This document shows, in pieces, positions 1-64,000 of a stretch of 64,000 bases of DNA; within the stretch, counting starts at the first letter, position 1, and each line of letters begins with the position of its first letter. Source of the DNA: Mucispirillum schaedleri ASF457 (GTDB taxonomy: Bacteria > Chrysiogenota > Deferribacteres > Deferribacterales > Mucispirillaceae); contig NZ_CP097562.1 in NCBI RefSeq assembly GCF_000487995.2, forward strand, positions 2,167,001 to 2,231,000, given 5' to 3'. The notes beneath the pieces were generated by a model. The model saw only the letters and a program-made list of their open reading frames with translations, had not been told where the DNA came from and did not search any database. The translations under genes and the position numbers were made by a program.

Positions 1-1476
1 ATAAATAGTGTAGACAGCAGCGGAAGCACCATAGTTTATAGGATGAGCCTTTTAAAAAATGTATCTATGGACCAGATGAACTGCTTCAATTATCTTTTGT
101 TAAAAGGAGCTGATGTAAATAAGGAAAACTATAACGGCTATACTCCATTAACTGCTCATTTTTCATCAAATCTTTTCAATAAGGAATTTTTAGACAGGCT
201 TATACAAAATAATGTAGAAATCAATAACCCTGATTTTGACGGCGATACTCCGCTTCATTTTGCAGTTATGAATAATAATATAGAAGCTGTAGAATATTTA
301 TTAGAAAATGGTGCTAATGCCAATGTAAAAAATAAAGATGGCATTACACCTTTACACATTGCAGTAAAAGAAAAAAATTATGATATTACTGCCAGATTAC
401 TAGATGCAGGAGCAGATAGAAACACAAAAGATATTGACGGCATAAGTGCCTTAGATATTGTTAAAGCCAGTAATGATGTAGATTTATTTAAACTTTTCAG
501 CATTACTCAGGAAGATATTAAAAAAGATAAACTGCAGGCAGAGCTGCAGCAGGCACTTATTAATAATATATCTAAACCAGCAGTAAAGGCTGTGAAAGAA
601 AATATAGATAAAGGATTTTATAACAGACCAGTAAAGCAGGATAAGGGTGCATCATCTATTGATGGTAAATTTGTTGGCGAAAATCCAACTCCATTAATAG
701 CGGCTTTATATTTTGGTTATAATGATATTGCAAAAGCTCTTATAAATATAGGGGCAGATGTAAATAAACCTAATGATTATCCTTTTTATTCTCCATTAAT
801 GGTAGCAGCAGAAAGCAGTAATAAAGAAATGGTTAATCTGCTGTTAAATAAAGGTGCAGATGTAAATTATCAATCTAAAATGGATGGTATAACTGCATTA
901 AATGTGACAAATAGTGCAGAAATTGCAGAAATTATATTAAAAGCAAAGGCAGACCCTGATATATCATCAAATGCAGCATGTCGTTCTGCACTGCAAATGG
1001 CTGTTATTAATAATAATTATGATTTGGCAGAAATACTTTTAAAGTATGGAGCAGATGTAAACCATGTAGACTGTAGTGAATATAAACCAGTTATTGCAAA
1101 TGCAATAGATACTGGCAACCCTGCAATAGTCAGACTTCTTTTAAATTATAATGCTGGAGTAAATACTGAAGTAGGCGAAGATTTATCAACCAAAGTGATA
1201 GATTATGCAAAACAGAAAGGAAATAAAATGATTATAGATATGATTAATGAAAAACTGCAGCAGTCAATATCTAAAAAACAGGAAGTTTTAAATAAAGATA
1301 ACTCATCATTACTTATTAAAAACAATGTAAAACAGGAAGATAACATATCAATAAACAGTAAAATTAATGATAATATATCATTTAAAGAAAATATTGAAAC
1401 AAAAATGAACAAAAACGATAACAGCTTATCAAATGAAATAGATAATATTATGGATGATATTGTTAGTGATTTATAG
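1..1476 (+). CDS. Ankyrin-repeat protein, 5' end outside window
   Basis: The frame is open from the first base of the window, and the residues before the first ATG (position 43) already read as ankyrin sequence leading into LLLKGADVN. The gene therefore starts upstream and 491 residues are visible. At least seven ankyrin units are seen, with TPLHFAV, TPLHIAV, LLENGANAN, LLDAGAD, ALINIGADVN, LLLNKGADVN and LLKYGADVN as hallmarks, separated by a less regular stretch at about 490-640. The last 75 codons are a Lys/Asn-rich tail without ankyrin motifs. Ankyrin repeats mediate protein-protein contacts. The partner and the cellular location cannot be told without the N-terminus. Confidence 0.9.
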   Translation: MNSVDSSGSTIVYRMSLLKNVSMDQMNCFNYLLLKGADVNKENYNGYTPLTAHFSSNLFNKEFLDRLIQNNVEINNPDFDGDTPLHFAVMNNNIEAVEYLLENGANANVKNKDGITPLHIAVKEKNYDITARLLDAGADRNTKDIDGISALDIVKASNDVDLFKLFSITQEDIKKDKLQAELQQALINNISKPAVKAVKENIDKGFYNRPVKQDKGASSIDGKFVGENPTPLIAALYFGYNDIAKALINIGADVNKPNDYPFYSPLMVAAESSNKEMVNLLLNKGADVNYQSKMDGITALNVTNSAEIAEIILKAKADPDISSNAACRSALQMAVINNNYDLAEILLKYGADVNHVDCSEYKPVIANAIDTGNPAIVRLLLNYNAGVNTEVGEDLSTKVIDYAKQKGNKMIIDMINEKLQQSISKKQEVLNKDNSSLLIKNNVKQEDNISINSKINDNISFKENIETKMNKNDNSLSNEIDNIMDDIVSDL

Positions 1477-1560
1477 TATTTTTGCTAAATCATTTTAGCA
1501 GTATATGTTGCACTTTATATATTTATGTGCTACAAGTTTTTTAAATCATAAGGAGGATTT

Positions 1561-2607
1561 ATGGAAAATTCATCAGTTTTAGATAACAGTAATAATGGAA
1601 GTTCTTTTAAAGAAAAAAAGCCAAAAAGAAAGCTTAATAAAAAAGTTCTTATTATATGCTCATTAATTACTTTTTTAATTATTTTGGCAGCAGTATATTT
1701 TATTATAAGTAATAGATATACAAAAATGGTAGAAAATTACATTAATGAAGAATTAAGCTATATTGCTCAAGATTATGGTAATAGATTTAATTATAAGCCA
1801 TTTAAATGCAGTGGATTTAAGGAAGTAAAATGCAGCACTGATTTTATTGAGTTGTATGAAGAACCATATAAGTTTTCAGTAAAAAATATATCATTTACAG
1901 CAGCACCATCAGTAACTGATGTAAGGACAGTATCATCTGGCAATATTGAAATCCGTTCTGCTTATACAAAAGATGATTTAGAATCTAATAATGCTTTTAT
2001 TAAGTTAAATCTTAATTTTAATTGTTCAGATAATATGACACTGTTAAGTGAGCGTTCATTACTTGCACATAATGTTGTATGCGATTCCAGTATAAATGAT
2101 ATACATTCAAAACAGGTAAGTATAGTTTATATGAAAAATGATATATATGCTCAAAATAGCAGTATATTTGGTGTTTTCAAAGATATTAAAGGCAATAATG
2201 AAGATTTTATGAACTTTATGTTAAATAATGCTACGGTAGTGGAATCTTCATTAAATGTTATAGAAAGCCCTGATTTATTTGAGAGTATAATGCAAATTGC
2301 TCAGATACTTTTTAAACCATACCTTGCAGAAAATATAACAAAAGAGATGGCTGTATCTTTATATGACAGGTTAAGAAGTGATTATAATCAGGTTAAAGGC
2401 TTATATGGTAATGACGAAGATGGATATGCTGCTGTTGTAGATAATTTAATAAATGCAGTAGATGGCATAGTATATCATAACAATAACTCTGTTTCAGTTT
2501 CTATTGACTTAAAAGATAAGGATAAAATAGATGATATGCTTGACTATGAATATAGAAACATTATTACTCCAGACTACTATGATATAAATATAACAAGCTC
2601 TAAATAA
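1561..2607 (+). CDS. Unknown protein with N-terminal membrane anchor
   Basis: 348 residues. The start is well supported: AGGAGG at 1551-1556 lies four bases before the ATG. The first 30 residues are hydrophilic and basic (KEKKPKRKLNKK), followed by one strongly hydrophobic helix at about 29-50, so the rest is probably periplasmic (type II topology). The extracytoplasmic part has four or five cysteines in the first half, for example FKCSGFKEVKCS, which could form disulfides. I do not recognise a family; a loose likeness to DUF945-type proteins is only a guess. The 84-bp gap to the ankyrin gene has no evident terminator, so the two may be co-transcribed. Confidence 0.75.
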   Translation: MENSSVLDNSNNGSSFKEKKPKRKLNKKVLIICSLITFLIILAAVYFIISNRYTKMVENYINEELSYIAQDYGNRFNYKPFKCSGFKEVKCSTDFIELYEEPYKFSVKNISFTAAPSVTDVRTVSSGNIEIRSAYTKDDLESNNAFIKLNLNFNCSDNMTLLSERSLLAHNVVCDSSINDIHSKQVSIVYMKNDIYAQNSSIFGVFKDIKGNNEDFMNFMLNNATVVESSLNVIESPDLFESIMQIAQILFKPYLAENITKEMAVSLYDRLRSDYNQVKGLYGNDEDGYAAVVDNLINAVDGIVYHNNNSVSVSIDLKDKDKIDDMLDYEYRNIITPDYYDINITSSK

Positions 2608-2732
2608 CTGAAAAAGTATTTTATCGGCATAATTCATTTTAGATTTTAGCACAGATATTTATATAATATGACTGTTGTGAAAATGTAATTATGCCGTGGC
2701 ATAAAAAATGAATAATAAAGAAATTATTATAA

Positions 2733-3185
2733 ATGGATATGAAAATGGATTTTGATAATGATATACTTGTAGAATATTACAATGATGTAACAGAAGATAT
2801 AAGATATATTAGAGAAACAGTTTTTGTTTTAGAGCAGGGTTTTTCTGAAGAATTTGATGAAATAGATAAAAAAAGTATACATTTGCTTGTAAAAGTAAAT
2901 AATAAAAGAGCCGCAACAGCAAGGATATTTAAATCAGATAATAGTAATGCTAAATGGACTATTGGCAGGTTTGCAGTGTTAAAAGAATACAGGGGCATTG
3001 GGCTTGGTTCTTTTCTATTGAAAAAAGTAGAAGAAAAGATTAAAGAGCAGGGTGGCAGAACAGCGGAGCTTTCGGCACAAAAACAGGCAGAAAAGTTTTA
3101 TTTATCTTCAGGCTATATTCCTATGGGAGATATATATTATGACCAGCATGCACCACATATTCATATGGAAAAAAATATAGATTAG
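2733..3185 (+). CDS. GNAT acetyltransferase (ElaA/YjcF-like)
   Basis: 150 residues, the usual GNAT size. It has the N-terminal signature of the ElaA/YjcF group (IRETVFVLEQGF at about 27-38, then DEID) and the acetyl-CoA pyrophosphate-binding loop, seen here as EYRGIGLGSFLL at about 88-99. The C-terminal part, AEKFYLSSGYIPMG...HIHMEK, is the typical beta6-beta7 end in which a His and Met close the active site. The substrate cannot be predicted. The Shine-Dalgarno sequence is weak, and ATG codons three and five codons in are alternative starts. An AT-rich 125-bp spacer separates it from the previous gene. Confidence 0.85.
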   Translation: MDMKMDFDNDILVEYYNDVTEDIRYIRETVFVLEQGFSEEFDEIDKKSIHLLVKVNNKRAATARIFKSDNSNAKWTIGRFAVLKEYRGIGLGSFLLKKVEEKIKEQGGRTAELSAQKQAEKFYLSSGYIPMGDIYYDQHAPHIHMEKNID

Positions 3186-3242
3186 TAATAATAAAGTAGA
3201 AAAGCAGCAGAACAAAAGGCACACAGTGCTTCACATTTCAGT

Positions 3243-3420
3243 AAGACAGGGGAAGCAGGCTCAGGACAAGTCGTCTGAAAGTTGAGCGACAGCCGAACTT
3301 GTTTCGGCAGAGTGTTATTTAAAAAATACAGGGGGAGTGTCTTTTACGACGCAAGCATTTCCCAACCGAATAGGGAGGAAGCAGAAATGCATAGCTGGAC
3401 TGTATTTTTTAATAAAGGAT
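3243..3420 (+). repeat. Family A structured repeat, copy A1 (long form)
   Basis: Intergenic element that recurs inverted at 9015-9172 and 58217-58375, and in shorter form at 39911-40028 and 60413-60505. The 5' half has a hairpin (GCCGAA ... TTCGGC). The 3' half is bounded by the inverted repeat AAAAAATACAG / CTGTATTTTTT and holds an internal hairpin, GCATTTC (3355-3361) with GAAATGC (3384-3390). No reading frame of note lies in it. Together with flanking B-type repeat ends (3431-3455 and 3519-3550) it accounts for most of the 550-bp gap 3186-3739. Confidence 0.8.
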
Positions 3421-3430
3421 AAATTTATTT

Positions 3431-3550
3431 ACTTCGCCTTTGGCTCAGTATGACCTGATTGTAATAATCTGTATTTCTGTATAAGTTCTCATAGTCAAAG
3501 TTTTTATAATAATTCACACATTGTCATTTTGAGCAAAGCGAAAAATCTAA
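3431..3550. repeat. Family B repeat ends, degenerate
   Basis: Two facing copies of the dispersed GAGC/GCGAAG motif: ACTTCGCCTTTGGCTCAG followed by TATGAC at the left, and TTGTCATTTTGAGCAAAGCG followed by AAAAATCTAA at the right. They are imperfect reverse complements of each other and match the ends of the better-preserved copies at 57157-57276 and 58383-58507. The sequence from 3551 to 3680 is AT-rich, with nothing further recognised. Confidence 0.6.
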
Positions 3551-3680
3551 ATATCATAAGTTTCAATAATTATACATACTATTTTTATAATTATTGCAGC
3601 TTAATTGTAATATCAGCATTATTTTCAGCACATTTAAGTATATATAAAACAGGCATATATAAAAATGCTTTAAAAAAGAC

Positions 3681-3709
3681 TTTATCAAAAAAAATATATA
3701 TGGTATAAG
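3681..3709 (+). promoter_or_regulatory. Putative promoter of the Sel1-repeat gene
   Basis: An extended -10 element, TGG followed by TATAAG (3704-3709), sits 17 bases after a weak -35 (TTTATC, 3681-3686). The start codon is at 3740, leaving a leader of about 25 bases with GGAG as ribosome-binding site. This is based only on sequence matching. Confidence 0.4.
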
Positions 3710-3739
3710 TATCAGAATAAATAATATGGAGTTATTTTA

Positions 3740-4423
3740 ATGAATACATATATTATAATATCATCAATAGTGCTGATTGTTCTTCTTGTAATATTGATAT
3801 TATTTTTTATAAATCGTAAAAGTATTAAAATGAAAATTTTAGAAGAGCAGGCAGAAAAAGGCAGCCCTGAAACTCAGCTTGCTCTGGGGCTTATGCTTTA
3901 TTCTGGGACACAGGTGCCTGTTAATAAAGAAAAAGGGTGTGAGTATATCAAAAAAGCAGCAGAAAATGGCAGTGCACAGGCACAGTATTTATACAGTGGT
4001 ATAGTTTTAGGGGCAGACAGCGAAACAGCTCCATCAAAAGAGCAGCTTTTAGAGGCTGCATCATGGATACAAAAGGCAGCAGATGGTGGCTTTTTAACAG
4101 CAGTTATCACCCTTGCTAATATGTATGCAGAAGGTAAAATTTTACAAAAAGATGCAAAAAAATCACAGCATTATTTTTTAAAAGCTGCTGAAATGGGAGA
4201 TATTCAATCACAATTAACAGTTGCAGGTATATACCATTTTAGTATAGGCATGGATAGGACTATTGGTTATGCATGGTATAAGGTTGCTGCACATAATGGC
4301 AGTGAATATGCTGTGGAAGCTTCTGAAAAACTTTTTGATGAATTATCTGAAGAAAGCAAAGCAGAAGCAGTAAGGAAAGCTGATGAATATATCAGTAAAT
4401 ATGCAGACAGGAAATTACATTAA
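3740..4423 (+). CDS. Sel1-like repeat protein with N-terminal membrane anchor
   Basis: 227 residues. A single hydrophobic helix (residues 4-24) is followed by about four Sel1/TPR-like units: PETQLALGLMLYSG, AQAQYLYSGIVLGAD, LTAVITLANMYAEG and IQSQLTVAGIYHFS, each followed by an amphipathic helix such as YIKKAAENG or YFLKAAEMGD. Sel1 repeats form alpha-solenoids that act as adaptors in envelope or signalling complexes. Anchored in the inner membrane, the solenoid is likely periplasmic. The 3' end is followed closely by the GNAT gene starting at 4428, so the two are probably one transcript. Confidence 0.85.
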   Translation: MNTYIIISSIVLIVLLVILILFFINRKSIKMKILEEQAEKGSPETQLALGLMLYSGTQVPVNKEKGCEYIKKAAENGSAQAQYLYSGIVLGADSETAPSKEQLLEAASWIQKAADGGFLTAVITLANMYAEGKILQKDAKKSQHYFLKAAEMGDIQSQLTVAGIYHFSIGMDRTIGYAWYKVAAHNGSEYAVEASEKLFDELSEESKAEAVRKADEYISKYADRKLH

Positions 4424-4427
4424 TTAT

Positions 4428-4850
4428 ATGATACAGAGATATATTCAGTCAGATTACAGCCCACTTATAGAAATATGGAAACAGTCAGTAATACATACTC
4501 ATGATTTTTTATCAAAAGAAGATTATGAATTAATACTCTCAAAACTGCCTGAATATTTCAGCAGTGTAGATATGTATGTATATAGAAAAGAAAGCCGAAT
4601 AGCTGCTTTTATGGGTGTATCTGGTAATAAAATGGAAATGCTTTTTTGTCATCCTGATTATATCAGGCAGGGCATAGGCTCATCTATGGTTAAATATGCA
4701 GTTCAGTTTCTGAATATAAAATATATTGATGTAAACGAACAGAATAATAAAGCAGTAGAATTTTATAAATCGCAGGGCTTTATTGTAATAGGCAGGCAGG
4801 CTCATGATGCTTTTGGCTACAACATGCTTCATTTAATGTATAGTGAGTAA
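4428..4850 (+). CDS. GNAT acetyltransferase (YjaB-like)
   Basis: 140 residues from the ATG at 4428. A longer frame starts at 4383 inside the preceding gene, but family members begin near MIQRYIQSDYSPLIEIWKQS, and AGGAA at 4408-4412 could serve this start. WKQSVIHTHDFLSKEDYELI is typical of the YjaB/YiaC type of GNAT. The acetyl-CoA loop is HPDYIRQGIGSSMV, and the C-terminal motif NNKAVEFYKSQGFIVIGR is the standard GNAT motif B. It is separated by four bases from the upstream Sel1-repeat gene. Its substrate is unknown. Confidence 0.85.
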   Translation: MIQRYIQSDYSPLIEIWKQSVIHTHDFLSKEDYELILSKLPEYFSSVDMYVYRKESRIAAFMGVSGNKMEMLFCHPDYIRQGIGSSMVKYAVQFLNIKYIDVNEQNNKAVEFYKSQGFIVIGRQAHDAFGYNMLHLMYSE

Positions 4851-4858
4851 AACTAAAT

Positions 4859-5581
4859 ATGAAAAAAATTTTTTTAGCAGTATTTATTTTTGTTTCTGTA
4901 AATATAGTTTATGCAGAAGAATGCAGCCGTCCTGTAATATTTCCATTAATTGCAAAACCTGTAAATGATACAGGCATGGAATATGCAAATTATAACTGGC
5001 GGGATAAGGCTGGGGCAAATCAGGCAGTATATGCAAGCTACCGCATTAGAGAAAACCGCACTAAAAAATTAATAAAAAAATCATTCCATGCTTCCCGTGA
5101 TTTATATACAGATGTGTATAATGATACTGGCAGATACAGTTTTTTAAGTTCTAAAAATTATGTGGTATCAGTATCAGATGGTGAAGTATTAAGCACTGGC
5201 AGATTTTATGCAGGCACTTATGTTGTTACAGTTAAACATACAACATGTGATGGCAGAAATTTCATTATCCGCTATGGAGAGCTTGATAAAGACAGTATCA
5301 AAGTTAAACAGGGTGATAAAGTAAAACAGGGGCAGGTAATAGGAAAGCCGGGCTTTTTGCAAAAAAAAGATGTTAATGGAAATATTGTTCCAATAGATGT
5401 AATTGCAGACAAAGTTGTTTTTATGCTGCATTTAGAATATTTTGCAGATATTTCATCTGATGATGTTTTTTCAAAAGCATTTAGTAATAACAGGTATGAC
5501 AGGCGAAGTGATATAAAAGACAGTTTAGAGTTACTAGAAGAAGGATATAATAATTCCTTTTGGGAGCAGGCTGCAAAATGA
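4859..5581 (+). CDS. Exported M23-like (LytM fold) peptidase, catalytic His apparently lost
   Basis: 240 residues with a clear signal peptide (residues 1-19, ending VYA). The LytM-like fold is seen in the HxxxD motif (H77, D81), the glycine-turn stretch GRFYAGTYVVTVKHTTCDGR with FIIRYGEL, the VKQGDKVKQGQVIGKPGF hairpin and a final MLHLEY. In active M23 enzymes the last motif is HxH, where the second His binds zinc and the first is catalytic. Here the first is Met189, while the zinc ligands H77, D81 and H191 remain. It may therefore be an inactive, binding or regulatory protein, like the LytM-domain amidase activators. The next gene overlaps its stop codon by four bases. Confidence 0.75.
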   Translation: MKKIFLAVFIFVSVNIVYAEECSRPVIFPLIAKPVNDTGMEYANYNWRDKAGANQAVYASYRIRENRTKKLIKKSFHASRDLYTDVYNDTGRYSFLSSKNYVVSVSDGEVLSTGRFYAGTYVVTVKHTTCDGRNFIIRYGELDKDSIKVKQGDKVKQGQVIGKPGFLQKKDVNGNIVPIDVIADKVVFMLHLEYFADISSDDVFSKAFSNNRYDRRSDIKDSLELLEEGYNNSFWEQAAK

Positions 5582-6114
5582 GAAAATTATTAATAGTGTT
5601 ATTTACATTAATATCTTTTAATGTATATGCTTCTCCCTATGCAAACCCATGGCTTTATGATAAAATGCTTGATTTTATACAAAACCCTGCAGCATATAAG
5701 GATAATTTTACAAATGGTATAATACAGGATAGAAACCCTGATATAATTGTTGGTGCATTTATAGAAAATGCTTACTCTGTATATGAAAAAGAAGAAGAAT
5801 TTACAAGTGAATTAAAATCATGTGGTGATAACTGCTATCAGGATAACAGCTCAAAAGATATACTGCAGTCATACCATAAGTTTTTTTATGTATCTGCGAT
5901 AGTGCTGCCAGTTTCTGAAATATTAATACAAAACCCAGCAGCAGGTGAAAATATATCATATTATATACAAAATAAACTTGTAAGCTATACATGGGAAAAT
6001 GAAAACTATTTAGTTATAACTATAAATAAAGATAAACTGGAATTTAAAAAACAAAAAAACAGTATTGTAATAACTACAACAATGCAGGTTTTAAAAAATT
6101 ACATACTAAACTAA
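5578..6114 (+). CDS. Small exported protein of unknown function
   Basis: 178 residues from the ATG at 5578, which overlaps the upstream stop codon (ATGA), implying translational coupling. A TTG six codons earlier is a less likely start. GGGAGCAGG just upstream can act as ribosome-binding site. A signal peptide (MRKLLIVLFTLISFNVYA) is predicted at residues 1-18. The mature part is soluble-looking, with an acidic cysteine-containing loop (about 84-92). No family is recognised. Its coupling to the M23-like gene suggests the two products act together in the periplasm. Confidence 0.7.
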   Translation: MRKLLIVLFTLISFNVYASPYANPWLYDKMLDFIQNPAAYKDNFTNGIIQDRNPDIIVGAFIENAYSVYEKEEEFTSELKSCGDNCYQDNSSKDILQSYHKFFYVSAIVLPVSEILIQNPAAGENISYYIQNKLVSYTWENENYLVITINKDKLEFKKQKNSIVITTTMQVLKNYILN

Positions 6115-6135
6115 TTAGATTAAGCTTGGTGAACT

Positions 6136-6777
6136 ATGAAATACAGATATATATTATTAAACATAGTTTTTATATTATTTTATTCATTAAGTGTTTTTGC
6201 ATATAATGAGCAGGATATTGATTTATATAATCACTCAAACCAGCATGGTGTTATTTTTCATGCAGAAGATAAAAGAGCATATTATGATAATATAACTTAT
6301 GATGTAATAAGCTATGGCAAATGTAATAAAGAGCAGTATAAGATTATAAGAAATACCGCAAAAAAACTAAAAGATAAAGAACAGCCTTTCTGGATATATA
6401 AATACTGCATTAGAGCAGAATATAAATATAATACAGAAAGCATTATAAAAGCCTATAACAGCTACAGGTTTGATTTAAATAAAAGACTGCTTGAAAGCAA
6501 AGATTATAAAGTTATTGATAATATTGTGTCATACCTGCCTGTAAACTTAAAAAAAGGCAGCAATTATCTTTACTATCTAGGAATGAGAAATAATATTATT
6601 GAGTGGAGTGAAGATAATAATGTAATGCAAATAACACTTCCAATAATGTTTAGTGGTTTAATAACAACAATGAGTTTAGAAGAAGATAACAGTATATTAG
6701 TAAAAGAAATCTTTGTATATGAAAGACCAAATGAAATGCTGCCAAAGGATGAGTATAAAGATTTATTCATCAAATAA
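6136..6777 (+). CDS. Small exported protein of unknown function
   Basis: 213 residues. The N-terminus (MKYRYILLNIVFILFYSLSV, cleavage after FA) is a signal peptide. The mature protein is rich in Tyr, Asn and Lys, has two or three cysteines, and shows no recognisable motif. It lies 21 bases after the preceding exported protein, so the three genes from 4859 to 6777 are probably one operon. The ribosome-binding site (GGTGA) is weak. It could be a periplasmic or secreted accessory to the M23-like protein; no function can be assigned. Confidence 0.65.
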   Translation: MKYRYILLNIVFILFYSLSVFAYNEQDIDLYNHSNQHGVIFHAEDKRAYYDNITYDVISYGKCNKEQYKIIRNTAKKLKDKEQPFWIYKYCIRAEYKYNTESIIKAYNSYRFDLNKRLLESKDYKVIDNIVSYLPVNLKKGSNYLYYLGMRNNIIEWSEDNNVMQITLPIMFSGLITTMSLEEDNSILVKEIFVYERPNEMLPKDEYKDLFIK

Positions 6778-6810
6778 CAGCTGAACTTTTCCAAAAAACT
6801 TAGAATATAG

Positions 6811-6890
6811 TCATTTAGAGCCTGATTTTTACAGGCGAAAAATCTATATTATATATTGCAATAGTGCAGAATATATTTAAATTATCTATA
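6811..6890 (-). repeat. Family B repeat, inverted copy
   Basis: Reverse complement of part of the elements at 57157-57276 and 58383-58507. It reads TCATTTAGAGCCTGATTTTT then ACAGGCGAAAAATCTAT, followed by a block related to the TTATGCACTGCTGTAAC interior of those copies. It lies just upstream of the lysis cassette and fills most of the gap 6778-6938. Confidence 0.6.
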
Positions 6891-6938
6891 TTTTCTCATG
6901 ACTTAAAAGACATTACGGACATGCCATATTTTTCCTGC

Positions 6939-6947
6939 TGTTATAAG
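6939..6947 (+). promoter_or_regulatory. Putative extended -10 promoter of the lysis cassette
   Basis: TGT followed by TATAAG is an extended -10 match placed 35 bases before the first cassette gene. No convincing -35 is seen. GAGG just before the ATG at 6982 is the ribosome-binding site. Confidence 0.35.
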
Positions 6948-6981
6948 TATATAACATTATTAAATAACATATGAGGCAAAA

Positions 6982-7350
6982 ATGGATAAAATATATATCA
7001 GTATTATATCTACACTTATAATAATTATCATATCAATTTCTATTTATATATTAATAAAAACTGGATTTTATAACAGTATAATTAAAGAATTGCAGTCAGA
7101 AAATAAATATCTGCTTTCTCAAATAAGCAGTGCTGAAAGTTTGATTGACTTTCAAAATGCTAAAATAAATAACTATGCAGTTAATATGAAAAAAGTAGAA
7201 GAAAAATATATGCAGGATATAGCTTATATTAACAAAAAATATAATGCATTGCAGGAAAAATACAAAAATGCAGGTAATGTAGAATGTTTAGGTATGATGA
7301 ATATGATAGATGAAAACCAAAGGAGATTTTTAAATGAAAGAGAAAAGTAA
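6982..7350 (+). CDS. Rz-like inner-membrane spanin subunit
   Basis: 122 residues. One N-terminal hydrophobic helix (about 5-26) is followed by a long charged coiled coil (about 30-95), and the C-terminal end holds a single Cys in NVECLGMMNMIDENQRRFLNE. This is the architecture of phage i-spanins (Rz): a type II membrane protein whose periplasmic coiled coil reaches the outer-membrane partner. The next gene overlaps its 3' end by 17 bases, as usual for Rz/Rz1 pairs, and holin and endolysin genes follow. The assignment rests on topology and context, because spanin sequences are poorly conserved. Confidence 0.65.
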   Translation: MDKIYISIISTLIIIIISISIYILIKTGFYNSIIKELQSENKYLLSQISSAESLIDFQNAKINNYAVNMKKVEEKYMQDIAYINKKYNALQEKYKNAGNVECLGMMNMIDENQRRFLNEREK

Positions 7351-7738
7351 ACATTTTTTTATAAATTTATATGAAAAAGCAAAAAATTACATTTTAGAAA
7401 AAATAAAAGATATTATTAAAGCAACATCAGATGATTTTGCAGCTATAAATATAGAAAAGGGATATGCAGTATATTCTTTAAACTGGTGGTTCATGAAATC
7501 ATTAAAGTGGCTTATTGCTGCCATTCTTGCAGTTTTAACATTATTTTTATGGGGCTGCAGCAGCACTGCTGTAACAAAATACTATCCAGTATCAGTGCCT
7601 GTTGCATGCAGTGTAGATATACCTTTAATGCCAGAATATAATGAAGATACAGTTATTACAAATTTAAATATATTGGCTTATGCAGAAAAACTTAAATCGG
7701 CTTTAAAAATATGTAAAAATGGAGGATTAAATGATTGA
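7334..7738 (+). CDS. Rz1-like outer-membrane spanin lipoprotein with an N-terminal extension
   Basis: 134 residues from an ATG preceded by a strong AGGAG. Residues 54-75 form a textbook lipoprotein signal (MKSLKW, hydrophobic core, lipobox LWG-Cys75). The tail has Rz1-like features: PVSVPVACSVDIPLMPEY, then YAEKLKSALKIC. An in-frame ATG at 7493, preceded by GGTGG, would give an 81-residue lipoprotein of normal Rz1 size, so the 53-residue charged extension is either a cytoplasmic domain or marks a second start. The gene overlaps the i-spanin gene and, by eight bases, the holin gene. Confidence 0.65.
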   Translation: MKEKSKHFFINLYEKAKNYILEKIKDIIKATSDDFAAINIEKGYAVYSLNWWFMKSLKWLIAAILAVLTLFLWGCSSTAVTKYYPVSVPVACSVDIPLMPEYNEDTVITNLNILAYAEKLKSALKICKNGGLND

Positions 7739-8066
7739 TAGAGCATTTAATCTGCCTGCTGAAATATGGCAGTGGCTGTGGCTTTTTATTGTATCATTTA
7801 CTGGCGGGGTTGTTGGATTTATTACAAAAATTTCCCCTACATTAAAAGGCAGGTCTTTCAGAGCAAAATTTTTAGCATTATGTATGGGAATGGTAAACAG
7901 TATGTTTATAGCATATATAAGCTATGAAATATTAATGAGTATTATTGATAAACAGGGTCTTGCAGTTGCTCTTGCTGGTATGGCAGCATTTACTGGCACT
8001 GATTTATTGATTATTATGCAAAATAAAATAATAGAATTAATTAAAAGAAAAATAGATGCTGTATAG
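7731..8066 (+). CDS. Phage LydA-type holin
   Basis: 111 residues with three or four hydrophobic segments (about 13-31, 44-64, 70-95) and a basic tail, matching the LydA/holin superfamily III pattern: GGVVGFITKI near the N-terminus, FLALCMGMVNSMFIAYISYE in the middle and GMAAFTGTDLLIIM at the end. Holins form inner-membrane holes that release or activate the endolysin, here encoded nine bases downstream. GGAGG at 7721-7725 is the ribosome-binding site, inside the preceding gene. The tight packing of all four genes supports one lysis operon. Confidence 0.8.
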   Translation: MIDRAFNLPAEIWQWLWLFIVSFTGGVVGFITKISPTLKGRSFRAKFLALCMGMVNSMFIAYISYEILMSIIDKQGLAVALAGMAAFTGTDLLIIMQNKIIELIKRKIDAV

Positions 8067-8075
8067 GAAAATAAA

Positions 8076-8450
8076 ATGAATACATTAAGCAAAAAAAGTA
8101 TACAAAAACTAAACACATGTCATAGTGATTTAAAAAGGCTTATAAAGACGGTGGCATTAGAAGAAAAATGTGCAGTAATATGTGGTTTTCGTGGCAGATA
8201 TGAGCAGGAAAAAGCATATTATGATGGCAAAAGCAAAGCCAAATGGGGTATGAGTAAGCATAATTTAAAGCCGTCTCAGGCAGTAGATGTGGTGCCGCTG
8301 CCACTTGACTGGAATAATATTGAACGATTTGAAAAATTAGGTAGAAAAATTATGCAGAAAGCTGATGAATTAAATATAAATATTAAATGGGGCAGAGATT
8401 TTAAAGGTTTAAAAGATTATCCCCATTTTGAATTAAATACAGATATTTGA
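8076..8450 (+). CDS. M15 family L-alanyl-D-glutamate endopeptidase (endolysin/ChiX type)
   Basis: 124 residues, a single Peptidase_M15_4 domain with no signal peptide. The visible motifs are CGFRGRYEQEKAYYDGKSKA, SKHNLKPSQAVDVVP with zinc ligands H62 and D71, and the end motif DYPHFEL with D114 and H117. This domain is found in phage T5-type endolysins and in the ChiX endopeptidase of holin-dependent (type X) secretion. It cleaves the L-Ala-D-Glu bond of peptidoglycan stems. Lacking a signal sequence, it should depend on the holin encoded just upstream. A terminator follows at 8464-8513. Confidence 0.9.
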   Translation: MNTLSKKSIQKLNTCHSDLKRLIKTVALEEKCAVICGFRGRYEQEKAYYDGKSKAKWGMSKHNLKPSQAVDVVPLPLDWNNIERFEKLGRKIMQKADELNINIKWGRDFKGLKDYPHFELNTDI

Positions 8451-8463
8451 TATAACTTGCAGT

Positions 8464-8513
8464 ATCGTTACCTTGTTTTTACATTAATATTTTATAAGCA
8501 GGTAACGATTTTT
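8464..8513 (+). terminator. Terminator of the lysis cassette
   Basis: A perfect ten-base inverted repeat, ATCGTTACCT (8464-8473) and AGGTAACGAT (8500-8509), is followed by a T-rich tail. The 26-base loop is long for a classical terminator. Confidence 0.6.
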
Positions 8514-8521
8514 ATTTCTGC

Positions 8522-8550
8522 TTGACAAATTTTAATTTTAGCTATATATA
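8522..8550 (+). promoter_or_regulatory. Promoter of the DUF805 gene
   Basis: A perfect -35 hexamer TTGACA (8522-8527) is separated by 17 bases from TATATA (8545-8550). The gene starts at 8600 with AGGAGAG as ribosome-binding site. Confidence 0.55.
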
Positions 8551-8599
8551 ACTATATATTTATTTTAAATAAAAATATATCTTAAAAGGAGAGAAAAGT

Positions 8600-8956
8600 A
8601 TGAATATTTCTCAATTTATTGGAGCATATAAAGATATGCTTACAAACTATTTTAATTTTCAAGGTAGAGTATCTCGCAAGTCATTTTGGTATGCAACCGC
8701 AGTAAATATTGCAGTATCAATAGTATTATCTATAATAAGCGGTATATTATCAAGTATTTTGTTTGTTTTTGCTTATATACCATCATTATACTCTCTTGCT
8801 GTTCTTTTGCCTTCATTGGGATATTCTTATAGAAGAGTGCAGGATATAGATAAAAATGGAATTTGGTGTTTAGTGCCTTTATATAATATTTATTTGTTTA
8901 TCCAGCCTGGAACAGACGGAACAAACCAATTTGGTGACAAACCTGCTGAAATATAA
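8600..8956 (+). CDS. DUF805 family small membrane protein
   Basis: 118 residues. The family signature is clear: FQGRVSRKSFWYA near residue 20, three hydrophobic segments, YRRVQDIDKNGIW (in place of the usual RRLHDIG), and the C-terminal QPGTDGTNQFGDKP. DUF805 proteins are small inner-membrane proteins of unknown biochemical role. The gene has its own promoter (8522-8550) and terminator (8965-9010), so it is monocistronic. Length is normal for the family. Confidence 0.9.
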   Translation: MNISQFIGAYKDMLTNYFNFQGRVSRKSFWYATAVNIAVSIVLSIISGILSSILFVFAYIPSLYSLAVLLPSLGYSYRRVQDIDKNGIWCLVPLYNIYLFIQPGTDGTNQFGDKPAEI

Positions 8957-8964
8957 AAAATCTA

Positions 8965-9010
8965 TTGTTATGCTCTAAATTTATAATGATTTTTAGAGCA
9001 TAACAATTTT
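8965..9010 (+). terminator. Terminator downstream of the DUF805 gene
   Basis: A perfect 15-base inverted repeat, TTGTTATGCTCTAAA (8965-8979) and TTTAGAGCATAACAA (8992-9006), is followed by TTTT. Confidence 0.85.
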
Positions 9011-9014
9011 ACTC

Positions 9015-9172
9015 TTTATTAAAAAATACAGTCCAGCTACGCATTTCTGCTTCCTCCCTATTCGGTCGGGAAATGCTTGCGTTGTAAAAGACACTCCCCC
9101 TGTATTTTTTAAATCATGCTCTGCCGAAGCAAGTTCGTCTTCGCTTACTTTCAAGCTCGTCCTGAGTCTTAT
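9015..9172 (-). repeat. Family A structured repeat, copy A2 (long form)
   Basis: Nearly identical to the reverse complement of 3243-3420, including the outer AAAAAATACAG / CTGTATTTTTT pair and the internal hairpin GCATTTC (9041-9047) with GAAATGC (9070-9076). It lies immediately after the terminator of the DUF805 gene. The short open frames across it are by-products of the repeat. Confidence 0.8.
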
Positions 9173-9305
9173 TTTTGGATAAGTCCATTCTGTCTTTTCT
9201 AACAGCTGTTTCAATATAGTTATTTTTTCCTTTTAATATTTGAATAATATGGCAGATATAAAAATAAGTAATAATAATTTAATAATGATTTATAAAAATA
9301 CTTCA

Positions 9306-9334
9306 TTGCAAAATAAGAAAAAATATGATATACT
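9306..9334 (+). promoter_or_regulatory. Promoter of the YhdH-type reductase gene
   Basis: TTGCAA (9306-9311), a 17-base spacer and TATACT (9329-9334) preceded by TGA, giving an extended -10. The start codon is at 9435, leaving a leader of about 95 bases. The rest of the gap 9173-9434 is plain AT-rich sequence. Confidence 0.55.
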
Positions 9335-9434
9335 AACAATAATATCAAAAAGTGCAGAATTTTATAATATTTTTTCTATGAAATTAAAGTAGTAGTATAT
9401 TACATATTATTGTAGAATAATAAGGAGTTATTTA

Positions 9435-10430
9435 ATGAGTACATTTAGATCCTTTGTTATCAAAGAAAATAATGGAGCTATCGTTAAAGATGTAATCTTG
9501 GAAAATACTGAAAATTTACCAGCAGGCGATGTGTTAATTAAAGTAATGTATTCTACAATTAATTCCTATGATGTTCTTTTTTCAAGAGAAAATACTTCTT
9601 TTCGTAAAAATACATATCCTTATGTTCCCGGTGTTGATGCAGCAGGTATAGTTGTTGAATCTAACTCTACTCATTACAGGGAGGGAGATGAGGTATTAAT
9701 ATTTGGCAATGGTTTAGGTCAGGATGTGCCCGGTGGATTTGGTCAGTTTGTTCGTGTTCCAGAATCATGGATAGTTAGTCTTCCAACAGGGTTATCTATG
9801 CAGGATAGTATGACACTTGGCTCTGATGGTATTGCTGCAGCTATTTCGGTTATGGAAATTATGGCAGCAGGTATTCAGACTAATTCAAAAGAAGTTATTG
9901 TTGGCGGCTCATCTTACGGCATAGGTGCTTTTGCTGTTTCTATACTTGCTTTATGTGGTTATAATGTTACTGCAGTTACTAAATATATGGAATGTGAAGA
10001 TTTTATTTATGAGCTGGGTGCAAAAGAAGTTCTTAGTATAGACAACTTTACAGATAATTCTGGCAAACATCTATTAGAAGATAAATATGTAGCCGGCATA
10101 GATACTCTTGGTGGTGATGTTTTAGATACTATGATACGCTCAGTTAAAGGTGGCTCAACTATTGCTGTATGTGGTGCTGTTCTTAGTGAAACATTTTCAT
10201 CTTCATTACTGCCTTTAATATTAAGGGGTATCAACCTTGTTGGCATAGATTCTCTTAGATGTTCTCATAGTTTAAAAAGGGAAGCTTTATATAGATTAGC
10301 AGGTGACTGGTATCTTAAAACTCTTTCATTTATGTGTAATGAAATATCTATTTTTGAAATTAATGAATATCTTGATAAAATGAATAATAATCTAATCAAA
10401 GGCAGGATAGTTGTTAATCATAAGTTATAG
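9435..10430 (+). CDS. YhdH/YhfP-type MDR oxidoreductase (AcuI-like)
   Basis: 331 residues, normal length for zinc-free medium-chain reductases. The N-terminal GroES-like half has YPYVPGVDAAGIVVES and GDEVLIFGNGLGQDVPGGFG. The Rossmann half starts at VIVGGSSYGIGAFAVSILAL, with the altered glycine motif GSSYGIG in place of GAxGGVG. The order GFGQFVRVPESWIVSLP is diagnostic of the YhdH/YhfP group, which includes NADPH-dependent acryloyl-CoA reductase AcuI. No catalytic zinc ligands are evident. The start has AAGGAG upstream. The exported-protein gene follows after 32 bases. Confidence 0.85.
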   Translation: MSTFRSFVIKENNGAIVKDVILENTENLPAGDVLIKVMYSTINSYDVLFSRENTSFRKNTYPYVPGVDAAGIVVESNSTHYREGDEVLIFGNGLGQDVPGGFGQFVRVPESWIVSLPTGLSMQDSMTLGSDGIAAAISVMEIMAAGIQTNSKEVIVGGSSYGIGAFAVSILALCGYNVTAVTKYMECEDFIYELGAKEVLSIDNFTDNSGKHLLEDKYVAGIDTLGGDVLDTMIRSVKGGSTIAVCGAVLSETFSSSLLPLILRGINLVGIDSLRCSHSLKREALYRLAGDWYLKTLSFMCNEISIFEINEYLDKMNNNLIKGRIVVNHKL

Positions 10431-10462
10431 TTGTTTAATATGTTTCATTAGGCAGGTTTTTT

Positions 10463-11566
10463 ATGCTGCGTGTTATTGTATTTGCTTGTTTTATACTGTT
10501 CTATTTTAATCTGAATGCAGCCCCTGCTGTTACTTTTATTGAATTTACACCTATTGCAGCTATTTCAAATGGTTATTCTTTTGGTATTTCTGAAATAAAA
10601 GTTAACAAACACACAATTTATACTATCAGTTTTAAAAAAGGAAAAGATGTTTTTGCAGTTACACCTGAAAATATGCTTCGTGGCTATTATCCTGATTTAA
10701 CATTTACAGGGCTTGCTATTAACAGTAATATTATAATAATAGGCGGCAAAGAAAAAGATTTTTCTAATAAACCTTGGATTTTTATGTTTAAAATTCAGGA
10801 TAATAAAATATCTATTGCAGATATTATTACAAAAGCCACAGTCAATGAATATAAATATAATTTTGAATATAATCTTCCAAGTATTGATGCTCCAAGAAGT
10901 CTGCCTGATATAGATAAGGATAAAAAAGCAGAAATAGAGCTTGATTTTTATGAAACAGGCATCACATTATATGCAGAGATAAGAGATAAAAGTTTGAATA
11001 TAGATTATTCATCATCAAAGTATAACGATATTTTTAATATGCTTGATATTATGGAAGAAAAAGATGACTATCAGTTTATGCAGTATTTAATGTATGGTGT
11101 TCTTGCTGGCAGGCTTACAAAGCAGCAGGCAGAAGATATGTATATAAGCCATATTAGAGAATCTAATCTTAAATTGCAGCATCTTATTACAAATATGAAG
11201 CGTATAAAAGGGCTTTCTGAGCAGTATCAAATCAGCAGCCAAATGGTTGAATATTTTTCAAGAGATATTGAACAGGATGAACTTTTTCAGCTTATAGATA
11301 GTCTTCCTAACAGCAGGGAATTTAAAAAGCGTATTTCGCTTTTAGATGAGCAGTTAAAGCTTTTAAAAATTGATGAAGTAATATTAAATGACTTTTCAAC
11401 ATATATAAGCGGATATTTAAATAACAGAGAGTTTGCAGATTTATTAACTATTGCAGCTGTTCCATCTTATATTGATATTAATGCTGTTATTTCAAATATT
11501 TTTATCTTGGATAGTATTATGCATAAATATGGATATAAAATAATTTATTTAAAAGCAAGTATATAA
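10463..11566 (+). CDS. Exported protein of unknown function
   Basis: 367 residues with a signal peptide (about 1-19, ending LNA). The first half looks like beta-rich repeats with surface-blade character (YSFGISEIKVNKHTIYTISF, ending in LPDIDKDKKAEIELDFYETG, an Asp-rich FG-GAP-like loop). The second half, from about residue 180, is alpha-helical and charged (TKQQAEDMYISHIRE onwards). I recognise no family. It sits between the reductase (32-bp gap) and a membrane glycosyltransferase (30-bp gap), suggesting one transcription unit. Confidence 0.7.
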   Translation: MLRVIVFACFILFYFNLNAAPAVTFIEFTPIAAISNGYSFGISEIKVNKHTIYTISFKKGKDVFAVTPENMLRGYYPDLTFTGLAINSNIIIIGGKEKDFSNKPWIFMFKIQDNKISIADIITKATVNEYKYNFEYNLPSIDAPRSLPDIDKDKKAEIELDFYETGITLYAEIRDKSLNIDYSSSKYNDIFNMLDIMEEKDDYQFMQYLMYGVLAGRLTKQQAEDMYISHIRESNLKLQHLITNMKRIKGLSEQYQISSQMVEYFSRDIEQDELFQLIDSLPNSREFKKRISLLDEQLKLLKIDEVILNDFSTYISGYLNNREFADLLTIAAVPSYIDINAVISNIFILDSIMHKYGYKIIYLKASI

Positions 11567-11596
11567 TGTTTATTTTTATATTAGGGGTAATGGATT

Positions 11597-12919
11597 TTGA
11601 AAACAAATAGAATGGCAGGTTTTTTTATTATTTTAGCAGCAATATATTACTGCTGGAATGCTTATGTTTTGCCAGTAAGAGCTGATGAAGCATATCTTTA
11701 TTTAAAAAGCATGGGTCTTTCATGGTCAACCCTTGCACCAACAGGTTTAATAGAATATATCCTTAAAGGCATGGATTTCTTTGGCTCATCTGCATTTCAG
11801 TTAAGGCTGCCGTCTATTATTTTTATTTCTTTTTCAGCACTTATTATTTATGAGCTTACATTAAAAATATCAAATATTTATGGTGCATGGTTTAGTATGA
11901 TATTATTTTTTGTTTCACCATCTATTACTTATTCTTATATTTCAATGACACCAAATGCACTTTTAATATTCTGTTTTGCCTCATATATTTATGCTTTTTA
12001 TATGGTCACATCTGATAAAGATAAATCTGTAAAATATTATGTATGGATGGCTGTATCTATTATATGTGCCATTAGTGTAGATTTTTCAGGCATACTTATT
12101 TTACTAAACCAGATTATTTATATCTTAATTAAAAGAGATATTCGTTCTGATAAAAAATATTTGCTTGTTATAATTTTATCTTCTGCAGCTTTAATGATAT
12201 TTGCAGCATGTCATTACTATGGCATATTTGATTTGTTTTATAAATATCCAGTAGAGTTTGGAAACCATTTTGCATACAGACTGCTGCTTTTTATAATTAT
12301 TTATCTGCCTGTTATATTTATTATTTTTGCAGCAATAAGGAATAAAAAAATAGATGATACTATGCTTCCATTATTTATATCATGTATTGTTTTTGCAGCA
12401 GGCGGTATTATTTTTAGTGCAGTATATGATTATGATGTTCGTAATTTAGGAGCACTGCTTATTCCTGCATTAGTTTTATCTGGTTATTATTATGAAATGT
12501 ATGGCTATAAAATAACAATAGGTGTTATTACCACAGTTTTAATGCTTGTATCTGTATATACAAATATAAGCAGTAACTCATTTCTTAAACCAAAGTATAT
12601 GGATAATATAAGGATGTATGAATCTATCCGTATGTCTATACAGGATATATCAGGAAGTTATGGCAGCTGTATTTTCAGCTATGACCCACAATTATCATCT
12701 ATTCTTGCATATAATACATTTACTTATCCAGAAGCCTGCACAGTAACAGAGTGTAGAAGTGTTTCAGGAGTGTTTGTTTCAAAAGAAAAAGAAGATGATT
12801 TATCTAAATTTTTTTCAGAAGTTCAGGAAGCAAATATTTATAGATTTATGAGTATAAAAGATGGTAAATCAACATTTTATTTTTATAAGGTAAGTGGTTT
12901 AAAGAAAAATCAGCAGTAA
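11597..12919 (+). CDS. GT39-like polytopic membrane glycosyltransferase (ArnT/PMT family)
   Basis: 440 residues with about ten membrane helices. The motif RADEAYLYL at about residues 28-36 matches the catalytic acidic motif in the first periplasmic loop of C-type glycosyltransferases (ArnT/PMT), and SSAFQLRLPSIIF matches the next conserved loop, where an Arg follows the first helices. The C-terminal 90 residues form a soluble domain. Such enzymes transfer sugars from polyprenyl-phosphate donors in the periplasm. The start is a TTG with AGGGG upstream; ATG at 11612 is the alternative. Substrate unknown. Confidence 0.75.
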   Translation: MKTNRMAGFFIILAAIYYCWNAYVLPVRADEAYLYLKSMGLSWSTLAPTGLIEYILKGMDFFGSSAFQLRLPSIIFISFSALIIYELTLKISNIYGAWFSMILFFVSPSITYSYISMTPNALLIFCFASYIYAFYMVTSDKDKSVKYYVWMAVSIICAISVDFSGILILLNQIIYILIKRDIRSDKKYLLVIILSSAALMIFAACHYYGIFDLFYKYPVEFGNHFAYRLLLFIIIYLPVIFIIFAAIRNKKIDDTMLPLFISCIVFAAGGIIFSAVYDYDVRNLGALLIPALVLSGYYYEMYGYKITIGVITTVLMLVSVYTNISSNSFLKPKYMDNIRMYESIRMSIQDISGSYGSCIFSYDPQLSSILAYNTFTYPEACTVTECRSVSGVFVSKEKEDDLSKFFSEVQEANIYRFMSIKDGKSTFYFYKVSGLKKNQQ

Positions 12920-12967
12920 ATTAATTTATATGTAGAATAATATTGAAATATTTGGTGCAGACTTTCC

Positions 12968-13595
12968 CATTGTCTATTCTGAGCGTAGCGAAGAATCTAA
13001 TTTGTATAAGCTGCAAGAATTATAAGTATAGTTTTAAAATTGTTACAGTTTTTATATTCTAGATGCTTCGCTTAAAAGCTCAGCAAGACATAGTTGCAGT
13101 TTTTTAATTATAATAAATAGTATTTGCAGTAGTATAATTATAATAAAGTATATTTTTAGATAAGTTCACATCTCACATATATTATATTAATCTACACATT
13201 GTCTATTCTGAGCATAGCGAAGAATCTAATTTGTATAAGCTGCAAGAATTATAAGTATAGTTTTAAAATTGTTACAGTTTTTATATTCTAGATGCTTCGC
13301 TTAAAAGCTCAGCAAGACATAGTTGCAGTTTTTTAATTATAATAAATAGTATTTGCAGTAGTATAATTATAATAAAGTATATTTTTAGATAAGTTCACAT
13401 CTCACATATATTATATTAATCTACACATTGTCTATTCTGAGCATAGCGAAGAATCTAATTTGTATAAGCTGCAAGAATTATAAGTATAGTTTTAAAATTG
13501 TTACAGTTTTTATATTCTAGATGCTTCGCTAAAAAGCTCAGCATGACATAGTTGCAGTTTTTTAATTATAATAAATTATATTTTTGGATAGGTCT
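12968..13595. repeat. Tandem array of a 229-bp unit (2.7 copies)
   Basis: The unit begins CATTGTCTATTCTGAGC at 12968, 13197 and 13426, an exact 229-bp period, and the third copy is truncated. Copies differ by only a few bases. Each unit contains an element of about 125 bp with inverted ends (CTATTCTGAGC...GCGAAGAATCTAA at the left, TTCTAGATGCTTCGCT...AGCTCAGCAAGACATAG at the right) plus about 100 bp of AT-rich spacer. The array fills the gap 12920-13618 between the GT39-like gene and the convergent SprA-related gene. Confidence 0.95.
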
Positions 13596-13618
13596 ACATA
13601 TCCACAGGTATTATAATA

Positions 13619-14539
13619 TTAAGCAGTTAATGATATAATAGAGCCAGTATTATAAGATGATGCAGTTATTATTTGATTATTCTTCTGCTTTACTGATGTG
13701 ATACTGCTTTCTTTTGTATTCTGCACTGGTGTTTGTGCTGCTGCCATATTATTATCTGTATTAGTTTTTTCCATATTTTCTTTTGAAGAAACATTTGCAC
13801 TTGCAGATGAATATGTGTTTTCATCAATATTTACAGTAGTTTTTTTGCTTTCATTTTCATTTATGCTGGCAGTTGTATTTTCTGTGTTTTCTTTTGAACT
13901 TATTTCAGTATTTTTCTGGCTGTTTAATTCTTTTCTTGCATCATTCATCATCTGTCTTGCTTCTGAGGCTACTTTTTGGTCCTGACTTGATGGATCAGCA
14001 GGGGCAAGAGCTGCTTTGATAACTACCTGTGCTTTTGCAATAGTTGCTTCTGGGTCATCAGCAACAGGGGAAGTGTCTATATTTACACTGCCGCCAACTG
14101 CATACTGTTTCCCGTCTGGTCCAGTCTGATAATCATAGCTTGCACCACCCTTAACATAAGAACCGCCTGCTGCAATATGTGCCTGCTCATGAGTTTTCAC
14201 TTCTCTATCTCTTGATTTAAGTTTATCTACTTGTTTTTGTTCTTCTTCTGTAAGCTGTTTATCAGAGTTACTGCTTTTTTCTGGTCTTGATGCAAGTATT
14301 TCCTCACCAGTAAAATATGATATATTTTTATTATCATCAGAATTATTACTTAAAGTATTTTTATTATTTTCTTCATAACTATTTGATATTATTTGATTTT
14401 GTGTTTGTTTTTCATCTGTTGCTTTAATATTTTCTTGTGTTTGAGTGTTAGACACATTCTTATTGCTTGATGTTTCATACTGAGATGAAGTAACAGGAAC
14501 ATAATTGTAAAAAGAATTAGTTAAAGCAGAAACACTCAT
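13619..14539 (-). CDS. SprA-related putative metalloprotease (CJM1_0395 family)
   Basis: 306 residues. The conserved core at about 100-205 contains KSRDREVKTHEQAHIAAGGS, with a zinc-protease-like HEQAH, then GGASYDYQTGPDGKQYAVGG and DPEATIAKAQVVIKAALAPA, which I recognise from the SprA-related/CJM1_0395 proteins found in many Gram-negatives. The flanking regions (first 95 and last 100 residues) are low-complexity, rich in Ser, Asn, Thr and Lys. There is no signal peptide. The start has GGAGA upstream. The gene stands alone, divergent from the dcw cluster. Protease activity is not proven for the family. Confidence 0.85.
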   Translation of the reverse strand: MSVSALTNSFYNYVPVTSSQYETSSNKNVSNTQTQENIKATDEKQTQNQIISNSYEENNKNTLSNNSDDNKNISYFTGEEILASRPEKSSNSDKQLTEEEQKQVDKLKSRDREVKTHEQAHIAAGGSYVKGGASYDYQTGPDGKQYAVGGSVNIDTSPVADDPEATIAKAQVVIKAALAPADPSSQDQKVASEARQMMNDARKELNSQKNTEISSKENTENTTASINENESKKTTVNIDENTYSSASANVSSKENMEKTNTDNNMAAAQTPVQNTKESSITSVKQKNNQIITASSYNTGSIISLTA

Positions 14540-15071
14540 AATTTCTCCGCAAATAGTGGAAGAAATCAGGCGTGCTGCCTTAATATCAACCTGATGATAT
14601 AATTTACTATCATAAATATAAACTACATTTTAATATTTTGCAAGTAAAATAATAATTTTATAGTGAAAAATGCTTTTTAGCTTTTTGTGCAAAAAAAGAT
14701 TTATGTTGATGAATATATTTGTTGATTAAATTTGTTCATATTGCTTAAAAAATAATCAAAAATATATAGAACAAATGTTGTTATTTGCTAGATATATCAA
14801 GAAAAATTAAAAAAAATTAGATTTTATTTTTTAAACTACAGTGCATGTTGATATTGCATTTATATCTTATTGATAAATCATTATATTTTTATGCAAAGTT
14901 ATAGTAAATGGATTTTTGTATAAAATAGTCTGCATAATATTTTTATGTTTTATATATAATATTTATTAAAAAATTATGTAAAACTAGATAAAATAGTAAT
15001 TATTTAATATTTTTATAAAAAAATAATATATAAATATATATTTAAATTGCTTGACTAATTATAAAAATTTT

Positions 15072-15100
15072 ATTACAAATGGGAAAGGATGACATATAAT
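15072..15100 (+). promoter_or_regulatory. Putative dcw-cluster promoter upstream of mraZ
   Basis: A perfect -10 TATAAT (15095-15100) lies 17 bases after ATTACA (15072-15077). A single TGGGA, the MraZ-binding core known from Escherichia coli, sits between them at 15080-15084; the usual tandem copies are not evident. Transcription would start near 15107. The remaining sequence 14540-15071 is about 80% A+T with no gene or repeat that I can see. Confidence 0.45.
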
Positions 15101-15136
15101 GTATTAAAATGTCATAATATGTATAAAGAGGGTCAA

Positions 15137-15598
15137 GTGGGTTTTTCAGGTAATTATCTGAATAAGTTTGATGAAGCTGGCAGATTAAGTCTTCCTGCAA
15201 AAATGCGTGAAGAGCTGCGTGCAGGCTTTGGCAATGATGCATTAATGGCATACTCCATTAATGGTATAGTGAAAATCTACCCAAAATCCGTTTATGATGT
15301 AAATATGAAAAATATGCATGAAGCAGCAAAGCAGAATGCAAATGCATATAAAATATTTAGAATATTAAGTTCATCAGCTTTTGCTGTAGAAATAAACAGC
15401 TCAGGCAGAATGAATATACCTGCACAAATAAGACAGAGTGCTGATTTAAAAGAAGAATGTTATGTTATTGGTTCTTATGATGTTATAGAGCTTTGGAATA
15501 AAGAAAAATGGGAAAAAGAAAGTGCTTCTTTTGATTTAGCATTAGAAGATAATGCTGCTGTTTTATCAGGTTTTATGGATATGATTGTTTCGGAGTAA
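15137..15598 (+). CDS. mraZ: Transcriptional regulator MraZ
   Basis: 153 residues from the GTG at 15137. The frame is open further up (ATG at 15089 and 15119), but the GTG has AGAGGG five bases upstream and gives the family N-terminus GFSGNYLNKFDEAGRLSLPAK, whereas the ATG at 15089 lies inside the putative promoter. Two SpoVT/AbrB-type repeats are visible, with DEAGRLSLPAKMREEL and NSSGRMNIPAQIRQSA. MraZ forms a ring that binds DNA upstream of its own gene and represses the dcw cluster. It is the first gene of the cluster; rsmH starts five bases after its stop codon. Confidence 0.92.
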   Translation: MGFSGNYLNKFDEAGRLSLPAKMREELRAGFGNDALMAYSINGIVKIYPKSVYDVNMKNMHEAAKQNANAYKIFRILSSSAFAVEINSSGRMNIPAQIRQSADLKEECYVIGSYDVIELWNKEKWEKESASFDLALEDNAAVLSGFMDMIVSE

Positions 15599-15603
15599 TA
15601 TAA

Positions 15604-16527
15604 GTGCATATCTCCGTTTTGTATTATGAGTTAATTGATAGTTTAAATATTTCTGCTGATGGTATATATGTTGACTGCACTGGCGGTGGTGGAGGCCATG
15701 CTGGTTTGCTGCTTGAAAGGCTTGGAGAAAATGGCAGGCTTATTATCTTTGACAGGGATATAGATGCTGTTGCAAGGCTTAATAGTAAGTTTGCAGAAGA
15801 TAGAAGAGTAGAAGTTGTGCACAGCAATTTTGCAGATATTGATACTGCTCTTTTAAGCAGAAATATTGAAAAAGTAGATGGGATATATGCAGACTTTGGT
15901 GTATCATCCTTTCAGCTGCAAGAGGCTGAGCGTGGGTTTTCTTTTAGAAAAGACGGCCCGCTTGATATGCGTATGGATACTACTTGTGGAGAACCTGTAA
16001 GTGAAATCATCAATACTTATTCTGAAAGTAACCTTTCTACTATAATTTATAAATATGGTGAAGAAAGGTTTTCACGCCAGATTGCCTCAGCAGTGATAAA
16101 AAGGCGTGCTGTTAAACCATTTGCTGCAACATTAGATTTTGCAGAAGTTGTTAAAGGTGCTATACCTAAAAAATTTCATAAAAAAGGCATAAACCCTGCA
16201 ACAAAAACTTTTCAGGCTTTTCGTATTTTTGTAAATGGAGAGCTTGATGCAGTAGAAACATTAATGAGTAAAGTATCTTCTCTATTAAAAACTAATGGAC
16301 GGTTTGCTGCTGTTTCATTCCATTCATTAGAAGATAGAATAGTAAAAGAATGGCTTAATCATTATGCAGCACCATGCACATGTCCTGACAGTTTTCCAGT
16401 ATGTGTATGTGGTAAAGAGCCAGAGATGAAAGTAATAACTAGAAAACCTATTGTTCCAAGCGAGAAAGAGGTAATGCATAACCCTCTTTCACGCAGTGCA
16501 AAATTAAGGGTAGGAGAGAGAATATAA
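15604..16527 (+). CDS. rsmH: 16S rRNA (cytosine(1402)-N4)-methyltransferase RsmH
   Basis: 307 residues, normal length, starting with GTG (HISVLYYELIDSL matches the family start). The SAM-binding region has YVDCTGGGGGHAGLLLERLG and IIFDRDIDAVARL. DFGVSSFQLQEAERGFSFRK, PLDMRMD and NPATKTFQAFRIFVNGELD are the family blocks, with SFHSLEDRIVKEW near the C-terminus. It methylates C1402 of 16S rRNA in the cytoplasm. GGAG lies upstream at about 15590. Its stop codon overlaps the ftsL start by one base. Confidence 0.97.
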   Translation: MHISVLYYELIDSLNISADGIYVDCTGGGGGHAGLLLERLGENGRLIIFDRDIDAVARLNSKFAEDRRVEVVHSNFADIDTALLSRNIEKVDGIYADFGVSSFQLQEAERGFSFRKDGPLDMRMDTTCGEPVSEIINTYSESNLSTIIYKYGEERFSRQIASAVIKRRAVKPFAATLDFAEVVKGAIPKKFHKKGINPATKTFQAFRIFVNGELDAVETLMSKVSSLLKTNGRFAAVSFHSLEDRIVKEWLNHYAAPCTCPDSFPVCVCGKEPEMKVITRKPIVPSEKEVMHNPLSRSAKLRVGERI

Positions 16528-16829
16528 TGAGAGTAATAAGTCAAGAGAGAGTATCGGGCATAGGTATATCACTTGCCCCTGTTATGGTTATCAGCACATT
16601 AATTTTCGTATTTTGTATGGCAATACTTATGATATTTCGTCAGCACTGTATAAGTGAAGGTTATAAAATATCAGAGCTTGCTAATGAGCTTGATAGAAAA
16701 TCTTTGCATTATGAAGCAGTTTCTCAAAAATATTCTGATGCTTTAAGGTGGGAAGTGCTTTTTAATAAGGCAGAAGAAATGGACTTTATTTTTCCAGTAG
16801 GCGGTAAAGTTTATTATGTTCAAAAGTAG
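16527..16829 (+). CDS. ftsL: Cell division protein FtsL
   Basis: 100 residues with one membrane helix (about 16-38) followed by a helical, heptad-like periplasmic stretch (ISELANELDRKSLHYEAVSQ), the standard FtsL topology. The sequence is weakly conserved in this family, so the call depends on position between rsmH and ftsI and on size. It forms the FtsQLB complex that activates the FtsWI septal synthase. It overlaps rsmH by one base and ftsI by 14 bases. Confidence 0.85.
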   Translation: MRVISQERVSGIGISLAPVMVISTLIFVFCMAILMIFRQHCISEGYKISELANELDRKSLHYEAVSQKYSDALRWEVLFNKAEEMDFIFPVGGKVYYVQK

Positions 16830-18506
16830 CACAATATTTAAGCTTTTCAGCATATTTTCATTTGTTATATTTGGAATAGTATTTCTCAAGCTTTTTTATT
16901 TGCAGGTAATACAGGGCGAGAAATATGAGAAAATGGTGGAAGTTCAGAGTGATCCAAGACTGTCTGTATTTACTGACAGAGGATATATTTATGACAAAGA
17001 CGGCAGGCTTTTAGCAAGGAATAAAAGTGCAGGCTCTCTTTATGCTTATAGAAAAAATATACCAAATAAATATAATTTTTTCAAAGCATTAGAAGAAAAC
17101 GGCATAAAAGTAAGCCAGAAAACTAAAAAAGCATTAAAAGAAACAGATTCATTTACATGGATTGCAAGACAGATAGATTTAGAAAAAGCAGAAAAACTTG
17201 CGGGTAAGATTCAAGGTCTTGAATATTTTGTTGAAGATGCAAGATTTTATCCACAAGGCTCTTTGATGGCAAATATTGTGGGGTTTACTGGCTCTGATAA
17301 TATTGGCAGAAGTGGTATAGAATACTTTTTAAATAGTAAATTAGAAGGTAAAAAATAAATGTTACAAGTATAAAAGATTCTAGAAGAAAAGTTATTCTTT
17401 TTGAAGATAAAGGAGAGCTTGCAAAGCCTGATACTCAGGTATATTTAACATTATCATCAAGAATACAGGCTGGAGCTGAGCATATATTAAGAGAAGGTGC
17501 AAAAGTATTTGGAGCAAAAAATGGCTCTGTTGTAGCAATGGATATAAAAACTGGGGAAATAATAATTTCTGCTAATGTAAACAGCTTTAACCCGCATATT
17601 TACTGGAAATATCCAAGTGCATACTGGAGCAACCACAGTTTTAATTATGTTTTTGAGCCCGGCTCTATTTTTAAATCTGTAGCATTCAGTTATCTGCATA
17701 ATAGTGATAAGCTTGACAGAAACAGGCTGATAGATACAAGTAAAAAAATAACTATTGGAAAATATACTTATTCTGATACAAAATATTACGGCACATTAAC
17801 TGTTGATGAAGTTTTTACTCATTCAAGTAATATTGGTATGACTCAGCTTATTAGAAATGAAAATAATAATAAGCAGAGTTTTTATGATTTTTTAATAAAA
17901 TCAGGTTTTGGCGATAAAACTGGTATATATGGAGCAAGCGAGGAAGCAGGTATTATTAAGCCTGTTTCAGCATGGTCAAAAACAAGCCTTACTTCTATGG
18001 CAATAGGTTATGAAGTCCTTGTTACTCCATTGCAGGTAGTTCGTTTTTATGGGGCTCTTGCAAATAATGGCATAATGGTAAACCCTAAAATAATATCTAA
18101 AATAGTAAGGGGTAATGAGATAGCGATACCAGAGCATGTTGAAACTCAAGTTTTATCAAAGGAAACTGCAAGCTATATGCTTGATTTAATGCAGAAAACT
18201 GTTGAAGACGGCACAGGGCAGAAAGCAAAAACTCAATTAACAAAAATAGCTGGTAAAACAGGAACGGCAAGAGTGTATGATAATAAAGCAGGTGCTTATT
18301 CTACTCAAAACTATTCTGCAAGTTTTGCAGGAGTTTTTCCTGCAGAAAATCCAAAAGTAGCTATGATAGTAGTGTATGAATCACCTAGAAGCTCAATATA
18401 TGGCGGCTCAACTGCTGCAAATATTTTCAGGCAGATAGCAGAGTTTGTTTCTACTGAAAAACATTATTTTGAGCCGGAAATAGAGGTGGCAGCAAATGAA
18501 AATTAA
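16816..18506 (+). CDS. ftsI: Septal transpeptidase FtsI (PBP3), interrupted by a one-base frameshift
   Basis: The first frame (16816-17358, 180 residues) has the N-terminal membrane helix and dimerisation domain. It stops right after an A6 run (17350-17355). A second frame continues without pause as KINVTSIKDSRRK...YLTLSSRIQAGAEHIL and runs to 18506. One extra A would join them into a PBP of about 562 residues. The transpeptidase domain is intact: SIFK (EPGSIFKS, catalytic Ser), SSN and KTGTA. FtsI is normally essential, so this is more likely a sequencing error or frameshift-tolerant expression than a dead gene. It overlaps ftsL and murE. Confidence 0.9.
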
Positions 18507-19944
18507 AGAGCTGGTATCAAAATTAAACCCAGTAAAAGTTAATTACTGTGGCAAAGAAAATATAGAAGTTAAAAATATTGCTCAAGATTCTAGAAATCCG
18601 AAAGGCACAGTATTTTTTGCATATAAAGGTGAAAGTTATAATTCTAATAAAGATGCAGAAAATATATATAAAAGCGGTATGGCGGAATTTATTATATGCG
18701 AAGAAGATTTAGGTGATAATATCGCCCATGCAGTTATAAAAAATGGCAGGAAGCTTTTGGCTGCTGCTGTATCAGCTTTTTATAATGAGCCTATGAAAAA
18801 ATACTGCTCTATGGCAGTAACTGGAACAAATGGTAAAACTACTTCCACATATATTATGGAAAGTATTTTTCATGAAGCAGGTATGAAAACATGCAGAATA
18901 GGCACTACTGGCATTATGATAGATGATGAGTTTGTAGAAATTGATAATACTACACCCTCTCCTGAGCTTGTATATTCAAGCCTTGCCCGCGGACTAGAAA
19001 TCGGCTGCACAGCTCTTACTATGGAAGTATCAAGCCATGCACTTGCACAAGGCCGCATAAATGGTGCTTTTTTTGAAATAGCAGTGTTTACTAACTTAAC
19101 AGGCGACCATTTAGATTTTCATAAAAATATGGAAAACTATTTTGAAGCAAAAGCACTGCTTTTTACTGATACTTACAGCAAACACAGAGTTATAAATGTA
19201 AGAAATGAATATGGTAAAAAATTAGCAGACAGAATAAAAGAAAACTTAATTACTTTTAATATTTTTGATAATAATGCAGATATTTTTCCAGTAAAATATA
19301 CATCAACAGTGTATGGAATAGATGCAGAAATATCTGTATTTGGTAAAATAATAAATATTCATTCTATGCTTATAGGTGAATATAATTTAGAAAATATTTT
19401 AGGAGCAGTGGGTGCAGCTTATTCATTAGGAATAAGTTTAGATGATATAGCAAAAGGTATAAAAAACCTTAAAAATGTGCCGGGCAGGCTGGAGAAATTT
19501 AGTAATAAAAATATTACTGCATTTGTAGATTATGCACATACTGATGATGCTATTGTTAATGCCATCTCATCACTCAGGCAGGTAGCAGGCGGCAGAATAA
19601 TCACAGTATTTGGAGCAGGTGGCGATAGAGATACTGCAAAGCGTCCTAGAATGGCTTATGCTTCCACAGAGCTTTCAGATATTACTATCATTACAAGCGA
19701 TAATCCACGAACAGAAGACCCGCTTAAAATAATAGATGATATTGTAAAAGGTGTTAAGCAGGGCAGCAAATATTATGTAGAAGCAGATAGAGAAAAAGCT
19801 ATTGCAAAAGCTGTATCTATTGCAAAAGAGCATGACATTATATTTATTGCAGGCAAAGGGCATGAAGATTATCAGATTATAGGAAAAAATAAACATCATT
19901 TTGATGACAGACTTGTAGTGCAGAAATATCTTGGAGCATTATAA
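18496..19944 (+). CDS. murE: UDP-MurNAc-L-Ala-D-Glu:meso-diaminopimelate ligase
   Basis: 482 residues, usual length. The ATP loop is GTNGKTT (110-116), the carbamylated lysine is in YFEAKALLF (K219), and DNPRTEDP (402-409) is the motif that selects meso-diaminopimelate rather than lysine as third stem residue. GKGHEDYQ is near the C-terminus. It adds the third amino acid to the UDP-MurNAc-dipeptide in the cytoplasm. The start lies 11 bases inside the 3' end of ftsI; the last base of its stop codon is the first base of murF. Confidence 0.97.
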   Translation: MKIKELVSKLNPVKVNYCGKENIEVKNIAQDSRNPKGTVFFAYKGESYNSNKDAENIYKSGMAEFIICEEDLGDNIAHAVIKNGRKLLAAAVSAFYNEPMKKYCSMAVTGTNGKTTSTYIMESIFHEAGMKTCRIGTTGIMIDDEFVEIDNTTPSPELVYSSLARGLEIGCTALTMEVSSHALAQGRINGAFFEIAVFTNLTGDHLDFHKNMENYFEAKALLFTDTYSKHRVINVRNEYGKKLADRIKENLITFNIFDNNADIFPVKYTSTVYGIDAEISVFGKIINIHSMLIGEYNLENILGAVGAAYSLGISLDDIAKGIKNLKNVPGRLEKFSNKNITAFVDYAHTDDAIVNAISSLRQVAGGRIITVFGAGGDRDTAKRPRMAYASTELSDITIITSDNPRTEDPLKIIDDIVKGVKQGSKYYVEADREKAIAKAVSIAKEHDIIFIAGKGHEDYQIIGKNKHHFDDRLVVQKYLGAL

Positions 19945-21272
19945 TGAAAGTATCAGATATTTTAACAAAAGTTCCTGTTATAAAGAGTGATATAGTATGT
20001 GATGAAGAAGTAAACGGTGCTTTTCTTGATTCCAGACTTGTGCATCGCGGCTCACTTTTTTTTGCATGCTGCGGTGAAAATGCAGATGGGAATTTATATG
20101 CTCAAACAGCATTAGATAAAGGTGCTGTTGCAGTTATTATGGATAATGAAAGCATATATAATGAAGTGCATGGCAATAAATTATTAGTTAATAATACTTT
20201 GGAATTTATGCAGCAGTTAGGAAGATACAGGTTTGATGAACTGCATAATTCAAATAAAATAGTGATAGCTGTTACAGGTTCCTTTGGCAAAACAGGAATG
20301 AAAGAAATGCTTAAATACATTTTCAGCCAGAATGAAAGAGTATATGCAACAGAGGGCAATAAAAATAATATGCTTGGTGTTATGCTTACAGGCTGTGGAA
20401 TAGATGATAATGCTGGCACAATAATAATAGAGCTTGGTTCAAATAATTTTGGAGAAATCAAAGAGTTAACAGAAATTGTCCGCCCAAACACAGCAATAGT
20501 TACAAGTGTAGGGCATGCTCACATTGGCAGATTTAAAACATTTGAAAGGCTGCTGTTTGAAAAAATGTCTATAAGTGACGGCTTAACAAAGGACGGCGAA
20601 TTTATTATACCTACAAAACTGACACCATTTGTTCCAAAAGGAGATTTTAAATTTAGAACTTTTGGAGAAAGTGCATTTTCAGGCATAAGAATAACAGAAT
20701 ATAAGCACCATGGCGAATATATTACATTTAAAACAAGTTTAACTGAAAAAGAGTTTAGGATAAATCATCCATATATGCATATTGCAGAAAACTCGCTTTG
20801 TGCCATATATGCAGCACTTTTATCAGGTATTGATGAAGAAAAAATTTTTGCTGGTCTTATAAATTATAAATTACCAAAAGGACACGGCAGTTTTGAAAAT
20901 ATTGGTGATATATTTTTAATTGATGACAGCTATAATGCAGGGTTTGAATCTTTTATAAAAAGCACAGAAAGCCTGCATTTAATTAATAAAACACCAAAAT
21001 ATGCAGTATATGGTGAAATGGGTGAAATAGAAGGGTATGAAGAAGAGCTTTATAATGAAATTACTCAGCTTGCTTTTTCTTATCCTGATATTAATTTCTA
21101 CCTTACAGGGCAAAGCTATGCAAAAGCAAAAGAGCTTGAAAACAGAAAAATATTTTTAACAAAAGATGACTGTATAAAAGCAGTAAAAGAAATAAAAAAC
21201 GGTGTAGTTATAGTAAAAGCTTCAAGAGCTAAAAAATTTGAAGATATAGTAAAAGTAGTAAAAGAGAAGTAG
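19944..21272 (+). CDS. murF: UDP-MurNAc-tripeptide D-alanyl-D-alanine ligase
   Basis: 442 residues. The Mur ligase order is present: N-terminal uridine-binding domain (FLDSRLVHRGSLFFACCGE), ATP loop TGSFGKTGMKEM (about 110-121), central NKNNMLGVMLT, SVGHAHIGRF and the C-terminal domain with DDSYNAGFESF and GEMGEIEGYEE. A Gly replaces the usual Thr after GKT in the ATP loop, a minor variation. It adds the D-Ala-D-Ala dipeptide made by the Ddl encoded later in the cluster. It overlaps murE by one base; mraY follows after nine bases. Confidence 0.95.
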   Translation: MKVSDILTKVPVIKSDIVCDEEVNGAFLDSRLVHRGSLFFACCGENADGNLYAQTALDKGAVAVIMDNESIYNEVHGNKLLVNNTLEFMQQLGRYRFDELHNSNKIVIAVTGSFGKTGMKEMLKYIFSQNERVYATEGNKNNMLGVMLTGCGIDDNAGTIIIELGSNNFGEIKELTEIVRPNTAIVTSVGHAHIGRFKTFERLLFEKMSISDGLTKDGEFIIPTKLTPFVPKGDFKFRTFGESAFSGIRITEYKHHGEYITFKTSLTEKEFRINHPYMHIAENSLCAIYAALLSGIDEEKIFAGLINYKLPKGHGSFENIGDIFLIDDSYNAGFESFIKSTESLHLINKTPKYAVYGEMGEIEGYEEELYNEITQLAFSYPDINFYLTGQSYAKAKELENRKIFLTKDDCIKAVKEIKNGVVIVKASRAKKFEDIVKVVKEK

Positions 21273-21281
21273 GAGCAGAGT

Positions 21282-22367
21282 ATGCTTTATAATTTATTAT
21301 ACCCGCTTTCATCACAGTTTACATTTCTGAATGTATTTCAATACATTACATTCAGGACTATGTTTGCAACACTCACAGCCTTAATCATTACAATGCTTAT
21401 AGGCGACATTGTTACAGATATGCTGAAAAGGTGGAAGCTCTCACAAATAACAAAAGGTTATGAGCCAAAACGCCACAAAGCAAAAGAAGGTACCCCAACT
21501 ATGGGCGGTATAATGATTATAGGCACAACAATGATTTCTACATTATTATGGGCAGATGTTACTAACCATTATATTATACTGCTTTTAATATTATTTACAG
21601 GCTTTGGAGCAGTAGGGTTTGCTGATGACTATGTGAAAACTATTAAAAGAAACCCTGAAGGCTTAAAAGGCAGAACAAAACTTGTATATGAAATTATTAT
21701 ATCTACAATTGTAGTTTATTTATTAATAATGCTTGATAATTCTGGTAAAGTAACAAGCATAACTTTACCATTTTTTAAAAATTTTATAATAGATGTCAGC
21801 TGGTTTTATCTGCCATTTGCTGTATTTGTAATAGTTGCATGCAGTAATGCAGTAAATTTAACAGATGGCTTAGATGGGCTTGTTACAGTGCCAGCTATTA
21901 CTGCTTTTGCGGTTTATGGTTTATTTGCATACATTATGAGTAACTATACATTTACAAACTACTTATATCTGCCGCATCTTCCTCAGACTGGGGAGCTTGC
22001 AGTATTCTGTGGTGCAATGTTTGGTGCAGGGCTTGGGTTTTTATGGTTTAATACATTTCCTGCAACTATTTTTATGGGTGATGTAGGCTCTCTTTCAATA
22101 GGCGGCTCATTAGGCTTAATTGCATGTATGGTTAAACAGGAAATACTGCTTGTTATTGTTGGCGGGTTATTTGTTATGGAAGCATTATCTGTAATATTAC
22201 AGGTAGGTTATTTTAAAATAACACATGGTAAAAGGCTTTTTAGAATGGCACCACTTCACCACCATTTTGAATTAAAAGGCTGGAGTGAGCCGAAAATTAT
22301 TATCAGGTTTTGGATAATTACATTTATACTTGCAATACTTGCAATAAGCACACTTAAATTAAGGTAG
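21282..22367 (+). CDS. mraY: Phospho-N-acetylmuramoyl-pentapeptide transferase MraY
   Basis: 361 residues and about ten membrane helices, as expected. Family motifs: GTPTMGGIMII, FADDYVKTIKRNPEGLKGRTK, NAVNLTDGLDGL with the catalytic Asp residues, FLWFNTFPATIFMGDVGSLS and APLHHHFELKGW. It transfers phospho-MurNAc-pentapeptide to undecaprenyl phosphate, making lipid I at the inner membrane. AGGAG lies just before the start. murD follows after eight bases. Confidence 0.98.
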   Translation: MLYNLLYPLSSQFTFLNVFQYITFRTMFATLTALIITMLIGDIVTDMLKRWKLSQITKGYEPKRHKAKEGTPTMGGIMIIGTTMISTLLWADVTNHYIILLLILFTGFGAVGFADDYVKTIKRNPEGLKGRTKLVYEIIISTIVVYLLIMLDNSGKVTSITLPFFKNFIIDVSWFYLPFAVFVIVACSNAVNLTDGLDGLVTVPAITAFAVYGLFAYIMSNYTFTNYLYLPHLPQTGELAVFCGAMFGAGLGFLWFNTFPATIFMGDVGSLSIGGSLGLIACMVKQEILLVIVGGLFVMEALSVILQVGYFKITHGKRLFRMAPLHHHFELKGWSEPKIIIRFWIITFILAILAISTLKLR

Positions 22368-22375
22368 GTAAAAGT

Positions 22376-23635
22376 ATGAAAGCTGCAATTATAGGATATG
22401 GCAAAAGCGGTGCCGCAGCAGAAAAATTATTAAGATTAAAATGCTTTGAAAGTATTGATATTTTTGATGATAAAAATGAGAAGTATGCAGATATTGCAGA
22501 ATATAAAAATGAATATGACTTAATTTGTGTAAGTCCTGGTATTGATTTAAATAAATATACAAATATATGTGGCAATATTACAAGTGAAATAGAGCTTGCC
22601 TATGAAGAAATGAATAAGAATGCAAAAATTATTGCAATTACTGGCACAAATGGCAAGTCAACTACTACACATATAACTGCTCAGATAATAAATAATGCAG
22701 GCCTAAAAGCTGCTGCATGTGGAAATATTGGCTATCCTTACGGAATGGCAGTATTAGAAAAAGATGCTGATGTATATGTAATAGAGTTATCAAGCTTTCA
22801 AATAGAGCTTTTGAAAAAATTTAATGCTGTTTCAGGCTGTATTATAAATGTTACACAGGACCATTTAGACAGATATAAAACTATGGATAAATATTATAAA
22901 GCAAAACTTATGCTTTTAGATTTTATAGATAAAGATGGTTTGTTTGTAACAAATACTGATGAAATAATAAAAGCAGAAGTGCAAAAGCATAATATAAAAA
23001 CTACATATATTGATGATGATTTAATAAACTATCCAAAATATAATGGTAAAATATTAGATTTTGGTAAATTTAAGATAGATACTTCTAAATTTAAACTGTT
23101 TGGAAAACATAATCTTATAAACTTATCCTATGCCTTAACTATGGCAGATAAAGTTTGTGATTTCAAAGGAGATGTTTCTGATTTGTTGGAAAATTTAACA
23201 AGTATGCCCCACAGAACTGAATTAATAGCAGAAACTGGTGGTGTAAAGTGGATAAATGACTCTAAGGCAACAAATGTAGATTCTGTTTATACTGCACTGC
23301 AAAGCATAGAGAAACCATCTATTTTATTGATAGGCGGCAGAGATAAGAAAAGTGATTATAAACCACTGGTTGATTTAATAAATAAAAACATAAGCAAAGT
23401 TTGTTATTTTGGTGAAGCAGCTGATTTAATAAAAAATCAGATTTCATCATTTTTAAAAGATGTAGAAGAAGAGTGCTTTGACAGTTTAAAAAACTGTATA
23501 AAAACACTTGCAGAAAATACTAAATCAGGCACAACCGTATTACTTTCCCCAGCCTGCACAAGTTTTGATGAATTTAAAAGCTATGAAGACAGGGGTGTAA
23601 AATTTAAAGAGTATGTGCTTGAATATACTAAATAG
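22376..23635 (+). CDS. murD: UDP-MurNAc-L-alanine:D-glutamate ligase
   Basis: 419 residues, slightly shorter than the usual 430-450. The N-terminal Rossmann-like domain starts AAIIGYGKSGAAAEKL, the ATP loop is TGTNGKSTTTH (about 90-100), the central domain has IELSSFQIELL, NVTQDHLDRY and YYKAKLMLL, and the C-terminal domain has INDSKATNVDSVYTAL and LLIGGRDKKSDY, ending in LLSPACTSFDEFKSYEDRG. It adds D-Glu to UDP-MurNAc-L-Ala. It is packed between mraY and ftsW with an eight-base gap upstream. Confidence 0.96.
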   Translation: MKAAIIGYGKSGAAAEKLLRLKCFESIDIFDDKNEKYADIAEYKNEYDLICVSPGIDLNKYTNICGNITSEIELAYEEMNKNAKIIAITGTNGKSTTTHITAQIINNAGLKAAACGNIGYPYGMAVLEKDADVYVIELSSFQIELLKKFNAVSGCIINVTQDHLDRYKTMDKYYKAKLMLLDFIDKDGLFVTNTDEIIKAEVQKHNIKTTYIDDDLINYPKYNGKILDFGKFKIDTSKFKLFGKHNLINLSYALTMADKVCDFKGDVSDLLENLTSMPHRTELIAETGGVKWINDSKATNVDSVYTALQSIEKPSILLIGGRDKKSDYKPLVDLINKNISKVCYFGEAADLIKNQISSFLKDVEEECFDSLKNCIKTLAENTKSGTTVLLSPACTSFDEFKSYEDRGVKFKEYVLEYTK

Positions 23636-23646
23636 TGGGTAAGTAT

Positions 23647-24738
23647 ATGATAAATATTAAAGATATTCGGTTTCAAATACTTAGCATTTGTGCACTGCTT
23701 ATTATGATAGGACTTATTTTTATATATAATACAAGTGCACCGCAGGCAATCAGGCTTGAAAGACATGAGCTTTATTTTTTTATTAAGCAGTTTATACATG
23801 TAATTATAGGCTTTATAGCTTTAATGGCAGCATATAAAATACCTTTGAATTTTTACAGAAAGTTTGTAATGCCAATATTTTTTGTAACATTAATTCTTTT
23901 AATTGTAGTGTTTTTTATGCCGGGAGCAAATGGTGCAAAAAGGTGGATATATCTTCCTTTTGTAACTTTTCAGCCATCAGAGATAGCAAAGTTTACAGTT
24001 GTGCTTTATTTAGCCCATTATTTAGATAAAAAAAATGATAAAATGTGGGATTTTATGACTGGGTTTCTGCCAGCTACACTGCTTGTTGGTATTTTGGCAG
24101 CTTTAATTATTGTAGAGCCTGATTTTGGAACAACTACATTAATAGTTATTGTAGCTTTTACAATGTTTATAGTTGGCGGAGCAAGGCTTACCCATATTTT
24201 TGGAATAGTAGGTATAGTTATTCCTATATTAGTTGCGGCACTGCTTGCAGGGGAATACAGAAAAGCAAGGCTTTTAAACTTTTTAGACCCATGGCAGGAC
24301 CAGTATGGTGTAGGTTATCAGCTAATTCAGAGCCTTGCCTCAGTTGGCAGTGGTGGTTTATTTGGCAGAGGGCTTGGAAATTCTACACAAAAACTTTTTT
24401 TTCTGCCTGAAGCACATACTGACTTTATATATGCAATTATTGCAGAAGAAACTGGGCTTATTGGAGCAAGTATAGTTTTTCTTATAATAGTATTTTTATT
24501 CAGGAAAAACTTACAGGCTGCTTTTATACATGAAGATAAATTTAAAAGACTGCTTGTATTTGGTCTTTCATTTTTGATATTTGTGCAAAGTTTTGTGCAT
24601 GTATTTGTTGTTATAGGACTTCTTCCTACAAAAGGTTTAACACTGCCTTTTGTTTCTTATGGCGGCTCAGCACTTGTGGTTACAATGTTTTTCATAGGTG
24701 TTATTTTAAGGTCAATAGATGAGGCAGAAGTGCAATGA
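23647..24738 (+). CDS. ftsW: Septal peptidoglycan polymerase FtsW
   Basis: 363 residues from the ATG at 23647, which has GGGT upstream; a GTG at 23635 overlapping the murD stop codon is possible but has no ribosome-binding site. About ten membrane helices. SEDS-family motifs: KRWIYLPFVTFQPSEIAKF, the large-loop sequence RLLNFLDPWQDQYGVGYQLI, SVGSGGLFGRGLGNSTQK, LPEAHTDFIYAIIAEETGL and LPFVSYGGSALV. The conserved catalytic Asp is in the LDPW loop region. It polymerises lipid II together with FtsI. It overlaps murG by four bases (ATGA). Confidence 0.95.
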   Translation: MINIKDIRFQILSICALLIMIGLIFIYNTSAPQAIRLERHELYFFIKQFIHVIIGFIALMAAYKIPLNFYRKFVMPIFFVTLILLIVVFFMPGANGAKRWIYLPFVTFQPSEIAKFTVVLYLAHYLDKKNDKMWDFMTGFLPATLLVGILAALIIVEPDFGTTTLIVIVAFTMFIVGGARLTHIFGIVGIVIPILVAALLAGEYRKARLLNFLDPWQDQYGVGYQLIQSLASVGSGGLFGRGLGNSTQKLFFLPEAHTDFIYAIIAEETGLIGASIVFLIIVFLFRKNLQAAFIHEDKFKRLLVFGLSFLIFVQSFVHVFVVIGLLPTKGLTLPFVSYGGSALVVTMFFIGVILRSIDEAEVQ

Positions 24739-25775
24739 AAGTAATATTTGCAGGTGGCGGCACCGGCGGGCATTTATATCCTGCTGTTGCAATTAGTGAA
24801 CAGTTAAAAAAAAATAATATAAATTACTACTTTATGGTATCAGACAGGGGCATAGAAAGGAATATTTTAAGACCATTAAACTGTCAGTTTGAAGAACAGA
24901 AAGTGTCTGCTTATATGAACCAGTCTGTAACTGGCAAAATAAAAGCATTGTTTAATATGATAAAAGCTACAGGCAGAGCATTAAAAGTAGTGCAGAAAGG
25001 TGATAAAGTAATATTAACAGGCGGGTTTGCTGCTGCACCATCTGCAATAGCTGCTGTTTTAAAAGGCTGTGATTTATATCTGCATGAGCAAAATAGTGTA
25101 ATGGGGCTTGTAAATAGAATTTTTGCAAGGTTCAGCAAAAAAGTATTTTTATCATTTGAAAATACTAAAAATGCAAAAGGCAGCTTAATAGTTACCGGCA
25201 ACCCTGTAAGAGAGGTTTTTTATAATACTGCACCTAAAAAAGATTATACTGGCAGGCTGCTTATTTTAGGCGGCTCTCAGGGCAGCAGAAAAATAAATAA
25301 ATTAATTTCTTCATCAATTGATGAAATAATGTCATTAGGCTTTAATGTTACACATCAGTGTGGAGCAAAACTTTTTGATGAAACAGTGCAAATGTATGGC
25401 AGCAAGATTGATGAATATAAGGAAAGGCTTATTTTAAAGCCTTATATAGAAAATGCAGTTGATGAAATGAGTAATGCTGATATTATAGTTTCCCGCTCTG
25501 GAGCAGGGGCTGTTTTTGAAATAAAAGCATTAAAATGCCCTGCAATATATATTCCATTTGCTGCAGCAAGTGAAAATCACCAGTATTATAATGCTTTAGA
25601 AGAAAAAGAAAAAGGCTGCTGCATAATACTTGAAGAAGATAAGGCAGGGACTGCATCACTAAAAGATGCTTTAAATGAGATAAAAGAAAATATTACAGTT
25701 TTCAGGGACAATTTAGAAAAAAGCCCTGTGCAGAAAAGCAGCGAAATAATATTTAAAGAATTAGAAATTATATAG
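24735..25775 (+). CDS. murG: Lipid II synthase MurG (GT28)
   Basis: 346 residues. The N-terminal glycine loop is FAGGGTGGHLYPAVAI, followed by GGFAAAPSAIAAVL and LHEQNSVMGLVNRIFA. The C-terminal UDP-GlcNAc site has LILGGSQGSRKINKL, SRSGAGAVFEI and PFAAASENHQYYNALEE. It adds GlcNAc to lipid I on the inner face of the membrane. An A9 run at 24806-24814 lies within the frame, which is not unusual for this base composition. murC follows after 13 bases. Confidence 0.97.
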   Translation: MKVIFAGGGTGGHLYPAVAISEQLKKNNINYYFMVSDRGIERNILRPLNCQFEEQKVSAYMNQSVTGKIKALFNMIKATGRALKVVQKGDKVILTGGFAAAPSAIAAVLKGCDLYLHEQNSVMGLVNRIFARFSKKVFLSFENTKNAKGSLIVTGNPVREVFYNTAPKKDYTGRLLILGGSQGSRKINKLISSSIDEIMSLGFNVTHQCGAKLFDETVQMYGSKIDEYKERLILKPYIENAVDEMSNADIIVSRSGAGAVFEIKALKCPAIYIPFAAASENHQYYNALEEKEKGCCIILEEDKAGTASLKDALNEIKENITVFRDNLEKSPVQKSSEIIFKELEII

Positions 25776-25788
25776 ATGGAGTGTAGAA

Positions 25789-27180
25789 TTGAATAGTGTA
25801 TTTGGCAGATTTTCCCATATACATTTTGTAGGTATAGGCGGCATTGGAATGAGCGGTATTGCTGAAGTGCTGCATAATATGGGATTTAAAGTAAGCGGCT
25901 CAGATATAAACGAAAATGCTAATGTCAAAATGCTTAGAGAGATGGGTATTAAAATAAGCATTGGTCATGATGAATCAAATGTTGAATATGCAGATGTAAT
26001 AGTTTATACAAGTGCAGCCCGTGATGATAATCCAGAACTTGTTAGAGCCAGACAGGAAAGAAAGCCTGTTATTAAGCGTGGAGAAATGCTTTCTGAACTT
26101 ATGAGATTAAAGTTTGCAGTAGCTGTTGCAGGCTCTCATGGCAAAACTACAACTACTTCTATGGTGGCAGAGATTGTCAAAGCTGCTAAATTAGACCCAA
26201 CAATATTAATAGGCGGCAGATTAAACAGCACTAACAATAATGCAAGCTATGGTAAAAGTAACATAATGATTGCAGAAGCAGATGAGAGTGACAGGTCCTT
26301 TTTAATGCTTTATCCATCTATTGCTGTTATTACAAATATAGATTATGAGCATATGGAAAGTTATAAAGATTTTGATGATGTAAAAGAAAGTTTTACAGAG
26401 TTTGCTAATATGGTGCCATTTTATGGAACAAGTGTTTTATGTATTGATAATAATAATGTGGCAGATATAATACCAAACATTACAAAAAGATTTATCACTT
26501 ACGGCACAAAGGCACAAGCTGACATTAGAGCAGTTAATATTAAAAAAGACGGTTTTAGTGTATCTTATGATGTTAAAAAAGGTGAAGATATTTTAGGGCA
26601 TATTGAAATAATGCTTCCGGGGGACCATATTGTATTAAACTCTCTTGCAGCATTAACAGCAGCTATGGAAATGGGTATAGAGTTTGACATAATTGCAGAA
26701 ACTCTTAAAAACTTTTCAGGTGTTCAGAGAAGAATGTCTATAAGATATAAAAGTGAAAAATATATTGTGATAGATGATTACGGCCACCACCCAACAGAGA
26801 TTGCAACCACATTGAAAGCTGTCCGTGAAGCAAGCCCTGAAAGCAGTATTGTTGTTATATTTCAGCCACACAGATATACAAGAACAAGGGATTTAATGAG
26901 CGATTTTGCAAAATGTTTTATGGATGCAGATAAACTTTATATCACAGATATATATGCAGCAAGTGAAAAAGCTATTGAAGGCATTGTGGCAGAAAAATTA
27001 ATTGCAGAAGTGAAAAATCATGGATTTAAAGATGTTTCTTATCTTCCAAATTTAAATGATTCGCTATCTGATTTTGATGATAATAATGAGAAACATACTA
27101 TTATTATGACTTTTGGTGCAGGAAGCATAACTAATTTTTCATATATAATTGCAGATTATTTAAAAGAAAGGGGCAAATAA
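25789..27180 (+). CDS. murC: UDP-N-acetylmuramate:L-alanine ligase
   Basis: 463 residues, starting with TTG at 25789, supported by GGAG at 25778-25781 and by the family N-terminus HIHFVGIGGIGMSGIAEVLH. The ATP loop is AGSHGKTTTTSM, followed by EADESDRSF, NIDYEHMESY and the C-terminal DDYGHHPTEIATTLKA and FQPHRYTRTRDL. It adds L-Ala to UDP-MurNAc, the first stem residue. The murB gene that often follows murC is missing; ddl takes its place, with a one-base overlap. Confidence 0.97.
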   Translation: MNSVFGRFSHIHFVGIGGIGMSGIAEVLHNMGFKVSGSDINENANVKMLREMGIKISIGHDESNVEYADVIVYTSAARDDNPELVRARQERKPVIKRGEMLSELMRLKFAVAVAGSHGKTTTTSMVAEIVKAAKLDPTILIGGRLNSTNNNASYGKSNIMIAEADESDRSFLMLYPSIAVITNIDYEHMESYKDFDDVKESFTEFANMVPFYGTSVLCIDNNNVADIIPNITKRFITYGTKAQADIRAVNIKKDGFSVSYDVKKGEDILGHIEIMLPGDHIVLNSLAALTAAMEMGIEFDIIAETLKNFSGVQRRMSIRYKSEKYIVIDDYGHHPTEIATTLKAVREASPESSIVVIFQPHRYTRTRDLMSDFAKCFMDADKLYITDIYAASEKAIEGIVAEKLIAEVKNHGFKDVSYLPNLNDSLSDFDDNNEKHTIIMTFGAGSITNFSYIIADYLKERGK

Positions 27181-28079
27181 TGGATAAAAACAGTAAAATA
27201 TGTGTTATTTACGGTGGAATGAGTGCAGAAAGGGAAGTGTCTCTTAAAAGCGGCAAAAATATGGCGGACGCTCTTTTAAAAAATTTTCCTAATGTGTCGT
27301 TAATAGATGCAGATTTTTCTTTGGCTGAAAAATTAGCAGTATTAAAACCTGATTTATGTGTCATAGCTTTACATGGCACATACGGAGAAGATGGCTGTGT
27401 TCAAGGTATGCTTGAAATGATGGGAATACCTTATACTGGTGCAGGAGTTGCTGCAAGTGCTGTTGCTTTTGATAAACTTTTAGCAAAACATACTTTTATA
27501 GATTATGGACTACCTACACCAAAATATACTATTTTAAAGGAAGATGACAAGCAGCCTCCATTTATGCCATGTGTTGTAAAACCAGCAAGGCAGGGTTCAA
27601 GTATAGGTATTAGAATAGTAAAAGATATAAAAGACTATGCAGCAGCTGTTGAAGAAGCATTTAAATATGACAGTAAAGTATTATGCGAAGAATTTATAGA
27701 AGGTAAAGAGCTGACTATTCCTGTTATGGATATGCAGGCATTTCCACCTATATGGATACGACCTAAAAAAGGCTTTTACAACTATGAAAATAAATATACT
27801 GCTGGTATGACAGAATATCTGCTTGATACTGGTTTAAGTTCATCAAGGCTTAAAAGTTTAAAAAAACTTGCAGTAAAAGCATATAGTGCATGTGGCTGCA
27901 GGTCTATGGCAAGAATAGATATTATTGCAACAGATAGAAAATTTTATGTAATAGAAGTAAATACTATTCCTGGTATGACTGCCACATCATTAGTGCCAAA
28001 ATCTGCCAGTAAATTAGGTATTTCTTTTGAAGATATTGTAAAAAGAATTGCAGAAAGTGCATCACTTGATAATAAATAA
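27180..28079 (+). CDS. ddl: D-alanine:D-alanine ligase
   Basis: 299 residues, the size of the DdlB type. ATP-grasp motifs: VIYGGMSAEREVSLKSG at the N-terminus, ALHGTYGEDGCVQGMLEM, PYTGAGVAASAVAFDK, VVKPARQGSSIGIRIV, EEFIEGKELTIPV and the magnesium-binding VIEVNTIPGMTATSLVP. It makes the D-Ala-D-Ala dipeptide used by MurF. It overlaps murC by one base; ftsQ follows after 17 bases. Confidence 0.97.
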   Translation: MDKNSKICVIYGGMSAEREVSLKSGKNMADALLKNFPNVSLIDADFSLAEKLAVLKPDLCVIALHGTYGEDGCVQGMLEMMGIPYTGAGVAASAVAFDKLLAKHTFIDYGLPTPKYTILKEDDKQPPFMPCVVKPARQGSSIGIRIVKDIKDYAAAVEEAFKYDSKVLCEEFIEGKELTIPVMDMQAFPPIWIRPKKGFYNYENKYTAGMTEYLLDTGLSSSRLKSLKKLAVKAYSACGCRSMARIDIIATDRKFYVIEVNTIPGMTATSLVPKSASKLGISFEDIVKRIAESASLDNK

Positions 28080-28096
28080 AGGAAGGGGATAAGATA

Positions 28097-28774
28097 ATGA
28101 AAGGCGGCATTATCAAACTTGTATTATTATCAGGGTTTGTTTTTGGTGTAGGCTTTGGAGCTGCAACAGTAGTTAATAAAATAAAGCAGACTAATGTGTT
28201 TGTCATTAAAAGTGTAGAAGTGCAGGGAGTAATCAATGCAGACAGACAGGCTATTAAAAAGATAGGCACAAAGTTTATAGGGCTTAATCTTTTTGACAGC
28301 AGGCTTAAAGAAACTATTGTTTCAGATGACCCATGGGTGCAGCGAATAATAGCAAGCAAAGTATTACCTGATAAAGTTAATTTAATAGTTTATGAGGAAA
28401 AGGCTTTATTTCCTTTTAAAAACAGGCAAAACAAATGTTTTGTATTTACAGGCAGCGGCAAAGAAATGTCTTTTACCTGCAATAATGTAAATATAAAAAC
28501 AGCAAATAAAATTCATTTTGATAATGCTATGAAATTTGCTGCTATATTAGAGCAGATGCCGGAACTTAGGGATAAACAGATAACCTTAAAAGATTACAGT
28601 TTTGAAGTTGTAATGGGTAATGAAGTGCTTCGTTGTCCTTATGATTATGAGCTTTTGAAAAATAATTATGTATTATATGAAAATACAATTAAAGAAAGAT
28701 ATAAAAGCATAGAATATGCTGATTTAACTGTAAATAACAGAATATATGTAAAGGGGGTGCTCCATGCCTCATAA
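28097..28774 (+). CDS. ftsQ: Cell division protein FtsQ
   Basis: 225 residues, on the short side for FtsQ. The short cytoplasmic N-terminus and membrane helix (about 6-28) are followed by a POTRA domain (VFVIKSVEVQGVINADRQAI, NLFDSRLKETIVSDDPWVQR, LPDKVNLIVYEEKALF). The beta domain behind it is weakly conserved. FtsQ joins FtsL/FtsB and localises the FtsWI synthase. AAGGAAGGGG precedes the start. It overlaps ftsA by 11 bases. Confidence 0.9.
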   Translation: MKGGIIKLVLLSGFVFGVGFGAATVVNKIKQTNVFVIKSVEVQGVINADRQAIKKIGTKFIGLNLFDSRLKETIVSDDPWVQRIIASKVLPDKVNLIVYEEKALFPFKNRQNKCFVFTGSGKEMSFTCNNVNIKTANKIHFDNAMKFAAILEQMPELRDKQITLKDYSFEVVMGNEVLRCPYDYELLKNNYVLYENTIKERYKSIEYADLTVNNRIYVKGVLHAS

Positions 28775-30002
28775 AGATAATATATATGTAGGTCTGGATA
28801 TTGGCACAACAAAAATATGCACAGTTGTTGCCCGCCAGAATGCAGAGGGTGGTATTGATGTTATTGGGCTTGGTTCTGCTCCAAGCACAGGTATTCGCAA
28901 AGGTGTTGTTATAAACATTGATTCTACTGTTAAAGCAATAAAAGATTCTGTTGCTATGGCAGAAAGAATGAGCGGTGTAACGATTAAAAGTGTATGTGCA
29001 GGTATAGCTGGAGGCCATATTGAAAGTTTTAATGAAAATGGTGTTGTAGCTGTAAAAAATGGTGAAGTTACTGCCAACGATGTAGCAAGAGTAATAGAAT
29101 CTGCTTCAGCTAAAAATATACCTGTAGGTTATGAAGTGCTGCATATTCTTCCACAGCAGTTTAAATTAGACGGACAGGATGAAATAAAAGACCCAATAGG
29201 TATGTGCGGTGTCCGTTTAGAAGTTGATGTGCATATAGTAACAGGAGCAGTTTCTTCGGCTGCAAATATTACAAAATCATGCTCAAAAGCAGGTATTGCA
29301 GTAGAAGATATTTATTTAGAACAGCTTGCGTCAAGCGAAGCAGTGCTGACTGATGAAGAAAGAGAAATCGGTGTATGTTTAATTGATGGCGGTGGTGGCA
29401 CAACTGATATGGCTGTATTTAACAGAGGAGCATGCTATCACACAGCAGTTTTACAGATTGGCGGCAATAACTTTACAAGAGATTTAACAAGCGGTCTTTC
29501 TACAAGTGAAGCAGAAGCGGAAAAAATTAAAATAACAGAAGGCTGTGTATTAACTGACTTAGTAGGTGCTGATGAAGTGATAAGTGTGCCATCCGTTGGT
29601 GGCAGACCGCCAAGAACTATTTCTAAATCAGTTATGGCTCAAATATTGCAGTTAAGAGCAGAAGAAATATGCGAGCTGTTTTTAGGCGAGATTAAAAATA
29701 AAAAATTAATGGATATGCTGCCAGCTGGTGTTGTTATGACAGGCGGTATGTCAAACTTTAAAGGCATAGAAGAGCTTGCTTCACATGTATTAGGTTTAAA
29801 TGTGAGAGTAGGTCATCCTGTTGGTATTGGCGGACTTTCTGATCAGGTAAATAATCCAATATATGCAACAGCAGTTGGGCTTGCAAAACTTCATGCAAAA
29901 AAAGGTCATTCCCAAAACCTTATAAGCAGTGATTACAGTGAAGACGGCTTATTTAAAAAAGTTGGGGACAGAATGAAAGACTGGTTAAAAGAGTTTTTCT
30001 AA
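28764..30002 (+). CDS. ftsA: Cell division protein FtsA
   Basis: 412 residues, actin-like fold: YVGLDIGTTKICTVVARQN (phosphate 1), the 1C subdomain SVCAGIAGGHIES, GVCLIDGGGGTTDMAVFN (phosphate 2) and VVMTGGMSNFKGIEELA (adenosine motif). The C-terminal amphipathic helix (KKVGDRMKDWLKEFF) is the membrane-targeting sequence that ties FtsZ to the membrane. AAGGGGGTG precedes the start, inside ftsQ. ftsZ follows after 90 bases. Confidence 0.97.
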   Translation: MPHKDNIYVGLDIGTTKICTVVARQNAEGGIDVIGLGSAPSTGIRKGVVINIDSTVKAIKDSVAMAERMSGVTIKSVCAGIAGGHIESFNENGVVAVKNGEVTANDVARVIESASAKNIPVGYEVLHILPQQFKLDGQDEIKDPIGMCGVRLEVDVHIVTGAVSSAANITKSCSKAGIAVEDIYLEQLASSEAVLTDEEREIGVCLIDGGGGTTDMAVFNRGACYHTAVLQIGGNNFTRDLTSGLSTSEAEAEKIKITEGCVLTDLVGADEVISVPSVGGRPPRTISKSVMAQILQLRAEEICELFLGEIKNKKLMDMLPAGVVMTGGMSNFKGIEELASHVLGLNVRVGHPVGIGGLSDQVNNPIYATAVGLAKLHAKKGHSQNLISSDYSEDGLFKKVGDRMKDWLKEFF

Positions 30003-30092
30003 AATTAAAGAGCAAATAAAAATAATATTAATAGAAGTTTAAAAGCTGTTATTTTTTTGGCGTTGAAAATAGCAGCAAAAGGGGATATTATA

Positions 30093-31247
30093 ATGGACGA
30101 TTTATTTTTAAATGAACAAATACCTTATGAAAATGGCGCAAGTATTAAGGTAGTAGGAGTAGGCGGAGCAGGTGGCAATGCAGTTGCCAATATGATTTCT
30201 GCAAATGTTGGAAATGTAGATTATATTGCAGTAAATACTGATGCTCAGGCTTTAAGAAAAAGTGGTGCAAATACATGCATCTTAATTAGTAAACTTGGTT
30301 TAGGTGCAGGCGGAAGACCTGAAAAAGGTAAAGAGTATGCACTTGAAGCTATTGATGAAATCAGAAACTCTATAAAAGATGCTGATATGGTATTTATTAC
30401 TGCTGGTATGGGTGGCGGCACTGGCACTGGTGCTTCTCCTGTTATTGCAGCAGCAGCAAAATCACAAGGAGCATTAACTATTGCTGTTGTTTCTACTCCC
30501 GATTCTATGCTTGGAGAAGAAAAAGTAAATATTGCTCAGGATGGATTAAAAGAGTTAATGAATCATGTTGATTCATATATTGTAGTTCCAAATGATGGTA
30601 TGCAGCAGGCAGGTCATAAATTAACATATAAACAGGCATTAAAAATGGCTGATGATGTTCTTCGTCAAAGTATTCAAGGCATTTGTGAAATAGCTAGCGG
30701 CAGTGGTCATATAAATATTGACTTTGCTGATATTAGAACAGCTATGGAGCATCAAGGCAAGGCTGTTATGGGTATAGGAACTGCAAGCGGTGAAAATAGA
30801 GCTAAACAGGCTTTTGAAAATGCATTAAAAAATCCGCTTTTATTAGATACAAGTATAAAAGGTGCTCATGGAGTGCTTTATAATATTTCTGGTCATGAAG
30901 ATGATTTATTAATGGATGAAGTTGCTGAAATTACTAAATTAGTAAGAGAATATGTTGGAGAAGGCGGTAAAACATTAATTAAACAAGGTATTTTATATGA
31001 CAACAGGACTGATGGAACTATATCTGTAACAATTGTTGCAACAGGTATTAATAATACAAAAAGTCATGAAAATTTAACAAAAGTAGATGAAATTAAAAAA
31101 GCTAAACCAACTGGTGCTGTTGTTACAAGTATGCAGGATAAACTTAAAAAAATATCAAAAGAAGACCGTAATCTGCAAGGTATAAGCAGCAGATTAAATG
31201 AAGATTATTTTGAAATACCAACATATTTAAGAAAACAAAACGACTAA
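30093..31247 (+). CDS. ftsZ: Cell division GTPase FtsZ
   Basis: 384 residues from the ATG at 30093, preceded by AAAAGGGGA; the frame is open upstream from a TTG at 30057, but that part is not like FtsZ. The GTP-binding loop is GGGTGTG (107-113), with VVGVGGAGGNAVANMI before it and NIDFADIRTAMEHQGKAVMG (T7-loop region) after it. The C-terminal conserved peptide, EIPTYLRKQ, binds FtsA and other partners. It is the last gene of the dcw cluster; a glycosyltransferase follows directly. Confidence 0.98.
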   Translation: MDDLFLNEQIPYENGASIKVVGVGGAGGNAVANMISANVGNVDYIAVNTDAQALRKSGANTCILISKLGLGAGGRPEKGKEYALEAIDEIRNSIKDADMVFITAGMGGGTGTGASPVIAAAAKSQGALTIAVVSTPDSMLGEEKVNIAQDGLKELMNHVDSYIVVPNDGMQQAGHKLTYKQALKMADDVLRQSIQGICEIASGSGHINIDFADIRTAMEHQGKAVMGIGTASGENRAKQAFENALKNPLLLDTSIKGAHGVLYNISGHEDDLLMDEVAEITKLVREYVGEGGKTLIKQGILYDNRTDGTISVTIVATGINNTKSHENLTKVDEIKKAKPTGAVVTSMQDKLKKISKEDRNLQGISSRLNEDYFEIPTYLRKQND

Positions 31248-31248
31248 T

Positions 31249-32310
31249 ATGAATATCGTCCATTTAATCAATGTGCGGTGGTTTAATGCTACCGCATGGT
31301 ATGCACTAAGGTTAATAGAAAGTGGTATACTTGCAGGTGACAGAGCAGCTGCAGCAGGGCTGCCTGATTCTCCTGTAATTAATAAAGCAAAAGAATTAGG
31401 GGTGCAGACTGTTGAAGCACCTTTTACTTCTAATAACTTTTTTGACTTTTTTAAAAATCTTAGAAAAATACATAAGTTGATTAAGGACATTGATGCAGAT
31501 ACTCTTGTATGCCACAGGGGAGAAATGTTTTGGATAATCGCTCTTGATAAGTTTATATTTAGAAGAAAGTATAAACTTATAAGAGTGCGGGGCGATGTAA
31601 GGCCGCCAAAAACTGATATATTTAGTAAGTTTACTCATAATACTGCATGTAATCATATTATTACTTCTGCAGATTTTATAAGAACATTCTTTATAGAAAA
31701 ACTTAAAACAAATGCAAATTATATTGATACTATATATGGCGGAGTAAATAGAAGTGTTTTTTATAAAGATTATAAAAAACGCATAAATGTAAGGCAGCAC
31801 TATAATTTTAAAGATGATGATTTTGTAGTAAGTGTTGTTGGCAGGTTTGACCCAGTAAAGGGTCATAATGTTTTTTTAAAAGCATGCAGCAGAGCATATA
31901 AAAATGGTTTAAAAGAATTAAAGATTATGCTGGCTGGCTTTCCTGAAAATATTAAACTTGATGAGATGCAGAAAATGGTAGAAGATAACGGATTAAATGA
32001 TATTACTATTATTACTGGTAAAGTTGATGATATTACAGGAATTATGAATGCATCAGATTTAGGGGTAATATCTTCCTTAGGAAGTGAAGCGGTATGCAGG
32101 GTTGCTATGGAGTTTATGGCATGTGGTGTGCCTGTAATATCAAGCAATGCTGGAGTTCTTCCAGAAATGCTGCCACAGCAATACAGATATGATATATATG
32201 ATGATGAAAGGCTTGCTTTTCTTATAACAGAAAAAAAAGGCTTTATTAAAATATATGACCAGAAAGATTTTTATAATGAATTTATAGAAAAAATCAATTT
32301 ACATTCATAA
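31249..32310 (+). CDS. GT4-family glycosyltransferase
   Basis: 353 residues, GT-B fold. The start is one base after the ftsZ stop codon with no clear ribosome-binding site of its own, so it is probably read through from ftsZ. The N-terminal domain is HLINVRWFNATAWYALRL. The C-terminal nucleotide-sugar domain begins VVSVVGRFDPVKGHNVFLKA and has the EX7E-like region SSLGSEAVCRVAMEFMACGV with PVISSNAGVLPEML. It resembles lipopolysaccharide-type glycosyltransferases; the acceptor is not predictable. A terminator lies between it and the convergent hdeD-like gene. Confidence 0.9.
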   Translation: MNIVHLINVRWFNATAWYALRLIESGILAGDRAAAAGLPDSPVINKAKELGVQTVEAPFTSNNFFDFFKNLRKIHKLIKDIDADTLVCHRGEMFWIIALDKFIFRRKYKLIRVRGDVRPPKTDIFSKFTHNTACNHIITSADFIRTFFIEKLKTNANYIDTIYGGVNRSVFYKDYKKRINVRQHYNFKDDDFVVSVVGRFDPVKGHNVFLKACSRAYKNGLKELKIMLAGFPENIKLDEMQKMVEDNGLNDITIITGKVDDITGIMNASDLGVISSLGSEAVCRVAMEFMACGVPVISSNAGVLPEMLPQQYRYDIYDDERLAFLITEKKGFIKIYDQKDFYNEFIEKINLHS

Positions 32311-32390
32311 ACAGGCTCAGTATGACTTTTGTGTTATAAGATTATATTTATTCCTTACAATTAATACTCAAGAACTTTTGATAATACAAT

Positions 32391-32421
32391 AAAAAAAGAG
32401 CTTCTTGAAAGCTCTTTTTCT
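32391..32421. terminator. Bidirectional terminator
   Basis: An 11-base stem, AAAAAGAGCTT (32393-32403) and AAGCTCTTTTT (32409-32419), with a five-base loop, lies between convergent genes. A-rich and T-rich sides serve both directions. Confidence 0.85.
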
Positions 32422-32429
32422 TTATATAA

Positions 32430-32951
32430 TTATTTCATTATTTTTAAATTTATTACAAATAAAATAATGGCAACACCTACAATTATCATTGCTATACCAA
32501 GCACAAGGCTGATATATACTGAAACTATTTTAGGAACAGCAGCAATTAAAAGTGCTAAAAGAATACCAGCAATGCCACCAGCCATTAATACTTTCCATGC
32601 AGGATAACTTCTTTTTTTCCATTCAACAGCTGTTACAACTGCGGTAACACTTTTTAATGCTATCCAAAAACCTACTAATAATGGAAGAAAATTTTCAAGA
32701 GCAGACTGGCTGCTTAATAGCATAACACCAATTAATATAGAAATACCACCCTCTATTAAATAGTAGATAGAGCCTTTAAAATCTCTTAAACTTATAAATA
32801 AAAATATATTTGCAAGCCCTGTAAAAATCATTAATATGCTTATAATCAGGGCAAATGCAGCCATTGTGCCTGCAGGATTCATTATAATAATTACACCAAA
32901 TACTATAAGAAGCACTGCAAAAATAATACTTGTTAAATAGTTTGCTGACAT
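32430..32951 (-). CDS. HdeD/DUF308 family membrane protein
   Basis: 173 residues with six hydrophobic helices in a repeated two-helix pattern, e.g. AVLLIVFGVIIIMNPAGTMA and EGGISILIGVMLLSS. This is the HdeD family, which in Escherichia coli is linked to acid resistance; its molecular role is not established. AAGGAG precedes the start. It is the last gene of a tight minus-strand operon (purF, outer-membrane protein, this gene), nine bases after the previous stop codon. Confidence 0.88.
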   Translation of the reverse strand: MSANYLTSIIFAVLLIVFGVIIIMNPAGTMAAFALIISILMIFTGLANIFLFISLRDFKGSIYYLIEGGISILIGVMLLSSQSALENFLPLLVGFWIALKSVTAVVTAVEWKKRSYPAWKVLMAGGIAGILLALLIAAVPKIVSVYISLVLGIAMIIVGVAIILFVINLKIMK

Positions 32952-32960
32952 AATATCTCC

Positions 32961-33617
32961 TTAAAAGTGGTATGAAAACCCAATGGTATATTTAAGCTGC
33001 TGCATATCAAGTGTATCTGATATACTGCCAATACCTGCTAAATCTAAATTAAATTTAGGATTTTGAGAATAAGTATATCTAAACTCAAAAAATGCACCCC
33101 ATCTGCCGTCTTTTGTAAAAAGATATTCAACACCTGCAAATGCATCAACCCCTATTAACTGGCTGTTTTGTGTAAAATCATTATAGTAAACACCGTTATT
33201 TGTTCCGCCAGAAATATCAAATGCAGCAAAATTATATGATACACCAATACCTATCCATGCATTAACTATATTTGATGAGGTCATATAAGCAACATTTAGT
33301 GCTACTGGTGCCATATTAGCCCTGCCTTTTATCTTCTGATTTTTTGTAGTGAAATCGCCGCCAATATAGTCTGCACTAAGTCCTATAGAGAAATTGCCCC
33401 AAAAGTCATTTAATATATTATAATATACAAAACCACCTCCACCGGGAGCTAAATCACCCCATTCATTAGAAATTCTGTCAGTTAAATTGCCAGTAATGGC
33501 TGCCATACCATACCTTTTTGCATAGCCATAATTATATGGCTTATTAGTTCTGTCATCTGCATAAGCAAAATTACAGGCAAATGATAAAGTAATAATTACT
33601 AAAAATAATTTTTTCAT
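32961..33617 (-). CDS. Outer-membrane beta-barrel protein
   Basis: 218 residues with a signal peptide (about 1-20, ending AYA). The mature protein shows alternating beta-strand pattern with aromatic girdles (FVYYNILNDFWGNFSIGLSA, AWIGIGVSYNFAAFDI, GAFFEFRYTYSQ) and ends in a C-terminal Phe (YTIGFSYHF), the signal for BAM-dependent insertion. It probably forms an eight-stranded barrel. It starts eight bases after purF and shares its transcript. The role is unknown. Confidence 0.85.
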   Translation of the reverse strand: MKKLFLVIITLSFACNFAYADDRTNKPYNYGYAKRYGMAAITGNLTDRISNEWGDLAPGGGGFVYYNILNDFWGNFSIGLSADYIGGDFTTKNQKIKGRANMAPVALNVAYMTSSNIVNAWIGIGVSYNFAAFDISGGTNNGVYYNDFTQNSQLIGVDAFAGVEYLFTKDGRWGAFFEFRYTYSQNPKFNLDLAGIGSISDTLDMQQLKYTIGFSYHF

Positions 33618-33625
33618 CTATATGT

Positions 33626-35011
33626 TTAGTCCTCAATTAAATCTGCAGGGTTTATTGGATACTGCCCAGTAAAACATGCAAAACAGAAATTATTATCTAT
33701 AAGCACTTTTTTCATTCCTTCAAGAGAAATATATCCAAGAGTATCTGCTCCTATAAATCTTCTGATTTCATCTTCTGTATGTGTATTAGATATAAGCTCT
33801 TTTTTTGTTGGAGTATCTATTCCATAGTAACATGGATAACTTGTAGGCGGAGCAGAAATTCTCATGTGTATTTCTTTTGCTCCAGCATCACGAAGCAGTT
33901 TAACTATTTTTTTACTTGTAGTTCCGCGGACAATAGAATCATCAACAACAACTATTTTTTTACCTTTAATAAGGTTTCTAACAGGGTTAAGTTTTACTCT
34001 GACACCAAAATCGCGGATATTTTGTGATGGCTCAATAAATGTTCTGCCAACATAGTGGTTCCTGATAATACCAAGCTCAAAAGGGATTTTACTTTCTTCA
34101 GAGTAGCCAATAGTTGCAGTAATACCAGAATCTGGCACGGGTATAACAATATCTGCATCTACTGGACATTCTTTTGCAAGCATCTTGCCAAATCCTTTAC
34201 GCACTTCATAAACAGACTGACCAAACATAAAAGAATCAGGTCTTGCAAAATATACATGTTCAAAAACACATGGTGCAGGGTTTTCTACTTTACCATTAGG
34301 AAAGTATGATTTTACACCACTTGCGTCAACAACAACCATTTCGCCCGGCTCTACTTCTCTAACAAAATGGGCATCAATTAAGTCAAGAGCAACTGTCTCG
34401 CTTACAAATACATAGCCGTCTTTCATCATACCCATAGCAAGCGGGCGGACACCGTGTGGGTCTCGCATAGCAATAAGTTTATTATCAGCCATAAATACCA
34501 TAGAGTATGAGCCTGTAATTTGAGTCATAACATTAGAAAGGGCTGTAATAAAGTCTTCATTTTTTAATCTTTTAGCAAGCAGGTGCATAATAGTTTCAGA
34601 ATCTGTTCCAGTAGAGAAGATTACACCATCTTGTATAAGCTGCCTGCGGATTTTAAAAGCATTTATTAAATTGCCATTATAAGCAAGAGCACAGTCACCA
34701 ATTGGCAGTTCTGCTATTATTGGCTGAAGATTTCTTGTTGAAAAAACACCATCTGTAGGGTATCTGTTATGACCAATAGCTATTTTGCCATGTAGTTTTT
34801 TAAGACGCTTTTTTGTATAAACATCTGCAACTAAACCTTCTCTTTTTTCTGAATTAATATGTTCACCATCATAGGCAGCAATACCTGTGCCCTGCTGACC
34901 TCTATGCTGCAAGGCATATAAGCATAAGTAAACTAAATTAGCAGCCTCATGGTTGCCATATACACCAGCTATTGCACATTCATCATAAAATTTATCTGCA
35001 CCATCAATCAC
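33626..35011 (-). CDS. purF: Amidophosphoribosyltransferase PurF
   Basis: 461 residues from a GTG at 35011, supported by AAAGGTG five bases upstream. An 11-residue propeptide precedes the nucleophile Cys12 (CAIAGVYG), as in the Bacillus-type enzyme. The glutaminase domain has RGQQGTGIAAYDG and GHNRYPTDG. The PRPP site is VVVDDSIVRGTTSKK, and the C-terminal CFACFTGQYP holds cysteines of the 4Fe-4S cluster found in this type. It catalyses the first committed step of purine synthesis. It is the first gene of the minus-strand operon with the outer-membrane and HdeD genes. Confidence 0.96.
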   Translation of the reverse strand: MIDGADKFYDECAIAGVYGNHEAANLVYLCLYALQHRGQQGTGIAAYDGEHINSEKREGLVADVYTKKRLKKLHGKIAIGHNRYPTDGVFSTRNLQPIIAELPIGDCALAYNGNLINAFKIRRQLIQDGVIFSTGTDSETIMHLLAKRLKNEDFITALSNVMTQITGSYSMVFMADNKLIAMRDPHGVRPLAMGMMKDGYVFVSETVALDLIDAHFVREVEPGEMVVVDASGVKSYFPNGKVENPAPCVFEHVYFARPDSFMFGQSVYEVRKGFGKMLAKECPVDADIVIPVPDSGITATIGYSEESKIPFELGIIRNHYVGRTFIEPSQNIRDFGVRVKLNPVRNLIKGKKIVVVDDSIVRGTTSKKIVKLLRDAGAKEIHMRISAPPTSYPCYYGIDTPTKKELISNTHTEDEIRRFIGADTLGYISLEGMKKVLIDNNFCFACFTGQYPINPADLIED

Positions 35012-35166
35012 TATAACACCTTTATAATTATTTGATTTATCTATATATCATAAGAGAATATAAATGTCATTAAATTTTATAAAAAATAATTGCTTTTTTT
35101 CATATTTAGTAGTAGTAATTTGAAAAATAATACTTAAAAACAGTAACTAGAAATCTATGGTGTTTT

Positions 35167-36072
35167 ATGGCACTTATTAAAAATAGAAAATTTGCTTTAA
35201 CATTATTTTGTATAGCTGCCTTATATTCCACATGGGGTGTTGTATATCTTAGTATAAAGTTTGCTCTTGTTTCTTTTCCGCCAGTTTTGCTTTCAAGTAT
35301 AAGATATATGTCCGCAGGCTCTATATTTCTGCTTTGGTCATTTTTTATAAAAAAAGACAGGGCATTGCCTGCAAAAACACAGTTTATTACTATTTTCTTT
35401 GCATCATGTATGATGATAGTAATAGGTGGTGCATTTTTAAATATATCAGGTCTTTACATTAATTCTGGCACTATTGCTCTTTTAATGGGCTCTACCCCTT
35501 TATGGATGGTTGTAGTAAGCTGGTTTCTTGGGTATGACAAAAAGCCTTCTGCATCTGTCTTTGCTGGATTAATTGGCGGCTTTATTGGTGTTGGAGTGCT
35601 TGCTGTATCAACTGGTATTTTAGGCGGGTCTAATGCTGTTTTAGGCATTATAACTATATTTATATCTATGGCAGGCTGGGTGGCAGGCTCTATTTTTTTA
35701 AAACACAGGCATTCTGATATGGATATGATTAAAAGTCTGGGCTTTCAAATGGTTACAGGCGGTTTAATAATGTTTGGCATATCTTTTTTAACAGGGGAGT
35801 GGGCTGGCTTTGATATATCAGAGATTACATTAAAAGCATTTTTAAGCACTCTGCATTTAATATTTTTTGGCTCAATTATAGGTTATACTTGTTATGTATG
35901 GCTTTTATATAATACCCCTACTCATATTGCTATTTCTTATGCTTATGCAGAGCCTGTTGTGGCAGTTGTTGTGGGAGCTTTATTTGGTGGAGAGCCTATT
36001 AACCGCATAACTATATTTGCTTGTGTTTTTATAATAATCTCTGTATTTTTTGTTATAAGAGATAAAAAATAA
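35167..36072 (+). CDS. EamA/DMT-family transporter
   Basis: 301 residues with ten membrane helices in two EamA repeats. LYSTWGVVYLSIKFALVSFP starts the first, PPVLLSSIRYMSAG follows, and AVLGIITIFISMAGWVAGSI opens the second; EPVVAVVVGALFGGEPI is the typical end motif. The family exports amino acids and other metabolites; the substrate is unknown. The sigma-factor gene starts 61 bases after its stop codon with no obvious terminator between. Confidence 0.9.
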   Translation: MALIKNRKFALTLFCIAALYSTWGVVYLSIKFALVSFPPVLLSSIRYMSAGSIFLLWSFFIKKDRALPAKTQFITIFFASCMMIVIGGAFLNISGLYINSGTIALLMGSTPLWMVVVSWFLGYDKKPSASVFAGLIGGFIGVGVLAVSTGILGGSNAVLGIITIFISMAGWVAGSIFLKHRHSDMDMIKSLGFQMVTGGLIMFGISFLTGEWAGFDISEITLKAFLSTLHLIFFGSIIGYTCYVWLLYNTPTHIAISYAYAEPVVAVVVGALFGGEPINRITIFACVFIIISVFFVIRDKK

Positions 36073-36133
36073 AATTAAAAAAATTTTGAACTTAATATTA
36101 TTATTTATGTCATTTTTATATAAGAGGGATAAA

Positions 36134-36712
36134 ATGAGTGATGCACAGGTTATTGAACAAGTTTTAAATGGCGATACAGGTGCCTTTGAAATTTTAATAT
36201 TAAAATATCAGTCGCAGATATTTTATTCTGCTTTAAATATAGTAAAAAATAAAGAATATGCAGAAGATATTTGTCAGGATGCTTTTTTAAAAGCATATCA
36301 AAAACTTGATACTTTAATGGATAAAGAGCATTTTTATCCATGGTTAAAACGCATAGCAGTTAATCTTGCCCTTAACCACTATGAAAGAGATAAAAGAATA
36401 GTGGATATGGAAGATGAAGAAAGTGAAGTGGATTATTTTGACAGGTTGACAACTGGCGAATGTCCTGAAGACTATATTATTAAAGATGAGCTTAAAAAAT
36501 ATGTTAAATTTTTTGTAGACGGTCTGCCTGACAAATTTCGCAATATTATCATTTTACGCGAAGTAGAAGATTTAAGTTATGAAGAAATAGCAGAGATGTT
36601 AAATATATCTTTAGGTACTGTTAGAAGCAGGCTTTTTAATGCAAGGCAGATAATAAAAGAAAGACTTATTAAACAAGGTCTTATAGACAACGCTTTTGCA
36701 GAAGCTAAATGA
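36134..36712 (+). CDS. ECF sigma factor of RpoE type
   Basis: 192 residues from the ATG at 36134, preceded by AGAGGG; a TTG at 36086 in the same frame gives an unlikely hydrophobic extension. Region 2 spans FEILILKYQSQIFYSALNIV to EDICQDAFLKAYQKL and WLKRIAVNLALNHYERDKR; region 4 spans LPDKFRNIIILREVEDLSYE to EIAEMLNISLGTVRSRLFNA. The next three genes are an anti-sigma factor, an RseB-like protein and a DegP protease, the order of the sigma-E envelope-stress system of Gammaproteobacteria. It should control its own operon. Confidence 0.93.
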   Translation: MSDAQVIEQVLNGDTGAFEILILKYQSQIFYSALNIVKNKEYAEDICQDAFLKAYQKLDTLMDKEHFYPWLKRIAVNLALNHYERDKRIVDMEDEESEVDYFDRLTTGECPEDYIIKDELKKYVKFFVDGLPDKFRNIIILREVEDLSYEEIAEMLNISLGTVRSRLFNARQIIKERLIKQGLIDNAFAEAK

Positions 36713-36725
36713 AATGGAGCATAAT

Positions 36726-37268
36726 ATGAAAAAAGAATGTGTAGATATTAGACCTCTTTTATATGCTTATATTGATAATGAACTTGCAGGTGAGCAAAGC
36801 AGTATTGTTACAAGTCATATTTCTGAATGTGAAAGCTGTAAAGCACAACTTGCGTCAATGTATAGAGTGCGTGATATGGTAAAATCAGTTTATGCACCAA
36901 AAGAAGATATTGATTTATCTAAAAAAATTATGGCAAATATTAAATTTAATAATAAATATGGTAAAATACAAACTACTAAAATAAAAGAGAATATGGAAGA
37001 AAAAACTGTCAATATAAATAATAAAGCAAAGCAGTCTTTGCCAAAAATAGTTGCTGGTAAAGTGCTTTATATTGCAGTTGCAGCTGCTGCTGTAATATTT
37101 GCTATTGCTGCAACTGTTACATATTTTGAAAAATCTAACCCTGTGTCTGTTGAAATGGCAAACCAAACTTATGATAAATTTGAAGATTATGTTTTAGAGC
37201 ATTATACAAACTCTTATGCAGGTCCGTCGGCTCAGGCATCAGTGATTTCGGTAAATTTTGAAAAATGA
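36726..37268 (+). CDS. Zinc-finger anti-sigma factor (RseA-like)
   Basis: 180 residues from the ATG at 36726 with GGAG six bases upstream. The N-terminal anti-sigma zinc finger (zf-HC2) is seen as LLYAYIDNELAGEQ and HISECESCKAQL (HxxxCxxC). A membrane helix follows at about 107-130 (IVAGKVLYIAVAAAAVIFAI), then a short periplasmic tail of about 45 residues. By family knowledge it holds the sigma factor inactive at the inner membrane until proteolysis. It overlaps the rseB-like gene by four bases (ATGA). Confidence 0.9.
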   Translation: MKKECVDIRPLLYAYIDNELAGEQSSIVTSHISECESCKAQLASMYRVRDMVKSVYAPKEDIDLSKKIMANIKFNNKYGKIQTTKIKENMEEKTVNINNKAKQSLPKIVAGKVLYIAVAAAAVIFAIAATVTYFEKSNPVSVEMANQTYDKFEDYVLEHYTNSYAGPSAQASVISVNFEK

Positions 37269-38152
37269 TTCGGTTTATTCTTTCCATAGTATTGCTTTTA
37301 TCAACAGCAGGAAATATATTTGCTGCTGATAAAGCAGTTGTCTTTAAATGTTTAAATAAAAACAGGTATGAAGTCTATCTAAATCTGCAGGATGATTATA
37401 GAGCAGATTCTTCTATGCTTGGTTCTATTTCCCGCCAGCTTTTAAGGGGCTTTTTTTCAATAGATAGAATACCTGATAAATATTACAGTGTTGAGAAAAT
37501 AGATAATATTTCTTATTTTGGCTTTGATATAACACAATATACTGTTATTCCAAAGGATAAAGACAGGTTTAGACAAATATTATGGCTTGATAACAGCGAG
37601 CGTATTGTAAAATTAGAAGTATATGATAATGTAAATACATTCATGTTTGCTTTCAGTGGCTTTGACTATATGAATGGAGCAATGCACAGCCGTCATCATA
37701 AAGGCATGGGGCATGGTATGGGCAAAGGAATGAAGCGAGGCACGGTGGGGGGGGGCTTAGGTGAGGAACGAGAAGGTCCTAATGGCTATCGTGGAAATGT
37801 AGCAGATAAATTTAAATTTTGGGATACTCCAGAGTTTTATCACGGGTTTAGACATTTCCACACAACAGTTTTTAATAGAAATGTTTTTGATTTATCATTT
37901 GAAGATGGGATAAACAGATTTTCAGTATTTATAAAACCAGCAGACAGGCAGATAGAGCCTGTAAGCACAATAGTTTATGGTAACTATTTATTCAGCAGAA
38001 TAATAGATGATGTTGAATACACTGTATATGGCACAGTATCTTTTGGGTTTATGGAAGATATAATAAATCTTATCCATGAAAATATAAAAACAGTGATAGA
38101 TACTGCATCACAAGGCGGCATTTTAACATCAGAAATTTATAATAAAAAATGA
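37265..38152 (+). CDS. RseB/MucB-like periplasmic regulator with an in-frame G9 tract
   Basis: 295 residues with a signal peptide (1-20, ending IFA). The N-terminal part resembles the lipid-sensing domain of RseB (TVIPKDKDRFRQILWLDNSE), and the C-terminal part, from about 180, the smaller domain that contacts the anti-sigma factor. Between them, residues 137-178 are a Met/His/Gly-rich linker (HSRHHKGMGHGMGKGMKRG) carrying nine G (37747-37755). Loss or gain of one G brings a stop within four codons, leaving only the first domain. The translational coupling to the anti-sigma gene supports the RseB role. Confidence 0.8.
   Translation: MIRFILSIVLLLSTAGNIFAADKAVVFKCLNKNRYEVYLNLQDDYRADSSMLGSISRQLLRGFFSIDRIPDKYYSVEKIDNISYFGFDITQYTVIPKDKDRFRQILWLDNSERIVKLEVYDNVNTFMFAFSGFDYMNGAMHSRHHKGMGHGMGKGMKRGTVGGGLGEEREGPNGYRGNVADKFKFWDTPEFYHGFRHFHTTVFNRNVFDLSFEDGINRFSVFIKPADRQIEPVSTIVYGNYLFSRIIDDVEYTVYGTVSFGFMEDIINLIHENIKTVIDTASQGGILTSEIYNKK
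37747..37755 (+). repeat. G9 homopolymer, candidate phase-variation tract
   Basis: Nine consecutive G inside the rseB-like frame (codons 161-164, GTG GGG GGG GGC). At nine G the frame is open; at eight it reads into TAG and at ten into TGA. Confidence 0.85.
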
Positions 38153-38178
38153 TACCTTTCAAGGAGGAATTTTAATTA

Positions 38179-39552
38179 ATGAAAAAATTATTTTTAGCAG
38201 CAATGCTTATTTTAGCTTTTACGGTAAATGCTTTTGCAATACCTTCTAGTTTTTCGCCTGTTGTAAAAAAAGCAGCTCCTAGTGTTGTAAATATAAGCAC
38301 AACAAAAACTGTTACTCGCCAGATAGACCCATTTTTTCAGGATTTTTTTGGCGGTATGTTTGGTGGAACTCATCCATTTGGCTTTGGAAACAGTGGTCTG
38401 CAGAAATATAAATCTACTGCATTAGGCTCAGGGTTTATTATTGATAGAGATGGTTATATAGTTACAAATAACCATGTAATTGAAGGGGCAGAAGAAATTA
38501 TTATTAAATTTCAAGATGATAGAGAGTTTAAAGCAGAAATTATTGGAACAGACCCGCTTACAGATTTAGCACTTTTAAAAATTGATACAAAAGGTGCAAA
38601 TATTACGCCTATTTTATTAGGCAATTCAGATACAGCAGAAATTGGCGACTGGGTTGTGGCAATAGGTAACCCGCTTGGTCTTGGCGGCACAGTAACAGCA
38701 GGTATATTATCAGCAAAAGGCAGAGTGTTAGGTGATGGACCATACGATAACTTTATACAAACAGATGTTTCTATTAATCCCGGAAACTCTGGCGGTCCGC
38801 TTGTCAATATGGACGGGGAAGTAATAGGTATTAATACTGCAATTATCCAGTCAGCTCAAGGGCTTGGGTTTGCTGTGCCTGTAAATATGCTTAAAAATAT
38901 ACTGCCAAAATTGAAGAAAGATGGCAAGGTATATAGGGGCTGGGTAGGTATAGTTATGCAGCCACTTGATGAACAGCTTGCAGCATCATTTGGTTTATCT
39001 GATACAAAAGGTGTATTGATTGCAGATGTTACAAAAGGTGAGCCGGGAGATAAAGCCGGGCTTAAAGCAGGAGATGTTATTGTTGCAGTTGATGGCAGGC
39101 AGGCACAAACATCAAGAGAGCTTGCAGGTATTATTGGCTCAAAAAGTCCAAATGAAAGAGTTGTTTTAACAATTATCCGTGATGGAAAAAGGCAGAATAT
39201 TACTGTAAGATTAGGAGAAAGACCAAGCAATAACCAAACAGCAGCAAATTATTATAATGTTAAGCCAAAACAAAGAGCTGGCGATATTGTTGTAAAAGAT
39301 ATAGATGCACAGCAGGCTAGAAAGTTAGGCATATCTAATGGGGTCATTATTACAAGCCTTAATGAAGATACTCAGGCATATAAAAAAGGTTTAAGAGAAG
39401 GTCATGTAATTGTTCTTTTAAACAACAAGGCTGTAAATAATGAAAACGATTTTTACAGAATTTATGATAAAATAAAAAAAGGTGATTTAATGGCAGTAAA
39501 AGTTGTGCTGCCTAACGGTTCAAACTTTATAGCATTTGCAAAATCAGAGTAA
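38179..39552 (+). CDS. degP: Periplasmic serine protease/chaperone DegP (HtrA)
   Basis: 457 residues with a signal peptide (1-20, ending AFA). Trypsin-like domain with catalytic triad H99 (NNHVIEGA), D129 (DPLTDLALLKID) and S204 (GNSGGPLVN). Two PDZ domains follow at about 245-345 (PGDKAGLKAGDVIVAVDG) and 370-455 (EDTQAYKKGLREGHVIVLLN). It degrades or refolds misfolded envelope proteins. AAGGAGG lies upstream. It is the last gene of the sigma operon, followed by a strong terminator at 39580-39617. In the sigma-E system the equivalent protease is a regulon member. Confidence 0.95.
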   Translation: MKKLFLAAMLILAFTVNAFAIPSSFSPVVKKAAPSVVNISTTKTVTRQIDPFFQDFFGGMFGGTHPFGFGNSGLQKYKSTALGSGFIIDRDGYIVTNNHVIEGAEEIIIKFQDDREFKAEIIGTDPLTDLALLKIDTKGANITPILLGNSDTAEIGDWVVAIGNPLGLGGTVTAGILSAKGRVLGDGPYDNFIQTDVSINPGNSGGPLVNMDGEVIGINTAIIQSAQGLGFAVPVNMLKNILPKLKKDGKVYRGWVGIVMQPLDEQLAASFGLSDTKGVLIADVTKGEPGDKAGLKAGDVIVAVDGRQAQTSRELAGIIGSKSPNERVVLTIIRDGKRQNITVRLGERPSNNQTAANYYNVKPKQRAGDIVVKDIDAQQARKLGISNGVIITSLNEDTQAYKKGLREGHVIVLLNNKAVNNENDFYRIYDKIKKGDLMAVKVVLPNGSNFIAFAKSE

Positions 39553-39579
39553 TTTATTAAAATTAAATATTGATGTGAT

Positions 39580-39617
39580 AAACTGCACTTAAACATTAAT
39601 TTAAGTGCAGTTTTTTT
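39580..39617 (+). terminator. Terminator of the envelope-stress operon
   Basis: A perfect 14-base stem, AAACTGCACTTAAA (39580-39593) and TTTAAGTGCAGTTT (39600-39613), with a six-base loop and a T7 tail. Confidence 0.92.
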
Positions 39618-39909
39618 AGATACTTCGCTTATAAGTCAAGCTCAGTATGACTAATGCAGGGACAAGGAAGTCCCGTCGTATAGCGTAAGCGATGGGAGCA
39701 TTTACTGCGACCGAGCGTGGTTTTTCAAATTCAGGGATGAATTTGAAAATAAAATATAAATTAAGATACTTCGCTTATAAGTCAAGCTCAGTATGACTAA
39801 TGCAGGGACAAGGAAGTCCCGTCGCATAGCGTAAGCGATGGGAGCATTTACTGCGACCGAGCGTGGTTTTTCAAATTCAGGGATGAATTTGAAAATAAAA
39901 TATAAATTA
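39618..39909. repeat. Tandem 146-bp unit, two copies
   Basis: The unit starts AGATACTTCGC at 39618 and 39764 with an exact 146-bp period, and a third start at 39910 runs into a family A element. The copies differ at about one base (GTCGTATAGC versus GTCGCATAGC). Each carries a B-type end, a small hairpin (GGGAC AAGGAA GTCCC) and an IR (TTCAAATTCA GGGA TGAATTTGAA). Confidence 0.95.
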
Positions 39910-39910
39910 A

Positions 39911-40028
39911 GATACTTCGCCTTTCAGGCTCAGAACGAGCCGTTTGAAAGTGAGCGACAGCCGAAATTGTTTTGGCAGAGCATGATTTAAAAATACAAGA
40001 ATGTATTTTTTAGTAAATGATAAATTAA
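39911..40028 (+). repeat. Family A structured repeat, copy A3 (short form)
   Basis: Begins with a B-type end (GATACTTCGCC...AGGCTCAG), then has the GCCGAA...TTTGGC hairpin of the family. The internal module of copies A1, A2 and A4 is absent: the outer pair is closed directly as AAAAATACAAGAATGTATTTTTT, here split as AAAAATACA, AGA and ATGTATTTTTT. It ends just at the 3' end of the sulfatase gene. Confidence 0.75.
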
Positions 40029-40029
40029 T

Positions 40030-42051
40030 TTATTTTGGTATATTATAGCCTTTATTAACTATATACCAGCTTATAGCTTCACCTGCTTTCTTTTTATTCC
40101 AATATATTTTAGCAGTATTTATATCATTTTCATTTTCTTTTTCGTTGTTAAAATATTCAAGTTTCCCCCCCCCATTAAAGATATATCTTCCATTTGCAAT
40201 AGACTGGGCACCAATAGCAATTCTTTCTTTATCTATATTTTCATTTATATCATCAGTTACAAGGCTTTGTCCAAATGAATGGAATTTATAGCCTGCATGA
40301 GCTGTCATATTTAAAATAGTAGGCACAATGTCTTTATGGCTTCCGGCTGTATATTTTAGCTTATATTTATGCACCCCACTGCCATATATTATTAAAGGTA
40401 TAGATGTAGATGTAAATATTTTTCTATCAGGGTCTGGATAGCTTCTGTCAAAATGGTCGCCAGTAATAAAGAAAATACTGTCAGGGTATGATTCATAAGT
40501 TTTCTTAATAAAATCAGCTGCACTTTTAATAGAATATTCTGTTACTGTTAAAATTTCAGGTGTTATTCCTTGAAACCTTTTTTCTTTTGGATAATTAGTA
40601 TCAAGAAAATTTCTGATTTTTTCTGTATCAATATTATAGTATTTTTTTGTATCTATATCATAAGGCGGGTGGTTTGATGCAGAAAGTATCATATTAAATG
40701 TTGGTTTATCATGGTGTTTATCAAGGCTTTCAAGTATAAAGTCAAACCCTTCATTATCATATATACCCCATGTGCTTTTCTGTTTATTATGTATATTTTC
40801 CATACCGTAGCTTTTATTAAAGCCCTGTGATGTAGTGTATGAGCCTATTTTTCGCCATGCGGAGCTTCCAAAGTAAAAAAAGTTTGTATCATACCCTAAA
40901 TCTTTAAAAATTCTGCCAGTAGAAGAATCAAAACATGGTATTTTCCCAGTCATTTCGCTTACTGGGAAATATGTGCCGTAAAGCCCTGTAATCATCATAT
41001 CCATTGTTTCTATTGTGCCATATCCGTTTTGGATAAATACTGGGACTTTTAAGCCATCTTTTGAATTTGCAAGTGCAGCTAACTCACTTCCAATCCCCCC
41101 CCCGTTTATAAATTCTTCTGATAAATGATAATCTGAAAGTGATTCCATAATTATTAAAAATATGTGTTTAGCATTACTTTTACCATTATACAAAACTTCC
41201 TGTTCCATTACACTGCTGATATTATCTTGATTTGTATATTCATCTTCAAAATATATCTGCATAACCTGCTGTATAGTTTTGCCGCCTGCATATTTTTCAA
41301 AACTTTCACCTTTTATATCTTTATAAGCTCTATATACTCTGTCTAAATCATGCAGTGCACCGGGAGCTGCTTTTTTCAGGAAATTATTTTCTGGAAGTTT
41401 TACAATATAGCTTAAATCGCCGCCTTTAAGATTAAATGTTGAAGATGCTGCAAGTATTAAAATATAACTTATTAAAATCCCTAATAGCACAGTTTTTTTA
41501 ATAGAGATAGAGCTTTTTATATTTTCAATTTTTTTATATATTTTACTGTAAATAAATACAGCAATGGCAGTTAAAATCACAGATGCTGCAATTTTTGGCA
41601 GTGCATTATAATCACTATTTAGTGCAGTATGAAATATTGCAGACTGGTCATCATATATAACGCCAAGCATTATAATATTAAATGTATCATTAAAAATGCT
41701 GTAATAAGTGTCATTTACAAAGGATGCAATTATAATAATATATGAGATTATTGATGTAAATATCATAATAACAGGTGTTTTTGCTGATTTTATAAATGAA
41801 AAAAGAATATATAATGCGGCAAAAATAAAAGCAGCAGGTGCAGCAAGCCTGCCGTCATAACGAAACCCTGCAAACAGTGTTTGCCCTATATCAGAAACAG
41901 GCAGTGAATTTGAGCCATAAGCTCCAGTAATTGCAGAATTTAATATACCAGAGTTTATAATAAAACCTATTCTGCATAGTCCAAATATTATTAAAAGGTA
42001 TGCAAAAAATGTAATGATTTGAATATATGTTTTAAGAATTTTATTATTCAT
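40030..42051 (-). CDS. LTA-synthase-like membrane sulfatase (phosphoglycerol/phosphoethanolamine transferase type) with two G9 tracts
   Basis: 673 residues. Five membrane helices lie in the first 210 residues, then a periplasmic sulfatase-fold domain: FLIIMESLSDYHLSEEF (metal-binding Glu), YGTIETMDMMITGLY (nucleophile Thr region), SASNHPPYD and FFITGDHFDRSYPD (metal-binding Asp/His). This layout is that of LtaS and OpgB enzymes, which move phosphoglycerol or similar groups from phospholipids to envelope glycans. Codons 317-319 and 627-629 are GGG GGG GGG, two G9 runs that keep the frame open only at nine. The gene is divergent from the RND operon. Confidence 0.88.
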   Translation of the reverse strand: MNNKILKTYIQIITFFAYLLIIFGLCRIGFIINSGILNSAITGAYGSNSLPVSDIGQTLFAGFRYDGRLAAPAAFIFAALYILFSFIKSAKTPVIMIFTSIISYIIIIASFVNDTYYSIFNDTFNIIMLGVIYDDQSAIFHTALNSDYNALPKIAASVILTAIAVFIYSKIYKKIENIKSSISIKKTVLLGILISYILILAASSTFNLKGGDLSYIVKLPENNFLKKAAPGALHDLDRVYRAYKDIKGESFEKYAGGKTIQQVMQIYFEDEYTNQDNISSVMEQEVLYNGKSNAKHIFLIIMESLSDYHLSEEFINGGGIGSELAALANSKDGLKVPVFIQNGYGTIETMDMMITGLYGTYFPVSEMTGKIPCFDSSTGRIFKDLGYDTNFFYFGSSAWRKIGSYTTSQGFNKSYGMENIHNKQKSTWGIYDNEGFDFILESLDKHHDKPTFNMILSASNHPPYDIDTKKYYNIDTEKIRNFLDTNYPKEKRFQGITPEILTVTEYSIKSAADFIKKTYESYPDSIFFITGDHFDRSYPDPDRKIFTSTSIPLIIYGSGVHKYKLKYTAGSHKDIVPTILNMTAHAGYKFHSFGQSLVTDDINENIDKERIAIGAQSIANGRYIFNGGGKLEYFNNEKENENDINTAKIYWNKKKAGEAISWYIVNKGYNIPK
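40165..40173 (-). repeat. G9 homopolymer (coding strand), candidate phase-variation tract
   Basis: Nine C on the plus strand, giving Gly codons 627-629 of the sulfatase. Ten G would read GAA ACT TGA; eight G would end about 18 codons on. Confidence 0.8.
41095..41103 (-). repeat. G9 homopolymer (coding strand), candidate phase-variation tract
   Basis: Nine C on the plus strand, giving Gly codons 317-319 of the sulfatase. Ten G would read GAT TGG AAG TGA; eight G would reach TAG within eight codons. Either change removes most of the catalytic domain. Confidence 0.85.
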
Positions 42052-42184
42052 TTAATTTCTCTTAAAAATTTATTAAATACATATTATATAAAAAACTACA
42101 AATATTGCAACCAATATATTTTTTTGTTTTCTTTTTAAAAATAGTAGTGTAGTATAAGTTAATATTTAAGTATTTGGTGGCTTT

Positions 42185-43273
42185 ATGTTTCGCAGCTCGT
42201 TAATCATAATATTAGTATTATTTATTATTCCTTTTACAGTATCAGCACAAAAACAACCATCAGGCATATCATCTAGTAAAGAGCGTGTAGTATTAGTAAC
42301 AGTAGAGAAAGTGTCAGAAGGGATGAGCTTTCCAACAATGATGATAACGGGTTCAGCCTATTTTAGTGAAAGCTCAGAAGTAGCAGCAGAAAGTGCAGGC
42401 AAAGTATTAAAAGTATATGTAAATGAAGGCGATGCAGTAGAGATAGGTCAGCCACTTGCAAGTTTAGATGACAGTTTATTAAGTTACAGTGTATCAAGTG
42501 CAGAAGCATCCACTAAGCAGGCAAAATCTAATTTAGATAAAGCATTAAGGGACTTTAACCGCAATAAAGCCTTATATAACCAGCATTCCATATCTCAGCA
42601 GAAATATCAAGACTCATTAACAGATTACACAAATGCACAAAGTATGTATATATCATCCTTGTCACAGCAGAAGCAGTTAGAGACTCAGAAAGATAAAATG
42701 GTAATCAAATCCCCGTTAAAAGGAGTAGTGATTAGTAAGAATGTGGAAGTTGGCGAATGGGTTAATTCTGGCGGAGTAGTAGCAGGAGTAGCTACCTTGA
42801 CTTATGAAGCAAAAGTCTATATTCCAGAAACAGTGCTTCCCTATATTAAAGCTGGTCAGTCAGTAACAGTTAAGACAAGCCGTAAAGAATATACTGGCAA
42901 AGTGTTATCTATCAATTCCAAAGGTGACCCAGCCACTAGATTATTTTTAACAAGGATAGATTTAGGTCAAGACCCAGATTTAAAAGAAGGAGTTCTTGTA
43001 ATCGCCTTAATCCCATCAGGCAGTAAAATCCATTCCTTATTAGTTCCGCGAGATGCTGTTGTAGAGCGAAACAGTGTTAAGGGAGTATTTAAAGTATCAG
43101 AAGATGAGCGAGTAAGATTTATCCCAGTAAAAATAATAGGCTATAACGGTGGCTATGCAGCAGTAAGCTCTGTAACAGAAGGCTCATTAAAGAAAGATGA
43201 CCAGATAGTATTAGACGGCAATAATGCAGTAAATAATGGTGTAAAAATTAAAATAACTTCTAAAATAGGATAA
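42185..43273 (+). CDS. RND efflux periplasmic adaptor (membrane fusion protein)
   Basis: 362 residues with a signal peptide (about 1-21, ending VSA). Layout typical of HlyD/AcrA adaptors: biotinyl-lipoyl half (AAESAGKVLKVYVNEGDAVEI and KMVIKSPLKGVVISKNVEVG), a short coiled-coil hairpin (about 95-160, rich in Ala, Gln and Ser), a beta-barrel (AKVYIPETVLPYIKAGQSVT) and a membrane-proximal domain. It links the inner-membrane pump encoded 27 bases downstream to an outer-membrane channel not encoded here. The 133-bp gap to the divergent sulfatase gene must hold both promoters; I could not place them with confidence. Confidence 0.92.
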   Translation: MFRSSLIIILVLFIIPFTVSAQKQPSGISSSKERVVLVTVEKVSEGMSFPTMMITGSAYFSESSEVAAESAGKVLKVYVNEGDAVEIGQPLASLDDSLLSYSVSSAEASTKQAKSNLDKALRDFNRNKALYNQHSISQQKYQDSLTDYTNAQSMYISSLSQQKQLETQKDKMVIKSPLKGVVISKNVEVGEWVNSGGVVAGVATLTYEAKVYIPETVLPYIKAGQSVTVKTSRKEYTGKVLSINSKGDPATRLFLTRIDLGQDPDLKEGVLVIALIPSGSKIHSLLVPRDAVVERNSVKGVFKVSEDERVRFIPVKIIGYNGGYAAVSSVTEGSLKKDDQIVLDGNNAVNNGVKIKITSKIG

Positions 43274-43300
43274 GGCAGATAATTAAGGTTATATATAAAT

Positions 43301-46300
43301 ATGATTAAGTTTGCAGTTGAAAACCCAGTGAAAGTGCTGGTAGGAGTATGTTTTTTAGTAATATTTGGTATTCAGGCTTTTTTTAATATGCCATATCGTC
43401 TAATACCAAGCATTGAATATCCGCAGATTTCTATCAGCACATACTGGCGTGGTGCATCCCCTTATGAAATAGAAAAAGAAATACTTGAAAGGCAGGAACG
43501 AGTGCTTAAAACTATTCCCGGTGTAATAGACTGTGAAAGCACTGCACGGGAAAGTTCTGCTTATATTACATTAATGTTTGATAAAGATGTGCCTGTAAAT
43601 GATGCAATACTTCTTGTTGCCAATAAATTAAATGAAGTTAGCGGATACCCTGATAATATAAACCAGCCTACAATAAGGGCTGCAAACACTGATACTGTTT
43701 CTGTTGTAGATTTAATGCTTTTAACAGATGATACAAATAAACGCTCTATTGATGAATATTTAAGTTTTTTTGAAGAAACAATTAAGCCTTATTTTGACAG
43801 AATAAAAGGTGTGGCAGATGTCAGCTACTGGGGTGGCAGAGCAAGGCAGATACATATTGATGTAGACCCATACAGGTTAAGTGCATATAATATTACTCTT
43901 TCAGCAATAATCAGTGCATTAAAACAGGAAAATGTAAACATTTCAGCCGGAACTATTGATTTTGGAGCAAAAGATTACAGGTTTCGCACAATAGGGGAAG
44001 CAAAAACTCCGCAGGATATTAGAGATATTGTAGTAATTTCAAGTGATAATGCAAGAATTAAGCTTAATGATATAGCACAGGTTGATTATGGATTTTCTAA
44101 AAGGAATACAATAGTAAGCTATGGCAATACAAATGCTTTAAGTGTGGGTATTGTTGCTCAGGCAGGGGCAAATGTATTAGAGCTTACAAACGATGTAGAT
44201 AAAGTTGTAGAAAATTTAAATAACGGAATATTAAAAAATAACGGCTTAAAGTTTGTAAAAATATCTGACCAGAAAAATTATATTTTACAAGCTGTTGAAT
44301 TAGTAAAATCTAATATTATTGTTGGTGGAATATTAGCTGTTATTGTGCTTTTAATATTTTTACGAAGTGTTCGTGCAACATTAGTTATTGCTGTTACCAT
44401 TCCAATATGTATTATTGGAACATTTTTAATAATGCATATGCTTGGCAGGTCATTAAATGTAATAAGCCTTGCAGGTATTGCATTTTCTGTTGGTATGTTA
44501 ATAGACAACTCTATTGTTGTGCTTGAAAATATTGACAGGCACATAGCTTTAGGCGGCAAAAAAACGATTAATTCAGTAGTAAAAGCCACAAAAGAAGTAT
44601 GGGGTGCAATTTTAGCATCTACTCTTACAACAATAGCAGTATTTCTTCCTATTGTTTTTATAAAAGAAGAAGCAGGGCAGCTTTTTGGAGATATTGCAAT
44701 AGCAGTTAGTGCAGCTGTTGCTTTAAGCCTTGCTGCATCTATTACAGTTATCCCTGTATTATCAAAAATACTATTTTCAGCAGGTGAAAATAAAGAGAAA
44801 AATATAGCAGTGATAAACATAATAAAAAATAAATTAGCTGCACTGCATATAAATGAAAATATAAAAGAAAAGTTAATAAAATACAGTCCAAATAATATGA
44901 TTGTTTATGTTGGAAGTTTTTTTGTAAAATATATAGTTTTAATATCTGATAAGATTAATTCAAGTTTTATTATAAAATTAGCTTTTATTGTTACAGTAAC
45001 AGGGTTTTCCATATTAAGTGCTTATATGCTTATGCCTAAAATGGACTATCTGCCACTTGGCAATAAAAATATGATGGAATCGCGGTTTACTCCACCACCG
45101 GGTATTTCATACAATGAAAGAAAAGCTATGGGCGATTTTATTTACAGAGAATTAAAGCCATATATAGAAAGTGAAAAAGACGGCTATCCGCAGATAGACA
45201 GCTTCGTATTTATTGCAAGTTCTACTTATGTGGCACTTCGTGCAACAAGTAAAGATGAAGCAAGAGTTGTGGAATTACAGCCATTACTAGCATCTGTTGC
45301 AGCAAGGCTTCCGGGTATTACGGCATCTACTTCGCAAGTGCCATTATTTAATATTGGCAGAGGTTCAAGCAATACATTTTTAATGAATGTGGCAGGAGCT
45401 ATGGAGTATGAGAGCCTTGTAAATACAGTCCGCCTTATTCAAGACAGAATAATGAATGAAATACCAGAAGTGCAGCTGCGGTTAAACCCTGCATCAAATC
45501 CTGTATATCCAGAAGTGCAGATTATACCAAACCGTGAAGCATTAAAATCTGCAGGTATTACTGCCACAGAGCTTGGTATATCTGTAGATGCTTATTTAGA
45601 TGGCAGAAAAATTGGAGAGTTTAAAGATTCATCTATTGGAACAATAGATATTATGCTGCAGGGGGAAAGAAAGAGTTTTGATAATCCAGATGAAGTATAT
45701 TCTATATTAGTAAATTCTGGCTCAGGGTTTCCAGTTCCAATATCCAGCCTTGCAGAAACAAAGGAAGTAATGGGTATAGAAAGAATAAGAAGATATAACT
45801 ATCAGCGTTCATTTTTGTTTATTATCACACTTCCAAAAGGTATGGTATTAGAGCAGCTGCAGGATAAAATAAATAAAAAAGTGCTAGAGCCTATGAGAGA
45901 AGAAGGACTTTTACAGGGTATTACAGTTTATACAAGCGGAGCATCATCAAAACTTGAAAGTGCTAAAAATGCTCTTTCTGGAAACTTTCTGCTTGCAATA
46001 CTTATTACATATCTTTTAATGGCAGCACTGCTGAACAATTTCTTTTATCCGTTTATTATTATGTTTTCTGTGCCTCTTGCAGCATCAGGCGGGTTTATTG
46101 GGCTTGAGTTGGTAAATAAATATGTAACGGCACAGTCGCTTGATATTATTACTATGCTTGGGTTTATTATGCTGATAGGCTCAGTTGTAAATAACCCTAT
46201 ATTAATAGTTTATCAGACTTTAAATAATATAAAATATGGTATGAGTGGAAGCAGTGCAATCCATGATGCTTTAAAAACACGGATTAGACCTATATTTATG

Positions 46301-46483
46301 AGCACAGCCACATCTCTTTTTGGTATGCTGCCGCTTGTTTTAGCAAATGGGGCAGGCAGTGAGCTTTATCGTGGTATGGGAAGTGTTATATTAGGTGGTA
46401 TAGCTTTATCTACTATATTTACACTGTTTTTAATACCTGCATTATTATCACTGTTTTTAGGCAGAAAAAAAGGCTTGCAGTAA
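43301..46483 (+). CDS. RND family efflux pump (AcrB/SwrC-like)
   Basis: 1060 residues, usual RND length. Twelve helices in the 1+5+1+5 pattern with two large periplasmic loops. In helix 4 the proton-relay motif is VGMLIDNSIVVLENIDRH, with Asp followed by Asn instead of the double Asp of AcrB, a variant common in SwrC/YerP-like pumps. VTIPICIIGTFLIMHMLG and the C-terminal RIRPIFMSTATSLFGMLPLV are family blocks. An insert of about 60 residues lies after helix 6 (IINIIKNKLAALHINEN region). With the adaptor gene upstream it forms one pump operon. Substrates unknown. Confidence 0.95.
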   Translation: MIKFAVENPVKVLVGVCFLVIFGIQAFFNMPYRLIPSIEYPQISISTYWRGASPYEIEKEILERQERVLKTIPGVIDCESTARESSAYITLMFDKDVPVNDAILLVANKLNEVSGYPDNINQPTIRAANTDTVSVVDLMLLTDDTNKRSIDEYLSFFEETIKPYFDRIKGVADVSYWGGRARQIHIDVDPYRLSAYNITLSAIISALKQENVNISAGTIDFGAKDYRFRTIGEAKTPQDIRDIVVISSDNARIKLNDIAQVDYGFSKRNTIVSYGNTNALSVGIVAQAGANVLELTNDVDKVVENLNNGILKNNGLKFVKISDQKNYILQAVELVKSNIIVGGILAVIVLLIFLRSVRATLVIAVTIPICIIGTFLIMHMLGRSLNVISLAGIAFSVGMLIDNSIVVLENIDRHIALGGKKTINSVVKATKEVWGAILASTLTTIAVFLPIVFIKEEAGQLFGDIAIAVSAAVALSLAASITVIPVLSKILFSAGENKEKNIAVINIIKNKLAALHINENIKEKLIKYSPNNMIVYVGSFFVKYIVLISDKINSSFIIKLAFIVTVTGFSILSAYMLMPKMDYLPLGNKNMMESRFTPPPGISYNERKAMGDFIYRELKPYIESEKDGYPQIDSFVFIASSTYVALRATSKDEARVVELQPLLASVAARLPGITASTSQVPLFNIGRGSSNTFLMNVAGAMEYESLVNTVRLIQDRIMNEIPEVQLRLNPASNPVYPEVQIIPNREALKSAGITATELGISVDAYLDGRKIGEFKDSSIGTIDIMLQGERKSFDNPDEVYSILVNSGSGFPVPISSLAETKEVMGIERIRRYNYQRSFLFIITLPKGMVLEQLQDKINKKVLEPMREEGLLQGITVYTSGASSKLESAKNALSGNFLLAILITYLLMAALLNNFFYPFIIMFSVPLAASGGFIGLELVNKYVTAQSLDIITMLGFIMLIGSVVNNPILIVYQTLNNIKYGMSGSSAIHDALKTRIRPIFMSTATSLFGMLPLVLANGAGSELYRGMGSVILGGIALSTIFTLFLIPALLSLFLGRKKGLQ

Positions 46484-46639
46484 GTGAATGATATAATTTT
46501 TTATATAAATATATTATCTTATTCTTTATTGCTAAACATACATTTACAAAGTCATAATAAAAATTTATTGCACTTTATCTATAATTAAAGTATTTTATTT
46601 ATATATAGATATTATATATAATGTTATATTTTTTGCCTT

Positions 46640-46675
46640 TAAAAACAGGCTCAAAATGACTGATACTTAAAAGTT
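46640..46675 (+). repeat. Family B repeat end, solitary
   Basis: TTTGCCTTTAAAAACAGGCT followed by CAAAATGACTGATACTT matches the right-hand ends at 57240-57276. The rest of the gap 46484-46725 is AT-rich with nothing recognised. Confidence 0.5.
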
Positions 46676-46725
46676 TTTTTGGCAGGTCAAAAGCCTGTGA
46701 AAATAAACATAGTGGAGAGATAATT

Positions 46726-47298
46726 ATGCAGATAGTTAATTCATTAAAAAATCGCAGAACATATTATAATATTAAGAAAGAACTGCCAGTATCCATTGAA
46801 AAAGTTATAGAAATGGTAGAAGAGATAACAGAGCTTGTGCCTGATGCTTTTAATATGAAAAGCAGCCGTGTATTTATTGTATATGGGGAAATGCAGAATA
46901 AATTATGGGATAAAATATATGATACTTTTGGTGGAAAAGTGCCAAGAGAGAAGATTGATAGTTTCCTTGCAGGATATGGGACTATTCTATATTTTTATGA
47001 TGGTAAGCTGGTATCTGATATGCAGAATAAATTTCCAGCTTATGCTGCAAATTTTCCAGTGTGGGCAAATCAAGCAAGTGGTATGCTGCAGTTTGCTGTT
47101 TGGAGCGGTTTAAGAGAGCTTGAAATAGGTGCGTCCCTGCAGCATTATAATCCAGTAATAGATAAAGCCGTTAAAGAAATGTTTAATATTCCTGAAGAAT
47201 ATGTGCTTGTTGCAGAAATGCCATTTGGTGCTATTGAAAAAGAGCCTGCACAAAAGGAAAAAGAAGATATTAAACAAAGAGTTCAAGTGATTTCTTAA
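46726..47298 (+). CDS. Nitroreductase-family protein
   Basis: 190 residues. SLKNRRTYYNIKKELPVS at the N-terminus is the FMN-binding start of the family, and YAANFPVWANQASGMLQFAV, LRELEIGASLQHYNP and PEEYVLVAEMPFGAIEKEP are further family blocks of the YdgI/Frm2-like subgroup. It is expected to be a cytoplasmic, FMN-dependent NAD(P)H oxidoreductase. GGAGAG lies upstream of the start. It is convergent with the glutamate dehydrogenase gene, with a terminator between. Confidence 0.88.
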   Translation: MQIVNSLKNRRTYYNIKKELPVSIEKVIEMVEEITELVPDAFNMKSSRVFIVYGEMQNKLWDKIYDTFGGKVPREKIDSFLAGYGTILYFYDGKLVSDMQNKFPAYAANFPVWANQASGMLQFAVWSGLRELEIGASLQHYNPVIDKAVKEMFNIPEEYVLVAEMPFGAIEKEPAQKEKEDIKQRVQVIS

Positions 47299-47300
47299 TA

Positions 47301-47338
47301 TAAAAAAAGGGGATAAAATATTATATCATTTATCCCCT
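47301..47338 (-). terminator. Terminator of the glutamate dehydrogenase gene
   Basis: The stem AGGGGATAAA (47308-47317) and TTTATCCCCT (47329-47338) is followed, on the minus strand, by seven T. It may also act weakly for the convergent nitroreductase gene. Confidence 0.8.
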
Positions 47339-47366
47339 GAAATATTATAGATTAAGTTTAATCAGA

Positions 47367-48800
<1,434 letters not shown>

Positions 48801-48924
48801 TTAAAATTGTTTTTTTATAAATAAATGATGTTTGTTATAAAATAATACTTGCAATTATAAAAAAAAGAGATATTGTATAAGATACCGATTAATAATCGGA
48901 ATAATTTTTATTACAGGGAGTATA

Positions 48925-50265
48925 ATGGATATTAATGTTGGTGAGTCGGTATTGATGCTGGGGCTTGCTGTTCTTCTAGTTTTTCTTAATGGTTTCTTTG
49001 TTTTATCAGAATTTTCAATTGTAAAAATAAGGCGTTCTCGTTTAGAGGAGCTGGTTAAAATAGGCAGACCAAATGCAAAACTTGCTCTTGGTATGACACA
49101 CAAGCTGGATTCCTATTTAAGTGCTACTCAATTAGGTATAACATTATCATCTCTTGCATTAGGATGGGTAGGTGAGCCTGCTTTTGCAAGACTTTTAGAA
49201 TATTTATTTGCAGATTTTTTTGGTGTTAATAAAACACTGCTTCACACTGTAAGTTTTGTTATTGCTTTTACTTTTATTACCCTTATGCATGTGGTAATGG
49301 GCGAGCTTATACCAAAATCTATAGCTATTGCCAAAACAGAAGGTGCTGTTTTAAAAGTAGCTGCACCACTTCATTTCTTTTGGGTAATATTTTTTCCATT
49401 AATTAAAACTTTTGATTTTCTTTCAGCATTTTTCTTAAAAAGACTGGGAATACACCCTGCATCAGAAGCAGAAACTGCTCATTCAGAAGAAGAATTAAAA
49501 TTTATTGTTGGCGAAAGTGTTCGTGGTGGAGTATTAGATTCTGTTGAAGAAGAAATTATCAAAAATGCAGTTGATTTTTCAGATACAGTTGCAAAAGAAA
49601 TTATGACACCAAGAAAAGATATAGTATGCCTTATTGCTGATAAATCTTATGAAGAAAATCTTGCAATAGTAAAAGCATCTAACCATACAAGATATCCATA
49701 CTGTGAAGGTGGCAAAGATTCTATTGTTGGTATGATACATATTAGAGATTTATTTGAAAATCAGCTTTCACAAAACCCGTGCAGTGATTTATCAAAACTT
49801 GTAAGAGAAATGATTATTGTGCCAGAAACTGCTTCTATTTCAGATATACTTGCAAAAATGAACAGGCGGCAAATCCATACTGCATTAGTATTAGATGAAT
49901 ATGGCGGCACAGCCGGTCTTTTAACTATGGAAGATATTATTGAAGAGATTATGGGTGATATATCTGATGAACATGATGAAAAAACAGAAGAATGCAGGCA
50001 GATAGATGAAAATACATTTGAGTTTGACGGAATGGCATCATTAGAAGATTCTGGGGAAAGGATTGGCATTAATTTTGAAGATGAAGAGCAGGTAACAATA
50101 GGCGGATATGTATTTAATCTTTTAGGCAGGGTGCCTGTTGCTGGAGACAAAGCAGAAGATGAATCATGTATATATGAAGTATTAGATGTTGATGGCAACC
50201 GTGTTAAAAAAATAAGAGCTGTATTGAAACAAAAAGATACTAACAATTCAGAAAGTTTTGAATAA
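48925..50265 (+). CDS. CNNM/CBS/CorC_HlyC domain membrane protein (hemolysin C family)
   Basis: 446 residues. Domains in order: CNNM (DUF21) membrane domain with three or four helices (residues 8-190; NGFFVLSEFSIVKIRRSRLE, SYLSATQLGITLSSLALGWV, GELIPKSIAI), a CBS pair (about 205-345; VAKEIMTPRKDIV, RYPYCEGGKDSIVGMIHIRD, TALVLDEYGGTAGLLTMEDI) and the CorC_HlyC domain (about 355-440). The family includes magnesium/cobalt efflux-related and TlyC-like proteins; it is not a proven hemolysin. AGGGAG precedes the start. A terminator follows at 50296-50327. Confidence 0.94.
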   Translation: MDINVGESVLMLGLAVLLVFLNGFFVLSEFSIVKIRRSRLEELVKIGRPNAKLALGMTHKLDSYLSATQLGITLSSLALGWVGEPAFARLLEYLFADFFGVNKTLLHTVSFVIAFTFITLMHVVMGELIPKSIAIAKTEGAVLKVAAPLHFFWVIFFPLIKTFDFLSAFFLKRLGIHPASEAETAHSEEELKFIVGESVRGGVLDSVEEEIIKNAVDFSDTVAKEIMTPRKDIVCLIADKSYEENLAIVKASNHTRYPYCEGGKDSIVGMIHIRDLFENQLSQNPCSDLSKLVREMIIVPETASISDILAKMNRRQIHTALVLDEYGGTAGLLTMEDIIEEIMGDISDEHDEKTEECRQIDENTFEFDGMASLEDSGERIGINFEDEEQVTIGGYVFNLLGRVPVAGDKAEDESCIYEVLDVDGNRVKKIRAVLKQKDTNNSESFE

Positions 50266-50295
50266 AAAATATATTATAAAATATTTTAATTTTAC

Positions 50296-50327
50296 AAACC
50301 CGCATTTATAATGTGGGTTTAATTTTT
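50296..50327 (+). terminator. Terminator downstream of the CNNM/CBS gene
   Basis: The stem AAACCCGCA (50296-50304) and TGTGGGTTT (50312-50320), loop of seven, is followed by AATTTTTAT. Confidence 0.8.
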
Positions 50328-50392
50328 ATAAATATTATATTTTTTGTAACTATTTCAGTGTAATTTATGACTATTATCAAATGAGGTGTTAT

Positions 50393-50932
50393 ATGAAAAA
50401 AGCATTAATTGTTGTTATGTTTTTAATGTCTTTTGCAGGTTATTCTTATGCAAATGATATGTGGATAAATTTAGGCTACAGCTATTATCTGCCAGAAGAA
50501 AGCAGTGCAAAAGCTCCTTTGGGACCTGTAAATTTAACTATTGGCGGTCAAGTTACAGACTGGGTGGCTATTGATTTCAGCATAGGTTATTTATGGGATT
50601 TAAAGCCACATCAGGCAGAGACAGATATTAATATAATGCCTGTCCGTCTTAATTTTCTTATACAGCCATGTTTTGATACAGGTATGTTTGATGTGCTGCC
50701 ATATATTGGTATAGGGCCGCAAATATCTGCAAACAATACAGATTATGCAAACAATATATTTTCTTATGGCTTTTCTGCAAAAGCTGGTGTAAGATTTATT
50801 GAAAATGGGTTTTTATTTGGTGTAGGTTTAGAATATTTATATAATCCATTAGAAGTGGAATATAATGGTTTAAAAAACAAATATAATGCATCAGGCATTA
50901 TGTTTGGCGGCGAAATAGGTGTAGTTTTTTAG
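50393..50932 (+). CDS. Outer-membrane beta-barrel protein, paralogue 1
   Basis: 179 residues from the ATG at 50393, which follows GAGGTG; the upstream ATG at 50381 overlaps that site. Signal peptide 1-20 (ending SYA). Mature protein of alternating strands: WINLGYSYYLPEE, GPVNLTIGGQVTDWVAIDFS, LPYIGIGPQISAN, GFSAKAGVRFIENGFLFGVG, ending in GEIGVVF with C-terminal Phe. It is clearly related to the next gene, and less closely in style to the barrel at 32961-33617. Probably an eight-stranded barrel of unknown role. Confidence 0.85.
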   Translation: MKKALIVVMFLMSFAGYSYANDMWINLGYSYYLPEESSAKAPLGPVNLTIGGQVTDWVAIDFSIGYLWDLKPHQAETDINIMPVRLNFLIQPCFDTGMFDVLPYIGIGPQISANNTDYANNIFSYGFSAKAGVRFIENGFLFGVGLEYLYNPLEVEYNGLKNKYNASGIMFGGEIGVVF

Positions 50933-50962
50933 CATATTTTATTATATAAAATGAGGTGAAAA

Positions 50963-51598
50963 ATGAAAGTTTTTATGAAAATTTCTTTTATTATGGCTGC
51001 AGTATTTGCAGTTTCTTTTAATTATGCTTATGCACAGGAAAGCAAATCTAGAAGTAATGACAGCTGGTTTTTAGCAGGCTATTCTTATACATTCCCAGAC
51101 AGTGGTGCAATGGAAGGTTTGCAGGGACCTGCAACTATTACTATTGGTGGTGATTTATGGCGTTTTATTGGTTTAGAGCTTACTCTTGGCGGTAGATGGG
51201 ATACACAAAATTATACTAGCAGCTCTAATATAGGTGATATTAATATACCTTATGAAGCAACAAATATATTATGGTCTTTTGATATGAAACCATATTTAAT
51301 TCTGCAGCCAAAGTTAGGTGTTGATATGATTTCTTTAAGACCATATTTTGGTATTGGTCCTTCTTTTCATTTTACAGGTATAAATTCAACAGAAGAATTT
51401 CTTGGAAAATCTAGTAAAGATTCTGCATCATCTTTTGATGTGGGTGTTTCAGTAAAAGCAGGCTTAAGGCTGCAGGCAATTAAATTTTTATTTGTAGGCG
51501 TAGGCACTGAATATTTATATCATCAGGCAAAATTGAATAATAAAACTTATAATTTTTCAGGCTGGACAGTTGGTGCTGAAGTTGGCTTTATTTGGTAA
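50963..51598 (+). CDS. Outer-membrane beta-barrel protein, paralogue 2
   Basis: 211 residues, signal peptide about 1-24 (ending AYA). It aligns along its length with the preceding gene: WFLAGYSYTFPDSG with WINLGYSYYLPEE, GPATITIGGDLWRFIGLELT with GPVNLTIGGQVTDWVAIDFS, and RPYFGIGPSFHF with LPYIGIGPQIS. It is longer by some 30 residues because of loop insertions. The end (GAEVGFIW) has an aromatic residue for BAM recognition. The same GAGGTG ribosome-binding site lies upstream. Tandem duplication with divergence is the likely origin. Confidence 0.85.
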   Translation: MKVFMKISFIMAAVFAVSFNYAYAQESKSRSNDSWFLAGYSYTFPDSGAMEGLQGPATITIGGDLWRFIGLELTLGGRWDTQNYTSSSNIGDINIPYEATNILWSFDMKPYLILQPKLGVDMISLRPYFGIGPSFHFTGINSTEEFLGKSSKDSASSFDVGVSVKAGLRLQAIKFLFVGVGTEYLYHQAKLNNKTYNFSGWTVGAEVGFIW

Positions 51599-51642
51599 AA
51601 ATATATGAATATTGTTAATGGTGTTTTATTAAAAGGTGTTGT

Positions 51643-52341
51643 ATGGCTAGATTAATATATGCAAGTTGTTTTATTTTTATTTTTTCGTTTTCAGGTTTTT
51701 GTGCTGAACAAATGCAGCATACAGATATTGCCGGCACATATAGAATAGTTTTTTTTGGTTCACAGGTAGTTAAGCACGAAAAAGAAAAAGACTCCGCATT
51801 AGATGGTATTGCAGATAAATTTTATATTTCCAATAACTGCAAAAAAGCTCAGGAATTATATCCTGCAATTATTAATCATGGTTTGAGAAATAAATGCAAT
51901 ACTGTTACTCAGTCTAAAATTTTAGATGGTATTGTTTCAATATCCTATGATAATGCAAATTATCTGCATATTAAATCCCGCTTGCAGATGGAGGGTGGTG
52001 TAGTTGATATGTCTGCATCTGACAGGTATCAATATACAGTGTATGCACCAATAAAGTATGGTAACACCCTTAAAGGTAAAGGGATAGTCAGCTGGAATTA
52101 TGACAGCACAAATAACAGACCTTCATCTAATTCTGTGTCTTTTTTAGAAAGTCCTTTTTATATTACTAAACTTGGCAAAGATATACTGCGAATAGATATA
52201 ACTCTTGTAGGCAAAAATGTAAAAGTAATTGATAAAATGATTAAAATTGATGCTGTTAATACCATTATTTTAGAAAAAATGGATATGCGTTCTACTGATT
52301 TGGAAAATAAGATACAAAAACAGTTTGCTAAAATAAAATAA
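51643..52341 (+). CDS. Exported protein of unknown function
   Basis: 232 residues with a signal peptide (about 1-19, ending GFC/AEQ). The mature part looks like a beta-rich single domain of lipocalin-like character (HTDIAGTYRIVFFGSQVV at the start, YTVYAPIKYGNTLKGKGIVS in the middle), but I recognise no family. It is the third gene of a probable unit with the two outer-membrane proteins (45-bp gap, AAGGTG before the start), ending at a strong terminator (52359-52396). Confidence 0.7.
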   Translation: MARLIYASCFIFIFSFSGFCAEQMQHTDIAGTYRIVFFGSQVVKHEKEKDSALDGIADKFYISNNCKKAQELYPAIINHGLRNKCNTVTQSKILDGIVSISYDNANYLHIKSRLQMEGGVVDMSASDRYQYTVYAPIKYGNTLKGKGIVSWNYDSTNNRPSSNSVSFLESPFYITKLGKDILRIDITLVGKNVKVIDKMIKIDAVNTIILEKMDMRSTDLENKIQKQFAKIK

Positions 52342-52358
52342 ACTTTCGCATGCTTTAA

Positions 52359-52396
52359 AAAAAGCACTTTTACAAATATGTGTAAAGGTGCTTTTT
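52359..52396 (+). terminator. Terminator after the outer-membrane protein genes
   Basis: A 16-base stem, AAAAAGCACTTTTACA (52359-52374) and TGTAAAGGTGCTTTTT (52381-52396), with one G-T pair and a six-base loop. Confidence 0.9.
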
Positions 52397-52578
52397 ATGT
52401 TTTTATTGCAGTAATGTATAATATATTTAAATTATCTGTTTTTAATTTATAAGTTACTTATATGTGTTAGTATATTTTTTTGCTTAAGTCAAAATATATA
52501 ACTGTCTTACTGCCGCTTAATACAAAAATATTATGATATGTATAATTTATTGAATATTAAGACTGTGCATTATAATAA

Positions 52579-52587
52579 TGGTATACT
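52579..52587 (+). promoter_or_regulatory. Putative extended -10 promoter of the acidic-protein/BspA-like gene pair
   Basis: TGG followed by TATACT (52582-52587) lies about 125 bases before the start codon at 52711. No good -35 is seen. Otherwise the 314-bp gap 52397-52710 is AT-rich and shows no repeat or gene. Confidence 0.3.
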
Positions 52588-52710
52588 GTGGCTGTAATAT
52601 AATATATTATAAATATGATTATGTATTTACAAATATTACAATTTAATTTAATATTTTATAAACTGCAAAAATATTAGAATATTATCAATATTAATTTATA
52701 AGGGTTTATT

Positions 52711-55014
52711 ATGTCAAATATATTTTGGGATAGAGTAAAAAAGAAGTTTGAAGAAAGATACAGCCAAAAGGGCAGCAGTGAAACAGAAAATAATGAAGTT
52801 TCTGATAATCTTTTTTCCCATAAAAAAGGAGAGCTTACTCCGCGGGAAAAGCTGCTGCATTTTACACTTAAAGAAAATAAACATTTATCAGGGGATGAAA
52901 AAGCAGCTTTTGATAAAATACATGGCACTATTATATATATGCAGAAGTTTTTAAAAGACCCTGTTGCATTTGGCTTATCTCAGGTTGATAAAAATCTTTT
53001 AGATAATATGGATAAAAAAATAGAGATTTTAACATATTTTTATAATGTCGCACATATCCGCACAAAAAGCACAGCATATCTTTATCAAGTATTAAAATTT
53101 TTAACATCAATTTTAGAAGAAGTAAATAAGTATAGTGATGATGCATATCTTGATATATTTACAGTTAAAAAATACACTACCTGCCTTGTTCCTAAATGGT
53201 TTCCTTTGCATGATTTATTACTAGAAGTAGTTGAAGTATATAAAAAGATGTATTTTGAAAGCAAAGAGTATGAAAACTATGAAGAAAGCATAGATGGTAT
53301 TCCTAACATATATTACCGCAGCGGAATAGATGAAGATTTTATCCATAACAGGAATATTTTAAACATAGATGATGATAATATTGAAAAGTGGGTAATGGAT
53401 TTTAAAATAGAAAAAAATAAATATTTAGTTGGAGAATATAGTGTTTTATATGATAAACTTTATGAAGCAGTAATATTTTTACAAAACTATCTTAAAGATC
53501 CGGTAGAATTTGGTTTAGCTAATATAGACAAGAGATTTTTAGAAGAACATAGAAGAGAGATATTAATACATTTGCACCATGATAAAAATAACGAAGATGA
53601 TGCCACATTATATTATTTATTGAAATTTCTTATATTATTGATAGTAAGCATAAATGAATACAGCAGTAAAATATTTATTACAGTTAAAAGTTTGGAGGAT
53701 ATATATGATGATTTGCCAGAATATCTGCCAGCATATAATATGATACAAGATATATCAAAAATGTATGTAAATCTTTATAAAGATGTCTTTACTGGCGAAT
53801 TAGAACATGATGAGTATGAGTGGATATTTGAAGATGAAAGCGAATTAGAGTATATATACCTTAACAGCTATGATAATATTGAAGATGATATTGAAAGCGA
53901 TAATGATGAAGATTACGATGATGAATATGACGAAGACTACGATTATGACGAAGATGATGAATATGAAGAAGATAATGAAGCATACGAGAGTAGAAGAGTA
54001 ATAGAAGAAGCGAAACATGATGCTATTTCGTCTTATATACAGGAAAAAATGGCAGAAATACAGGCAAATCCACTAAATGCAGAAAAAATTAACAGAGAAA
54101 TAATGGAGAAAATGGGTAGTCTTGGTTTTATAGATGCTGATATGCAGGCAGATATAACAAAGCTGCAAAGAGTAAAAGCAAATGCTTATATGAACCTTTT
54201 TCAGCTTAATTATGATGAGTTTTTTAAATTAACAAAACAGGAGCTTATATCGTATAATAATAAAGCAGAAAAGATTTTAGATAATATGATAAATATTCTT
54301 TTATATGAAGCACATATTATTTCAAATGAAGATGAAACAAATATTAAGATAGATGAAGAAACTATAATCTTAACAAGAACAAGGGAGTTTTTATCATTAT
54401 TGATAGATGAAGACAGCAATATAAAGATTGTAATGTTGACCCCTTATTATTTTTCTGATAACAATGAAAAAGTTATAGGATTTGCTTCTGATAATATAGT
54501 CAAAAAAGATGGTGTGTTTGAAGTATTTAATTTTAGAGATATTATATATTCACTTATGATTGTAGATAGTGTGGATGCTGAATTTATAAATAAATTTGAT
54601 ATAACTATAAAACTTTACTATACTTTATTATTTGGAGCATATTCTATGAATAATAGAAACTATTATGCAGCGGATAAAGAATATTTATCAGATGAAGAGA
54701 TAGAAGAAGTAATATCAAAAAGAACCATATACAGCTTATATAATATGGTTAATCTTGCACTAATTTCCAGTGTTTATACTCATGGGGATAACAGGATAAC
54801 ATCATTAGAATCCATAGAGCTTGATGCTAAAAAAGCATTGCTTAGCTGTAAAGAGCCTGTATGTGAAATATTTATAGTTGAAGAATGTGATGATGAATTA
54901 AATGTTTTAGCATATAAAAGTTGTGTTTATAAAAATAATAATAAGTGGATTACTGATAATATTAAAGAAATGATAAATTCTATTATGAAGGGTAATAGAA
55001 TGATAGAATTATAA
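52711..55014 (+). CDS. Large acidic protein with internal domain duplication, unknown function
   Basis: 767 residues, no signal peptide or membrane helix. Residues 54-182 and 234-356 are two copies of one helical domain: NKHLSGDEKAAFDKIHGTII with NKYLVGEYSVLYDKLYEAVI, and FLKDPVAFGLSQVDKNLLD with YLKDPVEFGLANIDKRFLE, offset by 180 residues. A very acidic linker (about 364-425, mostly Asp, Glu and Tyr) leads to a C-terminal region of about 340 residues that I do not recognise. The gene is 12 bases upstream of the BspA-like gene, so the two are very likely co-expressed. The start has AAGGG upstream. Confidence 0.75.
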   Translation: MSNIFWDRVKKKFEERYSQKGSSETENNEVSDNLFSHKKGELTPREKLLHFTLKENKHLSGDEKAAFDKIHGTIIYMQKFLKDPVAFGLSQVDKNLLDNMDKKIEILTYFYNVAHIRTKSTAYLYQVLKFLTSILEEVNKYSDDAYLDIFTVKKYTTCLVPKWFPLHDLLLEVVEVYKKMYFESKEYENYEESIDGIPNIYYRSGIDEDFIHNRNILNIDDDNIEKWVMDFKIEKNKYLVGEYSVLYDKLYEAVIFLQNYLKDPVEFGLANIDKRFLEEHRREILIHLHHDKNNEDDATLYYLLKFLILLIVSINEYSSKIFITVKSLEDIYDDLPEYLPAYNMIQDISKMYVNLYKDVFTGELEHDEYEWIFEDESELEYIYLNSYDNIEDDIESDNDEDYDDEYDEDYDYDEDDEYEEDNEAYESRRVIEEAKHDAISSYIQEKMAEIQANPLNAEKINREIMEKMGSLGFIDADMQADITKLQRVKANAYMNLFQLNYDEFFKLTKQELISYNNKAEKILDNMINILLYEAHIISNEDETNIKIDEETIILTRTREFLSLLIDEDSNIKIVMLTPYYFSDNNEKVIGFASDNIVKKDGVFEVFNFRDIIYSLMIVDSVDAEFINKFDITIKLYYTLLFGAYSMNNRNYYAADKEYLSDEEIEEVISKRTIYSLYNMVNLALISSVYTHGDNRITSLESIELDAKKALLSCKEPVCEIFIVEECDDELNVLAYKSCVYKNNNKWITDNIKEMINSIMKGNRMIEL

Positions 55015-55026
55015 GGGGTTAAAGGT

Positions 55027-57084
55027 ATGAGTCAAGAAAATTTATTAAATGCTGTTATCAGCTCTAATATTGATGAAATTGTTAATTTATTGAAATCTGG
55101 AGTTGAAGTTACTAAAGATATTGTTTCAGAAGCTGATAAAACTTTAAAAGAGTTTGAAAAGCAGAGCAAAAAGAATAAAGCATTATTAAATGATACCACT
55201 ATTGAGCATACAAATCAGTATCGTATATACAAAATGTTATTTCTTTATATGAAAGGTTATGAACTTAAAAGTATATTGACTACATACGGATACAATGTTG
55301 AAAGTAAGCAGATAGAAAATAAACAAAAAGTTAAAAATAAAAAAGATTTAATAAAGATGTTAAAGGATGATACTGTGTATTTAGGCTCCCTTGATATTAG
55401 TAAAATAGATGATTTTTCAGAGCTTTTCAAATCTGCTAAAAAAAGAAAAGATTTTAAAGGAATAGACCTTTGGGATACAAAACATGTAAAAGATATGAGC
55501 TATATGTTTGCAGGCTTTGACTTTAAAAAAGTGAAAGAAGGGAGCGATGACCTTTATAACTGGATAAAAAACTTAGATGTATCAAATGTGGAAAATATGG
55601 CAGGTATGTTTTTTGGAGCTAAAAGTTTTAATCAAGATATAAGCGGCTGGAATGTATCCAGTGTAAAATATTTTGATAGTATGTTTTCAGGTGCATTATC
55701 TTTTAACCAGAATATAAATAACTGGGATGTGTCAAGTGCTGTCAGAATGAATAGTATGTTTCGCCATGCAGAAAGTTTTAACCAGCCGTTAGATAAGTGG
55801 AATGTATCTAATGTGTCTCTTATGGGCTTTATGTTTTATGGTGCTGTTAGCTTTAATCAGGATATTAGTATGTGGGATACAACTAATGTTGAATATATGA
55901 GAAGAATGTTTGATGGAGCATTATCATTTAACCAAAATATTGACAACTGGAATATAAGCAGTTTATTGACAAATATTGGGCATCGTGAAGAATTGGAAAC
56001 TAATTATTATGAAAATGAAGATGTATATTGTATGTATGGTTACCACCACATTGCTCCAAAAGATATAACTATCAATGAGTATAAAAAGGTAGTATATGGG
56101 TTTGATAATAAGACTAATTTAAAATATTATAAACCGGAAAAGACTGAACTGTGGGATAACTATTTTATGTTTAAATATGCTCAGTTTGACTGCCCTGCAA
56201 AACCGAAATGGCTTGATATACCTGAGAAAAAAGATGGTAAATATAAACCAGTAACTAGATTACAGCTTTTTGCATTAGTATATGATGAAGATGTGGCTTT
56301 AGCTGATATTGATATATCAGAGATAACAGATTTATCAGGGCTTTTTTATAGCAGCTCCATTTCTAAAGGCATAGATTTTACAGGTGCTGATGGGTGGGAT
56401 ACAGCACATGTAAAAGATATGAGCTATATGTTTTATAAAGCAACTGATGTGGTATTTGATATAAATAACTGGAATGTATCTAATGTAGAGAATATGGAAA
56501 GAATGTTTAGCAAATCTCGTTATTTTAACAAGCCTTTACATAAGTGGGATACAGCAAATGTAAAAAATATGAGCTATATGTTTGCTGGTTGTGAACAATT
56601 CCACCAAGATATAAGTAACTGGAATGTATCTAATGTAGAAAATATGGAAGGAATGTTTTATGGATGTCGTTTTTTTAACTACCCACTTAATAGCTGGGAT
56701 GTTTCAAAAGTTACTAATATGAGTAAAATGTTTAAGCAAGCTTATTATTTTAATCAACCACTTGATAAATGGGATGTGTCAAAAGTTACTAATATGAGTG
56801 AAATGTTTATGCAAGTTTATCATTTTAATCAACCACTTGATAAATGGGATGTATCTAATGTGAAAAATATGGAAGGTATGTTTTATAATACTGGAAGCTT
56901 TAACCAGCCACTTAATAGCTGGAATGTATCAAATGTAGAAAATATGCATGCTATGTTTGCTTATTCTAAACATTTTAACCAGCCGCTTGATAAGTGGGAT
57001 GTATCTAATGTGAAAAATATGGAAAATATGTTTGGTTCTTCAGAGAAAACTAAAGAATATATGAAAATATTTGGTATAAAGTAA
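55027..57084 (+). CDS. BspA-like (DUF285) leucine-rich repeat protein without signal peptide
   Basis: 685 residues. The N-terminal 100 residues start with an ankyrin-like helix pair (NLLNAVISSNIDEIVNLLKS). Two arrays of the 25-residue DUF285 unit follow, at about 140-320 and 450-680, each introduced by a similar lead-in (LDISKIDDFSELF and IDISEITDLSGLF). The unit reads W(D/N)VSNVxNMxxMFxxxxxFNQPL. About 17 units are present, the last ones nearly identical in DNA. Known BspA-type proteins are usually surface-exposed adhesins, but no export signal is visible here. Preceded by AAAGG and coupled to the acidic protein gene. Confidence 0.88.
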   Translation: MSQENLLNAVISSNIDEIVNLLKSGVEVTKDIVSEADKTLKEFEKQSKKNKALLNDTTIEHTNQYRIYKMLFLYMKGYELKSILTTYGYNVESKQIENKQKVKNKKDLIKMLKDDTVYLGSLDISKIDDFSELFKSAKKRKDFKGIDLWDTKHVKDMSYMFAGFDFKKVKEGSDDLYNWIKNLDVSNVENMAGMFFGAKSFNQDISGWNVSSVKYFDSMFSGALSFNQNINNWDVSSAVRMNSMFRHAESFNQPLDKWNVSNVSLMGFMFYGAVSFNQDISMWDTTNVEYMRRMFDGALSFNQNIDNWNISSLLTNIGHREELETNYYENEDVYCMYGYHHIAPKDITINEYKKVVYGFDNKTNLKYYKPEKTELWDNYFMFKYAQFDCPAKPKWLDIPEKKDGKYKPVTRLQLFALVYDEDVALADIDISEITDLSGLFYSSSISKGIDFTGADGWDTAHVKDMSYMFYKATDVVFDINNWNVSNVENMERMFSKSRYFNKPLHKWDTANVKNMSYMFAGCEQFHQDISNWNVSNVENMEGMFYGCRFFNYPLNSWDVSKVTNMSKMFKQAYYFNQPLDKWDVSKVTNMSEMFMQVYHFNQPLDKWDVSNVKNMEGMFYNTGSFNQPLNSWNVSNVENMHAMFAYSKHFNQPLDKWDVSNVKNMENMFGSSEKTKEYMKIFGIK

Positions 57085-57156
57085 ATATACAGTGTATTAT
57101 ACAATATATTTTATAAAGGGGAGATGAAAATCGGTAGATTTAATGTAAGAACTCTA

Positions 57157-57276
57157 TGTCATACTGAGCCAAAGGCAAAGTATCTAAAAATTAGATATTT
57201 TAAATATATTATGCACTGCTGTAACATGTATGATTTAGATTTTTCGCCTTTAAAAAATCAGGCTCAAAATGACAGC
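57157..57276 (+). repeat. Family B repeat with inverted ends
   Basis: Left end TGTCATACTGAGCC...GCAAAGTATCTAAA and right end TTTAGATTTTTCGCC...CAGGCTCAAAATGACA are imperfect reverse complements enclosing about 45 bp (with TTATGCACTGCTGTAACATG). The interior recurs at 58383-58507 and inverted at 6811-6890. It lies next to the 3' end of mazG. Confidence 0.8.
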
Positions 57277-57308
57277 AGTCTAAGCTTTTTGTGTAAGTCA
57301 ACTCTGCA

Positions 57309-58088
57309 CTATAATCCCTTTCTTTTTGCTTCCTGCCATTTTTCTTCCATTTCTGCAACAGTAGTGGTTTCAAGTGTTCTGCCTGTTTCTTTAAGTGATT
57401 TTTCAATAAATCCAAAGCGTCTGCGAAATTTATTATTTACTTTTCTTAAAGATTCATCAGCACTAATGTCTAAATGAGTTGCAAGGCGGGAAAGAACAAA
57501 TATCACATCACCTAATTCTTCGCTGATATGCTCTTTATTTTTTTCTTTATAAGCATCATGCAGTTCGTTTAATTCTTCCTGTAGTTTTTTAAACACCTGT
57601 TCAGGATTTTCCCAGTCAAAACCATATTTAGATGCTTTTTTTTGCAGTTTTTCTGCCTGCATTAAAGATGGCAGACTTTTTGGCACTTTATCAAGAATAG
57701 AGTCTGGGGCTGTTTTATCTTTATTTTCTTCTTTTTTTATTTCATCCCACCTTTCTTTTACCTGTTCAGCTGTTTCATAATGTTCATTTTTAAAAACATG
57801 TGGGTGTCTGCGGATTAGTTTTTCATTAATACCGCAAATAACATCTTCTATATTAAAAAGACCGTCTTCACATGCAGTTTGTGAATGAAAAACTACATGT
57901 AAAAGCACATCGCCAAGTTCTTCTTTAATATTTTCTATATCCTTATTGTCAAGAGCATCAATCAGCTCGCAGGTTTCTTCAATAAGAGCATCTTTTAAAC
58001 TGTATAATGTTTGTTTCCTGTCCCATGGGCAGCCATCAGGTGCACGAAGTTTTTTTACTATATCTATTAATTTATCAAATTCGTTCAT
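57309..58088 (-). CDS. mazG: Nucleoside triphosphate pyrophosphohydrolase MazG
   Basis: 259 residues, the two-domain length of Escherichia coli MazG. The first domain has LRAPDGCPWDRKQTLYSLKD and EETCELIDALDNKDIENIKEELGDVLLHVVFHS, with the EExxE...ExxD metal motif; the second has LQEELNELHDAYKEKNKEHI and SEELGDVIFVLSRLATHLDI. It hydrolyses (d)NTPs to monophosphates, cleaning nucleotide pools. AGGAGA precedes the start. It is monocistronic and flanked on both sides by family B repeats. Confidence 0.96.
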   Translation of the reverse strand: MNEFDKLIDIVKKLRAPDGCPWDRKQTLYSLKDALIEETCELIDALDNKDIENIKEELGDVLLHVVFHSQTACEDGLFNIEDVICGINEKLIRRHPHVFKNEHYETAEQVKERWDEIKKEENKDKTAPDSILDKVPKSLPSLMQAEKLQKKASKYGFDWENPEQVFKKLQEELNELHDAYKEKNKEHISEELGDVIFVLSRLATHLDISADESLRKVNNKFRRRFGFIEKSLKETGRTLETTTVAEMEEKWQEAKRKGL

Positions 58089-58216
58089 AATATCTCCTGT
58101 ATCTTATTTGGTATATATTAACTTGAAAAAATTTACAATATATTTTTAAACATAAAAATGGTATAAATATTTTTAGCAAAATGGACTTATCCAAAAAATT
58201 TAGACTAATCTTAATA

Positions 58217-58375
58217 AATTTATATTAAAAAATACTGTCCAGTTACGGACTTTTAATTCTATTGCTGCTCGCTTGGAAAGTCCTTGTGTTGCACAATATT
58301 CTCCCCATGAATTTTTTAAATCATGCTTTGCCGAAAACAAGTTCGTCTGTTGCCTACTTTCAGACAGTTTCTGTC
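58217..58375 (-). repeat. Family A structured repeat, copy A4 (long form, divergent)
   Basis: Same layout as copies A1 and A2 but diverged. The outer pair is AAAAAATACTG / (C)ATGAATTTTTT, and the internal hairpin is GGACTTT (58247-58253) with AAAGTCC (58277-58283), different in sequence from the A1/A2 hairpin but again perfectly paired. The conserved CAAG next to the stem and the GCCGAA...GTTCG part are retained. Confidence 0.75.
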
Positions 58376-58382
58376 TCTGAAT

Positions 58383-58507
58383 TGTCTTACTGAGCTTGAT
58401 TATTAAGCGAAGTATCTAAAAAAGAATATAATTTAAATATATTATGCACTGCTGTAACATATATAATTTAGATTTTTCGCCTGTAAAAAATCAGGCACAA
58501 AATGACT
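58383..58507 (+). repeat. Family B repeat with inverted ends
   Basis: TGTCTTACTGAGC...GCGAAGTATCTAAA at the left and TTTAGATTTTTCGCC...AGGCACAAAATGACTG at the right, with an interior nearly identical to 57200-57240. Together with copy A4 it fills much of the 710-bp gap between mazG and the NFACT gene. Confidence 0.8.
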
Positions 58508-58570
58508 GTAGGCTAAGTTTTTTTTGCTAAGTTCATAAACACAGAAATTGAGCCAATGAAATTTGTTTTT

Positions 58571-58615
58571 AAAAGTAAAATACCAGCACTGGTGGATGCT
58601 GGCATTTACTTTTTT
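58571..58615. terminator. Orphan terminator-like hairpin
   Basis: The arms AAAAGTAAAATACCAGCA (58571-58588) and TGCTGGCATTTACTTTTT (58597-58614) pair with one small bulge around an eight-base loop and end in T6. No gene on either strand ends here, so it may close an unrecognised small RNA. From 58616 to 58798 there is only AT-rich sequence with promoter-like TATAAT at 58753. Confidence 0.5.
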
Positions 58616-58798
58616 AAGTTCTTATAGAGATTAATAGTAATTTGGGGTTATTACAACATTAACCTTTTATAGGAGAAGTTTGAAAAAAATATCTCAATAG
58701 TTAATAGACTTTTTTATTTTAACAAAGTTCAAAAAAATATAGACAAAATTATTATAATATATAAAATCTATAAAAATAATTATATTAATGAGTATACT

Positions 58799-60373
58799 AT
58801 GGACGGATTAACTTTTTATAAACTTATTCATATATTAAAAGAAAAATTAATTAATTCTAAACTAAATACATTAACTATTGATAAAGATTCTGTTTTTTTA
58901 TCATTTTATGCAGGCGGTATTTTTAATCTGGAATACAGGGCTGCTCCTGCTCCGCCAGTTTTAAAAAAAGTAGTAAATATAATAGGTGAAAGCCCCGGTG
59001 CAATTTCTGCTATTCATGGGGCATTTGTAACGGATATTGGCACTTTTTCCTATGAAAGAGCCTGCTTTATAGAGCTTAAAAAAAGAAAGGCAAGTGGAAA
59101 ACTTTTAACTTATAAGCTTATTTTAGAGCCTGCTGGCAACTATGCAAACTTTTTTCTGCTTTCAAGTGAAGATATTATTTTATATTCCCTTTCTCCACGA
59201 ACTATTGATGCAGATAGAAATATAGGGGCAGGTGGCAGATACAGCCTTCCAAAAGCTAATAAAAAATATACTCTTTTAAAATATGATGGTGCAGTGTCAT
59301 TTAATGAGCTTTCTGGCTTTTATCCAGTTACTGCAAAATATGCAGATATGCTGCTTGAAAAATATTCTTTTGCAGAAAGCTGCAGGATAATTCAAAATAA
59401 TCTGCTTGATGATAAATTTTACATAGATGAAAAAGGTAAAGTTATCCCATTTTATATTGATAATGCAAAAGTAATCACTTATGAATATTTAGGAGATTAT
59501 TTCTGTGTAAAGGAAAATAAATCTGCCTCAAAAGATATTTCTCGCAGAATTAAGAAACTTTATACTTTAAAGCGTGATAAATATTTAGATTTAGCAGAAA
59601 AACTTGAGCAGGAATTAAATACTGCAAAAAAATATCAGGAAATACTAGATGAGGCAGAATTAATCAAAAATAATCTTTATAAAGTTCAGGCAGCAGGTAA
59701 ATATATTTTTGAGAAATACAGCAAAGATGGAATTTGTGAAGTAGAATATAATGTGGAGCATGGGGACAATTTACAGAAAAAAAGTGAAAAACTTTTTAAA
59801 AAGGCTTTCAGACTAAAAAAATCAGTTTCATTAATAGAAGAAAGACTGCAGGATACAATGCAGCTTGCCTTATTTTCTGAAGAGCAGATATTTTATGCTG
59901 AAACACTTTCTGAAGAAGAGCTTTCAGAATTTGAGAAAATACTAGATGATGAAAGTAAAAATAAAAACAAAAAACAGAAAAAAGAGCTGTTAAAGCCATT
60001 TTTAGAATATGTTGGTGATGGTTTCAGATTATATGCTGGTAAAAATTCTGCATCAAACCATGAGCTTGTTTTCAAGTTTGCTCAAAGTGATGATATATGG
60101 TTTCATGGAAGAAATATTCCATCAGCTCATATTATCATAAGGCTTGAGAAGGCAGAACTAACTAATGAAATAATAGAATTTGCAGCAAAAGTTACAGCAT
60201 ATTACTCAAAATACGGCAGTGAAAGCCTTATTGATATTGACTATACTTATAAAAAATATGTTACAAAGCCTAAAAATACACCTGCTGGGTTTGTAATTTA
60301 TAAAAGATTTAAAACTATTACTGTAAAACCTTTTACAATGCAGGAAATAAGTAATTATGGACTATTAAAATAA
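58799..60373 (+). CDS. NFACT family ribosome quality control protein (RqcH/FbpA-like)
   Basis: 524 residues. NFACT-N domain (about 1-230; DGLTFYKLIHILKEKLINSK), two helix-hairpin-helix and coiled-coil segments (about 240-385; KYLDLAEKLEQELNTAKKYQ) and the C-terminal NFACT-R domain (about 410-524) with NHELVFKFAQSDDIWFHGRN and IPSAHIIIRLEKAE. Bacterial RqcH binds stalled 50S subunits with peptidyl-tRNA and adds alanine tails. The length is somewhat below the 550-580 usual. No clear ribosome-binding site precedes the ATG. Confidence 0.92.
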   Translation: MDGLTFYKLIHILKEKLINSKLNTLTIDKDSVFLSFYAGGIFNLEYRAAPAPPVLKKVVNIIGESPGAISAIHGAFVTDIGTFSYERACFIELKKRKASGKLLTYKLILEPAGNYANFFLLSSEDIILYSLSPRTIDADRNIGAGGRYSLPKANKKYTLLKYDGAVSFNELSGFYPVTAKYADMLLEKYSFAESCRIIQNNLLDDKFYIDEKGKVIPFYIDNAKVITYEYLGDYFCVKENKSASKDISRRIKKLYTLKRDKYLDLAEKLEQELNTAKKYQEILDEAELIKNNLYKVQAAGKYIFEKYSKDGICEVEYNVEHGDNLQKKSEKLFKKAFRLKKSVSLIEERLQDTMQLALFSEEQIFYAETLSEEELSEFEKILDDESKNKNKKQKKELLKPFLEYVGDGFRLYAGKNSASNHELVFKFAQSDDIWFHGRNIPSAHIIIRLEKAELTNEIIEFAAKVTAYYSKYGSESLIDIDYTYKKYVTKPKNTPAGFVIYKRFKTITVKPFTMQEISNYGLLK

Positions 60374-60412
60374 AATAATAAATAACTGTATCGTGTTTTT
60401 GATTTATAATTA

Positions 60413-60505
60413 AGGCACAGGACGAGCCGTCTTTAGTAAGTGCAGGCAGGACTTGTTCCGACCAAACGCCTAAATAAAAAATATAGGAAGTATTTTTTAT
60501 TATTA
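60413..60505 (+). repeat. Family A repeat, copy A5 (short form, degenerate)
   Basis: GGCACAGGACGAGCCGTCTT at the left, GGACTTGTTCCGACC in the middle and AAAAAATATAGGAAGTATTT at the right. The internal hairpin module is absent, as in A3. It lies between the NFACT gene and surE. Confidence 0.55.
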
Positions 60506-60560
60506 TTTATAAGGATTGCAAAATAAAATAAATAATGGTATAAACTATAATGGTAGAATT

Positions 60561-61316
60561 ATGAATATACTTATAAGTAATGATGACGGCATATATGCAG
60601 ACGGTATCCAAAGCCTTGCAAAAGCCTTAAAAAATATTGCTAATGTTACAGTTGCAGCACCTTTATATGAAAGAAGTGGAGCAAGCCAGTCTTTAACAAT
60701 TCACCAGCCTGTGCATGTAAAAGAAGTGGTTAGAAATGGCGAATTTTTAGGCTATGGCATTAATGGCAGCCCTGCCGACTGTATAAAACTTGCTCTTTTT
60801 GATATATGCAGAGAAAAGCCTGATTATATTATTTCTGGTATTAATAAAGGTCCAAACAATGCATGTAATATACATTATTCCGGCACAGTTGGTGCAGCGG
60901 CAGAAGGTGCAGTTAATGGTATAATGTCATTTGCTGTAAGTTTAACAGGCTACCACCATAAAGATTATTCTGTCAGTGCTGATTTTATGAAAGATTTTAT
61001 ACAAAAAGCACACCTTATACCAAAAGCAAGCCTTTTGTATAATATAAATATTCCACCATTAAAAAGGGAAGAAATAAAAGGTGTCAGGTGGACTTATGCT
61101 TCCCAGTATTCATATCTTTTAAATTATGATAAAGGCATAGACCCTTTTGGAGAAAATTTTTACTGGCTTGCAGATTTCCGTGAGCCAGAACATATTGATA
61201 AATGGACAGATGACGGTGCATTAAGTGAAGATTATATATCTATTACTCCACTTTTAATGGACAGAACAGATTATAAAGCATTAGAACAGATACAAAAATT
61301 AGGAGATATATGGTGA
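60561..61316 (+). CDS. surE: 5'/3'-nucleotidase SurE
   Basis: 251 residues from the ATG at 60561, which gives the family start MNILISNDDGIYADGIQSL with the metal-binding DD; the frame is open 15 codons further upstream without similarity. VTVAAPLYERSGASQSLTIH, GYGINGSPADCIKLAL and SGINKGPNNACNIHYSGTVG with AAAEGAVNGIMSFAVSL are the family blocks. It dephosphorylates nucleoside monophosphates and is linked to stress survival. Its end overlaps the next gene. Confidence 0.96.
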   Translation: MNILISNDDGIYADGIQSLAKALKNIANVTVAAPLYERSGASQSLTIHQPVHVKEVVRNGEFLGYGINGSPADCIKLALFDICREKPDYIISGINKGPNNACNIHYSGTVGAAAEGAVNGIMSFAVSLTGYHHKDYSVSADFMKDFIQKAHLIPKASLLYNINIPPLKREEIKGVRWTYASQYSYLLNYDKGIDPFGENFYWLADFREPEHIDKWTDDGALSEDYISITPLLMDRTDYKALEQIQKLGDIW

Positions 61317-64000
61317 TAAATAGACTCCTTTCTTTTATATTTTTATTTTTATTAGTGTTTGCAGTCAGCAGTTTTGCTCAGGTTACTGTGCCAAACTATG
61401 CGTTTACTGGGCAGGAAATAACTAATTTTAAAGTCCGACCAAGCTATACTGCTATCCAGTTTAATTTTAGTATGCCAAGCCAGATGGATATTTATCTGCA
61501 AAAACGAAAAGAAGAATTATCAAGCGGCGATAAAAGAGATTATATGTCTGATGAGCCGGGCTTTATATATAAAGACCCAAATTCTGCACGGTTTACATCT
61601 TTATTTGTAGGAGCAAAAGCACTTCGTAATAATGTTGTAAAATCTTTTTTAAATAAATCATATATAGATACAGTCAATTCTTATCTTCGCTTTGAAAGCA
61701 AACTGCAAAAAAGTGAATATGCAGTAGAAACAAGATTTTTGTATGGATTAAGCCTTTTTTATACAGGCAGTCAGAAAGAAGCAGTAGATGTGCTTTTAGA
61801 AGTGCTTAAAACGGAAGGTGAATATTCTATACTTGCTCAAGATGCTTTATTTTTAATATCTTCTGAGCTTAAAAGGTATAGTATAATGGAAGAAACTGCA
61901 TCTCTTGTTAATGATTTTACAGAGTATTCTATTTCTAAATGGATAGAGTATCTTTATTCAAAAGACAGGTTTGAAGATATTATTCAGCTGTTAAATAATT
62001 ATCCTGTATTAGAAGCAGATTATCCAGTTTATAAGAATATCCGTATTACATGTTATTACTTTTTAAAACAGTATAAGAATATTGAAAAAATTGCAGATAA
62101 TATTACAGATACTAATATTACACCTATTATTGCAGATAGTTTTATTATGAGCGGTAAAAATAACAAAGCTAAAAATTATATTAAGGAACTGCCGAAAAAT
62201 GATATTTACTATCTGCTGACTGCTAAAATGGATATATCAGATGGCAGGCTTGCAAATGCCAGTGATAAGATTATGAATATTAAAAGTGATAATGAAAAGT
62301 TATCATTACTTTTTTATGCAGTAAGTGATAAGTTTGATAAAGTAACACCTGCATTTTTACAGAGTTTTAAGTTTAAAGACAGGGTTAATAATGACTATGT
62401 ATATTTTTATACAGGTCTTAAATATTTTGAATATAAAGACTATGCAAACTCTATGCTTTTCTTTTCCATGATAGGCTTTAATAAAGAATTGATTAATTCA
62501 TCATACTTTTATCAAGGTATGGCAAGCCTGCAGTTAGATATAAACAGAGCAGAGTATAATTTTAATAAGTTTGTAAATACTGGAAGCGATACTGAAAAAC
62601 TTATGCTTGCAAAATTTATGCTTTCCCAGATTTATTTCTTAAAATCTAAATATGATGAAGCACTTATGCTTGTAGATGACTGCACGGCTCAATACTGCGA
62701 AGTGTTAAAAGGCGATTTATATCTTGCTTTAAATAATGAAGAAAAAGCATTTGAATATGTAAAAAATAAAACTGATGACAGGTCAAGGCTTATTAGAGCT
62801 AATGTTTACTATAATGATAAAAAATATAAAAGTGCTGTTGCAGAACTTGTAAAAATTAAAAAATCAACACCAGATTCTGAATTTTTACTTATGATGAGCC
62901 TTTTTAAAGAAAAACGAGTGCTGGATGCAGAAAAAATTATGAAAAACAATAAAGAGGATATTCGCATATTTTCTAATGGTATTCAGCAGCTTATATTAGC
63001 AGGGGAAGGCAGGAAAGCTCTTGCTTATATGGAAGGTTTAAAAGATTTATCGCCAGAATTTAAGCTTGAAAGAGCAAAACTTTTAGCAGCATATAATAAA
63101 ATAAAAGAAGCAAAAGCAGATTATAACTCACTTATTATATCAGGCAGCTATCTTTATGAATCATTAAATGGACTTTTTGAAATTGCTAAAAATGAGAAAA
63201 AAGGCAAGTCATTTATAGATGAAAAACTGAGCTTTATAGAAAAAAGCAGTGAATTTGAAAATAAAGATATGATTATTTCTAAGTTTGCTGCTTATTCTTT
63301 GGAAGTCAATTCGCCAAACACCGCTATTGGCTATGTAAACTTTTTTATGGATAATTATCCCCAGTCTAAATATTATCCAGATGTTCTTGAAACAAGGGCA
63401 AAACTTTTCCGCTTAACAGGCAGATATGACAACTGTATTGCTGATGCAGATAAAATCATCTCAAAAGGTGGAGATATGGCAGAAGATGCTTTATTTATGA
63501 AAGCAGAGTGCATGGAAAATATTAATAAAAATAAGGCTATGGATATATATAAAGAAGTTGCAAAAACAAGCAAAAGATTTTCAAAGCCAGCTTACAGCAG
63601 AGTGGCAGGGCTTAGTAATAGTGCAGAAGATGTGCTTTGGGCATCAGAAAATTTAAAGCAGGGCTCACCAAATCTCTGGCAGGCAGGGTATTTAAGGTTT
63701 ATAGATTTATCAGATAAAAAAGACTTTGATAAACATGCAGCATATATTGAAGAAATGGCAAAAACATCCACACCAGCAGTCCGCTCTGCATCATTATGGC
63801 GTATTGGAAAAAATCAGTTTGAAAATGGCAAAGTGGAAGATGCGGCAGCTAGTTTTATGAAAGGCTATTATCTTTTTCCTAATGAAAAATATGCTGCGGA
63901 GAACTTAATTGGTGCAAAAGCATCTTATACAAAAAGGAAAATGAAAAAAGAATTAGCAGTTGTAGAAAATATGCTGAAAAATTATAATATAAAAAATGAA
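61310..64000 (+). CDS. Large exported tetratricopeptide-type repeat protein, 3' end outside window
   Basis: The frame is open from the ATG at 61310 (or the adjacent GTG at 61313) to the window edge, 897 codons without a stop. AGGAG at 61301-61305 serves the start, which overlaps the end of surE. A signal peptide is visible (basic start, then a hydrophobic stretch ending SSFA). The rest is a long series of helical pairs typical of TPR solenoids, such as FLYGLSLFYTGSQKEAVDVL, SYFYQGMASLQLDINRAEYN and ALFMKAECMENINKNKAMDI. It is probably a periplasmic or outer-membrane-associated scaffold; the coupling to surE does not itself suggest a function. Confidence 0.85.
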   Translation, partial: MVINRLLSFIFLFLLVFAVSSFAQVTVPNYAFTGQEITNFKVRPSYTAIQFNFSMPSQMDIYLQKRKEELSSGDKRDYMSDEPGFIYKDPNSARFTSLFVGAKALRNNVVKSFLNKSYIDTVNSYLRFESKLQKSEYAVETRFLYGLSLFYTGSQKEAVDVLLEVLKTEGEYSILAQDALFLISSELKRYSIMEETASLVNDFTEYSISKWIEYLYSKDRFEDIIQLLNNYPVLEADYPVYKNIRITCYYFLKQYKNIEKIADNITDTNITPIIADSFIMSGKNNKAKNYIKELPKNDIYYLLTAKMDISDGRLANASDKIMNIKSDNEKLSLLFYAVSDKFDKVTPAFLQSFKFKDRVNNDYVYFYTGLKYFEYKDYANSMLFFSMIGFNKELINSSYFYQGMASLQLDINRAEYNFNKFVNTGSDTEKLMLAKFMLSQIYFLKSKYDEALMLVDDCTAQYCEVLKGDLYLALNNEEKAFEYVKNKTDDRSRLIRANVYYNDKKYKSAVAELVKIKKSTPDSEFLLMMSLFKEKRVLDAEKIMKNNKEDIRIFSNGIQQLILAGEGRKALAYMEGLKDLSPEFKLERAKLLAAYNKIKEAKADYNSLIISGSYLYESLNGLFEIAKNEKKGKSFIDEKLSFIEKSSEFENKDMIISKFAAYSLEVNSPNTAIGYVNFFMDNYPQSKYYPDVLETRAKLFRLTGRYDNCIADADKIISKGGDMAEDALFMKAECMENINKNKAMDIYKEVAKTSKRFSKPAYSRVAGLSNSAEDVLWASENLKQGSPNLWQAGYLRFIDLSDKKDFDKHAAYIEEMAKTSTPAVRSASLWRIGKNQFENGKVEDAAASFMKGYYLFPNEKYAAENLIGAKASYTKRKMKKELAVVENMLKNYNIKNE

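Follow-up and report, generated by a model that had tools for sequence, protein, structure and literature searches.

The locus described here raises the question of whether a run of nine consecutive G (G9) inside the gene for an RseB-like regulator of the envelope stress response is a phase-variation switch. It lies in a stretch of 64,000 nucleotides from Mucispirillum schaedleri ASF457, positions 2167001-2231000 of a genome that consists of a single contig of 2.35 Mb; we call this whole stretch the window and number the features in it from its first base (Table 1), while loci elsewhere are given by their genome position. A first-pass annotation made from the sequence had proposed that slippage in the tract turns the brake on a sigma-E-like response on and off. 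Answering the question requires knowing what the gene encodes, how the tract affects its reading frame, whether such tracts are part of a wider repertoire in this organism, and whether rseB of related bacteria carries one as well.

Table 1. Features of the window discussed in the text, with positions counted from the first base of the window.
Feature	Position	Strand	Basis or detail
ECF sigma factor (Sigma70_r2, Sigma70_r4_2)	36137..36712	+	Pfam
Anti-sigma factor	36726..37268	+	zf-HC2 N-terminus, weak RseA_N match, one TM helix at ca. residues 113-131
RseB/MucB-like gene, 295 aa	37265..38152	+	weak Pfam N and C domains, profile match, predicted fold
Disordered Gly/Met/His/Arg-rich linker between the two domains, residues 144-178, containing G9	37694..37798	+	
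G9 tract, in frame, codons 161-164 of the RseB-like gene	37747..37755	+	sequence, frame computation
DegP/HtrA-type protease, trypsin-like and PDZ domains	38179..39552	+	Pfam
Membrane sulfatase-fold enzyme (Pfam Sulfatase), LtaS-like, 673 aa, two tracts	40030..42051	-	Pfam, ORF
G9 on coding strand, sulfatase codon 626	40165..40173	-	
G9 on coding strand, sulfatase codon 316; also in congener G002	41095..41103	-	

The operon layout is of the rpoE-rseA-rseB-degP or algU-mucA-mucB-mucD type, with genes for an ECF sigma factor and a membrane anti-sigma factor upstream of the RseB-like gene, whose start shares four bases with the end of the anti-sigma ORF, and a DegP-type protease gene downstream. 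The RseB-like protein itself is a divergent relative, with Pfam scores under the curated gathering cut-offs (MucB_RseB_C, 24.4 versus 30.1 bits; MucB_RseB, 17.5 versus 22.3). A profile built from 30 homologues of the genus, family, and order and searched against the PDB had Pseudomonas MucB (6in9) and E. coli RseB (2v42/2p4b) as its sole relatives, at E-values of 6e-4 to 3e-3. The predicted structure (mean pLDDT 81) has the two-domain fold of this family, and all 15 of the 15 Foldseek matches against the PDB at E<=0.001 were RseB or MucB structures (best E 5e-10), at a TM score of ca. 0.45 and with the two domains differently placed relative to each other. Based on the profile and fold matches, the product is a genuine RseB/MucB-type protein, and the first-pass annotation was right about its identity. 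By analogy with MucA-MucB (PMC7400510), it would bind the periplasmic part of the anti-sigma factor; the hydrophobic N-terminal start of the protein, MIRFILSIVLLLSTAGNIFAAD, is a putative export signal.

The tract begins at the third position of codon 161 and ends at the second position of codon 164, and the sequenced cells carry it in frame, i.e., in the ON state. As computed from the sequence, the frame of 295 aa obtained with nine G would instead stop after 164 aa with eight G and after 166 aa with ten, so that a change by one unit puts the gene out of frame. Both truncation points lie between the two domains, and the C-terminal domain would therefore be lost. The first-pass description of nine G in surroundings of roughly 30% GC whose loss or gain of one base ends the protein after its first domain is accurate in all these respects, with a GC content of 31.5% across the window. 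Such a run is longer than this composition predicts: G/C runs in the window comprise five of length 5, none of length 6, 7, or 8, and three of length 9 (the tract in rseB and two in the sulfatase gene), versus ca. 0.01-0.02 nine-long runs of G or C per window expected by chance under Markov models of order 2 or 3. Homopolymer lengths are error-prone, and the length of nine could in principle be a product of sequencing or consensus building. This is scarcely credible, given that with nine G the two conserved domains are read in one open frame across the tract, that the two other G9 tracts of the window keep a frame of 673 aa open, and that independent short-read MAGs of congeners show a length peak at nine as well.

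The genome as a whole contains 49 G/C runs of at least eight bases (six of length 8, 33 of length 9, eight of length 10, and two of length 11), which account for all of its 104 8-mer matches, while chance would yield fewer than 0.1 such runs per window. Their length distribution is bimodal, with lengths 6 and 7 nearly empty. The genome-wide excess together with the length peak rules out a chance run in a Gly-rich stretch as the full explanation of the tract in rseB. In four congeners, the count is 35-39 tracts per genome and the length peak is likewise at nine, and poly-G 8-mer matches number 34-86 in eight of nine congeners and 4 in the ninth, whose genome is 57% complete. Genomes from other families of the order mostly have 0-16 such matches with a few high exceptions. 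Very high counts are found in G011 with 142, G024 with 104, and G037 with 491 poly-G 8-mer matches, so a repeated origin of the trait is possible.

The reading frame is open across the tract in 23 genes of the M. schaedleri genome and broken at the tract in at least five (608, 680945, 1014143, 1070453, and 2079255), i.e., other loci are found in both ON and OFF states. Genes with tracts include those for glycosyltransferases, MBOAT acyltransferases, HsdS, and Ig/PKD surface proteins, which are typical of contingency loci. Overall, the gene classes match those of known phasomes, with some unusual additions. Tract length and frame also differ between orthologues of different species. The sulfatase gene of the window carries its tracts at codons 316 and 626, the orthologue of G002 at codon 316, that of G009 at codon 364, and those of G001 and G006 at codon 254, where ten G leave the frame open in G001 and nine G break it in G006. 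The independent gain of tracts at differing codons suggests that a tract in this gene is selected for. A second sulfatase-fold gene of the genome (L077, 1113810) has a G8 tract. The type I restriction specificity gene hsdS (L068, ca. 680945) is broken by a G8 tract here but open with G9 in G003 and G004, which makes it a candidate phasevarion, and a gene for an outer-membrane-like protein (991193) is open with G9 in three genomes and broken with G10 in G003.

Tracts in intergenic regions sit between TTGACA and TATAAT, i.e., in the spacer of -35 and -10 promoter elements, and this arrangement recurs in congeners. Allowing for up to two mismatches among the twelve bases of the consensus, nine cases in the M. 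schaedleri genome are clear and retain an intact TTGACA box. Spacer promoters with C8-C11 and a total spacer of 14-17 bases (L071, L081, L083, L050, L053, L054, L055, L056, and L057; also in four congeners) are likely to be phase-variable. Downstream of them lie the gene of a GtrII-like protein and several small lipoprotein genes; three of these lipoproteins, at L054, L056, and L071, are homologous to each other.

Because of the excess in the genome, the shared peak at nine, the changes of length and frame across species, and the spacer promoters, poly-G phase variation is very probably a trait of the genus Mucispirillum. The first-pass interpretation of the tract in rseB as a slipped-strand contingency tract in the general sense is thus upheld by the 49 tracts, the peak in congeners, and the differences between orthologues, and the genus-wide phasome is a stronger finding than the single tract in rseB. 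Loss of mismatch repair as a cause of the many tracts is ruled out by the frames of MutS1 (859 codons) and MutL (633 codons), which are present and apparently intact. The rate of slippage and switching may therefore be modest and below that of Campylobacter; in both Campylobacter and Helicobacter, MutS and MutL are not intact in the way they are here.

Four paralogous TAT-exported molybdopterin oxidoreductases (608, 1014143, 1070453, and 2270982; L065, L073, L076, and L061) share a near-identical 5' leader in which a G9 tract follows the signal peptide; three of the genes are out of frame (OFF) and the fourth is in frame (ON), and the leader tract is also found in congeners. The set has the appearance of respiratory enzymes that are phase-variable and carry a modular leader. 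A response regulator fused to a HATPase domain (L066, 585472) has a C-run near the 3' end of its gene that is conserved in all four congeners with a length of 9 or 10, and a change in this length alters the C-terminal tail of the protein. Another gene (L049, 1558496) encodes a protein with M66 peptidase, TagA, and ricin-type lectin domains, possibly a mucin-degrading protease of the StcE/TagA type, with C9 in frame at codon 523. At L062 (2307925), a G9 tract precedes the start codon of a VgrG-like gene of type VI secretion by 12 bases, where a ribosome-binding site would lie.

Whether rseB itself takes part in this phase variation is a separate matter. Contingency tracts are usually, if not obligatorily, kept in the orthologues of relatives, and the first-pass annotation had itself counted the lack of a tract in homologous genes of relatives against its proposal. 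This comparison does speak against a switch in rseB: no G/C run longer than five was found in rseB of seven congeners, whose RseB orthologues are 64-87% identical, or in that of 22 more distant homologues (0/7 and 0/22), and the frame is intact in all 30 homologues. The one record labelled M. schaedleri in the species-representative collections (L044) encodes an RseB that is only 65% identical. The linker that harbors the tract is predicted with a pLDDT below 50 across residues 144-178, and the corresponding linkers of congeners vary in length and composition. A tract could therefore persist in this disordered, tolerant segment without having a function. The absence of the tract from 29 homologues, the intact frames throughout, and the disordered, fast-changing linker weaken the claim that rseB is a switch, and this part of the first-pass annotation is so far not supported. 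As a speculative aside, the RseB linker (MHSRHHKGMGHGMGKGM, window 37685-37760) is Met/His/Gly-rich in this clade of Mucispirillum, and sequences of this kind often bind copper or nickel, so that the linker might add metal sensing.

Two readings are compatible with the absence from relatives: a switch that appeared recently in this lineage, or an incidental run that the linker tolerates. In the latter case, GGGG seeds in the Gly-rich stretch would have passed the length required for slippage and drifted to the nine bases favored by this genome, and the tract, which encodes glycine in a flexible linker, would slip with OFF variants being purged, since RseB is needed, rather than form a selected switch. 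We consider this possible but rather unlikely. It would readily account for a G9 that is private to this genome and sits in an unconserved, disordered linker, for the GGGG runs in the linkers of congeners, and for the open frame in all 30 homologues. Two tracts in other regulators are equally private: one in a histidine kinase gene (1194694) is missing from 88% identical pieces of G002, and one in a chemoreceptor gene (843007) is missing from four orthologues. However, where purifying selection on a gene is strong, a G9 is a liability that synonymous GGN codons would remove (GGG makes up only 10.7% of Gly codons), and yet the run is unbroken. Moreover, privacy is not decisive. While 26 of the 49 tracts are matched by position in one or more of four congeners, the other 23 are not, which points to fast turnover in general, and with about half of the tracts unmatched, privacy alone is no proof that a tract lacks function. 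The private tracts of the histidine kinase and chemoreceptor genes, for both of which congeners have relatives that lack a tract, likewise leave room for a lineage-specific switch in rseB. Seen from the opposite side, regulators may simply be unstable members of the phasome, unlike glycan and surface genes.

Variation between cells is also not the only way in which a homopolymer can yield two proteins. Homopolymer runs in general are able to cause ribosomal or transcriptional slippage, and programmed frameshifting of this kind would let one genotype produce both full-length RseB and a form with the N-terminal domain only. The position of the tract at the boundary of the two domains would suit such a mechanism by giving two defined products. 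Nevertheless, it is highly unlikely, because the site is not conserved among homologues and because runs of G induce frameshifting less readily than runs of A or T.

We therefore return to replication slippage. The tract in rseB is real and probably slippage-prone, and it is a plausible candidate for a stress-response switch. Our preferred reading, which we hold with somewhat more confidence than doubt, is that G9 is a slippage-prone tract of the Mucispirillum contingency set, of recent origin and confined to this species, and that it formed in an unconserved segment, the Gly-rich linker of a periplasmic brake of the RseB/MucB type that acts on an ECF sigma factor of the sigma-E/AlgU-like kind. 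More tentatively, and with doubt prevailing, Mucispirillum may stochastically switch its sigma-E-like brake through the poly-G tract of rseB, as part of a phasome of ca. 49 tracts that includes respiratory molybdoenzymes, chemoreception, and promoters with poly-C spacers.

Replication slippage at G9 in growing populations would then cut RseB to its N-terminal domain of 164 or 166 aa. The C-terminal domain is the primary anti-sigma docking site of MucB/RseB (PMC7400510), so the truncated protein should not be able to protect the anti-sigma factor. By analogy with MucB/RseB, its loss of function would leave the anti-sigma factor more accessible to proteolysis, and the stress sigma factor would be released more readily, with higher activity and a corresponding response of its regulon in a subpopulation of cells. 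RseB of E. coli is a modulating brake and not the main one, and the expected effect is therefore a shifted set point rather than full activation. In OFF cells, the long untranslated stretch before degP might in addition lower DegP through polarity.

If the tract in rseB does act as a switch, cells with a raised set point of envelope stress would be present at all times in a clonal gut population. Bet-hedging would then act through a sigma factor instead of a single surface molecule, and a global stress regulator of a commensal would be under contingency control. Even without switching of rseB, the tract points to a large poly-G repertoire in Mucispirillum, a core commensal of the mouse gut. 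This wider repertoire is more worthy of attention than the tract in rseB on its own, and the population state of tract-bearing genes could confound work with gnotobiotic mice.

The kind of element described here has long been known. Its location in rseB and the repertoire of Mucispirillum are without an earlier report that we could find in the open-access literature searched; there we found no report of phase variation in Mucispirillum or of a repeat tract in rseB, for which the first-pass annotation had likewise known of no described contingency tract, and no description of a poly-G phase-variation repertoire in the phylum of Mucispirillum. The main text of the 2017 M. schaedleri genome paper mentions neither phase variation nor homopolymers or sigma factors.

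Among the closest known systems is mucA of Pseudomonas aeruginosa, a G-run hotspot in this very kind of regulatory module, where -1 slippage in a run of five G (G5) unleashes the AlgU/sigma-E-like regulon and results in mucoidy (PMC2781719). This run is conserved across strains of P. aeruginosa, though not in relatives of that species, and its mutation, described as mucoid conversion by mutation, is accentuated in mismatch-repair mutants (PMC2781719). Like the tract described here, it is a lineage-restricted G run in an anti-sigma/RseB-type module; unlike mucA with its five G in the anti-sigma gene, Mucispirillum carries nine G in rseB and has a genome that looks proficient in mismatch repair. 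In Vibrio vulnificus, rseB mutants are described as forming less opaque colonies and frequently mixed opaque and translucent populations (Brown and Gulig 2009, as cited in PMC7247339). According to this secondhand account, loss of rseB can affect population heterogeneity, though without a repeat tract and without rseB being the switching gene itself. In Campylobacter, Helicobacter, and Neisseria, poly-G/C contingency loci cause translational phase variation (e.g., PMC6321876, PMC5084427, PMC5953494). Mucispirillum resembles these genera in having tens of unbroken poly-G tracts of 8-11 bases per genome within reading frames, in their presence in surface, glycan, and restriction-modification genes, and in the OFF state of some of them. 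It differs from them as a gut commensal of the Deferribacterota with MutS and MutL present, a tract in a regulator of a sigma factor, and a repertoire known here from sequence alone. Phase-variable promoters of the Neisseria porA type have their poly-G/C run in the spacer, and the intergenic tracts of Mucispirillum between TTGACA and TATAAT are like them, though they concern other genes than rseB.
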